A stretch of DNA of 64,000 nt, taken from NCBI GenBank assembly GCA_036768485.1, contig JAVLUZ010000340.1, positions 2,973,886 through 3,037,885 on the forward strand. Direction: 5' to 3'. Position numbers and translations under genes: made by a program. This stretch comes from Mermis nigrescens. Its lineage: Eukaryota > Nematoda > Enoplea > Mermithida > Mermithidae. The notes under the pieces were generated by a model, which did no database searches, had not been told where the DNA came from, and saw only the letters and a program-made list of their open reading frames with translations. Shown here one piece after another: positions 1 through 64,000 of this stretch; within the stretch, counting starts at the first letter, position 1; each line of letters begins with the position of its first letter.

Positions 1-317
1 ACATATATTTCCCATAATCTCAATTGTAAAGAACACTTAAATCAAATAATTAAAGAAGCTGTTTCTCGTTGTTTTCTATACACAAAGCTTTTCTTTCTCG
101 TGATAAAGATAGTTTAGTTAGGGCCTATACTACTTATGTAAGACCCATGTTTTAGTTTTCTGTTTCTGTATGGAATCCATATTATGCAACGTCTTGAAAA
201 TGTTCAACGTAAATTTACTAAACGTCTTTTTTGCTTTTCATAGCAATTTATCCTATCTTGAACGCCGGAAGCTTCTTAACCTACCTTATTCTAAACTTCG
301 TCGTCTTCACATATGTC

Positions 318-868
318 TATAGTCTGTTTCATTTATCCGAGAGCTTTTTCAATACATGTTCTCGGAGGTTACAGTAACCCCTTATTTCTTATTTACTGTA
401 AGTCGCTAGATCTCACTTTAGCTACGTAGCAAAGAAGGTTTTTTCAATAACATTTTTGTGGCATGATTTATTCTCGTCTTCCAGCAGATCAATTAACTTA
501 CTGATAAAAATCTCTTATTCATCTTATCCTAAATCGACACTTTAAACACAATCGACTAAGATGTTAAGAAACTCTGCGAACTCCCGCATAGCTCAGTGGT
601 AAAACCTCTTGCTTGTAGTCGAAGCAACCCGGGTACGATTCCAGCCGATAGCTTTTTGTTTAGCGCACTTACTGTAGTATGTCGCAGCACTGATTAAATG
701 CCTAAATCAAATTTATTTGGGCGTATGAGTGCATTAAAAATGGAAGAATTCTAGCCACTCGCCCTCACTGAGCTGATCTGCCGAAGTACAGTAATTTGTC
801 TTGCTTAGCTTACTGTAGCCCTTAAAAGAATTGACTAAAAAGCTCTCGAATAAATGAAACAGACTATA
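318..868. mobile_element. Non-autonomous DNA transposon (TATAGTCTGTTTCA family)
   Basis: A 551-bp element is inserted in the LINE fragment. Its ends are inverted copies: TATAGTCTGTTTCATTTATC at the left and the matching complement at the right, extending for about 28 bp. The ends read TATA on both sides, consistent with a TA target and a Tc1/mariner-type MITE. No coding sequence is visible inside. The interior holds a tRNA-like segment (582-655). Related copies occur at 1572-1779 and 59065-59233. Confidence 0.75.
582..655 (+). other. tRNA-like segment with Pol III A and B boxes
   Basis: The sequence TAGCTCAGTGGT (from 589) matches a tRNA A box, and GGTACGATTCC (about 631-641) is one base from the canonical B box. 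Their spacing is tRNA-like. The acceptor, anticodon and T stems pair poorly, so I read it as a tRNA-derived pseudogene or the head of a SINE carried inside the surrounding MITE, not a working tRNA. Confidence 0.45.
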
Positions 869-1071
869 CATCTCATGTATCAAATTATTAACGGTTTATC
901 TTGTGCTGATGCAAATGAATTTTTCATTTTTAGTTCCGGCATAAACCGATCTGAAACCGTCGTAAACTTACGTTACCAGTTGTCCGTTCCAATGCTCCCC
1001 TCAACGATTTTTCCCAGCGCTACCTGAATGTTTGGAATTCCTTACCTGATCAAGTAGCCGCTTCTCCTAAC

Positions 1072-1338
1072 CATACGTGGGCAGCAAGAAAATTCTGGGG
1101 GGTGCAAGATTTTTTGAAGGTCAAAAAATGGCCTTAAAAATGGTGGTATGGCGGTAAAAACACCATTTTTCGACGTTTCACATCAAGCACTATCCATTGG
1201 CATCAAAAAATTGCGAAAAAACGGAAAAATTTTTAAAAATTGAATTCTGGGGGTATTTTGATTTCTGGGTGGGTGTATTTTGGTTTCTGGGGGGAATGGG
1301 TGCATACCCCCTCCCGAACTCCCCCATGCCCAGGTGTG
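1072..1338 (+). mobile_element. hAT-type MITE, family A, copy 1
   Basis: A 267-bp element is flanked by a perfect 8-bp target duplication, CTCCTAAC (1064-1071 and 1339-1346). The short inverted ends read CATACGTGGGC and CACACCTGGGC. The body is purine-rich with a conserved core (ATGGCCTTAAAAATGG, then CACTATCCATTGGCATC) seen in about ten copies in this window. An 8-bp duplication is the hAT superfamily hallmark. Confidence 0.85.
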
Positions 1339-1571
1339 CTCCTAACTTTTGTTCATTCAAAAAAGAGCTCCTAAACATTGATTTTACAATTTTGTTGTTG
1401 GGGCATACCTAGTTGTATCACTTCTGTGATCTGTATGTCCTTTTGTTCAGTCGCTGTTTTGTCATGCATTTGTGTTTGATCAAATTTCGTGTATTTTTCT
1501 GGACAATAATCATTTTCTTGTCTTGTCTTCTTGTCTTATAAAGGGCAACTGCTGAACTAATGCCAGTCAAC

Positions 1572-1779
1572 TATAGTCTGTTCCATTCCGAATGGCCCAT
1601 TTTTCGCTAGAGTCATTACTGAAATTGATTTTTATTGCACAAATGCATCTACAATTATGATGTCGTAACAGTCGGTGTACAAATATAGCAAACTGCTGCA
1701 ACAACCTGACCCGTGAAATATTCTGCTACAGTAATACAGCGCAAAAAATGGGCCGTTTTGAATGGAACGGATTAAGGAA
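1572..1779. mobile_element. Short MITE of the TATAGTCTGTTCCA family
   Basis: The left end reads CTATAGTCTGTTCCATTC and is followed by GAATGGCCCATTTTT. The right end carries the inverted counterpart (AAAAAATGGGCCGTTTTGAATG, interrupted by mismatches, then GGAACGGATTAAG). About 208 bp long with no coding capacity. It is a diverged relative of the element at 318-868. Confidence 0.55.
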
Positions 1780-2087
1780 AATTATTTCTCTCTCAACGAA
1801 GAAGTGAAGGCGGTATCTTGAATGTTTGAAAAATTATCGCACAATGAAGAGTGTTTTGTTTTGCAATTACGACAAATTCTACACTTACTGTTAGAAGGAA
1901 AATATAGCACTATTTCTGGGTACTTGTACAGTTAAGTCAAACAATTTTCTTGCGCGAAAGTGGCCGATTTTGGTCATAGTTGACATGCTGATCACAATAA
2001 ATTATTTTTCTGAAATTAAAACGCATACTTAATGATTTTGATACGAAAATTAGGCGAATTTTATGCAAATATCGGTACTTCTACAAA

Positions 2088-4395
2088 ATGGTAGGTAGGT
2101 ACAACAACAACAACAAAGGATTTATTGCCAGGGGAAAGGTAAAATCCGGAAATGGAAATGGAAAATGGGTAAAAGCCAGAAGTGGAAAATGGAAATGGAA
2201 AATGGAAAAATGGGTAAAAGCCGTAAAATGGAAAATGGAAAATGGAAAATGGAAGTGGAAAATTTTCCATTTCCTTTATTTTCAACGGATAATGGTTTAT
2301 TTTCAAAATTTTCGGTCGTTAATGTCAAACCTATGTCGTTTCTCACCAAATTTATTTATTTTTGAAGGAATTTTGAAAGCGTAACTAAAAATGGAAAAGT
2401 CTACAAAAAACGGAAAAAAACGAAAAATTGTTCATTTCTTCGTCTTTTCACTCAAACTTCTCCTCTTTTGAAAAATTTGACCTTCCAGGTCCGAAAAAAT
2501 CGTTATCTACTTTGACTACGACGATTTCGTCGCAGATGGAAAATCGCCGGAAAATGAAAAAATGGGGTAAAACCCAGAAATGTAAAACGGAAAATGGAAA
2601 ATGGAAAATTTTCCATTTTCTCTATTTTGAACGGAAAATGGTTAATTTTCAAAATTTTCGGTCGTAAAGCAAGACGTGAAAAGTAATGAGAGAGTTCAAA
2701 GATACTTTACTAGAAGGGTCTTAAATTTTCCCGACTTGAGCTATAGTGAACGATTAGATTTTCTTAAATTAGACTCACTTCAGTTACGTCGTGTCCGTCA
2801 TGATCTATCGATGGCCTATAAAATTTACCATGGTCTTAAAGACATCGATTTCAACGAGTTGTTCTTGGTGTGTAATGGCATCACTCGATCAGTTAGGTAA
2901 CTCGGTAAAGCTGAAAATACCTAAATCTCACTTAAATTTGAAAATGTATTGTTTTGCAAATAGACTCCCTCCTCTTTGGAATAATTTGCCAGAAGAAGTT
3001 GTAAATGCCCCAAACTTTCCCTCCTTCAGCAGTCGTTTAGAGAAAATGAGTTCTACCTTAGACTATACGTAAGTGCAAACCGCCTTTATAGTCCTTGCGC
3101 AGGTTTTTCGATATTATATTTCATTGCATTGACGACATTTCAGTGTATTTACTCTGATTCTTTTTTTTTCAATTTGACTAAATTTGTATTGTTTTAATTC
3201 CGTCTCTGTCGCAATAAACTATTTCATTTCATTTGTAAATGTCGAAATCATGTCAATTCTCACCAAATTTCTTTATTTTTGGAGAAATTTTAAAAGCGCA
3301 ACTGAAAATTGAAAAAATTCAACAAAAATGGAATGAACAATTTTCCGTTTTTTCCATTTTTGTATACTTTCCATTTTTAGTTACGCTTTCGAAATTTTTT
3401 CAAAAATAGAGAAATTTGGTGAAAAACGACATGAGTTTGACATTTACGACCGAAAATTTTGAAAATTAACCATTTTCCATTGAAAGTAAATAAAATAGAA
3501 AATTTGCCATCTTCCATTTTCCATTTCCGGGTATTAACCCTATTTTTCCATTTTTCCGGCGATCTTCCATTTTCTGCGACTAAATCGTTGTAGTCGAAGT
3601 AGATAACGATTTTTTGGATCTGGAAGGTCAATTTTTTCAAAAAAAGGAGAATTTTGAGTGAAAAGACGAAGAAATGAACAATTTTCAGTTTTTTTCATTT
3701 TTTGTAGACTTTTCCATTTTTAGTTACGCCTTCGAAATTTCTTCAAAAATAGGGAAATTCGGTGAAAAACGACATGAGTTTGACATTTAAGACTGAAAAT
3801 TTTGAAAATGAACCATTTTCCGTCGAAAATAAAGGCAATGAAAAATTTTCCATTCTCCATTTTCCATTTCCAGAATTTACCCTATTTTTCCATTTTCCGG
3901 CGATTTTCCATCTGCGACGAAATCGTTGTAGTCGGAGTGGATAACGATTTTTTCGGATCTGGAAGGTCAATTTTTTCAAAAGAGGAGAATTTTGAGTGAA
4001 AAGACGAAGAAATGAACAATTTTCAGTTTTTTCCATTTTTTGTTGACTTTTTCCATTTTTAGTCGCACTTTCGAAATTTCTTCAAAAATAAACGAATTTG
4101 ATGAAAAACAACATAAATTCCACATTCACAACCGAAAATTTTGAAAATTAACCATTTCCCATTGAAAATGAACTATTTCCCATTGAAAATGAAGGAAATG
4201 GAAAATTTTCCATTTTCCATCTTCCATTTTTCATTTCCAGCTTTTACCCACTTTTCCATTTTCCGCTTTCCATTTTCCGGCTTTTACCCATTTTTCCATT
4301 TTCCATTTCCATTTTCTATTTCCGGCTTTTACCCATTTTCCATTTTCCATTTCCATTTCCATTTCCGGATTTTACCCACGCCCCACGCAGTCACA
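2088..4395. repeat. Large inverted array of GGAAAATGG-type repeats
   Basis: The left part has purine-rich GGAAAATGG tandem blocks (2145-2265, 2580-2615). The right part carries the same blocks in reverse complement (CCATTTTCC at about 3500-3560, 3855-3910 and 4205-4375). Between them, a roughly 300-bp unit (ACCAAATTT, CGTAACTAAAAATGG, CGTCTTTTCACTC, CGTTATCTAC) occurs once in + orientation and twice or more inverted. The whole could fold back on itself. Outer ends share AAAGGTAAAATCCGGAAATGG-like sequence in inverted orientation. A LINE fragment (2669-3238) is inserted in it. The open frames inside are low-complexity and are not genes. Confidence 0.7.
2669..3238 (+). pseudogene. 5'-truncated LINE, RT C-terminus and 3' tail
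   Basis: Two frames carry the end of a Jockey/CR1-like RT protein: first ERVQRYFTRRVLNFPDLSYS up to about 2900, then, after a frame change, LPPLWNNLPEEVVNAP to the stop near 3072. LWNxLP followed by a serine/phenylalanine-rich end is typical of these proteins. A T-rich 3' region and an ATTTC repeat (about 3215-3232) end the copy. Flanking GTAAA on each side may be the target duplication. It is a dead 5'-truncated insertion. Confidence 0.7.
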
Positions 4396-4424
4396 AAGTG
4401 ACTAACTTACTTGTGCCCCTTTAA

Positions 4425-4974
4425 CAAAAAAAGCTAAATCGAAAGTACCTACTGAGTTTGCGCTTAAAAATTTCCAAGCTAGGTGAATTTACAAGATCGT
4501 ACGGAAGCGAATTCCACAGATTAACATTTTTATGACTGAAATTACTTGAGAATATCGGAATGAGCTATAGGAACAACAAGCTTAAAATTACTAACAGCGA
4601 GTATAATTGTTGTAGAAAGCAAAAAATTCTTCACAAAGAAAATGGGACTGTCCAGTAATAATTTGAAAATACAAGCACAACGCAAAATGAATACGGCGTG
4701 TTTCAAGACGTTCTAAAGACAGTTTAATTAAACGATCGTTATAAGAAAAACCGCTGGTAAAGCCGAAAATATTTCGCGTAAACCTGCGCTGAACTCTTTC
4801 AATGCGATCAATATCTCGAATACGATATGGACTCCAAACAGTAGAGCAATGTTCAAGCAGCAGTCGAACATAGATCTTAAACGCACGAGACAAAATTTCA
4901 TGATCACGAGGAAAGAATAACTTCAGTATCAGACTAGAGCGCTGAGGAGCTTTTTTAAATTATTTCGTGATGAG
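4425..4974 (-). pseudogene. LINE reverse transcriptase, C-terminal half (split copy)
   Basis: On the - strand this reads RSSLILKLFFPRDHEILSRA, then YVRLLLEHCSTVWSPYRIRD, ERVQRRFTRNIFGF, and ends with LWNSLPYDLVNSPSLEIFKR. This is the C-terminal segment of a Jockey/CR1-like RT protein and continues the RT piece at 7341-8332 on the same strand. The two halves are separated by a 2.4-kb insertion. Stops at the junction and a shifted frame show it is inactive. Confidence 0.75.
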
Positions 4975-7340
4975 CATCCCCGGCCCCGGCCGGGGCAAGG
5001 TCAAAAAATGGCCGGGGCCGGGGAAAAATTTAGTGGAATTCGTATTTTGATACAGGCTGTGATACTGGCACTTATTTATCAATGAGCAAGTATTAATTTT
5101 GAGAACTGTACTGATTAGACCATATGTATACTTACTTAATCCTCTACTGAAAAAATGTTCAGGAAAATCTGCATGTTTTTGATTCCTCCACTTAACTTAT
5201 TTAAACTAAATGCTACTTTTAACTCATTCATTCATAGCCATGGCTAAAAGATTTAGAGTTGACAAATACGTTCTATTTCTAGTTGGAAATTGTGCGTTTT
5301 CGACAAACTATTTTTACAAAAAACACTTTTACATTCAATTGAATGGGAACCACGGGCTTTAAAACGCGTTTCTTTTGTAATAGTTATTAGGATGGAGGTT
5401 AATTATAGGCGAATGTAAACTACGCTACAGAATTGCGTCCGATCCGATAAACTTAATATGTCTCAAATAGTTTCCTAAGGTCCAATGTTGAGGGGGATGA
5501 AATCCCAAATTGGAGGACCAGAAAATTAAGTGGTGGACTATTATTAGCCGACTCTATTTTGTTGTACGAGCTTCTTGTGCTTGTACAAAGATCTCCGAAA
5601 AGGTCTTTGTATGAGCTAACAAATTTTTGTAGCTATATTATATAAATATATTTTTAAACATTTTTGGTTACTATAATATGGTACAGTAGCGATTTTAGTG
5701 TGGTAAAACAGGGTCTTTTGACTTTTGATTGTATATTTTAGCTAATTTCTGGGTTTCTAACGCCAAAAATTACTAAAATTGTCTCAAAACGGCGCAAAGC
5801 GCCTAAAAATTTGACATTTTTCCATTCTAAATACAAATTTTGCCCTTTTAAAGATATATAGGACAGACAAGTTTTCAACTCGGAGCGAAGCGCCGAAAAT
5901 TTTTTCGAATTTACCACCTTTTTACACTTTTTATCTTCTTAAAAATCTTTGTACATGTACAAAGATTGTCCTGAAAAGTCTTTGTACATCGGGAAAAATC
6001 TTTGGCGGATACAAAAAAACACTGTTTTGTACATGCAAATTTTTGTATACTTTAATATGGTACAGTAACGATTTCAGTGTGGTAGAACATATTCGACCTT
6101 TAGTAGTGTATTTGGCTAATTTTTGGGTTTCTGAATATTTGACATTTTTCCATTTTTCCATTCTAAGCGCAGTGTTGCTTATTACAAGATTTAATTCGCA
6201 TATTACAATTTTTGTAATATTTCTGATTTTGTAGTACAAGTTGTTTTAGCTTTCTCAGTCGAGTTTTATGTGTGAATTCCATCAAAAGCTCATAAAAATT
6301 TCGGCACTTCGCGCCAAACTAATATTATCAACTAAATCTAGGCCGAATTATCACATTTAGAACCACAATTTTTTTGTATTTGGCGAAGATTTTTGCTGAT
6401 GTACAAAGACGTTTCAGGACCATCTTTGTACATGTACAAAGATTTTTGGAGAAAAAACTGTAAAAAGGTGTAGAATTCCCTATTGCAAATTCTACCATTT
6501 TAAAGATTTTCAGGGGGTAAGCGGCTGCAAAAAATGAGCCGCGTACCCCCTTCCCCTGAAAATGGCCGAGAAATATACAAGTGACAGGGGTTTGGGCCAC
6601 CCCCATCGACGCTTTGAAGCCCCGAACTTCCTTGAAAGTCAGAAAATATTTGATCACCCTCCCCCATTTTTTGGCAAAAACCTGCGCTTTTTTTGCTATT
6701 TTTATGTGTTTTTACCATTTTTGATTTAGTCGGTGATAGTTTCTCTATTTACTCTAGCTCACATTCTAAAATAATGTACCACTTCGTGAAATTCTAATAG
6801 ATAGGTACACTTTTGCCATACTAAAAAATTGAGTTCAAAAAATTCAAAAGGTTTTCACCAAAAATCGTCTGACGGTGACTTGTGTCTCGGACCCTCAGGG
6901 AGTTATACCCCTCCCCCTTATGGGAATGTGTGATGTCTCACTTATTACATCCAATACCTATTGCATCCAATCGCTACAGCAGCAGTAGCAGTAGCGAAGA
7001 TTCAAATGATATAGAGTGTGCTAATAGTAGCGACATGACTTTATTGATGATTCAGACAATGAAACACTGAACTAAATTTGTTTCTTGTGACATAAATAGT
7101 AATAAAACTTGATATGAAAAGGCGCACCTAACTTTGCGCTAGCCATTTACTACTGAATGGAGCAGTCGCTCATTATTTCTTTTCCTATGCCCACCCCAAG
7201 TATGTGCCATCCAATAATATTTTCCTTGTCTGACCCCGGCTAGCCCCGGCCCCCGGCCCCGGCCCCGGGCCGGGGCTGGGGATTTTCTTTCAGCCCCGGT
7301 ACCGCCCCGGCCCCGGCCAAAAAAGTCGCCCCGGTCGATC
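4975..7340. mobile_element. Insertion with GC-rich hairpin ends splitting a LINE
   Basis: The RT frame stops at GCCCCGGTCGATCAC near 7340 and resumes near 4974, so the DNA between looks inserted. Both ends are made of CCCCGGCCCCGG blocks that can fold into hairpins (4978-5030 and 7218-7330), in an otherwise A+T-rich region. No clear target duplication is visible. Inside lie pieces of the GTACAAAG MITE family (about 5555-6455) and otherwise featureless sequence. The identity of the element is not known to me. Confidence 0.45.
5555..6455. mobile_element. Composite of family-D (GTACAAAG) MITE pieces
   Basis: Three blocks carry the subterminal motif TGTACAAAG with a facing CTTTGTACA (5560-5620, 5945-6035, 6365-6455). 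The block ending at 6035 terminates in ACAAAAAAACACTG, the family-D end, in reverse orientation. GGCGC-type short palindromes lie between (about 5790, 5885, 6305). The pieces are nested or rearranged, so I do not delimit single copies. Confidence 0.5.
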
Positions 7341-8332
7341 ACTAGTGCTGGACAGCAGAATGCCTAAGTCACGGACACAGTCCGAATCAGAAGGCAAAAG
7401 TTGATTTCCAATGAAATATTGATATATAGAATTTTTGTGACCCATGTACAGAACTGAGCATTTATCGAAAGATATCTGAAGCTGCCATTCACGCGACCAC
7501 ATTTAAAGCTTATTAAGATCATTTTGAAGTATAGCGTTACAGGAAGACGAATTATACAATTTAACATCATCGGCAAATAAACGTACACAACTATTGATAT
7601 TATCGCACAAATCATTTATGTAAATCAGAAAAAGAGTTGGCCCTATAACACTCCCTTGCAGGACAACGCCGGATACATTTAAGCTATCTGAAAAGAACTA
7701 TTAACGACTACGCACTAAGATCGAGAAGATAACAAAGATTTAAGCCAGTTAAATAGGAAACCATGTAAGCCATATGCAGTTTATGAAGTAATTTTGTATG
7801 CGAAATTTTGTCAAAAGCTTTTTTGAAATCGATAAAAGGTACGTCAATTATGGATTTTTTTATCGAGACATTTTGCCCATTCGTTTTTACACTTTAGCGA
7901 TTGGGTTTCACATGATCTACCTTTTAAAAAAACAAATTGAAGGGGAGAAAGCAAATTGTTTTTATTTAAGTACTCAAGAATCTTATTGACGATTATTTCT
8001 ATGATTTTACAGGCAGAGCAGCACAAAGAAATTGGGCGATAATTTTCAACACAACCAGAATCGCCTTTATTTTCAAAAACAGGAATTACATTTGCTTGAC
8101 GCCACAATTTTGGAACTGAACCTGATCGAAAATTGTTTCAAAGATAGAATCAGAGGAGAGGAGAACAAGATGAGAGGATAAACTAATGCCTGTATCTCGA
8201 CCTAAGCGGGAGTGATACTGACCTAAGCGATCATTTTCACACAGAAAATTTTTCGACTTCCTGTACCCCTTTAACTTTACAAGTGCTTTATTTTGTTCGA
8301 CTTCGTCTCTCGTCTGCGATTCTGAAGATTTG
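7341..8332 (-). pseudogene. LINE reverse transcriptase, N-terminal half with catalytic motif
   Basis: The - strand carries, in order, WRQANVIPVFENKGDSG, ENYRPISLCCSACKIIE, an F-K-K-A-F-D motif (palm motif A, about 7810-7850), QGSVIGPTLFLIYINDL (about 7610-7670), the FADD catalytic motif at about 7570, and CSVLYMGHKN. These are the ordered RT motifs of Jockey/CR1-type LINEs. At least three frame changes and a shift near 8125 show it is dead. It is bounded on the right by a MITE starting at 8341 and continues at 4425-4974. Confidence 0.8.
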
Positions 8333-8340
8333 CCCATTCG

Positions 8341-9024
8341 CATAGGCGTAGCCAGAATTTTCGCCAAGGGGGATTCATATAAAATTTTTTTAATCTGAAA
8401 AACCCATAAAAACGGGCGAGGGCCGTGAAATGGCGTGTTTTTTGGGCTTTTCATATCGACTTGTAGCACTTATTTAAGCAGTAAAAAAATTAAGTTTTTC
8501 AAATTTTTTTAACCTTTTTGACATAATAAATAATTGGACAAAAACGAGACAAGACTTTTCTGACTTGCGCGCAAAATGCTATTTTTGACTTTCAGTGCAG
8601 TAAAAGATAGAAACTCACACATGGGCCTGATGGGGGTTTGGGGGGGTATGCACCCCCCAGAAGTTGAAATACCCCCTCCCCCCAGAAATCAAAATACACC
8701 CCCCCAGAATTCAAATTTTAAATTTTTTTTGCTTTTTTAGCGATTTTTTGATGCCATTCGATAGTGTTCAATGAGAAACGTCGAAAAATGGTGTTTTTTC
8801 GCCATACGACCACCTTTAAGACCATTTTTTTACCTTTGAAAATTTTTTCACCCCTCCAGAATTTCGGTGCTGCCCACTTATGTAGAAACTGCCAAAAGAT
8901 AGCAGCAATCGAATTTTTCGATCTTACGCCGCAGAACAGCATCATGCAACCATACTGTTCAGTTCTTGAACATGCCGAAATTCCCCCTCCCGGGGGTTCC
9001 ATCCCCCCCACTGGCTACGCCAAT
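8341..9024. mobile_element. hAT-like MITE, family B, copy 1 (hosts a family-A copy)
   Basis: Inverted ends CATAGGCGTAGCCAG and CATTGGCGTAGCCAG bound 684 bp. The flanking 8-mers CCCATTCG and CCGATTAG agree at 6 of 8 positions, a decayed target duplication. A family-A copy (8616-8882) is nested inside. No coding frame is convincing. Confidence 0.65.
8616..8882 (-). mobile_element. hAT-type MITE, family A, copy 2
   Basis: A reverse-oriented 267-bp copy flanked by a perfect 8-bp duplication, TAGAAACT (8608-8615 and 8883-8890). Ends are CACACATGGGC and CATAAGTGGGC in inverted orientation. It is inserted inside family-B copy 1, so it is the younger of the two. Confidence 0.85.
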
Positions 9025-9687
9025 GCCGATTAGGTTTTACTTTTACTCATGTGGTCTGTTATCGTCGAGTTCAACTGGTACAGTAATGAATTAGTGTTGC
9101 GTCTTGTCTGACACTTTAATGAGAGGATGACAGATGGACACTGAACGACGTATAAACTTGCGATTGAAGAAGCTATCAAACGATGTCAAGTGGGATGCGC
9201 AGTAAAATCCAAGTGTGTGAAATGAAACTTCATTCACATCAGTTAGACCGGCTGTCTTGTTTAAAATTTCTGGAATTGTGTTATGAATTCTGGGCACTTG
9301 CACTTTTTGTGTCCTAAATAATTTTTTCCAAGTTTTTTCAAAAAATTTTAATCGTCCGTATGATTGTGTTCTTGAGTTCATAATTCCCATTTAATTAATA
9401 TTTTGAGAATTTGTAAGTAACTTTTTCTGGGTCGGGTCTTATTTTTTTGATGCCCCCTAAGTTTTTCGAAAAAATGTTTTATCATCCTAAATGTGTTATT
9501 GGGTTCAGGACGTTCGTTTAATCAGTAACTATGCTAAGGGTTTGTTACGAACTTTTTCTGGGTCGGGTTTCTGAATTTGCTTTAGGCTTTTATAATCCTA
9601 AAATGCTTAAGCATAAACATTCACTGGGTTGCTGTTACCAATGTCCTAGGCTTAGGCTTATTTATGTGCATTCACATTGATGCCAGC

Positions 9688-10121
9688 CAGGCCCGTATCC
9701 AGGATTTTGTTTCGAGAAGAACACGACCAAAATTTTTTAAAAACATGAAAGGGACCAGAACATTGACTTTTTACGACCACTAGAGCTGTGTACTTTGAAA
9801 ATTTTGCTACACGGAAGCCATAAATATGGTGAGAATCCAATGGACACCCTCTTAAATAAATCTCATTTTCTTCTTAGAACCTGTGCAAATTAGAAGACAT
9901 AGATGCAAAATAAGCTTTAGATTGTATAAAGACTAAAAATGTAGTGCTTAAACCGCGCGCTAGGGACTAAATAGACTATTTATATTTGCGAAATTCGGTG
10001 CGAAGCGCCGAAATTTTCTTTTGTGATTTTGGCTAAAAAAGCTAAAGGGAGTGAGAAAAATCTTCTCATTTTTCGTTTGGGGTGCACGTGCCCCCTCCCA
10101 TCCCCCTGGATACGGGCTCTG
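9688..10121. mobile_element. hAT-like MITE, family C, copy 1
   Basis: Inverted ends CAGGCCCGTATCCAGG and CAGAGCCCGTATCCAGG bound 434 bp. One short GC palindrome (GGTGCGAAGCGCCG) lies inside near 10000. No target duplication is recognisable. It is related to the better-preserved copy at 42159-42963. Confidence 0.6.
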
Positions 10122-10945
10122 GTACCATCGCATGGGAAGCCAAGTAAATGGGGCGAAAATTGTGGAGCGAGCGAAGCAAGCGTAGTAGTTTTGCCCCATT
10201 TATGCCTTAGGCTTAGCCCATGTCTGGCACTAATTGCAATAGTAAAAAAATTTCACAAAATTATTTCTAGAATTTTTCGCTTCATTCCATACTCATATTA
10301 CACAAATCTATCGTTTAAACAATCTACACAACTGATTACTCATCATTTAATCGATGAATAATTTCCTAACTTCTGTCTTTGTAATTAATCTTTTTTTTTC
10401 ATTTGGCTTAAATTGTGTAGTTTTTTAAAGTTTGCAGCACATAAAAATTTAGGCAAAAAAGCACTATTGCTGTCTAAGTGTTGATTGCGAAGAAGGAGAT
10501 TGCCTATCTATTGAAAAATTCATTGGAAAATTGGAGAAAACATTGAAATTGAAAGATTATAATAAAATTGACAAGTTCTTACGCCCCTCTTTATTACAGC
10601 AGTAAAAGAAGAATTTCTAGAGACAGCTCATTTGCATCGACTTTTTGACAGATGAATGTATTGTTTATTGTTCGATTTGAATGAGCGCGCTCTTGAAGCT
10701 TAAAAACACATTTACGAAAACGCATGCTTCTAGTCAAGGTGAAACGTTGATTGCATTGCCTGGATTGAGATGTTGATATAATACTTTGCACATGTAGACG
10801 TTTTTCTTTATTTTTATGGAATACTTTAAGCTATCAATCTTATATTCTGAATGTATGGCATAAGACGTGGGTAACGCTTTTTGTATCTTCCTGTGTATGA
10901 ATATTTCGAATTAATGACAAGTTATTAAAGATTCACGCGTGACAG

Positions 10946-11083
10946 GTATCCTTTATTATACGGGATGAATTGGAACCAAGGCATCGTTCAGGTATCAATG
11001 CTTTGCAATACGATCCTGTTCAACAGAGGTTGTTTACAGCGGGGATGGATTCCATCATTCGCATATGGAACGTACGCTCAAGG
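10946..11083 (+). CDS. WDR48: WDR48 (UAF1) exon: first WD40 repeat
   Basis: WDR48/UAF1 is a WD40 beta-propeller protein that activates the deubiquitinases USP1, USP12 and USP46. This 138-bp exon encodes 46 residues, including [20 protein letters not shown] and IIRIWNV, closely resembling the N-terminal blade of animal WDR48. A CAG acceptor precedes 10946 and GTAAGC follows 11083. Both ends are in phase 0. It is internal; the upstream start exon was not found. The next exon, at 12536, continues in frame. Confidence 0.9.
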
Positions 11084-12535
11084 GTAAGCAAGCAAACATG
11101 CATTTAACATCTCAAAATTTTGGGTGGAGTTCCCCGGCAATTTTCAAGGGGGAATGAATAACCTCCGTTTTTTCGACCGAAAACGGCCAAAAACAGAAAA
11201 ATTGCCAGAAAACGCAGTTTCCCCCCGAAAATCGGGGTTCACAAATTATCTAGCTTTGGGGGGTGGGGACGACCAACTTTGGGTGGAATGGAGGACCCCT
11301 TATCCCTTCTGTTACATTTATACAAGCAACCCAGGTATTTTGCACTCTATAATCGGCTTGGAAAGCCACAATATTGCATCTTAGTCCTTAGAGTAACATA
11401 TATTTGAGGAAAGGGACTGTAGAAAAATTTTTATCGTGAAGAGAGTTAGGTACTCCCTTAAATTTCAAAGAATATATCAAACACATCATGTTATTTTAAG
11501 AAGATTCTTTTCTTAAAAATGCACAGATTTTCAGCGCTTCGTGCCATTATGGGAGTCAAAAGCCGTTTCAGCAAATTAAGAAAATACCTGTTGGGAACAG
11601 GTGCCACTGAAAATTAGTAAAGTCTGCCTACGGCGAACGGAATGATCGCGCAGAAAAATAAATGAACGGGAAAATTTTTTTAAAAACACCAAGTTAAACC
11701 ATCCTATTTGCTTTTTGCCGGTAAGGAAACTGTTATTATTTTGTTTCTCAGAGTGGAGCTGAAGAAGCGCTACCGACTGCAGTTTTTTCTAATGCTAATA
11801 GTAATAATTTGACCGAGGAATTAATTGATCTCAATGACTTTGTTTTGCTATTCTTCATAAAACATGAATTCGCGTTAATTCTCAATATAAAAAGTCGAAA
11901 TTTTTTGAAACAAAAATAAAAAGGCTGTCGTGCTTATTCAAGTGCTTCTGGCTAGATCTACATATTAACTTTTTCTTCAGTATGCCTCAAAATTGAGTTA
12001 AGATGATATAAATGTAAGGACTTGCTGGCATCTTCATGCATTCAAAGAAGCATATGGATCCTGCTGTGTTAGAACTCAGAATTTGCTTCACCACTATGGA
12101 TTATAATTGACATTACAAGAAATTTTTCAAAATCCTTAAGATGGATATGATAAATATATGTATTTAACTGGAAATTTGAGTAGGACTTATTGTGTCCTCT
12201 CCTGTGATAATTAGAGAAAAAATTATTCGATGTTGTTTTTCATATTAGTTTACTTAGTACTCGTAATTTAGTCTCACTTACGTCATTCTCGCTGTGTACG
12301 ATTAGTGAGGTCAATAGCGAAACGTCCATTGAGGATCTTCAAAGCTTTTACTTACATATCTGAATTGTTGCTCAAGACTAAGTACGAAAATTTTTATTAA
12401 AATCTTCCATCGGCTTATTATCTCGCATAATTGAAGTACAGCCCTGTTTATTTATTTACTTTAGCATTATTTACTTTTTGTTATTTTTAGACAATAACGG
12501 ATTCGCTTACGAAAGTTGTGAGCTTTTGTTTTTAG

Positions 12536-12617
12536 AACTACGAACCGTTTTATACTTCCATGGAACACCATACCGACTGGGTCAATGATATCGTTTTGTG
12601 TCGTGGAAATCATTACT
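12536..12617 (+). CDS. WDR48: WDR48 exon: SMEHHTDWVND segment
   Basis: An 82-bp exon follows a pyrimidine-rich TTTGTTTTTAG acceptor and ends at GTAAGT. It encodes NYEPFYTSMEHHTDWVNDIV and then a short C-R-G-N-H-Y tail, leaving one base for the next exon (phase 1). The HHTDWVNDIVL signature is nearly invariant in animal WDR48. The intron before it (about 1.45 kb) has no clear features beyond A+T-rich sequence. Confidence 0.92.
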
Positions 12618-13222
12618 GTAAGTATTTTTCTCACTTTTGCGAATCAGAGCTATCTTGCAGTTGCTTATATATGTGACTTGAATTATCGTCCTTATCAGTG
12701 AATGCATAAGGGTTGTTTGCGTCTATGTGTTTGTTTTTTCCCAGTGCATCAAAATTTTGAGATTTTTTCCATGTTATGTAAAATTAATGCAAATTATGCG
12801 TCTCTTGCGTAAATAACGAAACACGAAAGAAAAGATGATAGATTATTTTCACATATTATTTTCTTGATTTTAATCTTTTAAAATTCTTTGTCGTCTGAAA
12901 AATACTCTACCTACGTAGCTTGCATATTTAACACCGTAAAAAAGCTTGAAATTTAATGTCAGCCTTTTGAGCCTGATATGTTGGTGTTTGAATCATTTAA
13001 AGCGGTTGTTAAACGGTTCTTTTGCGATTATTACGATTTTTGTCGTTTCGTGCTAGCACACCTAGCTTTTGAAAAATGTTAGCATTTATAAATCGTGGGT
13101 AAATAAAAAACTTTTCAAATGTATATTAAAAAGCATTTAGACTTTTAAAAGTTTTAAAATGTTGCATTTTAATTGTGGCATATGTTTGAAGTTTGCATTG
13201 CTAGTACAGAGAAGTTTATAGG

Positions 13223-13980
13223 CACGGTTTTTTTGTATTCGGCAAAGATTTTTCCCGATGTACAAAGACTTTTCGGGACCGTCTTTGTACATGTACAAAG
13301 ATTTTTGGGAAGACAAAAATTGCAAAAAAGGTCTATAATTCGAAAAAATTTCGGCGCTTCGCGCCGAAATGAGTAATTGTGTGTTCTATATATCTTTATA
13401 ATGGCAGAAATTGCATTTCAAAAGTAAAAATGTCAAATTTTTCGGCGCTTCGCGCCGTTTTAAGACGATTCTTAGTGATTTTTGCTCTTAGAGACCCAGA
13501 AATTAGCTAAAACACACTACGAAAAGTCGAAGAACTCTGTTTTTACGATACTAAAATCGCTGCTGTACCATATTATAGTACCCAAAAATTTTGTGTGTAC
13601 AAAATGTACAAAGATTTTTAGGAAGACAAAAACTGTAAAAAGGTGTAAAATTCCCAAAATTTTCGGCGCTTCGCGCCGAACTGATAAATTATTTGTCCTA
13701 TATATCTTTAAAATGGCAGAATTTGCATTTAGAATGGAAAAATGTCAATATTTTCGGCGCTTCGCGCCGTTTTCAGATAATTTTTAGTAATTTTTGGCGT
13801 CATAAACCCAGAAATTAGCTAAAATACACTACCTAAGATCGAAAACCTTGTTTTACCACACTAAAATCGCTACTGTACTATATTATAGTACACAAAAATT
13901 TGCATGTGCAAAATGTACAAAGACTTTTGGGGACCATCTTTGTACATGTACAAACGGACCTTGTACAAAAAAAAACACTG
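13223..13980 (+). mobile_element. Family-D MITE (GTACAAAG), long copy in a WDR48 intron
   Basis: The copy begins CACGGTTTTTTTGTA and ends TACAAAAAAAAACACTG. Flanking TTTATAGG and TTTGTAGC match at 6 of 8 bases. Subterminal GTACAAAG/CTTTGTAC palindromes occur at both ends. Four GGCGCTTCGCGCC palindromes (about 13352, 13443, 13664, 13757) lie inside. At 758 bp it appears to be an internally duplicated version of the roughly 400-450-bp copies. Confidence 0.75.
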
Positions 13981-15551
13981 TTTGTAGCAATGATTTAAGA
14001 ATTTTTTTACATGAAAACATTTTTCGAAATATGCAATACGAAATTTTTTTAAGTATACAATCTATACAAAAATTGTTGAAAACACAAATTTCCACTCAAC
14101 TAAATGCGCTAACGCAAAATCAAAATCAGATTTGAAATTAATCTTAAAACAGTTTAGGAGCGAATTATTTGCAGTATTTCACTGCTCACACATGGGCATA
14201 GGAGGGAGAGGGAGGTATTATCCCTAACTAAGGTTTTGGAAAACCAGATACTGTCAGGTAATTGTGATAGAACAAAAGGTGCTGCATGACAATTCTTGAG
14301 CTTACTGCAGGAAAAAGGTTGAAAATTCTATCTGAAAACTGTAAAAATATCAAAATTTTTCTGGCGCATCGCGCTAAATTCATTAACTTTTGTATTTTGG
14401 CTAAAATTCTATGATAAGGAACACGAAACCTATATTACCGCACATAACGTGCCACTGTACTATATTCTAATACCCTCAAATTTACAAGCACAGACAGCAT
14501 TTAAATTGACTTTTGGAGCCATCTTTGTACGGGTTCAAAGAAACCTTGTACAAAAAACAATGAGCATAATGTACTATATGACCGTCCCTGGATTTCACCC
14601 CTCTCTGGCATTCTCTACCTTGCCACTGTATGTTACTTATTAAAATAAAATACGTACACGCAACGCTAATAAGTTAAGAGGAAGATTTCATAAAAATAAA
14701 TAGGAAATCAGTTCAACATGTATCATTTTGGCTGCCAGATTTGCATAGTAACATAGATATGTGCATAAGGGAAGGCCATGCATAATGCTTTTCGTCAGTT
14801 TTAATGTGCAAACACCCGAATCTCAAAAAACTTGAAATAATGGAAAAATTTATAGTCTTATAGTCCGATTTGAATAAGCGCAAAAATCTAATTTAGAATC
14901 GACTAATACATATGTATTATCTCGGATGCAAGATAGTTCTTTATCAGTGTTATCACTTTTTGAAATCCTTTTTAAAAATTTTGCATTGAATTTTTTTTTC
15001 AATTATTTTCTCACTTCTACTTGTTTTATATATGTCGATTATTATGATTGATATTATTATATTATTATTATTATTATTACTGTTCTGAAGTGCCTTGTTT
15101 GGGCCTAAAACGATGTACATGCGCGCGCGTACATGTAAGAGGGGGATAGGGGATCTCCCACCCAAAGTTGGTTGTCCTCATATTTTCCTAAGCCAGAACA
15201 TTTTTGACCCCTCCCGATTTTCGGAAAAAATTTGAATTTATTGGCCGTTTTAAGTTGTTTTTTTGGCTGTTTTTGGCCGAAAATGGATATGCGTCGAAAA
15301 CATTATTTTTAGGCGTTTTTGATTATATTCTTTTTTCTTGAACTTAAAAAATTGCTTAAGAATATTAAAAGTTCCAGTGAATTGAAATCGTCAAAAAATA
15401 CTAAATTGCGCGAAGCGTCGAAAATCCCACCTTTTTGAGCCAAAATATCGTTAAAAACGATTAAAACAATATTTTTCTTGTATAGTCCTCTTCTGGATGG
15501 CTCCCTGTTGCAAGTTTTTATTCACTAGATCTATTATTCTGTGTTTTTCAG

Positions 15552-15634
15552 TGATATCGGCATCGAGTGACACTACAGTCAAAGTATGGAATGCGCAGAA
15601 AGGGTTTTGTTTGTCTACTTTACGAATGCACGAG
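15552..15634 (+). CDS. WDR48: WDR48 exon: second WD40 repeat end
   Basis: An 83-bp exon with acceptor GTTTTTCAG and donor GTGATC. With the one base carried from the previous exon it encodes [20 protein letters not shown] and then LSTLRMHE, ending in phase 0. [13 protein letters not shown] is a WDR48 hallmark. The donor is weaker than consensus but the reading continues exactly into the exon at 18177. Confidence 0.92.
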
Positions 15635-15664
15635 GTGATCACTTGATCTTTGTCTTGTCAGACT

Positions 15665-16113
15665 CACGGTTTTTTTTGTATTCGGCGCAGATTTTTCCCG
15701 ATGTACAAAGACTTTTCAGGACCGTCTTTATACATGTACAAAGATTTTTTGGGAAGACAAAAACTGTAAAAAGGTGCAAATTCCCGAAAATTTCAGCGCT
15801 TCGCGCCGAAATGATTAATCGTCTGTCCAATATATATGTATCTTTAAAATGACAGAATTTCCATTAAGAATGGAAAAATTTCAAATTCTTAGACGCTTCG
15901 CGCCGTTTTGAGACAATTTTTGTAATTTTTGGCGTCAGAAAACCAGAAATTAGCTAAATACACTACCAAAAGTCGAAAAACCCTATTTTACCACACCAAA
16001 ATCGCTACTGTACCATACTGTAGTACACAAAAATTTGCATGTGCAAAATGTACAAAGACTTCTGGGGACCATCTTTGTACATGTACAAACGGACCTTGTA
16101 CAAAAAAACACTG
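15665..16113 (+). mobile_element. Family-D MITE with perfect 8-bp target duplication
   Basis: Ends CACGGTTTTTTTTGTA and TACAAAAAAACACTG bound 449 bp. The flanks carry a perfect 8-bp duplication GTCAGACT (15657-15664 and 16114-16121), diagnosing a hAT-type insertion. The left end lies only about 30 bp after the WDR48 splice donor. Inside are GTACAAAG palindromes at both ends and two GC hairpins (15797, 15893). Confidence 0.88.
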
Positions 16114-16252
16114 GTCAGACTTAATTAAACCTGCGGAGAGTTGGTTGACTTCTTCTATACATGTGCTTATATGTGCGTGTACTCAGGGCCGTATTATGTT
16201 GGGGCAGCTGCCCCAGCAGTATAAAATTTAAATTTTCGTATGAATTTTCATA

Positions 16253-16629
16253 ACTGCGGTTTTTGTAATCGGCAAAGATTTTTCCCGATGTACAAGTATT
16301 TTCCGGGACCATCTTTTTACATTTACAAAGATTTTTGGGAAGACAAAAACTGTAAAAAGGTATAAAATTCCCAGGAATTTTCGGCGCTTCGCGCCGGAAT
16401 GAGTAATTGTCTGTTCTATATATCTTTATAATGGCAGAATTTGCATTTAAAATAGAAAATATCAAATTTTTTGGCGCTTCGCGCCGTTTTGAGACATTTT
16501 TTTGTAATTTTTGGCGTCAGAAACGCAGAAATTAGCTAAAATAGACAGAAATTTGCATGTACAAAATAACAAAGATTTTTGGGGACCATCTTTGTGCATG
16601 TACAAAGAGACCTTGTACAAAAAACACTG
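16253..16629 (+). mobile_element. Family-D MITE in a WDR48 intron
   Basis: The left end reads CTGCGGTTTTTGTAATCGG and the right end CTTGTACAAAAAACACTG. Body features match the other family-D copies, including GGCGCTTCGCGCC palindromes near 16383 and 16472. The target duplication is not clear. Confidence 0.7.
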
Positions 16630-17601
16630 CTCATATATAACAATGTCTCCATTACGATCGTAGATATTACTAAGTATGCAGGTATCGGTGTTGTGAAGTA
16701 GTATGTGCAACAGACATCTTCTTTCAATGAACCATTTTAAAATTAATTGCAGCAATAAGATATACTTGAATGTGCGATATCACTTAAACGTCGCTGAGGC
16801 ATGTAATGTTGACTTGTATAATTCGAATTTGCGTGCTTTCGTCCTAACATTTTCTCGATCAGAAAAAGCTCGAAAATGACAGCAATTAGCAATCTTGTGG
16901 TCACATGACGTAGATATTTGTAAAAAATGTCTTAAAATGTACATCCTGGTTCCTCATATATTCTAGTGGGCTTCTCATCGCACTCAGCGATTATTTGTTC
17001 TGTGTTTCGACACATTCCTTCGTTTCATATTGAAAAATGTAATAACTAGGCATTCTGTGCAAGCAATGTCATATGTGTATGTATCACAATTATGCTGGAA
17101 TCCTCCAAATATCTTGAATGGACATCGTGAACATGTTATTGCTGTGAAATAAAGAATAACGAGAAAAATGCTGCGTTGAAGCAGAAAAATTAAATATACG
17201 AGTAGCTGTAAATACGTTTAAATGAATTATATACTCAAGAGAGGTTTGACAGAACGACCAAACTATTTAAAAGTTGAAAAAAATTAAATCAGAGGTGTCG
17301 CAGTAATGAAATGAAGAGAGGGGTTTCAATTTGTGCAAAACAACAAGCGAATATTACTGCGTGAAATTTGAAGGAAGAATGGCACGCAGACATATTTATG
17401 CACTACATATATGTATATGGTAGAGGAGAGAAAATAGAACCAATTGATTTTTAGACATTCAAGCTTATCTGACACATCGCAAAACTGAAATGGTCTTTGC
17501 TTCTTCTCTGCTGTCATTTAGGGTAAGTTTAAATCAAGCTGAAAAAAGAGTCTATAACATATTTCTTAAGGTCTAGGATGACCATTTATTACAAGTAGCG
17601 C

Positions 17602-18000
17602 CACGCTTTTTTGTATTCGGCAAAGATTTTTCTCGATGTACAAAGACCTTTCGGGACCGTCTTTGTACATGTACAAAGATTTTTGGGACGACAAAAACTC
17701 TAAAATTCGGAAAAACGCGCCAAAATGAGTAATTGTGTGTCCTATATATTTTTATAATAGCAGAAATTACATTTCGAAAGGAAAAATGTCAAATTTTTCA
17801 TTCTAAGACGATTCTTAATGATTTTTGCCGTCAGAAACCCTGAAATTAGCTAAAATACACTACCTAGGTCGAACAACTCTGTTTTTACCACACTAAAGTC
17901 GCTAATTTACCATATTAAAATTTGTGTGTACAAAATGTGCAAAGACTTTTGGGGACCATCGTTGTATGTGTACAAACGGACCGTGTACAAAAAAACACTG
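17602..18000 (+). mobile_element. Family-D MITE upstream of a WDR48 exon
   Basis: Ends CACGCTTTTTTGTA and TACAAAAAAACACTG bound 399 bp. The flanking 8-mers AGTAGCGC (17594-17601) and AGCAGCGC (18001-18008) agree at 7 of 8 positions. This copy has lost the internal GC hairpins seen in its relatives. Confidence 0.8.
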
Positions 18001-18176
18001 AGCAGCGCATGCATTTAATGTGTGATGTATACCAATAGTATCTACCTTTTAATTATCTTATCGATTATTCTTTTTCAATCTGCTTAATATCTCAGCTAGT
18101 TCTTATCAGCGAAATAATTATTTTTTCCAGTACTTTCACAAAATACTTGTAGATATATTGGTACTCCTTTTCTCAG

Positions 18177-18306
18177 GATTATGTGAAAGCCTTAGCTTAT
18201 GCAAAAGATAAGGAAGTAGTCGCTTCTGCTGGCTTCGATCGAGCTATATTTTTGTGGGACGTCAATACTTTGACCGCATTGACCGTATCGAACAATACAG
18301 TGACCA
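18177..18306 (+). CDS. WDR48: WDR48 exon: third to fourth WD40 repeat
   Basis: A 130-bp exon with acceptor TTCTCAG and donor GTGAGA. It encodes [20 protein letters not shown] followed by [20 protein letters not shown] and TVT, leaving one base (phase 1). The stretch [12 protein letters not shown], then [16 protein letters not shown], is nearly identical to the vertebrate protein, so orthology is secure. Confidence 0.95.
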
Positions 18307-18638
18307 GTGAGACAGTTTTCATCATCGAATTATTTTACATTAACATCACTGCAATTTGTTCTCAAACAGTTTCCACCAGACATACACATGGGGGTTTGGG
18401 GGTCCTGACCCCAACGAAAAATTTTAGGAAATATGAGGCAAAATTAAAGTCAAAAACGGATGAAACATTAAAATTTTCTTCAACAGTGCCTAACGTAGTT
18501 TTAACGCTATTTTAGCGCTTATACCAGTTTTAAAGTCATTTTGGATCAAAAAAGCTCAAGTTTTGACCCTCCAGACTTGCTGACTTCTCAGATTCGGCCA
18601 TCTTGTGCACCTATGGTTCCCACTCCCGGTATGTTTAG

Positions 18639-18829
18639 CTTCGCCGTTGAGCGGTACGAAACATAGCGTTTATTCGCTGGCCATGAATTCTAGTGGCACA
18701 GTAATAGTATCCGGCTCGACGGAGAAGGTTTTACGGGTTTGGGATCCGAGAACCTGTGAGAAATTGATGAAGTTGAGAGGACACACCGACAATGTGCGTG
18801 CTTTGGTTGTAAATAAGGATGGCACTCAG
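18639..18829 (+). CDS. WDR48: WDR48 exon: fourth to fifth WD40 repeat
   Basis: A 191-bp exon with acceptor GTTTAG and donor GTGAGA. It completes the split threonine codon and encodes [40 protein letters not shown] and [20 protein letters not shown], then GTQ. It ends in phase 0. [15 protein letters not shown] is a diagnostic WDR48 string. The short intron before it holds one mobile-like G+C-poor segment only. Confidence 0.95.
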
Positions 18830-19654
18830 GTGAGAATGCCGCATATATCCATTTGGCAACTTAGTCTAGTATAACTTATTGCTTGGTGTTTAAATTAATT
18901 ATATTATTTTAATTAATTTTAATCATATTAATTTTTTGAATGAGATCCACAAATTTACTTTTTTTTAAATCGAATGATAGTAAAGAAAGTAAAGAATTTT
19001 AGGAAATGTGTAGAAGTAGCTTTATCCTCCTTTTCTTCTCAGCTTTTTTGTCTTAAAATCGTTGCTTGAGTCGTCTTAATGTACATACATTACATTGTAC
19101 CTAATGCACATTACATTGTAATATGCTTGTTTTACTACGAAGTGTCTAAAATGAGCTAAAATAAAACTATTTGATTTCTTTTTGAATTCTATTTTTCATG
19201 ATACTGGCGATTTTTTGTGATCTAAAATGGCCAAGATAGCCTGCAACATCACGTTTTTATAGCATTTTCAGCTCATTTCGACTGAATTATGCCACTTTTA
19301 AGAATAGAAACATAAAATCTCGGCAAACCGGCCAAGAAAATTTGATTTGCTAGAAAATTTTGACACAATTTTGAGCGATTTTAGAGTAAAGTTGACATAA
19401 AATGGGTTATCCGGCGCCAGAAAAATTTTAATACTATTGTTTTTATTTCTAAAAATGATGCAATTAATGCTGCACGAGTTCAAAGTCGCCTTTTAGCACC
19501 TGTCCTGTTTGATTCCTCAACGGAGGCAATACCATACTGAACCCTATGTATGTGCATGTATGGACGAATACCTGATTATTGCTGTTTCTTATATATACAA
19601 ATTATCTTAACTTTCCATGCTATACATTATTTTTAGAAATGGCGTTACTTTTAG

Positions 19655-19759
19655 TGTATCTCAGCTGGATCCGATGGCACCATACGATTGTGGAGTTTGG
19701 GAATGCAGCGTTGCATAGGTACGATTTGGTGTCATACAGAAGGCGTTTGGACTTTGCAG
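19655..19759 (+). CDS. WDR48: WDR48 exon: sixth found, WD40 repeat
   Basis: A 105-bp exon with acceptor TTACTTTTAG and donor GTAGGT, phase 0 at both ends. It encodes [20 protein letters not shown], then [15 protein letters not shown], matching the WDR48 blade that reads [18 protein letters not shown] in vertebrates. The following exons (remaining blades and the C-terminal SUMO-like region) were not found downstream. Either they lie beyond the window across a very long intron or the gene is broken by the retroelement at 20.9-25.1 kb. Confidence 0.92.
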
Positions 19760-19805
19760 GTAGGTGCTCGGAGTTCGGACATATAACAGAGGGATGGGGG
19801 ATCCC

Positions 19806-20882
19806 CCACCACGGTTTTTTTGTATTGGCAAAGATTTTCCCGATGTACAAAGAGTTTTTGGGACCGTCTTTGTACATTGCAAAGATTTTTGGGAAAACTA
19901 AAATTGCAAAAAACCTAAAATTCGAAAAATTTTCGGCGCTTCGCTCCTGAAATGAGTAATTGTGTGTTCTATATATCTTTATAATGGCAGAAATTAAATT
20001 TCGGAAGGAAAAATGTCAAATTTTTCGGCGCTACGCGCCGTTTTAAGACGATTCTTAGCACTGTTTTTTTTGTACGAGACAAAGATTATGAGGCTCGTAC
20101 AAAGATTTTCAGAGCCATCTTTGTACAATGTACAAAGACTTTTTGGGGCAAAGTAATAGTAATTTTAACGTTTTTTTGAGTATTTTTTACCAAAATTTGT
20201 GAAGAATTTTCGGCGCTTCGCGCCGAGTATCATAATTACATTCTATTTGGCTCCAAGTGCGGGCATTTAACATTCTAAAATCTATCTGTAAGCATCTTTG
20301 TACAGATTGAAGCATCTTTTACATCTATTTCTACTGTTTTATAAAGATTTTATGCAGAAAAAAGAAGTATTAAATAACTGCGCTGTTTTCTGCCGTTTGT
20401 AGATAAAATTGACTCTTTTATCTTTGCGTTGCATTAAATTCATAAGCAAATTGGTGTCTATTATGAGATTCAGTCAGCTCATTGCTATTGCTTATTATTT
20501 TTAATTGTGTAACACAAGTTATTTTAACTTACTGAGTCGAATTTTATGTGTAATTTCAACCTAAGACTCATAAAAATTTTGGCGTTTTGGGCCGAACTAA
20601 TATAACCAGCTGAATTTAGGACAAAGTTACACCTTTTGCGAAGCGTGCGGGTCACGGATAACAATCTAGTAGTATGTAAAAATGTGTACATTCAATTGCA
20701 TATCTATACGTTATATGTACAAAAAAATTGTCGCTCGTACAAAGACTCTTCCGGAGATCTTTGTACATGTACAAAAAGGCTCGTACAAAAAACAGTGATT
20801 CTTAGTAAGTTTTGCCCTCAGAGACCCGAAATTAGTTGAAATACACTACCAAGGGTCGAACAACTCTGTTTTTACCACGATA
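19806..20882 (+). mobile_element. Family-D MITE interrupted by a nested copy and truncated
   Basis: It starts CACGGTTTTTTTGTATTGG just after the WDR48 exon. It reads through GC hairpins (19934, 20027), is interrupted at 20058 by a second family-D element, and resumes at 20806. It stops at about 20882 in the middle of the family's TTTTACCACACTAAAATCGC segment, where Ty3-like RT sequence begins. The 3' end is missing. Confidence 0.7.
20059..20797 (+). mobile_element. Family-D MITE nested in another, perfect target duplication
   Basis: Inverted ends CACTGTTTTTTTTGTACGAG and CACTGTTTTTTGTACGAGCC bound 739 bp. A perfect 8-bp duplication ATTCTTAG flanks it (20051-20058 and 20798-20805). A single GC palindrome lies near 20213. 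This subfamily differs from its host copy inside, so at least two waves of insertion occurred. Confidence 0.88.
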
Positions 20883-21425
20883 GGCCAATTTACAATACTT
20901 TCAATTTTTTTGGGATCTGCCTGGATACCATCTTTAGAGACAATATGCCCAAGAAATGGCACTTTTTCGCAACCAAATTTACACTTGGAAATTTTCAGTG
21001 TCAAATTAGCTTCACGAATTCGATCAAATATTTTTTGTAAGTGCTGCAAATGTTCTTGAAACGTTTTCGAAAAAACTACAATGTCGTCTAAATATACTAC
21101 ACAGAAATCCCAGTGATATCCAGACAACACGAGGTCCATTAACCTCTGAAAAGTGCTTGGGGCGTTGCAGAGTCCGAAAGGCATAACAGAAAATTCGAAA
21201 AGGCCTTTTCTAGTACCGAAAGCAGTTTTTTCGCGACTATTTTCATCCAATTCCACCTGCCAGTACCCCGAGGCCAAATCTAAGGTGCTAAAAAACCTAG
21301 ATTTTCCTAAACTATCGAGAGTTTCGTCAATGCGGGGCAAAGGGTAGACGTCTTTTTTTGTGATTGCGTTTAAAGCTCGAAAATCAACACAAGGACGAAT
21401 TGTTCCATCTTTTTTGGACCAGCAG
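20883..21425 (-). pseudogene. Ty3-like reverse transcriptase, truncated
   Basis: The - strand frame contains LPRIDETLD, STLDLASGYWQVELDENSRE, FGLCNAPSTFQRLMDLVLSG, the catalytic VVYLDDIVVFS, and FLGHIVSKDGIQADPKKIES. This is the fingers-palm part of a Ty3/Gypsy RT. It is joined to the gag-protease frame at about 21425 by a one-base frame change, and cut at 20883 by abutting MITE sequence. Thumb, RNase H, integrase and the 3' LTR are missing, so it cannot transpose. Confidence 0.9.
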
Positions 21426-24404
21426 AATATTAGCGCGAAAAGGACTCTGAGACGGTTGAATAAAATTTTGAGCTTTCATTTTTTCAACTTCTTGGTCGAT
21501 CACGTGCTTAAGAGCTTCAGGAACCCTTCGAAGTGGCTGATTCACTGGGGGGTTGCCTCCCGTGTCAATTTTGTGCTTTACTTTAGTCGTTCTTCCAATT
21601 TTACCTGAAATTTCGAAAAACAGATCTTTATTTTTATCTATCAAGCTCATCAATTGATTTTTCTCATCGTCGCTCAGAACAGAATCAGTTAATTCATTTC
21701 GAACATCTGCTAATGCTATATTAGCCAGATCTTTGGAATTTTCCGACTTTTCAGAGTACTTGTCGATGGTTTTCTCAATAAACGGCTCAATGTAACCTAA
21801 GATCTCGTTTTTGTGTAGCTTAAAAGGCTCATCTAGGACATTCATGATTTGGACCGGAATCCGCCCATTAGAAACTTTCACAATACTCTCAGTCAAAACC
21901 GCTGATACTTTTGGCTCATTTTCTACAATTTTTGGCATAAAAACGACGTCAGTTTCATCAGCTAATACACTAGACAGGCCATCTATATACATTATATGCC
22001 TAGCAGGAACGACTACGGTACGATCAACAGAAATTAGCGCTGAAAATGGAAACGACTTTCGTGGCTCATCCGCAAAAAAGACAGAAATGCCATTTACAGT
22101 AACGAGCCTGTGAGATATGTTAGGAACAATATTATAAGCATGCATAACGTCCTGCCCGAAGAGCAAGTCATATTCCATTGCGTCAGTGACTAGAAATTTC
22201 CCAGAAATTGTTTGAGAATTTTCAAGTGATATTTTCATAATTAGTTCTACTTCAGACTCAAATTCGATGGAATGATCGCCTATCGTACGAATTGATTTTA
22301 TTTCGGATGGTTTTTCGTACACTTTTTCGCCGTTACTTCTTAGCTCATTTATAACCCGTCTATGAACCAAAGAACAAGAACTACCGCTGTCTATAAATGC
22401 AATGACATTAAACGGTCGCTCAGAACCTATTACGAAGCTAACCAATGGCCTTAAATTACTATAAGTTCGCAGGTCAATGGTATTACAGCTAGGCAAATCT
22501 GCACTAGGCGCTGAAGGCACAATCGAATTTGTTACAGGCGTAGGAAACAACACAGGGGAAACTCCTGTTGGGTGAAACCGATTCACAGGTGGTTGAAACT
22601 GAGTTACTGGTGGCTGAGACTGATTCAAAGGTGCACGAGTACACTCAAAAGAATTATGACCGGGAGCAGAGCATATAAAACAATATTTATAAGCTGACGT
22701 TTGCCTATGATTAAACGTGGTACTGGGACTACAAGCCTGATATTTTTGACAATTTTGCTTAATGTGACCTACTTCCTGACAAAAGTAACATTTCACAGGT
22801 CGAGTTTGAAAATTTGCTCTTACAGGAGGTCGCTGAGTAGGCGTACGTGAAAAAACAGTTGGGGAACGCTCAGAAAAAATCTGCTCTGGGTTTTGTAAAG
22901 CAACGATACGCGGATTATACGATTTTTTACGCATGATACTTTCTCTCAAAGACGATTCACTTTCAGCAAAATTCATTGCCTCATCTAAAGTTCGAAAATG
23001 CTGTCTAGCTACTTCGAGTCTGATTTCGTCATTAGCTAGTAAATCTATGTAAATTTCTACCAAAAATTTCTCGTTAAAACCCGGGAGTTCAGAAGCGTAT
23101 GCCTTACGTACGCGTTCTCGAAAAAGCATATTAAAATCACGAACCGATTCATTAAATTTCTGATTTATACGCCTGAGATCAGTTTGGAGACGTTCAAAAT
23201 GTTGTTTAGGCACTAGATGGCTCACAAGAATTTGTTTCAAAATATTCCACGAAAAACGATCTTCTTTCGGTATTTTATCAAAAACTGTGGCCGCCCGACC
23301 TTCTACAAGATTCGCTATGATAAAGGACTTGTACTTATCCGTCCAGCCAGATGTTTCACCAGTACGCTCAATTTTTGCGAGCCAATCCAAAAATATTTCT
23401 TCGTTGTTGCCGTCACACGGGCCAAAATGTCTGGGCACTTTAAAAGATCGAATTTCCTCGAGATCGTTTTCCTCTGCCTCAGAACATTCACTAGACGAAA
23501 GATTTATTTTTGACAATCTTTTCAACTTAGGCATTTCTTTTGAATGTCGAGAGCTATCAGATTTTCTTTCGTTTCCGTTAGACTTTTTCTGCTCGAAAAG
23601 TTCGAAATCGACTGGCTGCTTTCCCGTCAAATTCGCGGGAACCTGCTCCAACCTTACCTCTATGCAATTTACTTTCGAGCTCATTTTTTGTAGATTTCTC
23701 GTAAGTTCCGAAACAATACCTTTCATAGAGTCTAGATTTTGCGAAGTACAGCGCTCTAAAATATCAGCATGCTTCTGAAAATCCAGTTTTATTTTAGATG
23801 TCTCAGATTCATTTTGTCTGATACCGTGTTCTAAAACGCGAATTTCAGATGTGGTTTTCGCTTCAAGATTCACAACAGAAGCTTCAAAATCAGAGTATTT
23901 TTGAATAAAATCTGATTCAAGACGAAACATGTTTTCAGACAAAGCCGTATATTTTTCGGTAAGACCGTCCTTAGTCTGATTTAGGGCATTCAAGATTTCC
24001 GATTGGGACGTGGTAATGAAACCTTTTATTTCGATCAAAACGTCGCCAAAATTATTAATTTCCTGGTCTTCTTTTTTACCTGAGTTTTCGTCAACATTTA
24101 AATTTCCGTCAAGTTTTGCATCGAACAATATTAGATCTTGGTCACTCGAAACGCTCACAGGATCCGTCCTAACCGATGGATTTAAACGATCAGGAATTTC
24201 TACCTCGAATTTATTCACAATGCGTGCATTTATATTCTGAATGCCCTGCTTTTTAAGCTCATTTTTAGCAAAGTCTTTTAGGGAATTTTCCAAATCAGTC
24301 CGCTTATTGCCCTCAGCACTTGTCTGTAAATGCTTCAGAACTAATCTTAGATTTTCCGTCGGGTAAGTACGATTACACAAGATACCAATACGAACAAGAA
24401 CCAT
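21384..24404 (-). CDS. Ty3-like gag, protease and start of RT
   Basis: An open frame of 1006 codons. The N-terminal third (to about residue 280) is coiled-coil-like and charged. A retrotransposon-gag-type capsid region follows at about 330-480, with residues such as FLDWLAKIERTGETSGWTDK. Two CCHC zinc knuckles, CYFCQEVGHIKQNC (near 537) and CFICSAPGHNSFEC (near 575), bind RNA. The aspartic protease motif FIDSGSSCSLV is near 667. The frame ends after VPEALKHVIDQEVEKMKAQN in the first RT segment, then shifts into the frame at 20883-21425. Start chosen at the first ATG after the presumed primer-binding site. The long intact frame suggests a fairly young insertion. Confidence 0.85.
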   Translation of the reverse strand: MVLVRIGILCNRTYPTENLRLVLKHLQTSAEGNKRTDLENSLKDFAKNELKKQGIQNINARIVNKFEVEIPDRLNPSVRTDPVSVSSDQDLILFDAKLDGNLNVDENSGKKEDQEINNFGDVLIEIKGFITTSQSEILNALNQTKDGLTEKYTALSENMFRLESDFIQKYSDFEASVVNLEAKTTSEIRVLEHGIRQNESETSKIKLDFQKHADILERCTSQNLDSMKGIVSELTRNLQKMSSKVNCIEVRLEQVPANLTGKQPVDFELFEQKKSNGNERKSDSSRHSKEMPKLKRLSKINLSSSECSEAEENDLEEIRSFKVPRHFGPCDGNNEEIFLDWLAKIERTGETSGWTDKYKSFIIANLVEGRAATVFDKIPKEDRFSWNILKQILVSHLVPKQHFERLQTDLRRINQKFNESVRDFNMLFRERVRKAYASELPGFNEKFLVEIYIDLLANDEIRLEVARQHFRTLDEAMNFAESESSLRESIMRKKSYNPRIVALQNPEQIFSERSPTVFSRTPTQRPPVRANFQTRPVKCYFCQEVGHIKQNCQKYQACSPSTTFNHRQTSAYKYCFICSAPGHNSFECTRAPLNQSQPPVTQFQPPVNRFHPTGVSPVLFPTPVTNSIVPSAPSADLPSCNTIDLRTYSNLRPLVSFVIGSERPFNVIAFIDSGSSCSLVHRRVINELRSNGEKVYEKPSEIKSIRTIGDHSIEFESEVELIMKISLENSQTISGKFLVTDAMEYDLLFGQDVMHAYNIVPNISHRLVTVNGISVFFADEPRKSFPFSALISVDRTVVVPARHIMYIDGLSSVLADETDVVFMPKIVENEPKVSAVLTESIVKVSNGRIPVQIMNVLDEPFKLHKNEILGYIEPFIEKTIDKYSEKSENSKDLANIALADVRNELTDSVLSDDEKNQLMSLIDKNKDLFFEISGKIGRTTKVKHKIDTGGNPPVNQPLRRVPEALKHVIDQEVEKMKAQNFIQPSQSPFRANILLVQKRWNNSSLC

Positions 24405-24479
24405 ATTGATTAATTAACGTACCTTATATTGCGTATTCCCATCGTCGTATAAGAATCGAATTGAGCCGAGCCGAACTAT

Positions 24480-24497
24480 CCTGTTGTGCCAGCACCA
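24480..24497 (-). other. Putative primer-binding site of the Ty3-like element
   Basis: Directly after the presumed LTR end (ACA), the - strand reads TGGTGCTGGCACAACAG. It starts with TGG, as needed to pair with the CCA end of a tRNA primer. The primer tRNA was not identified. Confidence 0.5.
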
Positions 24498-25098
24498 TGT
24501 AAACGTTGGGGTTGATCTTGGGTCTTTGGGTTCCCGCAACGTGTGAAGACTTTGTGGCTGTCGTATAGTTTACGTCGTCTACGGACACCGTGTTCCCCCA
24601 AATTCCTAGGATAGTCGGTAAATCGGTATTCGTACGATGGGCAAACCGTCCAGCTAACGTGTTAATTGTCTGCTAGAATCGGGCGGGCTATTTATTTGTA
24701 TACGCAAGCAGCCACAAAATAGAATAATAACGTTAAACGCCAGAAATCAAAGCGACGCAGGCAGCCACGAAACACTGAAGAGACGCCGGCAAGTACGAAA
24801 AACAGAATAATAATATGAAAGGCTCGTGCAAAGCGACGCGTTTAAACGGAATACTCATTGTTTTTGAATAACGCATAGTATTAGACCAAAACGGACGCAT
24901 AATCATAAACCGATACCAGGGTTATGCAAATATTCAAATGCGCGTGGAAAACACCAAGAAATGGTACCAAACCAAATATGTATATATTTTATATGTAAAA
25001 GCTTTGACTCGTTTACATTAATAATAGTGTTTGACGAAGAGCAGAATAAGTCGATATCGTAACGTATAAAGCACCGAGGCTAGTTCGCGCATGTAACA
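24498..25098 (-). repeat. Long terminal repeat (5' LTR) of the Ty3-like element
   Basis: On the - strand it runs from TGTTACATGCGCG (25098) to AACGTTTACA (24498), about 601 bp, with the usual TG...CA boundaries. It is followed by a TGG primer-binding site and gag. The boundaries are inferred from position and termini because no second LTR copy is present for comparison. Confidence 0.55.
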
Positions 25099-25498
25099 TA
25101 AAGAAGAAAAATATAAATAAATATTTGTATTCATTTGACGATGAACGCAATTTTTGGATAGTGGCACTGAAAATGGGATTTTTTCAGACCAAGAAGTTCA
25201 AAAGTACTTTACATGATATTGTAGTCATTAACTTATGTTTAAAGTGCTATAATTCAGTAAGTCAATTGATCGGAAATCATACACCGTGGTTGATGACCGA
25301 AATTATCTTTTGATCCGCCCATCTTAGCTTCCTTAGGCAAAAAACAAGTACAATGGTGATTAGCTGGAATACGGAAATAACGCTTGTTCTCAGCAAAGGC
25401 CTACTTGACCTCATATATTACTGATAAATGTGTTGAAGGCCATTGATTCGCTCTGTTTAATCTACAAAAAATCACGAAAATAATCATGTGAAAAACAT

Positions 25499-27826
25499 CT
25501 GGGCCCGGTTGCTCGACTCCACCTTAATAAAGGCTAACCATTAAAAATTAATTTTTAATGGTCGGCCGGTTGCTCGACTCCACCTTAACGCCAACAACCA
25601 TTAAGATTCCCTTAACGAAACCATTAACGTTAAGGTAAAACCTTAACTAATGGTTTCGTTAAGGTTCGTAAAAATCGGGTTGCTCGACTTGACCATTAAT
25701 TAATGGTCGAGCATTTGATAAGGTAAGTTTAACGGTACCATTAAAGAAACCATTAACAAAAAGCTTTAATGGCTGCATCAAGGGAAATCTAATGGTAGCG
25801 TTAAGGTAAGCTTAATGGTTGCGTTAAGGGAAGTTTAATGGTTGTGTTAAGTTCACACGTATTCCACGAGAATTTTAACGATTTGGTTAAAATACATAGA
25901 TATAAAACGTTGAGAACCATAGTCATTGAAAATTCGAATTTTCTTTTATTTTACTCTTTTACCGCTTGTCTTTTGGTTTTGGTTCGAATTCGTCTGATAA
26001 TGGAATGCAGTGACAGCAATACACTTAATGAGGAAAATAAATGAAAACGCTCGTTAGTCTGGGTAAAACATATATGGTTGCTTGCGATGATATGGAAATT
26101 TAAAAAAAATAGAGAAATAAAAATAGGAAAATACAATTTTGATTTTAGCGCATTTTCGGCAACAGCTAAAATAAAATGAAGAAATCAACTGAAAAAACAC
26201 GTTCTCGAATAAAATCAGGGTTGGCAAGGCTGGGTTTTTTGAATCTGCGTTTTTGGCTTTTTTGGGTGAAAAAAATTATTGGGTTTTGGGTTTTTTATCC
26301 ACAGGTTACCAATTTTTCAAATAGACTGAAGTAAATACTGTAGGTGATTCAAATTGTATTTCCAATCTCTTTTTGTTTGCATTATGCTGTTCCTTTGACT
26401 AGTAAAGGCTAACCAACCTCAGTCTGGTCAACACAATGCCATGCTCGAAAATCTCAGCCCCTAGTTCACAATTGCCATCCCATGCTGCAAAACAGGACGC
26501 TTTTATTCAGCCACCTCAATAGCCCACACTTTTCTGAGTTCGACCAATTTTTCTATTTCCTAATATTTTTTGAGAGCCAGTGCATTTTTTGATTAAAATC
26601 TGGTAATGTCCGAGCATTGAAGAGGAAGATAAATACATATATGTAGTGGCAACCGCAGTGAATGATCGATTTTGTTATTGGATTTCAATATTAGCTGAAT
26701 AAAGTTGTTGCTATTTGTTTGTCTCGTTTCTTGCAGCTGTTGGAGTATTCCTAGCTACTTTAAGTAGCTCTAGTTGTCATTTCCATTAAAAAACCCAATA
26801 AAACCCCAATAAAGCACAAAAAACCCAAAAAAACCAAAAAAAACCAAAATTCAAAATTTTCAAATCTGGGTTTTTTCCATACCTGAATAAAATCTTTATT
26901 AAAATTTATTGTCATTAAAATGAATCAATGGATTTCATTTGACAGTGGATGACGAGCATGTATCATATTATTAAATAAAAGAATAATGAAAGAAGCTTTA
27001 CTTTTTAAGTGTGAAATGCAATCATTGAGTTATCTCGTGAAAACGATAATTGCATACATGAAGTCTCTATAAGAAGCGCGTTTTAATTGTCATAAAATTA
27101 TGTAATTGGAAAAATTTAATAGTTAAAAAAATTTCTATTTATGTAAAGATGAGGTTTGTATCAGCCATTTTTCTGCAATTCGCATTGTCAGTAGGCAGCG
27201 CTCAGTGTTGCCTTGTCTGCAACTAGAAAAAAAGGATAAACTAATATTATTGTTATAAAATCTTCAGTATTAATGATAACTTGCTAAATCTAAATCGGTC
27301 ATAAAATTCATCGTCATTGAAATTAGTCAAAGGACTTCGAATTGGCGAGAACTTGTCATAATATTAAAAATCGGAACGATAGGAAGAAGCGTCATTTTTA
27401 ATGTGAAAAACAATCAATGAGTCCGTTAATGTAGCTCTCGACCTACCTTAAAGAATGAACCTTAACGAAACCATTAAAGTCGTTAAGGTGGAGCCCAGCA
27501 ACCCAATTTACCTTAAAGAAACCATTAAACGCTTAATGGGAGCGTTAAGGTTTCAGTCGAGCAACCGGTTTTAAGGTAGACATTAAAAAACTGAGCCTTA
27601 ATTAATGGCTGCACTAAGGTGGAGTCCAGCAACCGAAATTCAAATCGACCATTAGACTTCCCTTAAAGTCGAGCTTAATGGTTGAGTCGAGCAACCCGAT
27701 TTTTTTAATGGTTTCGTTAAGGTGGAAATCGGACTTAACGCGACCATTAATTAATGGTTGCGTTAAGGTGACCATTAACGTTAAGGTAAACATTAGTTAA
27801 TGGTCGAGTCGAGCAACCGGGCCCAG
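25499..27826. mobile_element. Long-TIR element rich in CATTAA/TTAATGG repeats
   Basis: Inverted ends CTGGGCCCGGTTGCTCGACT enclose 2.3 kb. Subterminal blocks of about 350 bp on each side are packed with ACCTTAACG, ACCATTAA and TTAATGGT in both orientations, so each end is a dense field of small inverted repeats (25,510-25,850 and 27,420-27,820). The middle lacks a convincing gene and hosts another transposon (26216-26885). No target duplication is evident. The class is unknown, perhaps a foldback-type element. Confidence 0.7.
26216..26885. mobile_element. hAT-type MITE nested in the long-TIR element
   Basis: It begins CAGGGTTGGCAAGGCTGGG and ends CTGGGTTTTTTCCATACCTG. A perfect 8-bp duplication AATAAAAT flanks it (26208-26215 and 26886-26893). 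The subterminal sequences are strings of GGGTTTTTT and, inverted, AAAAAACCC. No coding sequence is seen. Confidence 0.82.
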
Positions 27827-27995
27827 GACTTATCTTATCGAGATATATTCCATTTTTATGAGACTTTTGCGTAAAAAGCCAACGTGTAAAAAGCGGCTAG
27901 AAGAGTACCATTCATTCAGTTTATAATGACGCATTTTTGTATAAGAAAGATTTGTAGATATTATTTATTGTGTTAATCACTGTTGGTTGTTAGCA

Positions 27996-28252
27996 TAGGT
28001 GAGCGGCACCTAATTCTGGGGGTGCAGATTTTGCAAAGGTGAAAAATAGTCTAAAAAACGGTGGTACAGTGAAAAAAACACCATTTTTTAACGTTTTTCA
28101 TGGAGCTCTATCGATTGGCATCAAAAATTGCGGAATTGCAAAACAAAAAATTTCAAACGATTCAATTCTGAGAGTATTTTGGTTTCTGGAGAGGGGTTCT
28201 AGTTTCTCGGGGGCTTGCGCATACCCCTTTTCCCAAAAGCCCACAATGTGTT
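27996..28252 (+). mobile_element. hAT-type MITE, family A, copy 3
   Basis: A diverged copy that starts CATAGGTGAGCGGCACC and ends GCCCACAATGT. Flanks GTTGTTAG and GTTGTTAA agree at 7 of 8 positions. It carries the family core (TCTATCGATTGGCATC). Confidence 0.7.
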
Positions 28253-30165
<1,913 letters not shown>

Positions 30166-30168
30166 TCG

Positions 30169-30415
30169 TAGGTAAGCAGAACCAAAATTCTGGAGGTGCA
30201 TGATTTCCCAAAAGGTAAAAAATGGCTTTTGAAATGGCGCTATGGCTGGAAAACAACATTTTTCAACGTTTCTCATTGAGCACCACCCATTGGCATCAAA
30301 AAATTGCAAAAAAATTCAAAAATTGATTTCTGGGATTTATTTTGGTTCCTGGAGGGTATTTTGGTTTCTCTTAGTTGCATACCTCTGAAGCCCCCATGCC
30401 CAGGTTATGCTCCTG
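30169..30415 (+). mobile_element. MITE family A, copy 4
   Basis: It starts GTAGGTAAGCAGAACC and ends CCATGCCCAGGTTATG, with the family core CACCACCCATTGGCATC. Target duplication not recognisable. Confidence 0.65.
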
Positions 30416-30605
30416 AGGCGCCACCAAAGGTTCTCTTAAAAAGGTATATAGTAAGATACGTTTTCACTCTAAGGATTTGTATTTTCATTTGACTTTTTGC
30501 GTATTTGGTTTCTACTCACTAACTAATTTAATTTAGTCCTTATATTTGCATGTTCTTTATTTAATTTTGCTTTTTACTAGTTCGACTGAATTCAACCGAA
30601 CTGAT

Positions 30606-30905
30606 GGCAATCATGTGCTCCCAATTCGAGCAGGGGGCAGACATTTGCTAACACAGTCAGCAATATCCTTCAAATGCTCTAACAATGTCAAATCAGCGCA
30701 CAATATCAATTTATCTAGGGTGCATAATTGATCCATTAGATCGATTGGTACAAATTCAGGTTCCATCGGTAACAAACACTTGCAATATTTAAGCGCTGTT
30801 GTTTGATAGCAGTCAAGTAGCATGTTGCTCGTGCATATACTTTCGAATTGATATATGAGTACACACTGGAATCGTGCGAATCTTTGGTCGGGTGAATCAC
30901 TGTAG
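30606..30905 (-). pseudogene. DEG/ENaC channel cysteine-rich region (exon or fragment)
   Basis: On the - strand one frame reads VLIYQFESICTSNMLLDCYQ, TTALKYCKC, LMDQLCTLDKLILCADLTLL and ADCVSKCLPPA. The cysteine pattern (C-x6-C-x8-C-x-C, then a CT and CAD pair, then C-x3-C) matches the extracellular cysteine-rich domain of DEG/ENaC/ASIC sodium channels. It ends at a stop, with no obvious splice donor, so it may be a broken exon. The same strand carries a DEG/ENaC N-terminal exon at 42975-43337, so both could belong to one gene with a roughly 12-kb, transposon-filled intron region. The call rests on cysteine spacing only. Confidence 0.5.
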
Positions 30906-30909
30906 TGAA

Positions 30910-32175
30910 TCTTAATTGCAAAGCTTATTTAGAAGCCTTTTGTCAAGCATCATGAATAATAATACAAGGAAGCCATAAATTTGTAGAAATTCACAAGATC
31001 GAGCTAAAGTTCATAGGTATTGTATTGCATATACTGGAAGAGTCAAATTTCGTGAGTCCAAATTTGGTATAATCTAAAGATTGCCACTGTCCCGGCTGCC
31101 TATAGAGACCAATTTTTTAGGCGCCTGATCTTTAATTCTGGCCAAGGCTTAGTGAGTGAGAGAAGAGAATCCGCCATGTTTATTCTCTTAATAAGTTTTT
31201 TATCATAGCAAGGTTCGAACGATGGTAATGTTAGATTGCGGATCGAAAAATCTTCAAATATAGTGTTACAAAAATCCAAAAAATGTAGCGTAAGCAAAAA
31301 TAATTTTTAGATGTTTTTCACAAGCTCTATATATTGATGTTAAGAAATATGTATAAGAGAATATTTAGAGAGAATTATAAAAGTTGCGCTTCTGGGGATT
31401 AGATAAGATGCTCTACCCGATTGAAGCAATCTGCTTTATAGCTAGGATCACATATGAGCAGAAAATGTAGTAAACCTGATCCTACAACTACTTACCTCGA
31501 CTTCCCACCATTATTACAAGTCGACTGATTCAATATGTCGTTAGCCTTAGGCAGTAATTTAAAGAAGCGAGAATGAAGAAGAGACTTTGACCCAATTGCC
31601 TGGCGATGCAAGCTGGGTCAGCAAATGAACCTGCAGCGCCACCGAGTGCTGGATTATAATTGTTCAGCAAACTAAAGCGGATACCATCAAACACTGGCTC
31701 TAAGTCCCATATGGTACAACTTCGGACTTACATTTAGCAGGACTCTTAGGCCTTGCATGCTCAGCTTAAAGGTATTAAAAGTTTTTAATAGGAATCTTTA
31801 TTAAATATTACATGGCCACACCTGGGCTTTTAAGATAACCATTGCAAGGTTCTAGCTGTATTATGTAATAATCAAGAGGTTACTGAGGCTGGAACAGATC
31901 AGGAATCCCTGACCCCAGATGCACAGCATGACCAATCTGGGAGGGTTAGCAGGTTTAAGGGGTTGAAAATTTAGCTTTTTCGGACTAAAATGATCTGAAA
32001 AAATGGTATATGCATTTAAAATAGCGTTTAAACGACGTTACTACACAGTTTCTGGTAAATCTAAAGCACTTTTGAAGAAAATTTTAAATCTTATCTATTT
32101 TCGGCCTTTATTTCGCCTTATTTTCACCAGAAAATAACCCAATTTCTATTCTGGGAATCTAGACTCTAAAGCATA
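30910..32175. other. No feature recognised
   Basis: A+T-rich sequence without a convincing exon, RNA gene or repeat boundary. Confidence 0.4.
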
Positions 32176-32412
32176 AGTGCATCTGGGGGGCGGGGTGGTG
32201 CAAGTTTTTTTAAAGATAAAAAATAGCCTTAAAAACGGTGGCATGGCTAGAAAACACAATTTTTAAACGTTTCTCATTGAGCACGATGCATTGGCATCAA
32301 AAAATTGCGAAAAAAACAGAAAAAGTCTTAAAAAGTGTATTCTGGGGGTTTTTGGTTTCTGGCGGTATTTTAATTTCTGGGAGATGCAAACTCCCTACAC
32401 CCCCGGCTCTAG
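32176..32412 (+). mobile_element. MITE family A, copy 5 (degraded)
   Basis: It carries the family core (AAAAATAGCCTTAAAAACGG, then GCACGATGCATTGGCATC), followed by the GGGGGTTTTTGGTTTCTGG block. The ends are eroded and no target duplication is visible. Confidence 0.6.
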
Positions 32413-32640
32413 ACCACCGACTCACTTTGTGCATGTCTGATTGTGATTGTTGTATTCATATCCGGAAACCAACCTTAGCGTTTGCATCACTAAATTTGAT
32501 ATATAAAAGCCAACGCTTCCATTGGATAAGGCGTTTAACATCAGCAGACTTGTATTTTATTCTCGAACGGTGTCGCACCTTGAAGTTTCCGTTCCTTTAA
32601 GTGTACGACCGGACACTTTCAGGTATCGTACTTTAAAGTC

Positions 32641-32855
32641 AGGGTTGCCAGGTGCAGGAGAATTCTCCTGAATTCGGGAGAATCTAAAATTTTCAGGAGC
32701 AGGAGCAGGAGAATGGGCTTTTCAGGAGAAATTTCAGGATAAGTTGTAAACATGCAGGAGAATGCAGGAGAATTTTAAAATATCAGGAGAATTTAGTGGA
32801 ATCCTGAAAATCTATGAGAATTCAGGAGAATTTTCAAAACTTAAACAGCAAGTTA
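32641..32855. repeat. CAGGAGAAT repeat cluster
   Basis: It begins CAGGGTTGCCAGGTGCAGGAG, like the end of the hAT-type element at 26216, then continues as irregular copies of CAGGAGAAT. Probably the remains of a related element with an amplified subterminal repeat. The right end is not defined. Confidence 0.5.
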
Positions 32856-32999
32856 TAATGATTATCATACATTAAGCTTCTTACTGTACTTACTGTAGTT
32901 AGTTAGTTGTATATAATTTTATACTTAGAGATCTTTCACTTTAAGAATTTATTTCGTTCATAGTTAAGACCTAAGTGTTAAGTTATAAGTATATCCAAA

Positions 33000-33905
33000 T
33001 AACTGCAATTTTTTCATAAATGTTGGTAATAATATCCGAGTAATATCAGATTAACAAATCGAAATAAAATCCTCTTTACACTAGGTGGTTGTGTAAAGTT
33101 TACACTGCATGTTAGCCTTTGTTCTAGTGCATTGCAAAAACCGAAAGTTTTTCATGAGATCCAAAAATTTACAGGGAATGAAATATAGAACGTTAGCTGG
33201 ACGCGTTCGTTTACACTCAGCAGTGATGTAAAGTGGTTTAAATCTGTGTGTATAAGTTTACACTATATAATAAGCTCCATTCTAGAGCCTCACGGTAACT
33301 TATTTTTCCCTAAAGTCGTAAAATATATATGGAAACAGATGTGATACGTCTGCTAGGGGCAATGAAGAGTAGTGCAAAGTGATTAACACCTAATATTAAT
33401 TTGTTCTTAGAACAGTATAGAGGTTTCATTTCTTAATAAATGCTGATTGTTATATCAGAGCAATATCGAAATTATTAGTTCCACTAAAATTCTTTACACT
33501 CTTGTGTAAAGTATAAAATGTAAATTAAGTTTAGCTCTAGAAAGTTTTGGAAGCATTTTCTTTACAGGATGTTCTACGTAATATAAGTATTACTAATCAG
33601 AATGTTTGTTTATTCTACAACTAGTAGTTTTCTAAAGTTAAAACCATTCAATTATTAGAAGAACCGCAAAGTAAATGAAATCTAGTATTGTATTTCCAAA
33701 TCTTGCTAATTAAAAGTGGGGTACTAGCAAAGAAAAATGCTCCGATGGAACAAAAAAGGGAATATACTTGGGATTGTTAATTATCGAGGATGTAAAAGGA
33801 GGGGACTAGGAAAAATCACCCTATGTTATATGCCAAAAATCGCAAAATATGTTAAAAACCAGACTTTCTCTAAACAATGAAAAAAATCGAAGTATATTCT
33901 GGGGC
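33000..33905. repeat. Left arm of a large inverted repeat
   Basis: This roughly 0.9-kb arm is the inverted counterpart of 34888-36005. For example, CTCTTTACACTAGG (near 33070) faces CCTAGTGTAAAGAGG (near 35920), and ATAGGGAGATTTTT-type sequence at the inner end faces its complement near 34970. The arm is dotted with GTGTAAA and TTTACAC motifs. With the right arm it forms one element of about 3 kb around a transposase remnant. Confidence 0.8.
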
Positions 33906-34189
33906 CTTTGAAAAATGTAAAAGTTTAGTAAACAATTCTTGTAGACATGTGTAAAAGAGTATCTACATAAGGTCTGTTGCACGTCAGCTTCTGTGTTTCC
34001 TACTGCTTTGAACCAACAATATCATCGATTGTCTTGAATGCATTGATATGTACTGGGTGGTTAGCAGCCTTCTGCTAGTAGGTCAGCGCTATAAGTATAG
34101 GGCTTGGGATCAAACGAAATAAACCATTAGATAGAGAATTTGAAACGGAATATATTGATGCCAGATTAATAATCAGCGTGTCTATCACT

Positions 34190-34645
34190 TGTGCAAAAAA
34201 CAGCTTTTAGAATGATCTGGGTATGAACACAAACCAATAAACAGACTACGTCGATTTTCAAGACTTTTCCAAATATTTTCCGTGCGAAATTTCATATGAT
34301 TATCGACCAGTCATATTTTAGCAAGTATTTGCGCCTCGACTTCATCTTTATGAATGGCCCAATAGTTTCGGCGGTATTTAAGTTGAGTGAATTTTCGGGC
34401 TAAATATCGTTACCCCAGAATTCGACATTTGATTGTTTCAAGAAATGTTGGGTTGCATTAATTCGCCTGCAAGGCGCCTTGTTGTGAATAAAAACAATCT
34501 GACCAACGACCAAATATTTTCCAGGCCCAAAATAGGACTTATTTGGTATTGATATAAAATATTGTACAGAAACGTGAAATATATTTTGATAAGTATCGAA
34601 AATCGACATCTATTAATTGTGTTCACACCCCGATCGCTTGAAAAC
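34190..34645 (-). pseudogene. Decayed Tc1/mariner-like transposase, C-terminal part
   Basis: The - strand reads VVGQIVFIHNKAPCRRINAT, then QHFLKQSNVEFWGNDI, a stop, then a region with S-L-N-L-N-T-A-E-T-I-G. This matches the Tc1/mariner pattern: a catalytic D followed by APCH, a leucine/phenylalanine helix, W-x-P-x-S-P-D-L-N-P-x-E. Here the second catalytic D is N in HNKAPC, while the glutamate remains. Stops and substitutions show it is dead. It lies in the spacer between the 1-kb inverted arms, the position expected for the element's own gene. Confidence 0.5.
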
Positions 34646-34887
34646 TATTCCTCTTGCCGGTCTGAAGCACACTGATTCTTAATTTTGCATCAATGAATTC
34701 CATTTTAAATTTTCTATCTAATGGTATATTTGGTTTGTTCCCAAGTTCTATAGTATAGCACTAACTCCCCTAGCAACAGGTTGTTAAGCACCCTGTACTA
34801 TTTCATTCAATTCGCTTAGCTACTGCATTGCTAATTCGCTGCTTTTTTCAATCAATTTTATGGTAAATAATTTATTTCTATTGGGAG

Positions 34888-36005
34888 GCCGCTGATTATA
34901 CTTCGATTTTTTGCATTGTTTAGATAACGTCTGGTTTTTAACATAGTTTGCGATTTTTGGCATATAACATAGGGAGATTTTTCACTATGTTATATGCCAC
35001 AATCCAAGTATATTCCCCTTTTTTGTTCCATAGGAGCATTTTTCTTTGCTAGTACCCTACTTTTAATTAGCAAGATTTGGAAATACAATACTAGATTTCA
35101 TTTACTGTGTGGTTCTTCTAATGATTGAATGGTTTAAACTGTACAAAGCTACCAGTTGTAGAAGAAACAAACATTCTGACTAGTAATTCTTATGTTACGT
35201 AGAACATCCTGTAAAGAAATATGCTTCCAAAAATTTCTAGAGCTAAACTTAATTTACATTTTAAACTTTACACAAGAGTGTGGAAAATTTTAGTGGGATT
35301 AACAATTTCGATATTGCTCTGATATAATGATCAGCATTTAACTATTAAGAAATGGAACCTCTATAATGTTCTAAGAACAAATTAACATTAGGTGTTAATC
35401 ACTTTACACTACTCTTCATGCGCCCCTAGCAGACGTATCACATCTGTTTCCATGTATATTTTACGACTTTAGGGAAAAAATAAGTTACTGTGAGGCTCTA
35501 GAATGAAGCTTATTATATAGTGTAAACTTTACACTAGCAACGAGTGTAAAGAAGATTTTAGTCGGATTTGTAATTTCGATATTACTCGGATGAAAAAATT
35601 ACGTCTCCATAACGGTTTAATGACAAATAGAAACAGATGTAAACCACTTTACATCACTGTTGAGTGTAAACATGCGCGCCCAGCTGACGTCCCTTATTTA
35701 ATTCTATGTGAATTTTCAGATTTCGGCAAAAAATTTAGGTTTTTGCAAAGCTCTAGAACGAAGATAAACCACTTTACATCACTGTTGAGTGTAAACAAAC
35801 GCGCATAGCTGACGTCCCTTATTTGATTCCAAGTAAATTTTCAGATTTTGGCAAAAAATTAAGGTTTTCGCAAAACTCTAGAACGAAGATTAATTAGCAG
35901 TGTAAACTTTACACAACCGCCTAGTGTAAAGAGGATTTTATTCCGATTTGTTAATCTGATATTACTCGGATATTATTATCAACATATATGGAAAAATTGC
36001 ATGTC
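34888..36005. repeat. Right arm of the large inverted repeat, with internal duplication
   Basis: It is the inverted copy of 33000-33905. It is longer because a block of about 120-250 bp with GTGTAAACCACTTTACATCA, then CTGACGTCCCTTATTT, is repeated (35,630-35,750 and 35,765-35,880). Each block carries facing GTGTAAA/TTTACAC pairs. Confidence 0.8.
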
Positions 36006-37260
36006 TACAATGGTCTGAGGACAAATAAACAATGAGTGTAAACTACTTTACATCACTGTTGGATGTAAACAAACACGCCTACGTGACGTCTCACATTTCA
36101 TTCTTTGAAAATTTCTAGACTCCAGGAAGAAATTAGGTTTCTGGGATGCTCAAAAACGAAGATAATACACATGTAGTGTAAACTTTAAGTAAACACCTAG
36201 TGTAAAGAAGATTTTGGTCAGATTCAATATTTTGATATTGTACCGATATTACGATTAATATTTACGAAAAAATTAAGTCTCCATAATGTTCTATGGGCAA
36301 ACTAACAATAGGTGTAAACCACTTTACAACACTGTAGAGTGTAAACATATGCGCCAGACTGGCACATCAAATTTGTTTCCTGGTCCATTTCTAGACTTGA
36401 TAATCGTGTCCCTGACTCATAACCGGAGAAGCAGGCAGAAAAAACAAGACAGAAACGCATTTTAAACACCAAATTTTTGACTTTACAATCGCAATATTGA
36501 AATATTGATGTATAGACAATTTGCTTTGACATGCACCCGAAATAAAGCACTTTATTTTTATTCTATCGGACTTATCCCGACTTCTGGACGGAGAAAAAGG
36601 CGAACAAAAAATGCAACAAAAACGTATTTTCCATCATTTAGAACACTGTAAACTTTAAAATTCCGTACCGAACTCCCCATTGAGTTTAAAGAAATTCGGT
36701 TTGGTACACTTTGTAGCTTTCAAATTGTAGTACATTTCTGTGTGCCAAAATCCTCTTGCAAAAATTATTTGGTATGATTCATTAATCAAAATTCGGAAAA
36801 TCGTATTTTTCGCCCATTTTTCAACTCTGATTTCGAACTTTACACCCCCATAAATAACTCAATATTACGTTTTGTTAAATTCGGTTTGCTGCGATGTGTA
36901 GCATCTGAAAGGCACTTTATTACTGCTGTATTCAATTTATCCTGACTCATAAGCGGGAAAAAATTTGGCAGAGAAATCTTAGGTAAAATCCGTTTTTTAC
37001 ACCATCAACTAGAGTGTAAACTTTAAACCCCAGGATCTAACTCACCATAGAGCGCAGAAGGGTTTGCTTATATGCAGAATGTAGCCCTTCATCCGCTCTA
37101 CATTTCTGTCAAAAGACATTTTAAAAAACTCATAACGGGAGTTAGCATCAGACATAAGCAGGTTGAAAACTCGACCAAAATGTGCTTTTTCACCCCCAGA
37201 TTTTCACACTCTTTACACTCCCATTCGAGAACTAATGCGAATTTTAACAAACAAAAAAAA
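36006..37260. repeat. Degenerate continuation of GTGTAAA/TTTACAC repeats
   Basis: Units of the right-arm repeat continue with falling similarity (GTGTAAACTACTTTACATCA near 36040, GTGTAAACCACTTTACAACA near 36313, GAGTGTAAACTTTAAA near 37010, CTTTACACTCCC near 37210). No gene is visible. Probably an expanded tandem subterminal region of the same transposon family. Confidence 0.55.
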
Positions 37261-37580
37261 ACGATTTGGAAAATCCCTTCCGCTATAAATTTGTGCCATT
37301 AATTTATTTGAGGATTTAATACTGTGTTGTCCACATGCCGTCTAAAAAACCTCCCAAAATTCATCCTATGTTATAACGTTACACAAAAACATTACACCTC
37401 CTTTACACAGCTAGTTTTAGGTTTCAAGAAAAACAAAAAAACATGGGCAGCGAATTTTTTTATTATCTATCTTTTAAAAAAACCGCACCTTCTAGATGTG
37501 TCCTGTTATAGCTGTAGGGGGTGTGCACAGGTGTTAGGGGTACCCAAGTATATTAAAGGTACGCGCTAACGCGCTGCCTA

Positions 37581-39405
<1,825 letters not shown>

Positions 39406-40395
39406 ATGAGGGGATTTTTTTAAAAACATCAAAATTATGGATTTTTTTAAAATCGCATCAAAATTACGGATTTTATAAAATAACACCAAAATTACGGATT
39501 TAAAAAAAACAATCAAAATTATTGATTTTTCAAGAAACATCGAAATTATGAATTTTTTAAAAACATTAAGATTAAGGATTTTTTTAAAACATCATATTCT
39601 ATGTGGCGGGATCCTGAAATATCAACATTAGAAAAATTTTTTTTGAAACATCAAAATTACATTTTATTGATGTGACCGGCGCGAAGCCTCGAAAGTCTTC
39701 AGCATTTGTGCAGCCTGTTGATGCGAAGTGCAAAATGTTTTTGGATTTTTACAGCCAGCTGTTACCTGCTAGTGCTAATATTGTTTTTTTATTATCTGCT
39801 TTTGTTTGTAAAGTCAAATTTAAATTTAATAGGTAAAACAGACTCGGGCAATGCAGATTCCAAGAAAAACAATTTTTTATTTTACATAAATAAAAAATTA
39901 TTTGTTGTTCTTAAAAAAATTGATAATTTTGATGTTTTTGAAAAATCCATAATTTTGCTGTATTAAAAAAATTCATAATTTTGATGCTTCTTCAGAAAAT
40001 CCTTATTTTTGACATTTTTAATAAAATGTGTAGCCTGAAGTTTTAAAAAATCTAATCCTTATGTTCTTAAAAAAATCCATAATCTTGATGTTTTTAAAAA
40101 ATCCATAATTTTGATGTTTCAAAAAAAATTTCCCTCCATAATTTTGATGTTTTTTTTATTAATCCGTAATTTTGGTGTCATTTTAAAAAATCCGTAATTT
40201 TGATGTGATTTTAAAAAATCCATAATTTTGATGTTTTTAAAAAAAATCCATAATTTTGATGTTTTTTTAAAAAATCCATGTTTTTTTAAAAAGAATCCAT
40301 AATTTTGATGTTATTTTAAAAAATCCATAATTTTGATGTTTTTTAAAAAATCGATAATTTTGATGTTTCAAAAAATTTCCATAATGTTGGTGTTT
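39406..40395. repeat. Inverted minisatellite, ACATCAAAATTA-type units
   Basis: The left half (39,406-39,665) repeats AACATCAAAATTACGGATTT at about 35-bp spacing. The right half (39,915-40,395) repeats the reverse complement, AAATCCATAATTTTGATGTT, roughly ten times. The spacer includes a GGCGCGAAGCC half-hairpin near 39684. The halves could pair into a long stem. Confidence 0.75.
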
Positions 40396-40800
40396 CATCG
40401 TGCCCTATCTTATAGCGTTGAGTATGCTATAGCATTGGGTACTTTATACCGTGTCATATCTTATAGCATTGGGTATGCTATACCGTATCCTATCTTGTAG
40501 CATTAGGTATGTAAGCATTGGGTATGTTATACAGTATCCTATCTCATAGCATTGGGTACGGTACACCGTGTCCCATCTTGTAGCATTGAGTATCTTAAAT
40601 GTTATACCGTGTCATCTAAGCATTAGGTATCTCATAGCATTGGATATGTTATACCATGTCCTATCTTATTGCATTGTGTATGTTATAGAATTGGATATAT
40701 TATACCGTGTCCTATCTTATAGCATTGCATTGCTTATAGCATTGGTTATGTTATACCGTGTCCTATTTAATAACATTGGGTATGTTATTGCGTTATTCGG
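40396..40800. repeat. Minisatellite of about 40 bp (TAGCATTGGGTATG)
   Basis: Around nine to ten imperfect copies of TATAGCATTGGGTATGTTAT followed by ACCGTGTCCTATCT. Open frames across it are repeat translations. Confidence 0.8.
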
Positions 40801-40872
40801 TTAAACCCGCAATACTGAGGTTTCGTAATGGTAAACGTAGGAGGGCATCCTGCATAACACATTGGTGGGTGG

Positions 40873-41127
40873 CACACCTGGGCGTGGGGGTTTGGGGGTA
40901 TGCACCCCCAGAAACCAAAATACCCCCACAGAAATCAAAATACCCCCCAGAATTCAATTTTTGAAAATTTTTTCGTTTTTTCGCAATTTTTTGATGCCAA
41001 TGGATAGTGCTTGATGAGAAACGTCGGCAAATGGTGTTTTTATCGCCATACCACCATTTTTAAGGCCATTTTTCGACCTTCAAAAAATCTTGCACCCCCC
41101 CTAGAATTTTCTTTCTGCCCACGTATG
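40873..41127 (-). mobile_element. hAT-type MITE, family A, copy 6
   Basis: A reverse-oriented 255-bp copy with a perfect 8-bp duplication GTGGGTGG (40865-40872 and 41128-41135). Ends CACACCTGGGCG and CATACGTGGGCAG. Family core intact, so a young copy. Confidence 0.87.
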
Positions 41128-41436
41128 GTGGGTGGGTGTAAAACGACTATGCTTACAACGTGGAGTTGACTAACCGTTGTTAACCGGTTTGGTACCTGAA
41201 AAATCGGCCATCTCCCGAAAACGCCTATACTTATAGCACGGGAAGATACGCCGCTTCAACACTGCATAGGGTGAACGGCTGTGAATGGTCGAATTTCAAT
41301 GTCGCTACGGCTCCTTCCCCCATTGGACCGACCTCGGCCCAAAATATCAGCCCACCAAATTTCATTGGGCCGGAGCCAACCCGGCACAAACATACGAACA
41401 TACATACAAACAAACAAACTTTCAAAAATATATAGT

Positions 41437-41581
<145 letters not shown>

Positions 41582-42158
41582 CGGACAGATGACTAATGTT
41601 AATGAATAATAGTCAGTTGTAGATTTGGGACTGTCTAAGAGAGCTGTACATTAAATTTTCCAAAAGTACAGTCACAAATTTGTATGTAGGTGCGAAATGA
41701 CGTTTTTGGCGTTTAACATTAGCGACTTTTATTCAAAATCTTCATTGAAGCAACATTTGTTCGAAAAATTATGGGAGTATCGACAACTTTGTGCGAAAAA
41801 ATTATTAAACTCTTCGGGTTTCGCGAAAATCCGACTCAAAGCGCCTAAAAATTGTTAAACTAATGCTGAACGACGTTTAGTAGGTTGATTTACTTCCCGA
41901 TTTCCTGTATGTATAGCATTTGACGCCAAATGTCGTAAATTTCTTGAAAGTAATGCTCGAAAATTTTTCTGCTCTTTAAATCTGCCCTTTAAATTGTTCC
42001 GAAAGTTATTCCATGAGCGCCGATTAAAATTATTTCAAACGAAAGACTCTTTATCTTATAAGCAAACAATATGGATACTGATGCACAGTTGCGATAGAAC
42101 GCATTTATTTTTAATTTACATATCAAGCTGACAAGTCATACAATCCCATATTTATGCT

Positions 42159-42963
42159 CAGGCCCGGATCCAGGGGGGCGGGGGGGCCTGCTCCCCCGCC
42201 CGAAATGGGAAATAATTTTTGTTTTTCTCAAGGGTCCCCCAAAGGGAAAAATGAAAAATTGGCGAAGTGGGTCTGAAACACCGCCAAAACAGGTTTTTAG
42301 CGTACTTTTGAGCTAGTAAACTCAAAATTTTCCGGCGCATAGCGCCGGATTTATTGTTTATATAAGGTTTTGTCTTCTAAATCGCTGAAAATCGCTCAAA
42401 TTTGAGTTAGACATAGAGAGTATGTCAATTTTTTCTAACGCTTTGCGCCGGTTTCATCGTTTAGCTATGGTTTTTGCCTTCTAGCTCACTCAAAACAGCT
42501 CAAATTTGAGGTTTGACATGGACAACGTGAAATTTTTCCGGCGCTTAGCGCCGTATTTATTGTTTATATAGGTTTTTTGTCTTCTGACCCGCTCAAAACC
42601 ACTCAAATTTGAACTTGACATGCAGAATATGTCAATTTTTTTGGCGCTTGGAGCCGAATTATTCGTTATCCGTATTGTTTTTCTCTGTAAAGCATAATGA
42701 TTGAGTATAAAGGCAAGAGCTAAGAAATAATTCGTCAATTAAGTGATGAGAAATCCGCTCACATCATAAATTTGCTGTATATCAATATGAAATAAAGTGA
42801 AAATTTTTTAATTTTTTTGTTGAAATTTTTCTTCACCGTCGTATAGAGCTCGCCGATATACGTTCAAAACTGTCTTTATATTCGCATATCCCCTAATGGT
42901 TCTCGAGATATCTGGCCTTAAAAATTTTCGCCCCCCTGAAATAAAATCCTGGATACGGGCCTG
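42159..42963. mobile_element. hAT-type MITE, family C, beside a splice donor
   Basis: Ends CAGGCCCGGATCCAGG and CAGGCCCGTATCCAGG (inverted) bound 805 bp. A perfect 8-bp duplication TTTATGCT flanks it (42151-42158 and 42964-42971). Three repeats of a GGCGCxTAGCGCC-type hairpin followed by a TATTGTTTATAT block lie inside (42335, 42440, 42540), plus a degenerate fourth. The right end is only a few bases from the donor GTAAGC of the DEG/ENaC exon, so it lies inside that intron. Confidence 0.88.
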
Positions 42964-42974
42964 TTTATGCTTAC

Positions 42975-43337
42975 CCATTTCGGCTGCATTTCAGCTAGAG
43001 TTTTGTTGTAATCATCTTCGTTGAAAACATAATCGCCGAACACCTCACGAAATATTCTGAACAATCCAAAACCGAAAAATGATCGCAGATATTTCACTAG
43101 CTGCTCATCTGTGGCTTTTTGTTTGTCGATTACATTGAAAGGACAGACATATAATTGAGGAAAAGACCGGTTGCCGAGGGGCAACACGGAATAAGTCGTC
43201 GATATTGGACTGTTCAGGAACGTTAGTATAGTCCCCCTGATTTCGAATGCGAGAATAATACTGGCGAAGACCAACACAAATATCCAAAAGCATCGCAGAA
43301 GGCATTGCTGAATACGAGCATGCTTTAATTTGCTTTC
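42975..43337 (-). CDS. DEG/ENaC (degenerin/ASIC-like) channel exon, N-terminal part
   Basis: A single - strand frame encodes RCFWIFVLVFASIILAF (first membrane segment), then TTYSVLPLGNRSFPQLYVCP and FNVIDKQ, then a charged stretch ending AEMQPKW. A hydrophobic TM1 followed by F-P-x-L/V-x-x-C-x-x-N/F is the start of the DEG/ENaC extracellular domain. These are amiloride-type sodium or acid-gated channels. The exon ends in phase 0 at TGG followed by donor GTAAGC (- strand). The acceptor side is uncertain: TTTTTCACTTCAG ends at 43341 but would put a stop in this frame, so the true acceptor may be the AG a few bases inside. A Polinton lies 550 bp upstream. Confidence 0.65.
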
Positions 43338-43340
43338 TCA

Positions 43341-43883
43341 CTGAAGTGAAAAACTGACCACCCGTGCTTAATGGGAGGCGCGAGTCTAAGGTCGCCCATA
43401 GTGGCTAAGACAGGGCCGCTAAAAAGTTCCGGAAAAATGGATATCAAACATGTTTTTGCGTCCTTAAATGGAAAAATCATTCGGCTAGGTAAATTTATGA
43501 TTCAGATTTTTATTTCCTGAAGCATTTTTATGATATATCCAAGGTGCTTCGAAAAGGGTAGAGTCAGGCCCCCTTCTCTCGATAAATATTTCCAGCTTAA
43601 TTCACCGTGGTCACATTTTCTACTCAATATATTAATCAACTTTGAGAAATTGTTATGCACACATGAAAACGTGATATGAAGGCGTGGCCAGTGGCGGATC
43701 TAGGATTTTTCTAAGAGGGGGTCGGTACCCCAACTTTTCCAAAGACGGTTAAAAATAGGTCCACAAATGTGCCCTTTGCACGCAAAATAACGTTTTTTAG
43801 CCGTTTTAGATTGTCTACCTTAATTTAAAATCGCTTTTCACGCAAAATATCTTCGGAAAGTTTTTAAATTTTCAATATTTAAG
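43341..43883. other. Flank between DEG/ENaC exon and Polinton
   Basis: No gene seen. GTGGCGGATCTAGGATTTTT near 43690 resembles the end of another short DNA transposon, but its partner end was not found. Confidence 0.35.
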
Positions 43884-43889
43884 CTTATA
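43884..43889. other. Left target-site duplication of the Polinton
   Basis: CTTATA precedes the AGTAGTATAGCC terminus and is repeated exactly at 53604-53609. A 6-bp duplication is diagnostic of Polinton integrases. Confidence 0.9.
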
Positions 43890-44263
43890 AGTAGTATAGC
43901 CTGCGACCCTGGGGGGCAGTTCCGGAACTATATAGTTCTGGAACTAGGTTCGGGAACTTTTTTCCTGTGTTATAGTATAAGCAAACGTGGTAGGCAGCTG
44001 AAAAACGGGGGTTAAAACGTGCGCCCTGGCTTTGACAATGCGCGCCCTGAGGGGGTTCCTGTGTTATAATATAGGCGGGGGTGAAGGGGTGCGCCCTGAG
44101 TGCGCCCTGGGTATTTTGCGGAAAAATAGTTGTTCCTGGGGGATGGGGTATTTCCGGAACTTGGATAGTGGGGGCGGTAGGGTGCCCGTAAGCTTAAGGG
44201 GAGCAGTCCCTGGGGGAGGGGTAGTTTGGGAATCCTGTGAGGGTTGAATTCGGGAACTTGAAC
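43890..44263. repeat. Left terminal inverted repeat of the Polinton
   Basis: Pairs with the right terminus in the order GTAGTATAGCCTGCGACCCT, TTCGGGAACTTTTTTCCTGT, GTGCGCCCTGGCT, GGGGGTTCC...TGTTATAATATAGGCGGG, then GTGCGCCCTGAGTGCGCCCT. Similarity is strong to about 44160 and weaker inside. A small palindrome around TATATA (GGAACTATATAGTTC, near 43927) lies just inside the end. The sequence is markedly richer in G than the surrounding genome. Confidence 0.88.
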
Positions 44264-44610
44264 ACCCTCATAATGAGTCATAGTGTAAAGTAATTTTTTC
44301 TTGTTTTTTAGGAAGAAGAGCCGAAAGGAAAAGAAGAAAGGTGAGTACCTATCTGCCGGTCGGCCACCTTGACGTTGGTGAGTAGGCTTATAAAACCAAG
44401 AGCCCACCATTTCTCTTTTGCATATTTACGCCAGGTTGTGTTACCCTAATATTCTTTACACCAGCCCAGACCGTCCTCCCCCCATCGCTTCAAACTTTGC
44501 ATCATGGGTACACCAGTGCACCCATGACCCCGGCCAGCACGGCGGGGACGTGTTGAAGCATCGCTGGCCATCTATTTTTTGTTTTTTTGTTTTTTACGCT
44601 ATATACAAAA
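44264..44610. other. Polinton left subterminal region, no gene
   Basis: A T-rich tract then GGAAGAAGAGCCGAAAGG, followed by a region with a GTACACCAGTGCACC palindrome near 44505. No convincing reading frame. Confidence 0.4.
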
Positions 44611-44991
44611 TTACAACAACATATTATCGATACACGAAATAATATGTTCAAGTTCATGTTCAATCATGTTGACATTTTCCCAAAGAGGCGCATGTTCGGG
44701 CTTCAGGCACTGGAACATGTGATGGTATAGGTACGGCTCACTGTAGTCCCAGGCGCGTTTTATAGCCAAGGCTAGGAACCAAAATCCGCGGACCTTTCGT
44801 TTGCCCGTAAAATTCCGAGCGATATTGTAAGCTCGGGCAGCTGCCTTCCATTGTTCTTTCCGATGATCGTTGGAGCGATTCCAAAAGTAAGAGGCCACAT
44901 GCGCCTAATCCTTGTTTCGGTAGGGCACTAAATTATACATAAAGGCTAGTTGAGTACAAAAATCAACGAAATTTTCTTCAGCAACGTGCAT
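44611..44991 (-). pseudogene. Polinton small gene of unknown function, in-frame stop
   Basis: From an ATG at 44991 the - strand reads MHVAEENFVDFCTQLAFMYN, then meets TAG at 44905-44907 (codon 29). It then continues in the same frame with VASYFWNRSNDHRKEQWKAA, ARNFTGKRKVRGFWFLALAI and a C-terminus rich in H, E and M ending at 44611. Total about 126 codons. The frame is open on both sides of one stop, which suggests a recent nonsense change. A minus-strand TATAAATA box lies at 45059-45066, 75 bases before the ATG. I recognise no family. It is transcribed divergently from the gene at 45185. Confidence 0.6.
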
Positions 44992-45058
44992 TTTTAAGCA
45001 ACCGACTAATCAGGACGCAAGTACAAAAACAACTGATGTGTTTTTCACTCTCTCGCCC

Positions 45059-45066
45059 TATTTATA
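45059..45066 (-). promoter_or_regulatory. TATAAATA box (minus strand) for the gene at 44991
   Basis: Exact TATAAATA on the - strand in the 193-bp divergent region between 44991 and 45185. The distance to the ATG is longer (75 bases) than for the other genes. Confidence 0.6.
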
Positions 45067-45145
45067 CTTTTTTCCGGAATAGGCGTTTAATGGAATATAT
45101 CAGCTCAAATTATGAATCATCAAATTTTACTTGTTTGCCTGAGTC

Positions 45146-45153
45146 TATAAATA
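45146..45153 (+). promoter_or_regulatory. TATAAATA box for the zinc-ribbon gene
   Basis: TATAAATA within GTCTATAAATACTAAT, 39 bases before the ATG at 45185. The same longer context recurs at 48606 (with A in place of the first G) and 49960. Confidence 0.75.
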
Positions 45154-45184
45154 CTAATATTTTGTTACTTAAAAAACAATAAAA

Positions 45185-45526
45185 ATGGAGGAGATACAGG
45201 AAATCAAAAAGCGTTCATTCGTGGACACGGAAAGGAAACCGTATGGGAGGTCAATAAAGCCGCCCATTGAGATATGTGGTCGTAATATGGAGAGGCCCAT
45301 GTACCCTTTGATGATTCAACTTTGTTATTCTTGCCAAAAAGCATCGTGTGAACGAGAATTTTTCGAAACAAACGGGGGTCGATGGTACATTAATATTCAG
45401 ATGTGCCCTAGATGTGGGGAATATAATAGAGCAGCGCAGGAGACTGGAACTAAAGTGCTCAAACGGTATGCAGCAGAAGCAGCCGAAGAACTAAAAGCTG
45501 AAATTGCTCAAGAAAAAAGTCTATAA
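45185..45526 (+). CDS. Polinton small protein with zinc-ribbon-like CxxC pair
   Basis: A 113-residue protein, complete. It contains C47-x2-C50 (LCYSC) and C74-x2-C77 (MCPRC), with an extra cysteine at 55, spaced like a small zinc ribbon. The C-terminal 35 residues are alanine/glutamate-rich and probably helical. I do not recognise a family. Zinc ribbons of this size occur in transcription factors and in nucleic-acid-binding viral proteins, so a role in the element's transcription is possible but is only inference. The stop codon TAA lies inside the next gene's TATAAATA box (45522-45529), so the two are tightly packed. Confidence 0.75.
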   Translation: MEEIQEIKKRSFVDTERKPYGRSIKPPIEICGRNMERPMYPLMIQLCYSCQKASCEREFFETNGGRWYINIQMCPRCGEYNRAAQETGTKVLKRYAAEAAEELKAEIAQEKSL

Positions 45527-45529
45527 ATA
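45522..45529 (+). promoter_or_regulatory. TATAAATA box overlapping a stop codon
   Basis: AGTCTATAAATATG: the TAA of the upstream gene (45524-45526) is part of the box. It lies 46 bases before the ATG at 45568. Confidence 0.75.
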
Positions 45530-45567
45530 TGAACCCACTAGCGTAATTTCAATAATCTCTTAAAAAC

Positions 45568-45895
45568 ATGGCTTCCCCCGGAGAGCTTACCTACCAGCAA
45601 TTTATCCTTAAGCTTGTTGAAAAAGCCTGTAAACGGTTTGTGACGAATCGTGATGTTCATAGTATAGGTGCGTTTTTTCTGGAGAATTGTTAATGATGAG
45701 TTTAAGGAGCAAAGAAAAGAAGAGCTCAAACGCGACGCGTTTTGGCAGTTTGCGTTGGACTTGAAAGATTGTATTCTGGAAAAGAAAATGGAACAGCTGT
45801 TCAGCCTATGGCAACAGTTCAATTCAAACGGGAAGAACCTGTTTGAAAATATGTACGATAATTGTATTTGGTACAACGTAAATTGTCTTATATAG
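45568..45895 (+). pseudogene. Polinton small gene, frameshifted in a T run
   Basis: An ATG at 45568 opens MASPGELTYQQFILKLVEKA and reads to a stop just after a run of six T (45673-45678). The +1 frame downstream carries a charged helical segment (VNDEFKEQRKEELKRDAFWQ) ending at 45895. The two parts look like one protein of about 109 residues disrupted near the T run, which could also be a sequencing or assembly error. Function unknown. The TATAAATA box is at 45522. Confidence 0.6.
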
Positions 45896-45904
45896 CTCTC
45901 CCAT

Positions 45905-45912
45905 TATAAATA
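45905..45912 (+). promoter_or_regulatory. TATAAATA box for the integrase gene
   Basis: Exact match 31 bases before the integrase ATG at 45936, in a 40-bp intergenic gap. Confidence 0.78.
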
Positions 45913-45935
45913 TTAAACTAGTTTTCTCGTAAAAA

Positions 45936-46979
45936 ATGGACAAAAAATTGAAAAAGTTGTATTACGATACTAAATCGGGGTACTCTGGTGTAAACCAGCT
46001 GTACCTCAGAGCCAAAAAAGTATTTCCGAAATCAAGAATAAAACAATGGTTAGAAAAGCAACCATCATATACTTTGCACAAACCTGCATTAAGAAAATAT
46101 TTGCGGAACAGGGTTTTAGTAAGCAGTATTGATGAACAGTGGCAAGCTGATCTGGTTGATCTCCAATCACTATCTCAGCATAATGATGGGTACAAGTATT
46201 TATTGAACTGTATAGACATTTTCTCAAAATACTCATGGTCTATACCCTTAAAAAGCAAATTTTCTAATGATATTGTTGAAGCTTTCCAGAAAATCTTTAA
46301 AGATCGAAAACCGTATAAATTACAGACTGATGCAGGTAAAGAATTCGTGAACAAAGAGTTTCAGAAATTTTTAAAATCTGAATCTGTTGACTTTTTTGTT
46401 ACTAAAAGCGAACTGAAAGCATCGGTAGTAGAACGATTTAATCGCACATTAAAAGAGAAAATGTGGCGGTACTTAACTAAAAAGAATACGTACAGGTACA
46501 TTGACGTCTTAGACAATCTCATGCATAATTATAATCATTCTATGCATAGAACTATAGGTACATTTCCAGCAAACGTTACGCCAAAAAACGAGCAAGAAAT
46601 TTTAAATAAAGCCTTTCGCATTACAAAAAAAGATGCAGTATTTAAGTTCAATGTTGGCGATAAGATACGTCTAAGTAAAGTTAAGCGCACTTTTGAAAAA
46701 GGATACTGGCCCAATTGGACTGAAGAATTTTATATCGTTAAAGAGAGATACGCTAGAACACCACCAGTGTATAGTTTAGAAGACCAAATGGGTGAAAAAT
46801 TAGAAGGTATTTTCTATGAACCAGAACTGCAAAAAATTGACGTTTCAACTGAAGATTTATTCATTGTCAAAAAAATTCTAAAAACTCGAAAACGCGGCAA
46901 CAAAACTGATTATTTTGTTCGATGGAGAGGTTACCCGCCCAAATTTGATTCTTGGGTCCCTGATCTGATAAACGTATAA
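45936..46979 (+). CDS. Polinton retrovirus-like integrase with chromodomain
   Basis: A 347-residue DDE integrase, full length and open. An N-terminal helical zinc-binding-like region is followed by the catalytic core: D72 in WQADLVDLQ, D132 in LQTDAGKEF and E166 in ASVVERFNR. The D132-E166 gap is 33 residues, slightly shorter than the D-35-E of most integrases. The C-terminal chromodomain (about 308-345, FIVKKILKTRKRGNKTDYFV then RWRGYPPKFDSWVP) may target chromatin. The enzyme would join the AG-ended termini to 6-bp-staggered target sites, which agrees with the observed duplication. The start is the first ATG after the TATAAATA box. It reads toward the TBP gene, which is convergent. Confidence 0.95.
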   Translation: MDKKLKKLYYDTKSGYSGVNQLYLRAKKVFPKSRIKQWLEKQPSYTLHKPALRKYLRNRVLVSSIDEQWQADLVDLQSLSQHNDGYKYLLNCIDIFSKYSWSIPLKSKFSNDIVEAFQKIFKDRKPYKLQTDAGKEFVNKEFQKFLKSESVDFFVTKSELKASVVERFNRTLKEKMWRYLTKKNTYRYIDVLDNLMHNYNHSMHRTIGTFPANVTPKNEQEILNKAFRITKKDAVFKFNVGDKIRLSKVKRTFEKGYWPNWTEEFYIVKERYARTPPVYSLEDQMGEKLEGIFYEPELQKIDVSTEDLFIVKKILKTRKRGNKTDYFVRWRGYPPKFDSWVPDLINV

Positions 46980-47434
46980 ATGGTAATTTTGAATCTGATT
47001 TTGAAACAGGAAAAATGGAGGCTGGTCATTGTTTCTTCAAGCAAATTGCAAAATGTCTACTTTTCTGACACGCTATTTTAGTCTTTTCAAGCTTTCATTA
47101 GGAAATGCTTAGAAAAAGGCGACGTGTGCACCCTGTCCAAGTTATGCCAGTATTTAAGCCCCAAGGCTGAATTTTATTCTGCTAATCTTTATGCAAAAAG
47201 CTTTATTATGATCACATTTCTTCATCTAAAAAGCGCAAATTTTTTGTAAAGTTTGGAAAATTTCTTGCAAAGTTTTGGAAAATTTTTGTAAAGTTTGAAA
47301 AATTTCTTGCAGAGTTTGGAATCAATTTTATATGCTTAAGGATAGCAAATTTGTAGACATTAGAAAATTTATTGTAAAGTTTGAAAAATTTCTTGCTGGA
47401 ATTGAAAAATTTTTGCAATGAATGAAACTTTAGT
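46980..47434. other. Convergent spacer with 21-bp-type repeats
   Basis: The 3' ends of the integrase and TBP genes face each other here. From about 47237 to 47420 the sequence is an irregular array of TTGTAAAGTTTGGAAAATTT units. Such arrays could separate convergent transcripts, but no function is known. Confidence 0.55.
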
Positions 47435-47950
47435 TCATTCAATTTGGCATTGCTCAAGCATTGATTCAACTATTTTATGTGCTATATGCAATTCATGTTC
47501 TCTTTTTGCACCAGTGAGAATCATTTTTCCGCTTGTAAAGAGTAAAAACGTTACATTTCTGAATTTATATATTAAGCCAGGAAAGAGTTCTACTTCATAC
47601 ATGCATTTTCTTTTAACCAACTCATAAAATTTGCAAAGATTTATGCGAAATCCTAAATCAGCAGAGCCTACAAACAGCTGAGGCTGTATTTTTAGGTAAC
47701 AGGCTTGTGCATTTATTAGCTCTATAAAATGTTTTATTGCATTTTCGCCATCTTTAACTTTTTTAGCTCCTACGCATACTATTTTACCTGACTTGAATAT
47801 CAATAATGTAGCATGAGGTGGTCGATATATGATACCTGGAAATTTCTGAGGGTTATATTGTGCAGTATTTGGTAATTTTGCATATATCTCATCTAGATCA
47901 AGTGTGTCTTTAAGTGCTGCAGTAAGCACTATGTTCTGAATAGTAACCAT
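47435..47950 (-). CDS. TATA-binding protein (TBP) homologue encoded by the Polinton
   Basis: A complete 171-residue protein consisting of only the saddle-shaped TBP core, with no N-terminal extension. Two direct repeats are visible. Repeat 1 has IQNIVLTAALKDTLDLDEIY and AQYNPQKFPGIIYRP, then LLIFKSGKIVCVGAK. Repeat 2 has LFVGSADLGFRINL, then ELFPGLIY and LLFTSGKMILTGAK. All four phenylalanines that kink TATA DNA in known TBPs have counterparts: F37 and F52, F123 and F138. The DNA-contacting asparagine of repeat 1 is kept (N6); its repeat-2 partner is not (around 91-92). The rest is strongly diverged from host TBPs. It lies on the opposite strand between the integrase and ATPase genes, inside the element's inverted termini, and shares a 44-bp divergent promoter region with the ATPase. 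It probably recognises the element's own TATAAATA boxes. Confidence 0.9.
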   Translation of the reverse strand: MVTIQNIVLTAALKDTLDLDEIYAKLPNTAQYNPQKFPGIIYRPPHATLLIFKSGKIVCVGAKKVKDGENAIKHFIELINAQACYLKIQPQLFVGSADLGFRINLCKFYELVKRKCMYEVELFPGLIYKFRNVTFLLFTSGKMILTGAKREHELHIAHKIVESMLEQCQIE

Positions 47951-47954
47951 TTTC

Positions 47955-47962
47955 TATATATA
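47955..47962 (+). promoter_or_regulatory. TATATATA box for the packaging ATPase
   Basis: A TATA variant 40 bases before the ATPase ATG, in the same spacing window as the exact boxes. Part of the compact divergent promoter shared with TBP. Confidence 0.55.
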
Positions 47963-47982
47963 CCCACCTGTTTCTTAATACA

Positions 47983-47990
47983 TATTTATA
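47983..47990 (-). promoter_or_regulatory. TATAAATA box (minus strand) for the TBP gene
   Basis: Exact TATAAATA on the - strand, 40 bases before the TBP ATG (47950). The TBP gene therefore carries the motif its product would bind, so autoregulation is possible. Confidence 0.75.
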
Positions 47991-47994
47991 AACC

Positions 47995-48648
47995 ATGATT
48001 TTTCAACACCCTTTTACTTGCCTTGTTTCTGGGCCAACAAAGTCTGGCAAGACAACTTTTGTCAGGCAATTATTAGAAAACAGAGCACACTTGTTTGATA
48101 CAAAAATTAAAAAGATTTGGTGGTGCTTTGCCGAAAATCAGCCGCTGTATAGGGAAATGCAAGATGTTTCATTTATAGAAGGGCTTCCTGATTTTAGTTA
48201 TTTAAAAAAGTTTAGTCCAATGCCGCAACTTTTGATATTAGATGATCTAATGCAAGAGAGCAAGGGTAATGTTCAAATTGTACAGCTTTTCACAAGGAGA
48301 TGTCATCATTGGAATATTAGCATCATTCACATTGTTCAAAATGTGTTCTTTGAAGGCCTCAGAACTTCACGCATAAACTCTGATTATATAGTCTTATTTA
48401 AAAACCCTGCCGATCAATTACAGTCACAAATTTTGTCTCGCCAACTTTATCCAACAAATTCCAAATATTTCCTAGAAGCTTATTCTGATGCTACCTCTCA
48501 GCCACATGGCTATCTCTTGATAGATCTCACCCAAAATGCTAGAGATGAATTAAGACTTAAAACAAACATATTTAGCAAGCATCCGACTGTTTATGTAAAA
48601 AAATCTATAAATACTAATAATGACGGTGTAACCAATAAAAATGGGTAA
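47995..48648 (+). CDS. Polinton DNA-packaging ATPase (FtsK/HerA type)
   Basis: A 217-residue A32-like packaging ATPase, intact. Walker A is GPTKSGKTT (residues 13-21). Walker B is LLILDDLM (about 80-87). A glutamine-containing sensor region follows (IIHIVQNVFFEGLRTSRINS). It would pump element DNA into capsids. The C-terminal residues (KSINTNN) are encoded by the TATAAATACTAAT promoter of the next gene, and the last bases overlap the ATG at 48641. Confidence 0.95.
   Translation: MIFQHPFTCLVSGPTKSGKTTFVRQLLENRAHLFDTKIKKIWWCFAENQPLYREMQDVSFIEGLPDFSYLKKFSPMPQLLILDDLMQESKGNVQIVQLFTRRCHHWNISIIHIVQNVFFEGLRTSRINSDYIVLFKNPADQLQSQILSRQLYPTNSKYFLEAYSDATSQPHGYLLIDLTQNARDELRLKTNIFSKHPTVYVKKSINTNNDGVTNKNG
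48606..48613 (+). promoter_or_regulatory. TATAAATA box inside the ATPase coding end
   Basis: ATCTATAAATACTAAT, 35 bases before the ATG at 48641. It lies within the ATPase coding sequence and is read there as S-I-N-T-N. Confidence 0.75.
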
Positions 48649-48991
48649 AGAACGATTAAAACGCAATATTGTGTGCTTACACCTTCTGAGTCGAGCAAGA
48701 AAACCTCAAAGGGAGTCAATTATAAATACTGCCAGTAAAGATCAAATACTTTGTCTCTGTGACTGTGCAAGCAATTTTTTAAATGGTAACATTCCTTTTT
48801 CCGAAAAAGATATAAACAAACTTCGGAGATATCAAAATCAAATAAGACGTCTGGCAAATAATAAACAAATCAGTACAAAAGAAAGAAAAAATATTATAGT
48901 ACAGGACGGTGGTTTTCTTCCTCTTTTGTTAACTCCGATACTTACAATTGCAGGCAGTCTTTTAGCTGATGCAATAACAGGTAGAAAATGA
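48641..48991 (+). CDS. Polinton small protein with C-terminal hydrophobic segment
   Basis: A 116-residue protein, intact. A basic, helical N-terminal part (RLKRNIVCLHLLSRARKPQR; later INKLRRYQNQIRRLANNK) is followed by VQDGGFLPLLLTPILTIAGS and LLADAITGRK. The GGFLPLLLTPIL-type hydrophobic end is a recurring feature of small proteins next to the packaging ATPase in Polintons and adintoviruses. It may be a membrane-active or minor virion protein. The stop overlaps the next ATG (ATGA at 48988). Confidence 0.8.
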   Translation: MGKERLKRNIVCLHLLSRARKPQRESIINTASKDQILCLCDCASNFLNGNIPFSEKDINKLRRYQNQIRRLANNKQISTKERKNIIVQDGGFLPLLLTPILTIAGSLLADAITGRK

Positions 48992-49554
48992 AACATACTG
49001 AAAAAATGATTCTTATACCCGCTGAAATCAGCGAGCGGACTAAACCTATTGATGTTGTGCTAGAGTCCTTGGATAATGAGATGCAGAAAGTGTTGAACAG
49101 CAAAAATATACCATCTGATTTAAAACTTATAAAATATAATCAGATACTTGGCAAATTTAAGCGATTGCATGAACAGAAACAGGAACCGTACAAAGCCAAT
49201 ATAATTGAACATACAAAAGATGTACTTAGCAATGATGAAATACTAACTGCTATGCCAAAAAATCAAATTCCAAAGGCTAAAATGCTTCTCCACTATATTC
49301 GTACAAACCCTTTTATTGAAATAGAGTCTGATGGTGAGCTTGTTATAGATGGGCAAAAAATTGAAGGCTCAAACATTACAGATTTAATTAATGATTTAGC
49401 ACGTGAGCGTAAGAAAATAAGCAGACATCCTGGTACAAAGGAATTGCTGAAAGTGTTGAACCGCACAAATGTCCCACTAGCAAGTATTGGTAATAGACAA
49501 GGTAGGGAAATTTTTGCCGCAGGTGATGACTTTGACTGGGACGAAAGTCTATAA
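48988..49554 (+). CDS. Conserved Polinton coiled-coil protein
   Basis: A 188-residue protein, intact. It begins with KMILIPAEI, then an LDNEMQKVL helix and a KYNQILGKFKRL heptad-like segment. Later come a short module, AKMLLHYIRTNP followed by DGELVIDGQKIEGSNITDLI, and a charged C-terminus. This arrangement recurs in Polintons between the ATPase and capsid genes; its function is unknown. No TATAAATA box precedes it, so it is probably read from the same message as 48641. Its own stop (TAA) lies inside the next gene's box at 49550. Confidence 0.8.
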   Translation: MKHTEKMILIPAEISERTKPIDVVLESLDNEMQKVLNSKNIPSDLKLIKYNQILGKFKRLHEQKQEPYKANIIEHTKDVLSNDEILTAMPKNQIPKAKMLLHYIRTNPFIEIESDGELVIDGQKIEGSNITDLINDLARERKKISRHPGTKELLKVLNRTNVPLASIGNRQGREIFAAGDDFDWDESL

Positions 49555-49557
49555 ATA
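49550..49557 (+). promoter_or_regulatory. TATAAATA box overlapping a stop codon
   Basis: AGTCTATAAATACC: the TAA stop of the coiled-coil gene (49552-49554) forms part of the box, 45 bases before the ATG at 49595. Same arrangement as at 45522. Confidence 0.78.
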
Positions 49558-49594
49558 CCTTGTGTGTTTCAATTTTTGTGAAATAATCACAAAA

Positions 49595-50035
49595 ATGCAT
49601 GTTCAATTTACTCCCGACAATTACAACATTTGGCTGGAATATTATACAGGGCAGGCTGCCCAAACTGGTTATGGATTGGATGGGTTTAAAGGCATCCCAT
49701 ACCAGCGGGGCGTTGGTCTTGGCAACTTTTTCCGCTCCCTATTCAGAATGGCCATCCCTGTTCTGCAATCAATTGGTAAGCAAGTTGGAAAGCATGCTTT
49801 AGTTGCAGGTTCAAATATAGCATCCGATTTGGCCCAGGGAAAACCTCTTTTTGAGTCTACTAAAAAGCATTCAAAGCGAGAAGCTGCCCAACTTTTTGAT
49901 GAAGCCTCTCATGCCCTAGAACATCAGCAAGGAGAGGGTCTTGGTAGTCGCCCAAAGTCTATAAATACTAATGCACTTGATGCGTTTTCTAAAAAACATG
50001 GCTCTCATAGACGTAAAATCTATTCCGAGTACTAA
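49595..50035 (+). CDS. Polinton pX-like virion core protein
   Basis: A 146-residue protein, intact. The central segment, GVGLGNFFRSLFRMAIPVLQ then SIGKQVGKHALVAGSNIASD, is the amphipathic GLGNFFR-type stretch resembling adenovirus core peptide pX/mu and its adintovirus counterparts. An N-terminal tyrosine-rich region (NYNIWLEYYTGQ) and a basic C-terminus flank it. It likely condenses DNA or acts on membranes. Start at ATG 49595, not an upstream frame. Its 3' end encodes KSINTN over the capsid gene's TATAAATA box and overlaps the capsid ATG by 38 bases. Confidence 0.82.
   Translation: MHVQFTPDNYNIWLEYYTGQAAQTGYGLDGFKGIPYQRGVGLGNFFRSLFRMAIPVLQSIGKQVGKHALVAGSNIASDLAQGKPLFESTKKHSKREAAQLFDEASHALEHQQGEGLGSRPKSINTNALDAFSKKHGSHRRKIYSEY
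49960..49967 (+). promoter_or_regulatory. TATAAATA box for the major capsid gene
   Basis: GTCTATAAATACTAAT, 38 bases before the capsid ATG at 49998. It lies within the pX-like coding frame and is read as S-I-N-T-N. Confidence 0.78.
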
Positions 50036-51291
50036 AACTGAGTTAGACCTTTTCACGGTCCCTCCTACCCAAGTGGTAGTAAAGCGCGGCTTTTGGCATG
50101 AAATACAACCAACGCATCCCATAACTAATGAGGGACCATATGAATTTAGAATACCTCCCGATCCTCATTATATTCAGCTGAACAAAAATTACATTTATAT
50201 GCTACTAAGAATTAAAAAACCAACAGTTGCTGCAGGATCAGTAGTACCTGACTATGCACCTATCAATCTTATTGGTAAAACTTTTTTCAAGCAAGTAAAA
50301 TGTTTTCTAGGAGGCCGTTTAGTTTTTGACAGCTCCGATAAATATGCATATAGATCTTATTTTGAAACTGAATTAAATTATGGATTTGATGCAAAGCATT
50401 CACACTTACAGGCAGCATTATATTTTCATGATGGCGGCATTAATGTTGACACAAAAGATAGTGAATCATTCAAAAAGCGAGCTGCTATGTTTAAAGATGA
50501 AAATTTTGTAGAAGTTGCGGCTCCACTGCATATTGATATGTTCTTGCAAGATAGGTATTTAGTCAATTTTACCGATTTTCTGCTTAGAATTACACAGAAA
50601 TAGTAATGCATTTGCTTTGCAGTGTTTTGAAGATGTTAACTTAGATTTGAAAGTCTCTCAAATGAAATTTTTTATTCGAAAAGTTGAGGTTTTGGACACA
50701 GTAAATTTAGCTCTAGAGCAAACAATGCTTTCATACACAGCCAAATATCCTATAAGGCGCGTAGCTATCACTAACTTGCATATATCAAACCCTGCTAGGG
50801 AAACGCCAAATTATACATTGTTCACTGGTCAGCTACCTAGACGTATTGTATTTGCTTGTGTTGAAGGCAGTGCTTATCGAGGCAATCTAGCAAAATCGCC
50901 TTTCAACTTCAAACCTTTCAGCATATATGATGCAAAAGTAACGTGTGGGGGTATAACCTACCCTGCTTACCCACTTGGCATTGCATTCAAACATGATAGG
51001 TACTTGCAAGCCTATAATCAAATGTATGATGCACTCGATATAGGCCGTGAAGGTAATTTCATTAGCAGAGATGAGTTTAAGACAAGTCACTGCTTTTTTG
51101 TATTCGACTTGACACCTGATGCAGATGATGGGGGGCATTGGGATCTAGCACATGAAGGAACAACAAGCATAACTGTAAGGTTTGCTGATAATTTGCCTGA
51201 TTCTGGCATAGAAATCATTATATATGCTGAATTTGATAATTTAATAATGATTGATAAAAATCGAAACACATTTCATGACTATAGTGCGTAA
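49998..51291 (+). pseudogene. Polinton major capsid protein (double jelly-roll), frameshifted
   Basis: The major capsid (hexon-like) protein of Polintons. The first frame, from ATG 49998 to 50603, has TELDLFTVPPTQVVV, EFRIPPDPHYIQLNKNYIYM and YAYRSYFETELNYGFDAKHS. The second frame, from about 50605 to 51291, has YPIRRVAITNLHISN, LFTGQLPRRIVFACVEGSAY, GREGNFISRDEF and YAEFDNLIMIDKNRNTFHDY. The frames must be offset by one base near 50598-50604, in an A-rich stretch, so the gene is broken at about residue 200 (or the assembly has an error there). Full length would be about 430 residues, close to the family. The ATG was chosen over an upstream one because it follows the box at the usual distance. 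Confidence 0.9.
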
Positions 51292-51293
51292 AC

Positions 51294-51704
51294 ATGAATA
51301 CTATGGAAGTATTTAAAATTCTTGAACGTAATATCAAAATGGATATGTTTTTGGGCGTTTTTCCATTAGACCGCTTACCACCTATAAAAAACTATCCTGC
51401 AGCTATAGTGGTTAATTTGGATGCTAGCAATGAGCCTGGTTCACACTGGCTTGCTTTGTATTTTGTAAGCAAGAAACGCTGTGACTATTTTGATAGCTAT
51501 GGCTTAGAGCCACCTGTGCAATTGAAGCATTATATTTCTGATAATGCGCTTTCATTTACATACAATAATGTCCAAACACAAGGGCTTTTTTCCATTAGTT
51601 GTGGACATATGTGCATCTACTTCCTCTTATGCAGGAGTAATGATATTCCCTTCAAAAATATTGTTCTATCTATGCTGAGCGAAAAAAATTTATACATACT
51701 TTGA
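51294..51704 (+). CDS. Polinton maturation protease (adenain-like)
   Basis: A 136-residue cysteine protease of the adenain/Ulp1 (C5/C48) fold, intact. It contains GSHWLALYF (catalytic histidine), CDYFDSYG (acidic residue) and QTQGLFSISCGHMCIYFLLC with the catalytic glutamine and the cysteine in SCGHMC. It would cleave capsid precursors during maturation. The ATG is 2 bases after the capsid stop and no clear TATAAATA box precedes it, so it is probably translated from a capsid transcript or from a weak promoter. Confidence 0.92.
   Translation: MNTMEVFKILERNIKMDMFLGVFPLDRLPPIKNYPAAIVVNLDASNEPGSHWLALYFVSKKRCDYFDSYGLEPPVQLKHYISDNALSFTYNNVQTQGLFSISCGHMCIYFLLCRSNDIPFKNIVLSMLSEKNLYIL
51691..51698 (+). 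promoter_or_regulatory. Variant box TATACATA for the minor capsid gene
   Basis: A one-base variant, 32 bases before the ATG at 51723. It sits in the same spacing window, but it is less certain than the exact boxes. Confidence 0.45.
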
Positions 51705-51722
51705 TAAGCTTAAATTATAAAA

Positions 51723-52500
51723 ATGGATACTAAACAATTCTATTTAACGCTTCCGAGCAATTCACAGGAAGCCAATACTGCGGCTACATTTGTAACTGGC
51801 CTGCCAAGGCAAATTATATTATCTGGCGATATGGGAAGTTGGTTTAGCTGAGATAATTTATGCTAATACATGGCACAATGTTGCTGAGGATCAGAATATG
51901 ATACAATTTTATGATTTTAAAAATAATGTACGAGTAAAAATGCTTATTCCTAGAGCTAGATACCAAAATATACACGATCTTATTAAAACAATCAGTGAGG
52001 GAATGAAAATGGTTAGTCAAAATGAAAAATTTGAATATACTGAGTACCTGACTTTCAAGTATCATGAAAATAAGAAATTTTGTCATATAGTAATTAACAC
52101 TGCATACATTTAAGGCTTAAAGCTAACGAATCATTTGATGTATATGTTAGGCTTTTTAGATAGTCAGCTTAAAAATGTAAATTATACTCTTGCACAAGAA
52201 GTGACCATAGCTGCCCATCACTCTCCTGACATGCTAGGCGGAATGCACAATTTTTACGTTTATTGCGATATAATTGAGCCTCAAATTGTTGGAAACGTTT
52301 TTGCGCAACTTTTGCAGGTTGTAAACATTAAAGGAAAATACATGGATATTGTAAACCATGCATATATTAGCCCACACTATATACCCGTGCTGAAGAAATC
52401 ATTTAACACAATTGAAATAAATATCAAAACGGATCAAAATCAGCCCGTACCTTTTGAATTCGGCAAAACTATTGTAAAATTGCATTTTAGACACCAATAG
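51723..52500 (+). pseudogene. Polinton minor capsid (penton) protein, frameshift and stop
   Basis: The penton, or minor capsid, single jelly-roll protein. The first frame gives QFYLTLPSNSQEAN and runs to about 51830. A one-base shift moves to a frame with WEVGLAEIIYANTWHNV (the most recognisable penton motif) and VRVKMLIPRARYQNIHDLIK. That frame is stopped at TAA 52111-52113 and continues with YMLGFLDSQ, then MHNFYVYCDIIEPQIVGNVF and VPFEFGKTIVKLHFR, ending at 52500. About 259 codons in total. Two disabling changes in a short gene support real decay, not a single sequencing error. Confidence 0.88.
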
Positions 52501-52502
52501 AC

Positions 52503-52510
52503 TATAAATA
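52503..52510 (+). promoter_or_regulatory. TATAAATA box upstream of the DNA polymerase remnant
   Basis: Exact box 3 bases after the minor capsid stop (TAGACTATAAATA). The gene it would have served, PolB, is reduced to a fragment. Confidence 0.6.
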
Positions 52511-52636
52511 AAACCTATGTAGGTTACATATAATACAAAAATTATTTTCTTGTTGGTGCTCTTACATTCCACATATGGGGTTGATCCATGTATATGAAAA
52601 TGAGTTATGGTAATTTGCCATAATTTAGCAGACTAA

Positions 52637-52813
52637 AGTAGCACGTCACACTCTGCAAAAATACAAAAAGTTCTAGTGCCCGACTACCAAATAAAAGAAT
52701 ATTATAATAATATTTTGTTTTTTCAAGGACCTGTGGCTGATAAGGTGCTTGATTTACATGCTGCTAATAATCATCATTATGATCTGATTACAAAAATGCC
52801 TCAAGTGCAGTAA
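52637..52813 (+). pseudogene. Remnant of the Polinton protein-primed DNA polymerase B
   Basis: An open stretch reads KIQKVLVPDYQIKEYYNNIL, then VADKVLDLHAANNHHYDLIT and KMP, then stops. The NNHHYDLITKMP string resembles the N-proximal NxHYDVITSMP motif found in Polinton PolB proteins before the exonuclease domain. Nothing else of the roughly 1000-residue polymerase is present. A short unassigned frame (FGGACDPRKSSHSMLMLKEQ, about 52833-52904) follows and may be the far end of the deleted gene or unrelated. Loss of the polymerase accounts for the small element. Confidence 0.55.
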
Positions 52814-52911
52814 GTTTTTCCTCCAAAAACAGCGCTTTGGTGGTGCTTGTGACCCACGCAAATCCTCTCATTCTATGCTCATGCTTAAAGAGCAGCAAAA
52901 AATGTAACGTA

Positions 52912-53062
52912 CAGTGTAAAGAGATGTAAAGTCGTGTAAAGTGTAAAGTGGTGTAAAGTAGTGTAAAGTGTAAACTTGTGTAAAGTAGTGTAAAGTGTAA
53001 AGTGGTGTAAAGTAGTGTAAAGTGTAAACAAGTGTAAAGTGTAAAGTGGTGTAAAGTGGTTC
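52912..53062. repeat. GTGTAAAG tandem array inside the Polinton
   Basis: About fifteen imperfect copies of GTGTAAAGT arranged as AGTGTAAAGTGGTGTAAAGT and AGTGTAAACAAGTG variants. The array sits at the break that replaced the polymerase gene. The same GTGTAAA word fills the transposon at 33-37 kb. Translations across it are repeat artefacts. Confidence 0.9.
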
Positions 53063-53192
53063 ACCATCCCTTCTTATCCTATTCCTATCATAAGCCCACC
53101 TTATACTACCCTCCCTCGGCCACTCTTATCCTAAGTTTAAAGAGAAGGCACTAATGAACCCTTGTTGGTGAAGGCACTAATGAACCCTTGTT

Positions 53193-53603
53193 GGTGCCCC
53201 TCCCCTGGAACAACTTTTTGAAAGTTCCCGAACTACCCCCCAACCCTAGGGGCGACTTTTTGAAAGTTCCCGAACTACCCCCTTCCCCCAGGGATAACTT
53301 TCTTGAAAGTTCCGGAACTACCTTATCCCCCAGGGACAACTATTTTTTCGGCAAAATACCCAGGGCGCACTCAGGGCGCACTCAGGGCGCACCCCTCACC
53401 CCCGCCTATATTATAACACAGGGAACCCCCTCAGGGCGCACATTCTCAGAGCCAGGGCGCACATTTCAACCCCCATTTTCCAGCTACCACACACGTCCGC
53501 CTATGCTATAACACAGGAAAAAAGTTCCCGAACTTAGTTCCACCTATTTTATAACATGGGCTACGTTATAACGTTGCTCCCCAGGGTCGCAGGCTATACT
53601 ACT
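53193..53603. repeat. Right terminal inverted repeat of the Polinton
   Basis: Inverted counterpart of 43890-44263, ending GGCTATACTACT. It carries an extra copy of the GAACTTTC...CCCCAGGG block relative to the left end. Three CAGGGCGCACT units lie near 53360-53393. Confidence 0.88.
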
Positions 53604-53609
53604 CTTATA
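53604..53609. other. Right target-site duplication of the Polinton
   Basis: CTTATA, identical to 43884-43889. Confidence 0.9.
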
Positions 53610-56600
53610 TATCATAAATTTTGTTTAAGTTTGGCAAGAATCTGGCGCGAAGCGCCAGAAAATCCGTGAAATTCAGGCGGAAGGACGTTAAGAACCTTGA
53701 TTTACTGCTTGGCTTTCCTGTACTTTGTAGCATCTGACACGAAATTGTAAACTTTTGATTGAGAATAGAGGGAGACTATGCTGAAGAAATAGTTGGTTCT
53801 ACTGTTGAAATTGTCTTAAAAGCTATTCCATAAGCAAAAAAATGACTTCCAGGTCGCCCTGAAAGTGAATAAATGTCCTTAATAAATATAATCCGGCATG
53901 AAGTGCCGGTTAAATTTGAGAAATTATGGTCTCCGACGGCCAAAAAGCTGTCAGCGCAGACGACTTACTCTACACTTAATCGCTAATTTAACATTATTAA
54001 TCATTTAACTTCGTAAGGAAACGCGCTGATTTAGAAGTTTAAACCATTATTGTAACATAATCAACTTTAAGTCTAGATGCATACTGTATTTTATATCATA
54101 TATATATATATATATATATATATCGTAATATATATATCGTATTATTAGCGTAACAAGTACATTTTCATTTGATATATGTACCGCAAATACATTATGTATA
54201 TCGCGATTTCGCCGAACAGCCAGATATGGTAATGCGTAGAAAAGCGGCAAATTGAAAGAAGATGAGAGCTAGCTAGTACGGTATGTGAGTTGCAGACATA
54301 AAGACTCCAAAAAGGGATTAAAACTGAATTCCAGACACAACAGCGAAGTTGACTTAACCAACTTGAATGTCAGACAGAGCGGCTGGGAACCCAGCCATAA
54401 GCCGAGCTCAAATCCGAGAAATTCACAAAAGTCAATGAAAATAGTATATCAATTAGCATGAGTGACGTGTTAAGCAATAGGAAAAGTTCAGCACGCAAAT
54501 ACGCAATAAATTTCATTACATGCAGCGGTACGCTCTGTAATGGAATAGATACAAAATCGGTGAGACCAAAAACGAATGTAGAAAGTATGGCGGAAGCGGG
54601 AGGTTAAAAGAGGCCAAAAGGGCAAAGCTAAGGTCAAAATAAGAGATATAAAATACGTGTAAACTACACGGAAAAGATACCCAAAAACTAAAGTAAGCAA
54701 AGTTGTTTTGCTTCAACTCGCCAAGATTAAGCTTCTTCTTAATCCTTTTACTCGCCAGACCGCATGGCTCCCGAAAACTATAAAAATCGGATTAGAGCAA
54801 CAAAATGGCTCAGTCTTTTTATGCCCTGATCAGAAATTGCGCTTTGTATTACTAGCTCGAGTTTTCGAATTGCATTTACTATCTTCTTAAATCATACGCT
54901 CAGATTCACGCAGGCCGCTCAGGCTGATAGGCGAACTTGAATAACTCGTACCCGCAACGTCACTTAATTCGATTAATTAAGTATTTGTAAGTAACTTATT
55001 TCAATAATAAAATATAAATCTTAAATATTGTTGATTTAAGGCCTACAGTTACGCTACCTAACATCTAGCAGAATCGGTCGTGACAAAGTGTTGTAAATTA
55101 TATATACATTCTTTATCTCGCCAACTTAAACCGTTCCGATAGAGCTTTTATCAAAAAATCAAAAAAGTTTTGCACTATGCTATTTCAGTAATAAAAAATT
55201 TTAACTCAATTGCACTGTTAAAAGAAATTAAAACAACCTTAATTTGAATAAACATTTTTTTCTGTTTTTGAACACTTTCTTGAAGGGACAGAATGACATA
55301 AAAATATAGCGCTGTCTCAGGTGGAGCTTTAGGTGCAAATCACATTATATACAATGTTTAGATTTTTTAGGGCCGCTAAAGACAACGTCAACTTCTCGCA
55401 GAAGAGAACCCCAAACACGACCTTGTCTTACCCCTGAAAGAACTTTGTACTTGTTGATAGGATTTGGGTTGAGTCTAGTGTTCAAAATTGAGAAAGTGCA
55501 ATTTCCATTGCAAAATCAGCGAAACTTAAATTATTGTATCAAAGGAAATTGAGAAATAAAAAACGGCATCAAACAAAAATGTAAATGAAGGTGTTTTTGT
55601 AATATTTTATTTTTCATAACGATGTGTAGGCCATTTAGTTTCGCTGGGAAAGAATGTTTGGCTTACTCTATAGTAGAATGTCCCTGTTTGTTCATTTAAG
55701 TCTCATTTCTACTTATACATGAGCATAATTTTGTACTAATCTTGATTTTTTCTGCAATGCCCTTAATTGCTTTTGAAAAGAACGTGATGAAGTAAGGTCA
55801 AACATCAAGACTTATTTTGTGTTCCTCCCTTGGAGCTCTGAAAGTTTTACCTTCAGAATTAGGACCTTTTTATACGTAAGATAATCCGGTTTGCTAAAAT
55901 TTGTAGAAGGCTCAGTATAAATAAAGCGCACACAAGTTTCGACTCAGAATAGCCCTTCTCCTGTCAATCAGTAGCTACTTATACGTTAGGGAATGTTTCA
56001 TTCCTTTTATAAAAGCCTCATTTTTCCAAACACTCTTCGAAATAGCTGTAAAAGCTCAGCTTGTCAACAATTACCCGGAAAACGTCGATGATATCTAATG
56101 CAAGGATGAATCTAATTCGTAATTTTAGCTAGTCAATAAACATTTTCCGTAATTTTAACATAGGTGAATGTAGTAGAATGGAGGTATGTGAAATGAGTTC
56201 CCAGTTTCAGAATTTAAAAAATATATTTTCTGAATTTTTTTTAGTTTTTCGGTCTTGAGAAATGTTTTTTCGAAGTTAACGCTTCTAAAACCGTACCTAT
56301 GTATATATCCTGCTTCTATACTGGAATGCTAAAAACGTTATTTTTGAATTACACAAATCAGCGACACCATGGATAGTGAGCCTGCTAAGCATATCTCGAC
56401 ACTGAGTGTCATCTTGATATTCACTACCCTTGTTCTTGCTCAGCAATTGATCTCTGCCGGACATGTTATCTATAATGACTCAAATTCTATTCTGAAATTG
56501 AATGTGAAAGAGTGAAAGAATACTATAGTCTGTTTCATTTAACTTTACGGTTTTCTTTTGAATTTTTCAGCAAGAATTGGGCTACAAAAGTGGTTTAAAG

Positions 56601-57330
56601 TTTTCATGCATTAATGCGGCTTGATAATGGCATATGAATCCACACGTGAATCAATATACTGTAGAATATCATATTTACCGTATTAGTTTAAAACACTTTT
56701 GTAGTCACTTTACACTTTTTCAAAAATATTAAAGGTAAAAGAAATGGATTATAGCTAAGGAAATCTCAGCGTGTGCTGGAAAAGCCGAGTATAAATATAC
56801 ATGGAATTTTACATTTGTTTCTATCTTTCTGGTTTCAGAAACTATTATATAAATAATCTACCTATGATACTACTCGAATCTTAATGATGTAATTTCACTA
56901 CATTGACAATTTTAGTGACAGATGTGTTAAGAAACTCTAAATTTTTGCAGGCAATATAAACATTTCGGATGGAAACCTCCACAAAGTATACTTAATAAAT
57001 GCGTCCGTTTGATAGAAACTTCTGTCACGAACTCTGATACGGTTGTAAAATGAATAAACAAATAGACGCTTACTGACGATTCTGTTTTCCTTTTCGAAAA
57101 AATTCAAAATTTATTAAACCATAATCAAATTAATTTTTGATCGACATGTTCAAAAGATTTAAGACATTTTTTTCGAAGTAAGCTTAAAAAAAATCGAGAG
57201 AAAAAACATTCTAAAATTGGATTGATCTTTTTCGAGATTAAATAATCCGGAAAATCGAATTTATTACAACTCTTTTATTCAAAAAGATGTGAAATTGAGT
57301 GCAGCAGGCATCCTAAAAAAGGTAAATATT
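53610..57330. other. Right flank; no gene except a possible small frame
   Basis: A GGCGCGAAGCGCC hairpin lies at 53644 and a TATA-rich run at 54095-54123. I see no convincing exon or RNA gene apart from the small frame at 56369. Confidence 0.4.
56369..56515 (+). CDS. Possible small secreted or membrane peptide
   Basis: A 48-codon frame with a good initiation context (CGACACCATGG). It starts MDSEPAKHISTLSVILIFTT and continues with LVLAQQLISAGHVI, so residues 11-25 form a hydrophobic signal-like or membrane segment. It ends in a K-rich tail. No family is recognised. A MITE end (TATAGTCTGTTTCA) follows 9 bases later. Such a short frame could be chance. Confidence 0.25.
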   Translation: MDSEPAKHISTLSVILIFTTLVLAQQLISAGHVIYNDSNSILKLNVKE

Positions 57331-57848
57331 TTCAGGCGCTGTGAGCCGAATTTATTGTTTATGTATACTTTTGCCTTCTAATCGCACTAAACTGCTCAAA
57401 ATTAAGTTCGACATGGAGAACATGTCAGATTTTTCCGGCCCTTCGCGCCAGAGTGTTTATTTCTTCTATTGTTTTTATTGTTTTCTTTAGAAATAAAAAG
57501 ATTGAGTATAAATGCAAAAGTTTAAAAGTTTTCAATGAATTGAATGACAAGAAACCAGCGTATAATTATCAAATAGAGTGAAAATTTTTTGGGATTTAAA
57601 AATAAAATTTTAGCGCTAGTGTATAGTGCTCGATAAAAAACGTTCAAAAATGCCCTTTATTTTGGCCTACCTCCTAATGTTTCTCGAGACATCGGACTTT
57701 ATTTTACTTTTCCAACGCATGAACTGAATTACATCATATTTGACTTACGGTCAATTTCAAGTGATTCAGGAAGTAAGTGGCTTTTTTCCCGTGTCAATCA
57801 TTCTCTTTGATTTTTGTCTAATTTTTTTCTACTTTTAGGAGTCTACAC
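57331..57848. repeat. Family-C-like internal hairpin repeat, ends not found
   Basis: The order of motifs (GGCGCTGTGAGCC, TTATTGTTTAT, CTTCTAAT, ACATGGAGAACATGTCA, CGGCCCTTCGCGCC) matches the interior of the family-C element at 42159-42963, so this is an eroded copy. Confidence 0.5.
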
Positions 57849-58176
57849 AACACATGGGCGTGGAAGAGAGAGTTTGGCGAGGTTCGTATCCCCTCCAGAA
57901 CTTGAAATACCCTCCTCCGCAGATTACTGTAGACCGTAGTTGGGCAGCATCGAAATTCTGGTGAAAGGGGGAGGGGAGTGCGAAGATTTTCAAAGATAAA
58001 AAAATGGTCTTAAAAACGATGGTATGGCGAAAAAACATCATTTTTCAATGTTTCTTATTAAGCACTATCCATTGGTATCAAAAAATTCGGGGAAAAACAA
58101 AAAATTTTCAAAAATTGATTTCTGGGGGGTTGTAATTCAGTCTCCTGGAAGGGCGCATACCCCGCATGCCCACGTG
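57849..58176. mobile_element. MITE family A, rearranged copy 7
   Basis: A short reverse half (CACATGGGCGTGG to about 57945) faces a near full-length forward copy (from about 57940) ending CATGCCCACGTGTG. No target duplication. Confidence 0.6.
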
Positions 58177-58814
58177 TGCTGTCGACCCCATAATTCTATT
58201 TTGAGCAAGGCTTTTGGTGATTTACCCCATCCTGACCTATAGAATTTTGGTGCTGGCTATATATGCTCAACACTCCCGTCCTGCAGACGCATATCAGCTG
58301 GAAATGAAGCTTTTTCGCAGGAAAATTCGCGGAGATAACAGATTGGTGAAAATCTAGTTTTATCTACGCAATCGCTGAAAAATCTCTTACAAAACAATAA
58401 ATTAATATACAGTCCCGTACGTAGAAATAAAGGGATACATGGGAAAATATAAAGGACGATCTAGATATTTGAAAGAATTAGAGCAGCAATCACAAATAAA
58501 CGAAAACTGCAACCATAATTTTTTTAAATTCATATTTTTCAATTCACTGAATACGTTTTGGTTGAAGTTAATACGTGAATCCTCTTAAATCTCTAATGAT
58601 ATGATACCCACATTTATGCTTGCCGTCAGCCATTTAGCTAATATTATTAATCTTTAATCATTAAGGTTTTACCTTATTAACAAGCTCCTTTTGAAGACAT
58701 ATTTCAGTGATAGATTTTTCCAACTGCTGAAGTAAAATTGAATCAATTTACCAATTTACAAAGACCGTAGATTGTGCGGTGGAACGCGGAAGTAATTTCT
58801 TCAATTGGATGATA

Positions 58815-59046
58815 TGCATAGATGAGTGGCTCCCGAATTCCGGAGGAGTACAATATTTTTTCAAAGGTCAAAAACAGCTTACAAATTGTGGTATGCCGAA
58901 AAACACTATCAAAAAATTGCGAAAAAACAAAAAACAATTTCAAGAAGTGAATTCTAGGGGGTATATTTTGGTTTCTGGATGAGGGAAATGGTTTGGTTTC
59001 TCGGGGGAAGGGTGCATACCCTTAAACCCCCCACGCCAAGGTGTGA
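58815..59046 (+). mobile_element. MITE family A, copy 8
   Basis: Starts CATAGATGAGTGGCTCC and ends CACGCCAAGGTGTG. Part of the family core is deleted. Confidence 0.6.
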
Positions 59047-59064
59047 TGATTTTCCTTTGTAATT

Positions 59065-59233
59065 ATAGTCTGTTTCACGCAACTTCGGTCATAAATTTCG
59101 AAACTATCTCTGACAACGAGCTAACAGATTGCGATTATAGCTTTGATCTGATATATAATTATAATAACCCTCGGCTTACTGTCGATGAAAATTCTTAAAA
59201 TTTCATGCACGAAGTCATGTGAAACAGACTATA
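59065..59233. mobile_element. Short palindromic MITE (TATAGTCTGTTTCA family)
   Basis: 169 bp with inverted ends TATAGTCTGTTTCAC and GTGAAACAGACTATA, which continue as AACTTCGG versus CGAAGTCAT. Flanks are consistent with a TA target. Confidence 0.75.
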
Positions 59234-59336
59234 ATTTAATTCGACTCTCTGAGTTCAGAAAATCCATCGCTGAAATATGCCTCTAATGCACACCACAGGT
59301 TCAGTCGTGCGCTTATGCTATCAAAACGAGTTAATA

Positions 59337-59678
59337 CTAAGCATAAAGGGCTAGTTTACTCCTTGTAACTGAAATAAATGCAAGACATGATAGGAGTACA
59401 AAGATTGTTAAATCTGGACAAATAGCAAGCCATTGTCGCTGCCGCAATAAATGCAGATTCCGGATTGAATTTCGTTGAGTAACACGAGGCATTATATAAA
59501 GGCCTAAAAAAGCGAGAGGATCAAATAAACAAAACAGCGCTACACCGGAAACAATAAATCGGAAATATTTACGTACGATGTAAATTGTCATGGAATAAAT
59601 ATCAACATAAGTGTATATGGGTTTTTCTATATGAATTAGGGTTTCGCTCAATTCCATGGGCGATTTAAATGTAAACAT
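59337..59678 (-). CDS. Unrecognised frame with two hydrophobic segments
   Basis: A 113-codon - strand frame from an ATG. It has two long hydrophobic stretches, FIVSGVALFCLFDPLAFLGL and WLAICPDLTIFVLLSCLAFI, separated by a basic arginine-rich loop. This could be an exon of a multi-pass membrane protein such as a 7TM receptor, but no diagnostic motif is seen and it may be chance. Confidence 0.25.
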   Translation of the reverse strand: MFTFKSPMELSETLIHIEKPIYTYVDIYSMTIYIVRKYFRFIVSGVALFCLFDPLAFLGLYIMPRVTQRNSIRNLHLLRQRQWLAICPDLTIFVLLSCLAFISVTRSKLALYA

Positions 59679-59782
59679 TGTCTAGACAAATCGGCGGTAA
59701 TCGAGTGACCCATGTCAAATACAATCGAATTAAAGCATGATTTGTTTCCAATTTTCAGAATGCAATTTTAGGAAAGAATATT

Positions 59783-60048
<266 letters not shown>

Positions 60049-60049
60049 A

Positions 60050-61149
60050 TCTCAGTCTGCAATCTGCATATTAATGCTTAGAAAACACATCCTGCGAAAT
60101 TTGTTGGTATCCGCATTTTGAGACCCAACTTATTTTTTGTCAGGCTCTGTCGTATGTCAAGTACGCCATTGCGCACACGGAGGGGGAACTATGGGACACT
60201 GTTTGGTCGGGCAGCGCCTAAATTGGAGAAGTGTATTTTTTGAATTATTTTTAAAAGATGAAAATTCTGTAGTATAAAATTTTTTATGTCAAACAACGTC
60301 GTATGTTCAAATCGAAGAATATCAAAATAATGATCGTTTTGGCTCCAATAGTTGCAAAAAACACCTTTTTCTAACTTGTTCGTTTAGTTCGATGTAATAG
60401 CAATAAAAAACATCTCAGAGGCGAAAGATTCTTGCCACTCCAATCGGAAGGATCCACATAGTTTTTAGGGTACAAGATAGTCGATCGAGAAGTTGCCCAA
60501 TAATTAAAAATTAAAAGGCAAGTTTAATGAAAAAACTGAGAGGGTGACTAAGAAAACCTTTTTTCCAGTTTTTTCATAAGCATTCTCTTGGTTCCTAATT
60601 TTTCTACTACAAAATTGTATCTCTAAGGTTCCATGAACTGCCGAATATGTTTAAAATTCCTGACACGAATGTATACCGAGGCACAAACGTGCATTTACTT
60701 TGACAGATGTGAGATATTTTATCACAGGAATATATTAATAATGTGTAGCCGTCAGACTCGACTTATCTGAAGACTCTACGATTTTTCTACTAGATTTTGT
60801 CGCAATTCTGACCTACAATAAAATTATCCAAAATATTCACTGAGATCTTAACCTCCCGTCCGATTAGCGGATAACAAGCAAGGCAGGTTGAGCCCTAATT
60901 CCCCCAGTCGGAGTAGAGCACATTTAAGTCGCAATGCTATCTATCGAAATAATTATTCGAAAATAATGAAAACAGCTAAATCGATGATAATTGATGAAAC
61001 GTCCCACCACCACTGAATGTCTTCGAATGAGAATAACAAAGGCCAAAGAAACTAAGCTATAAAGCTTCGCTTCAGTTGAAGCAATCAAAAAGCCAGTAAA
61101 GAGGAAAGTTTAATCAGAAATCAACGTTGGTTCGGACTAAATATATGTA
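60050..61149. other. No feature recognised
   Basis: A+T-rich sequence with no convincing exon, RNA gene or repeat. Confidence 0.4.
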
Positions 61150-61157
61150 CACCAACC

Positions 61158-62959
61158 CAAGGGCGTAGCCAGGGGGGGGGCATAGGGGGCATATGCCCCC
61201 TCCAAAATTTTTCTAAAATTTTGTCGATTTTTCTGGTGCAATAATTGTGATCAGAATATTGAGATCAAAAAGGAAAAAAACATCAAAATCTTCCGGCGCT
61301 TAGCGCCGAGTCATTATTATATATTGTTATATAGATCCGTGAGTTTAGAACCTTGAATAGGCTAAAATAATCTAGCGCTTCAGATCAATTTAGTGATTAA
61401 ATCCTCTATTTGTTCGTTAAATGAAACTGCGCATACTTACTGAGCATAATAGTAAAAGTGTGAAAATGATTGCGTACCAGTTTGCTTATTCTCTGCTTTG
61501 TTTGTTTTTCTTTACAAGGACAACTTTTCTTGTGTTTTTAGGCATTTTCTTTTTTCTGAACTATATCTTATTAATAAGAAGGCTACAAATGGGTCTGAAA
61601 AGGGTAAGAACAAAATTTTCATAGACACATTTTCCAGGGACCCGTTGTTGCATCTTAGCAAAGGTCGAAAAACGCATTTCAGCTCAGAAGTCTCGTGCGA
61701 GTCGATCAATTTTAACTGTTTTTGGGCTTAATTCAGGACTAAGATTTAGCCGGTTTTGTGAAAATTTTAACTTTACAATTCAACATTGATGTGCACTGCA
61801 TACAAAATTTTCCGGGGCTCTGCAACGGACCCCACTGTGGCCAGCCTTAAAATCTTGTTGTACGTGTAAAAAAAATTTTGGTTAAACAAAAAGGGGTAAA
61901 AGGGTTAGGAATTTCATAAAATTTCCGGCGCTTTGCGCCGTAAAGTTTGTCTGTTCTGTATGATTTAAACAGTATAAATTAAGTTTATAGAGCAAAGAGT
62001 CAAAATTTTCCGGTGCATTACTCCGCCATTTACTGTTGTTTCTTTTTGTAAAGCTCCAGCATTGCGTTTAAAAGCGTGAATCAGTCAAAATATTCTAGTG
62101 CTTCATACTAAGTTACTAATGCGCAGTTTTCCTGTTAGAAGCCTGAACTTATCTGGCACGTAGCTGGCCGTCCTATTTTGGGGGGACTAACACCAATTTT
62201 GGGGAAGCTAAGCCCGGAAAGGCCAAAAATAGCACAAAATAACGTTTAAAAAGTCCTATTTTTTATCTTTCTGAATTTTGGGGGGTCCAAACCATAGGTG
62301 GGCAGCACCAAAATTCTGGGGGGTGAAAAAATTTTCAAAGGTCAAAAAATGGCCTTAAAAGTGGTCGTTTGGCGAAAAAAACACCATTTTTCGACGTTTC
62401 TCATTGAGCACTATCCAATGGCATCAAAAAATCGCTAAAAAAGCAAAAAAATTTCAAAATTTGAATTCTGGGGGGAGTATTTTGATTTCTGGGCGGGGTA
62501 TTTCAACTTATGGGGGGTGCATACCCCCAAACCCCCCACGCCCATGTGTGATCCAAACCCCCCTCCGATTCTCCTCCAGAGAATCGTGCTTCGAATTTAT
62601 GGCATTATGTCAAAATTGTTTTGCACAAATTTGGTATTTTTCTGCTCTGTCAGACTGCCAGTATTCACAGCGCTACAAAATGTTAACGGTGGTAAAAATG
62701 ATTTAATTTTTGTGCATTTTGAGTCACTCGTGATCTCCGAACTGTTTGTCTATACAGAGGACGTAAATTCTACACGAAAACGGTTGTATTGTTGATCGTC
62801 AGAAACCCATAAATCAGCCAGGCTGCACTACTAATGGTCGAAAAACTCAATTTTACAATACATCGTGCCACTATACCGCATCAAAGCATTCGATGCAAAA
62901 GTAGTCTTCAAAAATTTTGTTCATGCCCCCTTCGAACCAAAATCTTGGCTACGCCTCTG
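61158..62959. mobile_element. hAT-type element, family B, copy 2 (1.8 kb)
   Basis: Ends CAAGGGCGTAGCCAGG and CAGAGGCGTAGCCAAG (inverted) are flanked by a perfect 8-bp duplication CACCAACC (61150-61157 and 62960-62967). Inside are repeated blocks with GC hairpins (CCGGCGCTTAGCGCCG at 61293, CCGGCGCTTTGCGCCG near 61923) and a nested family-A copy. No transposase frame is recognised. Confidence 0.88.
62293..62550 (+). mobile_element. hAT-type MITE, family A, copy 9
   Basis: 258 bp with ends CATAGGTGGGCAG and CACACATGGGCG. Flanks GTCCAAAC and ATCCAAAC agree at 7 of 8 positions. Nested in the family-B element at 61158-62959. Confidence 0.85.
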
Positions 62960-63506
62960 CACCAACCAATAATCGCTGAATTACGAACTGCGCGATCGAA
63001 AAAAGAGACGCGACCTACTCCTTTATCGAAAAAGACGCCGAACTAGACGCGCACATTTTACCTTCTTAAGCTGCGCGTTTTGTCAATGGGTTGGGAAAAT
63101 ATTCGAATAGGAAATTAATAATAAAAAGAAAGGAAGAAGACCAATATTAAAGAGCTGTAATATTGTTTACTGTGTTGCTCACTAAAATCGGAAGGCATAT
63201 GACGTAACCAGCATACGATCTAAACTCGATGCTGGTTACAAATGGAAAAAATACAAATTAATGCAGAAAATTATAAAAATTGATACTCTGGTTTAACAAC
63301 GTAGCACCTACCCTAATAAAAGTGCTGAGGAATGGCCGTAATGACATTTGGCACTTTTCCTTTACTAATTTCTGTTTTTAAATTTTGAAACGCTATCATT
63401 CTTGAGAAGCGCTTAGCCTAATTTTTTCATACGTATAGTTAACAATTTGGTGACCGGATGAAAAGCATGCGCATATAAGTGCGTATTCAAAACGCGGAAT
63501 CATATC

Positions 63507-63760
63507 CATAAGTGGGCGGCACCAAATTTCTGAGAGCGGGTGCAAGATTTTTTCAAAGGCCAAAACATGGCCTTAAAAATGGTGGTATGGCGATAAATCA
63601 CTATTTTTTTAAAGTTTCTCGTCGAGCACTATCCATTGGCATCAAAAAATTGCGAAAAAAGCAAAAAACATTTTCAGAAATTGAATTCTCGGGAGGGAGC
63701 GTATTTAAGTTTCTGAAGGGGGTGCATACCCCCAAACCCCCCCACCAACGCCCAGGTATG
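63507..63760 (+). mobile_element. hAT-type MITE, family A, copy 10
   Basis: 254 bp with ends CATAAGTGGGCGG and CATACCTGGGCG. Flanks ATCATATC (63499-63506) and ATTATATC (63761-63768) agree at 7 of 8 positions. Confidence 0.83.
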
Positions 63761-64000
63761 ATTATATCAACGTGCAATGGAATGCATGCTTTAAACTATT
63801 CTGAGCAATCGGCGGACAGGACAAGAATGAAGCGTGAATGATACAAGTTTTCCTTTTGTTCTTGACAGTGCAAGCAGGCCTTAGGCGCATTGTGGATGAA
63901 ACATATTATTCACTGGTTTTATGCGTAATTGCCTTTTTTAGTAGACCGACGTTTGAATGAAAGTTTATATTTGTATTTAGTAATATTGACTGTCCGAGAT

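What the first reader, a model, noticed from the sequence alone, without database searches (positions are those of the whole stretch)
47435..47950. A Polinton that encodes its own TATA-binding protein
Seen: a complete 171-residue two-repeat TBP core, with all four DNA-kinking phenylalanine positions kept (F37, F52, F123, F138), sits between integrase and packaging ATPase inside perfect Polinton termini. Known: TBP homologues occur in some large nucleocytoplasmic DNA viruses, while the core gene set usually listed for animal Polintons/adintoviruses is PolB, integrase, ATPase, protease and capsid proteins. I know of no description of TBP in an animal Polinton, but cannot verify that. Inference: the element brings its own promoter-recognition factor, perhaps to take over host RNA polymerase II or III.
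Basis: partly seen in the sequence, partly recalled or inferred. Interest (0 to 1): 0.96.

Follow-up and report, generated by a model that had tools for sequence, protein, structure and literature searches.

The report
Polinton elements carrying their own TBP
Virus-like Polinton elements in this genome carry their own copy of a basic gene-switching protein, the TATA-binding protein, together with TATA boxes of a matching kind in front of many of their genes, which suggests that they bring part of the transcription-start machinery with them.

Summary
Confirmed and extended. Window 47435-47950 (minus strand) encodes a 171-aa two-repeat TBP (Pfam PF00352, E 5e-45) inside a 9,714-bp Polinton (43890-53603; AGTAGT...ACTACT ends, 6-bp duplication CTTATA). 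This copy is defective: PolB is a ~46-codon remnant and the capsid-like frame is split. The gene is no one-off: two capped searches list 298 TBP-like places in this genome besides the host gene, in eleven families by my grouping, several beside integrase, capsid-like, protease and ATPase genes or about 10 kb downstream of PolB. In family I, subfamilies differ under constraint (dN/dS 0.10-0.18 in 20 of 21 pairs); the closest pair looks near neutral. Kinking phenylalanines and TFIIB-facing glutamates are kept. Many element genes carry a TATA box about 30-50 nt before the ATG, in two spellings: TATAAATA with TBP families I, VI, VIII, X, and TATAWAAG with families II-V (26/0 against 3/17 gene starts). 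Most likely reading: a promoter-recognition factor for the element's own genes, using host TFIIB and Pol II. No binding or expression data exist. TBP-bearing giant viruses and mirusviruses are known; my searches of an open-licence paper library found no Polinton with TBP.

The parts
43890..53603 (.). Polinton element, 9,714 bp, terminal inverted repeats AGTAGTATAG...CTATACTACT
43884..43889 (.). target-site duplication CTTATA, left copy
53604..53609 (.). target-site duplication CTTATA, right copy
47435..47950 (-). TBP gene, 171 aa, two TBP repeats
47983..47990 (-). TATAAATA, 40 nt before the TBP ATG
47955..47962 (+). TATATATA, 40 nt before the ATPase ATG (divergent promoter region shared with TBP); not one of the two spellings counted
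45146..45153 (+). TATAAATA, 39 nt before the 113-aa cysteine-pair ORF
45905..45912 (+). TATAAATA, 31 nt before the integrase
48606..48613 (+). TATAAATA, 35 nt before the 116-aa ORF, lying in the end of the ATPase frame
49550..49557 (+). TATAAATA, 45 nt before the 146-aa ORF that begins MHVQF
49960..49967 (+). TATAAATA before the capsid-like gene, embedded in the coding end of the preceding ORF (...KSINT...)
45185..45526 (+). 113-aa protein with cysteine pairs, conserved in relatives (52-71%)
45936..46979 (+). integrase, rve core plus chromodomain
   Evidence: PF00665 2.3e-11, PF00385 2.4e-8
47995..48648 (+). A32-like packaging ATPase
   Evidence: PF04665 8e-5, 22.7 bits against a cut-off of 22.8
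48641..48991 (+). 116-aa ORF conserved in relatives
48988..49554 (+). 188-aa ORF conserved in relatives
49487..50035 (+). pVI-like ORF (name from recall)
49971..51291 (+). capsid-like gene, split over two frames in this copy; called major capsid protein from position and recall only, no family match
51294..51704 (+). adenovirus-type protease
   Evidence: PF00770 4.5e-4, 20.4 bits against a cut-off of 21.3
52135..52500 (+). ORF conserved in relatives; its homologue is the gene before TBP in the clade B elements read
52658..52795 (+). PolB remnant, about 46 codons
   Evidence: 60.9% to an ORF of L044, which aligns at 28% to the PolB of L045

Best explanation
The gene is a genuine, long-kept part of a Polinton lineage: a stripped-down TBP (core only) that the element makes to recognise the TATA boxes of its own genes. 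Shown: the protein belongs to the TBP family; it recurs in many related elements and diverged under purifying selection; the residues that kink DNA and face TFIIB are kept; many element genes carry a positioned TATA box whose spelling differs between two groups of elements with two TBP groups. Inferred: the element TBP binds these boxes, bends the DNA, recruits host TFIIB and Pol II, and so lets capsid, integrase and other genes fire together, perhaps free of host TBP regulators, since helix-2 lysines and, in family I, both stirrup loops are altered.
For: TBP family. Recurrence: 150 listed places for the window protein, 138 without a stop, plus 148 further non-host places with a yeast query, no overlap within 1 kb. 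Polinton context; 21 of 80 PolB loci have a listed TBP within 25 kb against 2.2 expected by uniform placement, 20 of the 21 on the same strand and downstream of PolB. Selection: NG86 dN/dS 0.098-0.181 in 20 of 21 family I pairs, 0.14-0.25 in 6 of 6 family III pairs. Residues in 17 aligned element TBPs: F99, F116, F190 17/17, F207 16/17, E186 17/17, E188 16/17. Promoters: in eight elements with clade A TBP, TATAAATA at 26 of 61 gene starts against a mean of 2.0 by random placement (max 10 in 2000 trials), TATAWAAG at 0 of 61; in four elements with clade B TBP, TATAWAAG at 17 of 48 (mean 1.5, max 7), TATAAATA at 3 of 48. Whole genome: AGTCTATAAATACT 878 places against 8 for the backward control, AGTCTATAWAAGAA 224 against 22. 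Of the first 100 listed places of each, within 5 kb of a listed TBP: 17 near family I and 0 near other TBPs, against 0 and 31; within 10 kb 22 and 2, against 1 and 38.
Against: The promoter/TBP match is a correlation among related elements. The TBP gene's own TATA box does not follow the rule (TATAAATA in families III-V; TATATAAG in II and IX; TATAAAAG in one member of X). Placing family I TBP with clade A is strong under one model but not decisive under a better one: 89/68, and family I with clade B is not rejected, p 0.16. Family I has lost one of the two central DNA-contact asparagines (yeast N159 to L/M). 35 of 61 and 28 of 48 counted gene starts have neither spelling. By whole-element count, 2 of 8 clade A elements (L087, L089) and 3 of 4 clade B elements (L091, L093, L094) do not exceed the highest of 100 dinucleotide shuffles. 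Most listed motif places (83 and 69 of 100) have no listed TBP within 5 kb, which may be due to the capped lists. Family VI TBP has no TATA box of these kinds before it, and L092 (family VII) shows no other window gene by tblastn.
Confidence: 0.65

Rival explanations
1. The element TBP mainly acts on the host: it competes with host TBP or titrates TFIIB and so lowers host transcription or redirects Pol II, and the element TATA boxes are ordinary strong Pol II promoters that host TBP can read.
For: TFIIB-facing residues are kept while helix-2 lysines, recalled as the TFIIA/NC2/Mot1 side, are changed in several families. TATATAAG and TATAAAAG are canonical TATA boxes (recall).
Against: Two spellings that sort with the element/TBP group are not expected if host TBP reads all of them. 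Homologues of four genes (cysteine-pair ORF, 116-aa ORF, pVI-like ORF, capsid-like gene) carry different spellings in the two groups.
Confidence: 0.15
2. TBP serves integration or packaging, not transcription: for example it bends DNA at the ends or guides the integrase to AT-rich or promoter sites, as TFIIIB does for Ty3 (recalled).
For: In the window the gene lies between integrase and ATPase; the target duplication is CTTATA.
Against: In the clade B elements read, TBP is the last gene after the capsid-like block, away from integrase. No tRNA in the window or ten loci. It leaves the positioned TATA boxes unexplained. Insertion sites of other copies were not examined.
Confidence: 0.07
3. The promoter spelling is only a lineage marker: each group of elements inherited its own box and host TBP reads both, while the TBP gene does something else or only a part of it.
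For: Elements inside a group are related, so copies are not independent. The TBP gene's own box ignores the rule. Family I TBP is not firmly placed in clade A.
Against: Capsid-like and ATPase proteins of family I are closer to those of families II-V (about 50-63%) than to those of VIII and X (24-37%; pieces under 40 residues left out), yet family I shares TATAAATA with VIII and X. The box before the capsid-like gene sits in coding DNA and still differs (KSINT against KSIKE).
Confidence: 0.12
4. A recent retrocopy of host TBP caught by one element.
For: The gene has no intron.
Against: Eleven families by my grouping, 72-100% within the family I list and 33-41% between the window protein and the other families aligned. 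Host TBP groups with other eukaryotic TBPs in both trees; host with clade A p 0.036, host with clade B p 0.063, so an old capture is only weakly disfavoured for B.
Confidence: 0.01

Closest known systems
Polinton/Maverick elements
   Same: (AGT)2//(ACT)2-type ends, 6-bp duplication, chromodomain integrase, A32-like ATPase, adenovirus-type protease, capsid-like genes; PolB in relatives
   Different: [quoted passage not shown] PMC8097293, passages) do not include TBP. Here TBP recurs in eleven families by my grouping, with TATA spellings that differ by group.
TBP of Mimiviridae and relatives
   Same: A DNA virus with its own TBP; PMC3620924 lists TBP among genes conserved in that group (passages); PMC11464507 names TBP, TFIIB and RNA polymerase subunits of a megavirus (passages)
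   Different: Those viruses also have TFIIB and RNA polymerase subunits (same passages). Pfam scans of 20 proteins of these elements showed none; I did not search for them over the whole genome.
Mirusvirus TBP
   Same: TBP in 59% of mirusvirus genomes (PMC10132985, passages)
   Different: Very large viruses (431.5 kb for a contiguous genome) with HK97-fold capsids and their own RNA polymerase genes (same passages); the window element is 9.7 kb, and PolB-to-TBP distances in relatives are 9.7-19.3 kb.
Mavirus-type elements (EMALEs) with promoter motif TCTA
   Same: A shared promoter motif in front of the genes; TCTA is also inside TCTATAAATA (PMC8547959, passages)
   Different: There the motif is read as matching a giant virus that supplies transcription; here the element encodes a TBP.
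Poxvirus VITF-3 / VETF TBP-like subunits
   Same: Viral TBP-fold promoter factors (PMC12917281, passages)
   Different: Structurally remodelled, with minimal sequence conservation, and working with a viral RNA polymerase (same passages); the element TBP is a plain two-repeat TBP by sequence.

Membership tests
TBP (PF00352) | two TBP repeats above the Pfam cut-off | tested here: met
   151.6 bits, cut-off 22.9, two stretches
TBP (PF00352) | four kinking phenylalanines | tested here: met
   F37, F52, F123, F138 in the window; 17, 17, 17 and 16 of 17 element TBPs
TBP (PF00352) | two central DNA-contact asparagines (yeast N69, N159; role recalled; usual in TBPs but not part of the Pfam definition) | tested here: not met
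   N69 kept 17/17; N159 kept in 13/17, replaced by L or M in all four family I rows, the window included
TBP (PF00352) | TATA-DNA binding and saddle fold | not testable with these tools
   structure prediction switched off; no binding data
Polinton/Maverick | 6-bp target duplication and AGT-type inverted termini | tested here: met
   CTTATA on both sides; AGTAGT...ACTACT
Polinton/Maverick | rve integrase | tested here: met
   PF00665 2.3e-11, PF00385 2.4e-8
Polinton/Maverick | protein-primed PolB | tested here: not met
   window copy: remnant only. PolB is present in relatives: L090, DNA_pol_B_2 3.8e-21; PolB near TBP at 21 of 80 loci. The window copy is filed as a defective Polinton on its ends, integrase and relatives
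Polinton/Maverick | packaging ATPase and protease | tested here: inconclusive
   PF04665 22.7 against a cut-off of 22.8; PF00770 20.4 against 21.3
Polinton/Maverick | double-jelly-roll major capsid protein | tested here: inconclusive
   no Pfam or PHROGs match and no meaningful PDB match; named from position and recall
Host TBP retrocopy | groups with the host gene, single recent event | tested here: not met
Adintoviridae | PolB and capsid relatives in the family's own tree | not tested
   no reference set on hand; the founding paper (PMC8502044) is not held

The most novel reading that the evidence does not exclude
Polintons in one host carry at least two self-contained promoter codes, each a TBP type paired with its own TATA spelling (TATAAATA or TATAWAAG) in front of the genes it serves, so that co-resident element families transcribe their own genes through host TFIIB and Pol II without using host TBP. 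The TBP gene itself, with a TATA box that ignores the code, would be the first gene switched on.
Probability: 0.4. Interest if true: 0.9.

Novelty: new variant of a known kind. Interest (0 to 1): 0.82.

Why it matters
How Polintons, or other capsid-coding elements of animals, switch on their genes is little known (recall). A TBP gene kept under selection in many families, with positioned TATA boxes of two spellings, gives a direct and testable answer, and a small natural system in which TBP and TATA box may have changed together. It also shows a core transcription factor in an element of about 10 kb, a trait that the papers seen here report for far larger viruses.

Tried and rejected
Single recent host retrocopy: rejected. 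Chance ORF: rejected. Pol III or tRNA targeting: no tRNA in the window or ten loci, no Rfam match in the window. Relatives in viral contigs (IMG/VR): none in six scans, four with TBP queries, one with an integrase, one with a capsid-like piece. Relatives elsewhere: the single-sequence protein search gave 12 TBPs at up to 46%, the best archaeal. The alignment search gave 2,775 proteins, 120 listed, those with names being TBPs or hypothetical proteins of ordinary organisms, but P0020 and P0023 are 47-58% like families VII, IX, X and a third search gave P0134, 57% to family X; their source organisms and gene context are unknown. Structure prediction: switched off. Capsid identity: no family match; the only PDB row was a chance-level one, E 0.53. 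Adintovirus founding paper: not held. Host species: not named by any tool; of 133 proteins on hand its TBP is most like two unnamed ones, then one of the animal Cichlidogyrus. dN/dS: Biopython's YN00 failed for part of the pairs; NG86 dS exceeds 1 in 8 of 21 family I pairs and in all three X/XI pairs (0.07-0.14, saturated); other values are II 0.13, IV 0.31-0.39, V 0.25, VIII 0.22, and L001-L030 (0.72) and L054-L059 (0.97) look near neutral. Clade labels given to the 148 rows were partly guessed and are not used; one search uses family I against all other rows instead. Rows dropped: the promoter counts use L042, L087, L088 and L089 only over their element part and leave out L092, which one search had included (its TBP start has a (TA)n run, its F-box start one box at -76). 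Families IX and XI could not be read in context.

Papers. Full text searched for TATA and TBP with no mention: PMC11071296, PMC11071308, PMC11244446, PMC10120064, PMC10328495, PMC4642659, PMC8097293, PMC4028283. Passages seen: PMC10675990, PMC10132985, PMC8547959, PMC10558129, PMC12917281, PMC3620924, PMC11464507, where the TBP is a giant virus's. The statement that no Polinton TBP was found in print rests on the searches that combine such elements with TBP or TATA terms, several with capped lists, and on related ones, all in open-licence papers only.

Full report
WHAT IS THERE. The finding's coordinates hold a minus-strand ORF of 171 codons. It matches Pfam TBP at E 5.4e-45 with two repeats, 35 distinct PDB sequences of TBPs, the best at 5e-32, and ten NCBIfam TBP models, all below their own curated cut-offs. 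It lies in an element from 43890 to 53603 with ends AGTAGTATAG...CTATACTACT and CTTATA on both sides; such (AGT)2//(ACT)2 ends and 6-bp duplications are reported for vertebrate Mavericks (PMC8097293, passages). The element encodes a chromodomain integrase, an A32-like ATPase and an adenovirus-type protease; the last two scores are just under the Pfam cut-offs. Genes that I call capsid-like rest on position and recall. This copy is defective: PolB is only a remnant at 52658-52795 and the capsid-like gene is split over two frames.

HOW WIDESPREAD. In the 524-Mb genome that holds the window, the protein finds 150 scored places out of 2,138 candidates, 138 of them without a stop; 32 near-full-length copies are 92-100% identical, others fall to 72%. 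A yeast TBP query gives 150 rows out of 1,743 candidates: two are exons of the host gene (C73), 148 are other places matched in one piece, some partial or with stops, at 31-44% identity. The two lists do not overlap within 1 kb. All counts are lower bounds because the tool scores only the best candidates. I fetched part of these places; 55 distinct TBP proteins of usable length came out, which I grouped by eye and tree into families I to XI. The labels are mine; X and XI are not cleanly separate in the second tree.

CONTEXT. Family I (window, L041-L044) has TBP on the opposite strand to its neighbours, next to the ATPase or, in L041 and L042, to a second integrase type, 32-33% identical to the window's. 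Families II (L090), III (L093), IV (L094) and V (L091) have it after the capsid-like block and protease, on the same strand. L088 (X) and L089 (VIII) have integrase ends, distant capsid-like, protease and ATPase genes beside it. L087 (VI) has the cysteine-pair gene and an integrase fragment; L092 (VII) shows no other window gene by tblastn. Of 80 PolB loci scored, 21 have a listed TBP within 25 kb, against 2.2 expected by uniform placement; 20 of the 21 are on the same strand and 9.7-19.3 kb downstream. The other 59 have none listed, which may mean absence or the cap on the lists.

SELECTION AND RESIDUES. NG86 dN/dS between family I members is 0.098-0.181 in 20 of 21 pairs (dS over 1 in 8 of the 21); the remaining pair, the closest, gives 0.72. 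Family III gives 0.144-0.252 (6 of 6 pairs), IV 0.31-0.39 (3 pairs), V 0.25, VIII 0.22, II 0.13, and the one family VI pair 0.97. This fits a gene kept under selection while elements multiply, followed by drift after insertion. In 17 aligned element TBPs the kinking phenylalanines are kept in 17, 17, 17 and 16, the TFIIB-side glutamates in 17 and 16 (roles recalled). Changed: N159 in family I, helix-2 lysines 138 and 145 in several families, and loop lengths; family I lacks two residues in each stirrup against yeast.

ORIGIN. Under LG+G4 the element TBPs fall into clade A (I, VI-XI) and clade B (II-V), each with bootstrap 100, joined at 82. Under a site-mixture model clade B is firm (100/100), clade A is 89/68, and clade B falls beside eukaryotic TBPs; a single clade of all element TBPs is not rejected (p 0.277). 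Host TBP with clade A gives p 0.036, host with clade B 0.063, host with all element TBPs 0.061. Family I with clade B is not rejected (p 0.16). So: not a recent capture of the host gene; one or two old origins remain open. Three proteins from other data sets (P0020, P0023, P0134) group inside clade A, so the kind is probably not confined to this assembly.

PROMOTERS. Reading the bases before the start codons showed a recurring TATA box. In eight elements with clade A TBP (window, L041-L044, L087-L089) 26 of 61 ORF starts have TATAAATA in the stretch from -65 to -12 and none has TATAWAAG. In four elements with clade B TBP (L090, L091, L093, L094) 17 of 48 have TATAWAAG and 3 have TATAAATA; all three are the TBP gene itself. 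Starts are first ATGs of non-overlapping ORFs of 90 aa or more, so some are not real gene starts. Random placement of the same stretches gives means of 2.0 and 1.5 with maxima of 10 and 7 in 2000 trials; the median distances to the ATG are 39.5 and 43 nt. By whole-element count against 100 dinucleotide shuffles, 6 of 8 clade A elements and 1 of 4 clade B elements exceed every shuffle. Fisher for 26/0 against 3/17 is 6.5e-10, too strong because elements are related; counted by family it is four (I, VI, VIII, X) against four (II-V). Homologues of four genes carry different spellings in the two groups, and the box before the capsid-like gene lies in coding DNA of the gene before it. Genome-wide the extended motifs are 878 against 8 and 224 against 22 for the backward control; 54 kb of flanks in the window hold neither GTCTATAAATAC nor GTCTATAWAAG, though the bare octamers occur there 10 and 8 times. 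Among the first 100 listed places of each extended motif, those within 5 kb of a listed TBP sort 17/0 and 0/31 (family I/other); within 10 kb 22/2 and 1/38; the rest have no listed TBP near. The extended TATAAATA motif marks family I; families VIII and X share the octamer but not always the flanks. The TBP gene's own box breaks the rule in several families.

MOSAICS. The capsid-like protein of family I is 58-63% like that of II-V but 26-30% like that of VIII and X, over the pieces compared, while the window's integrase end is closer to VIII and X (65-69%) than to II-V (53-59%). So modules have been exchanged, and promoter spelling does not go with the capsid genes. It goes with TBP if clade A is right. 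It goes with the integrase for the window type, but L041 and L042 have the same spelling with another integrase (37% over that end).

MECHANISM. Most likely the element TBP recognises the element's own TATA boxes and recruits host TFIIB and Pol II (0.65). That the TBP gene carries a box outside the code could mean that host TBP starts it; this is a guess. Rivals and their tests are given in their sections.

NOVELTY. TBP genes are known in Mimiviridae and relatives (PMC3620924 and PMC11464507, passages) and in 59% of mirusviruses (PMC10132985, passages), and TATA-binding proteins are named sporadically in elements of a green alga that may be mirusvirus relatives (PMC10675990, passages). Searches of the open-licence library that combine such elements with TBP or TATA terms showed no Polinton with TBP; several lists were capped, two papers holding both words were not opened, and subscription papers are not covered. 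I file it as a new variant of a known kind.

Noticed in passing
L073 (G000:C818:75783-76298 + and 76659-77177 -): Two family XI TBP ORFs stand in inverted orientation, about 360 nt apart; three further opposed pairs 2-6 kb apart occur (C724, C61:16435145/16440803, C61:36478195/36482811).
   Followed up: no
L088, L089, L092: F-box-like ORFs lie beside TBP: L089 PF12937 1.1e-8 and L092 0.0012, the latter under the cut-off; L088 has two similar-looking ORFs that were not scanned.
   Followed up: partly
L041 4557-5609, L042 4389-5441: A second integrase type, 32-33% identical to the window's, sits between TBP and ATPase in part of family I.
   Followed up: no
window 52901-53067 and 53144-53323: A GTGTAAAGT minisatellite and short tandem repeats fill the right end of the element next to the PolB remnant.
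   Followed up: no
TBP genes of families II-V, IX, X: The TBP gene's own TATA box does not follow the spelling of its element or clade, which may mean a separate expression class.
   Followed up: partly
P0020, P0023, P0134: Clade A type TBPs on short contigs from other public data sets, 48-58% to family X.
   Followed up: partly
window 38142-38708 and 59755-60074: Long ORFs that are mainly (AT)n and (AC)n microsatellites.
   Followed up: no
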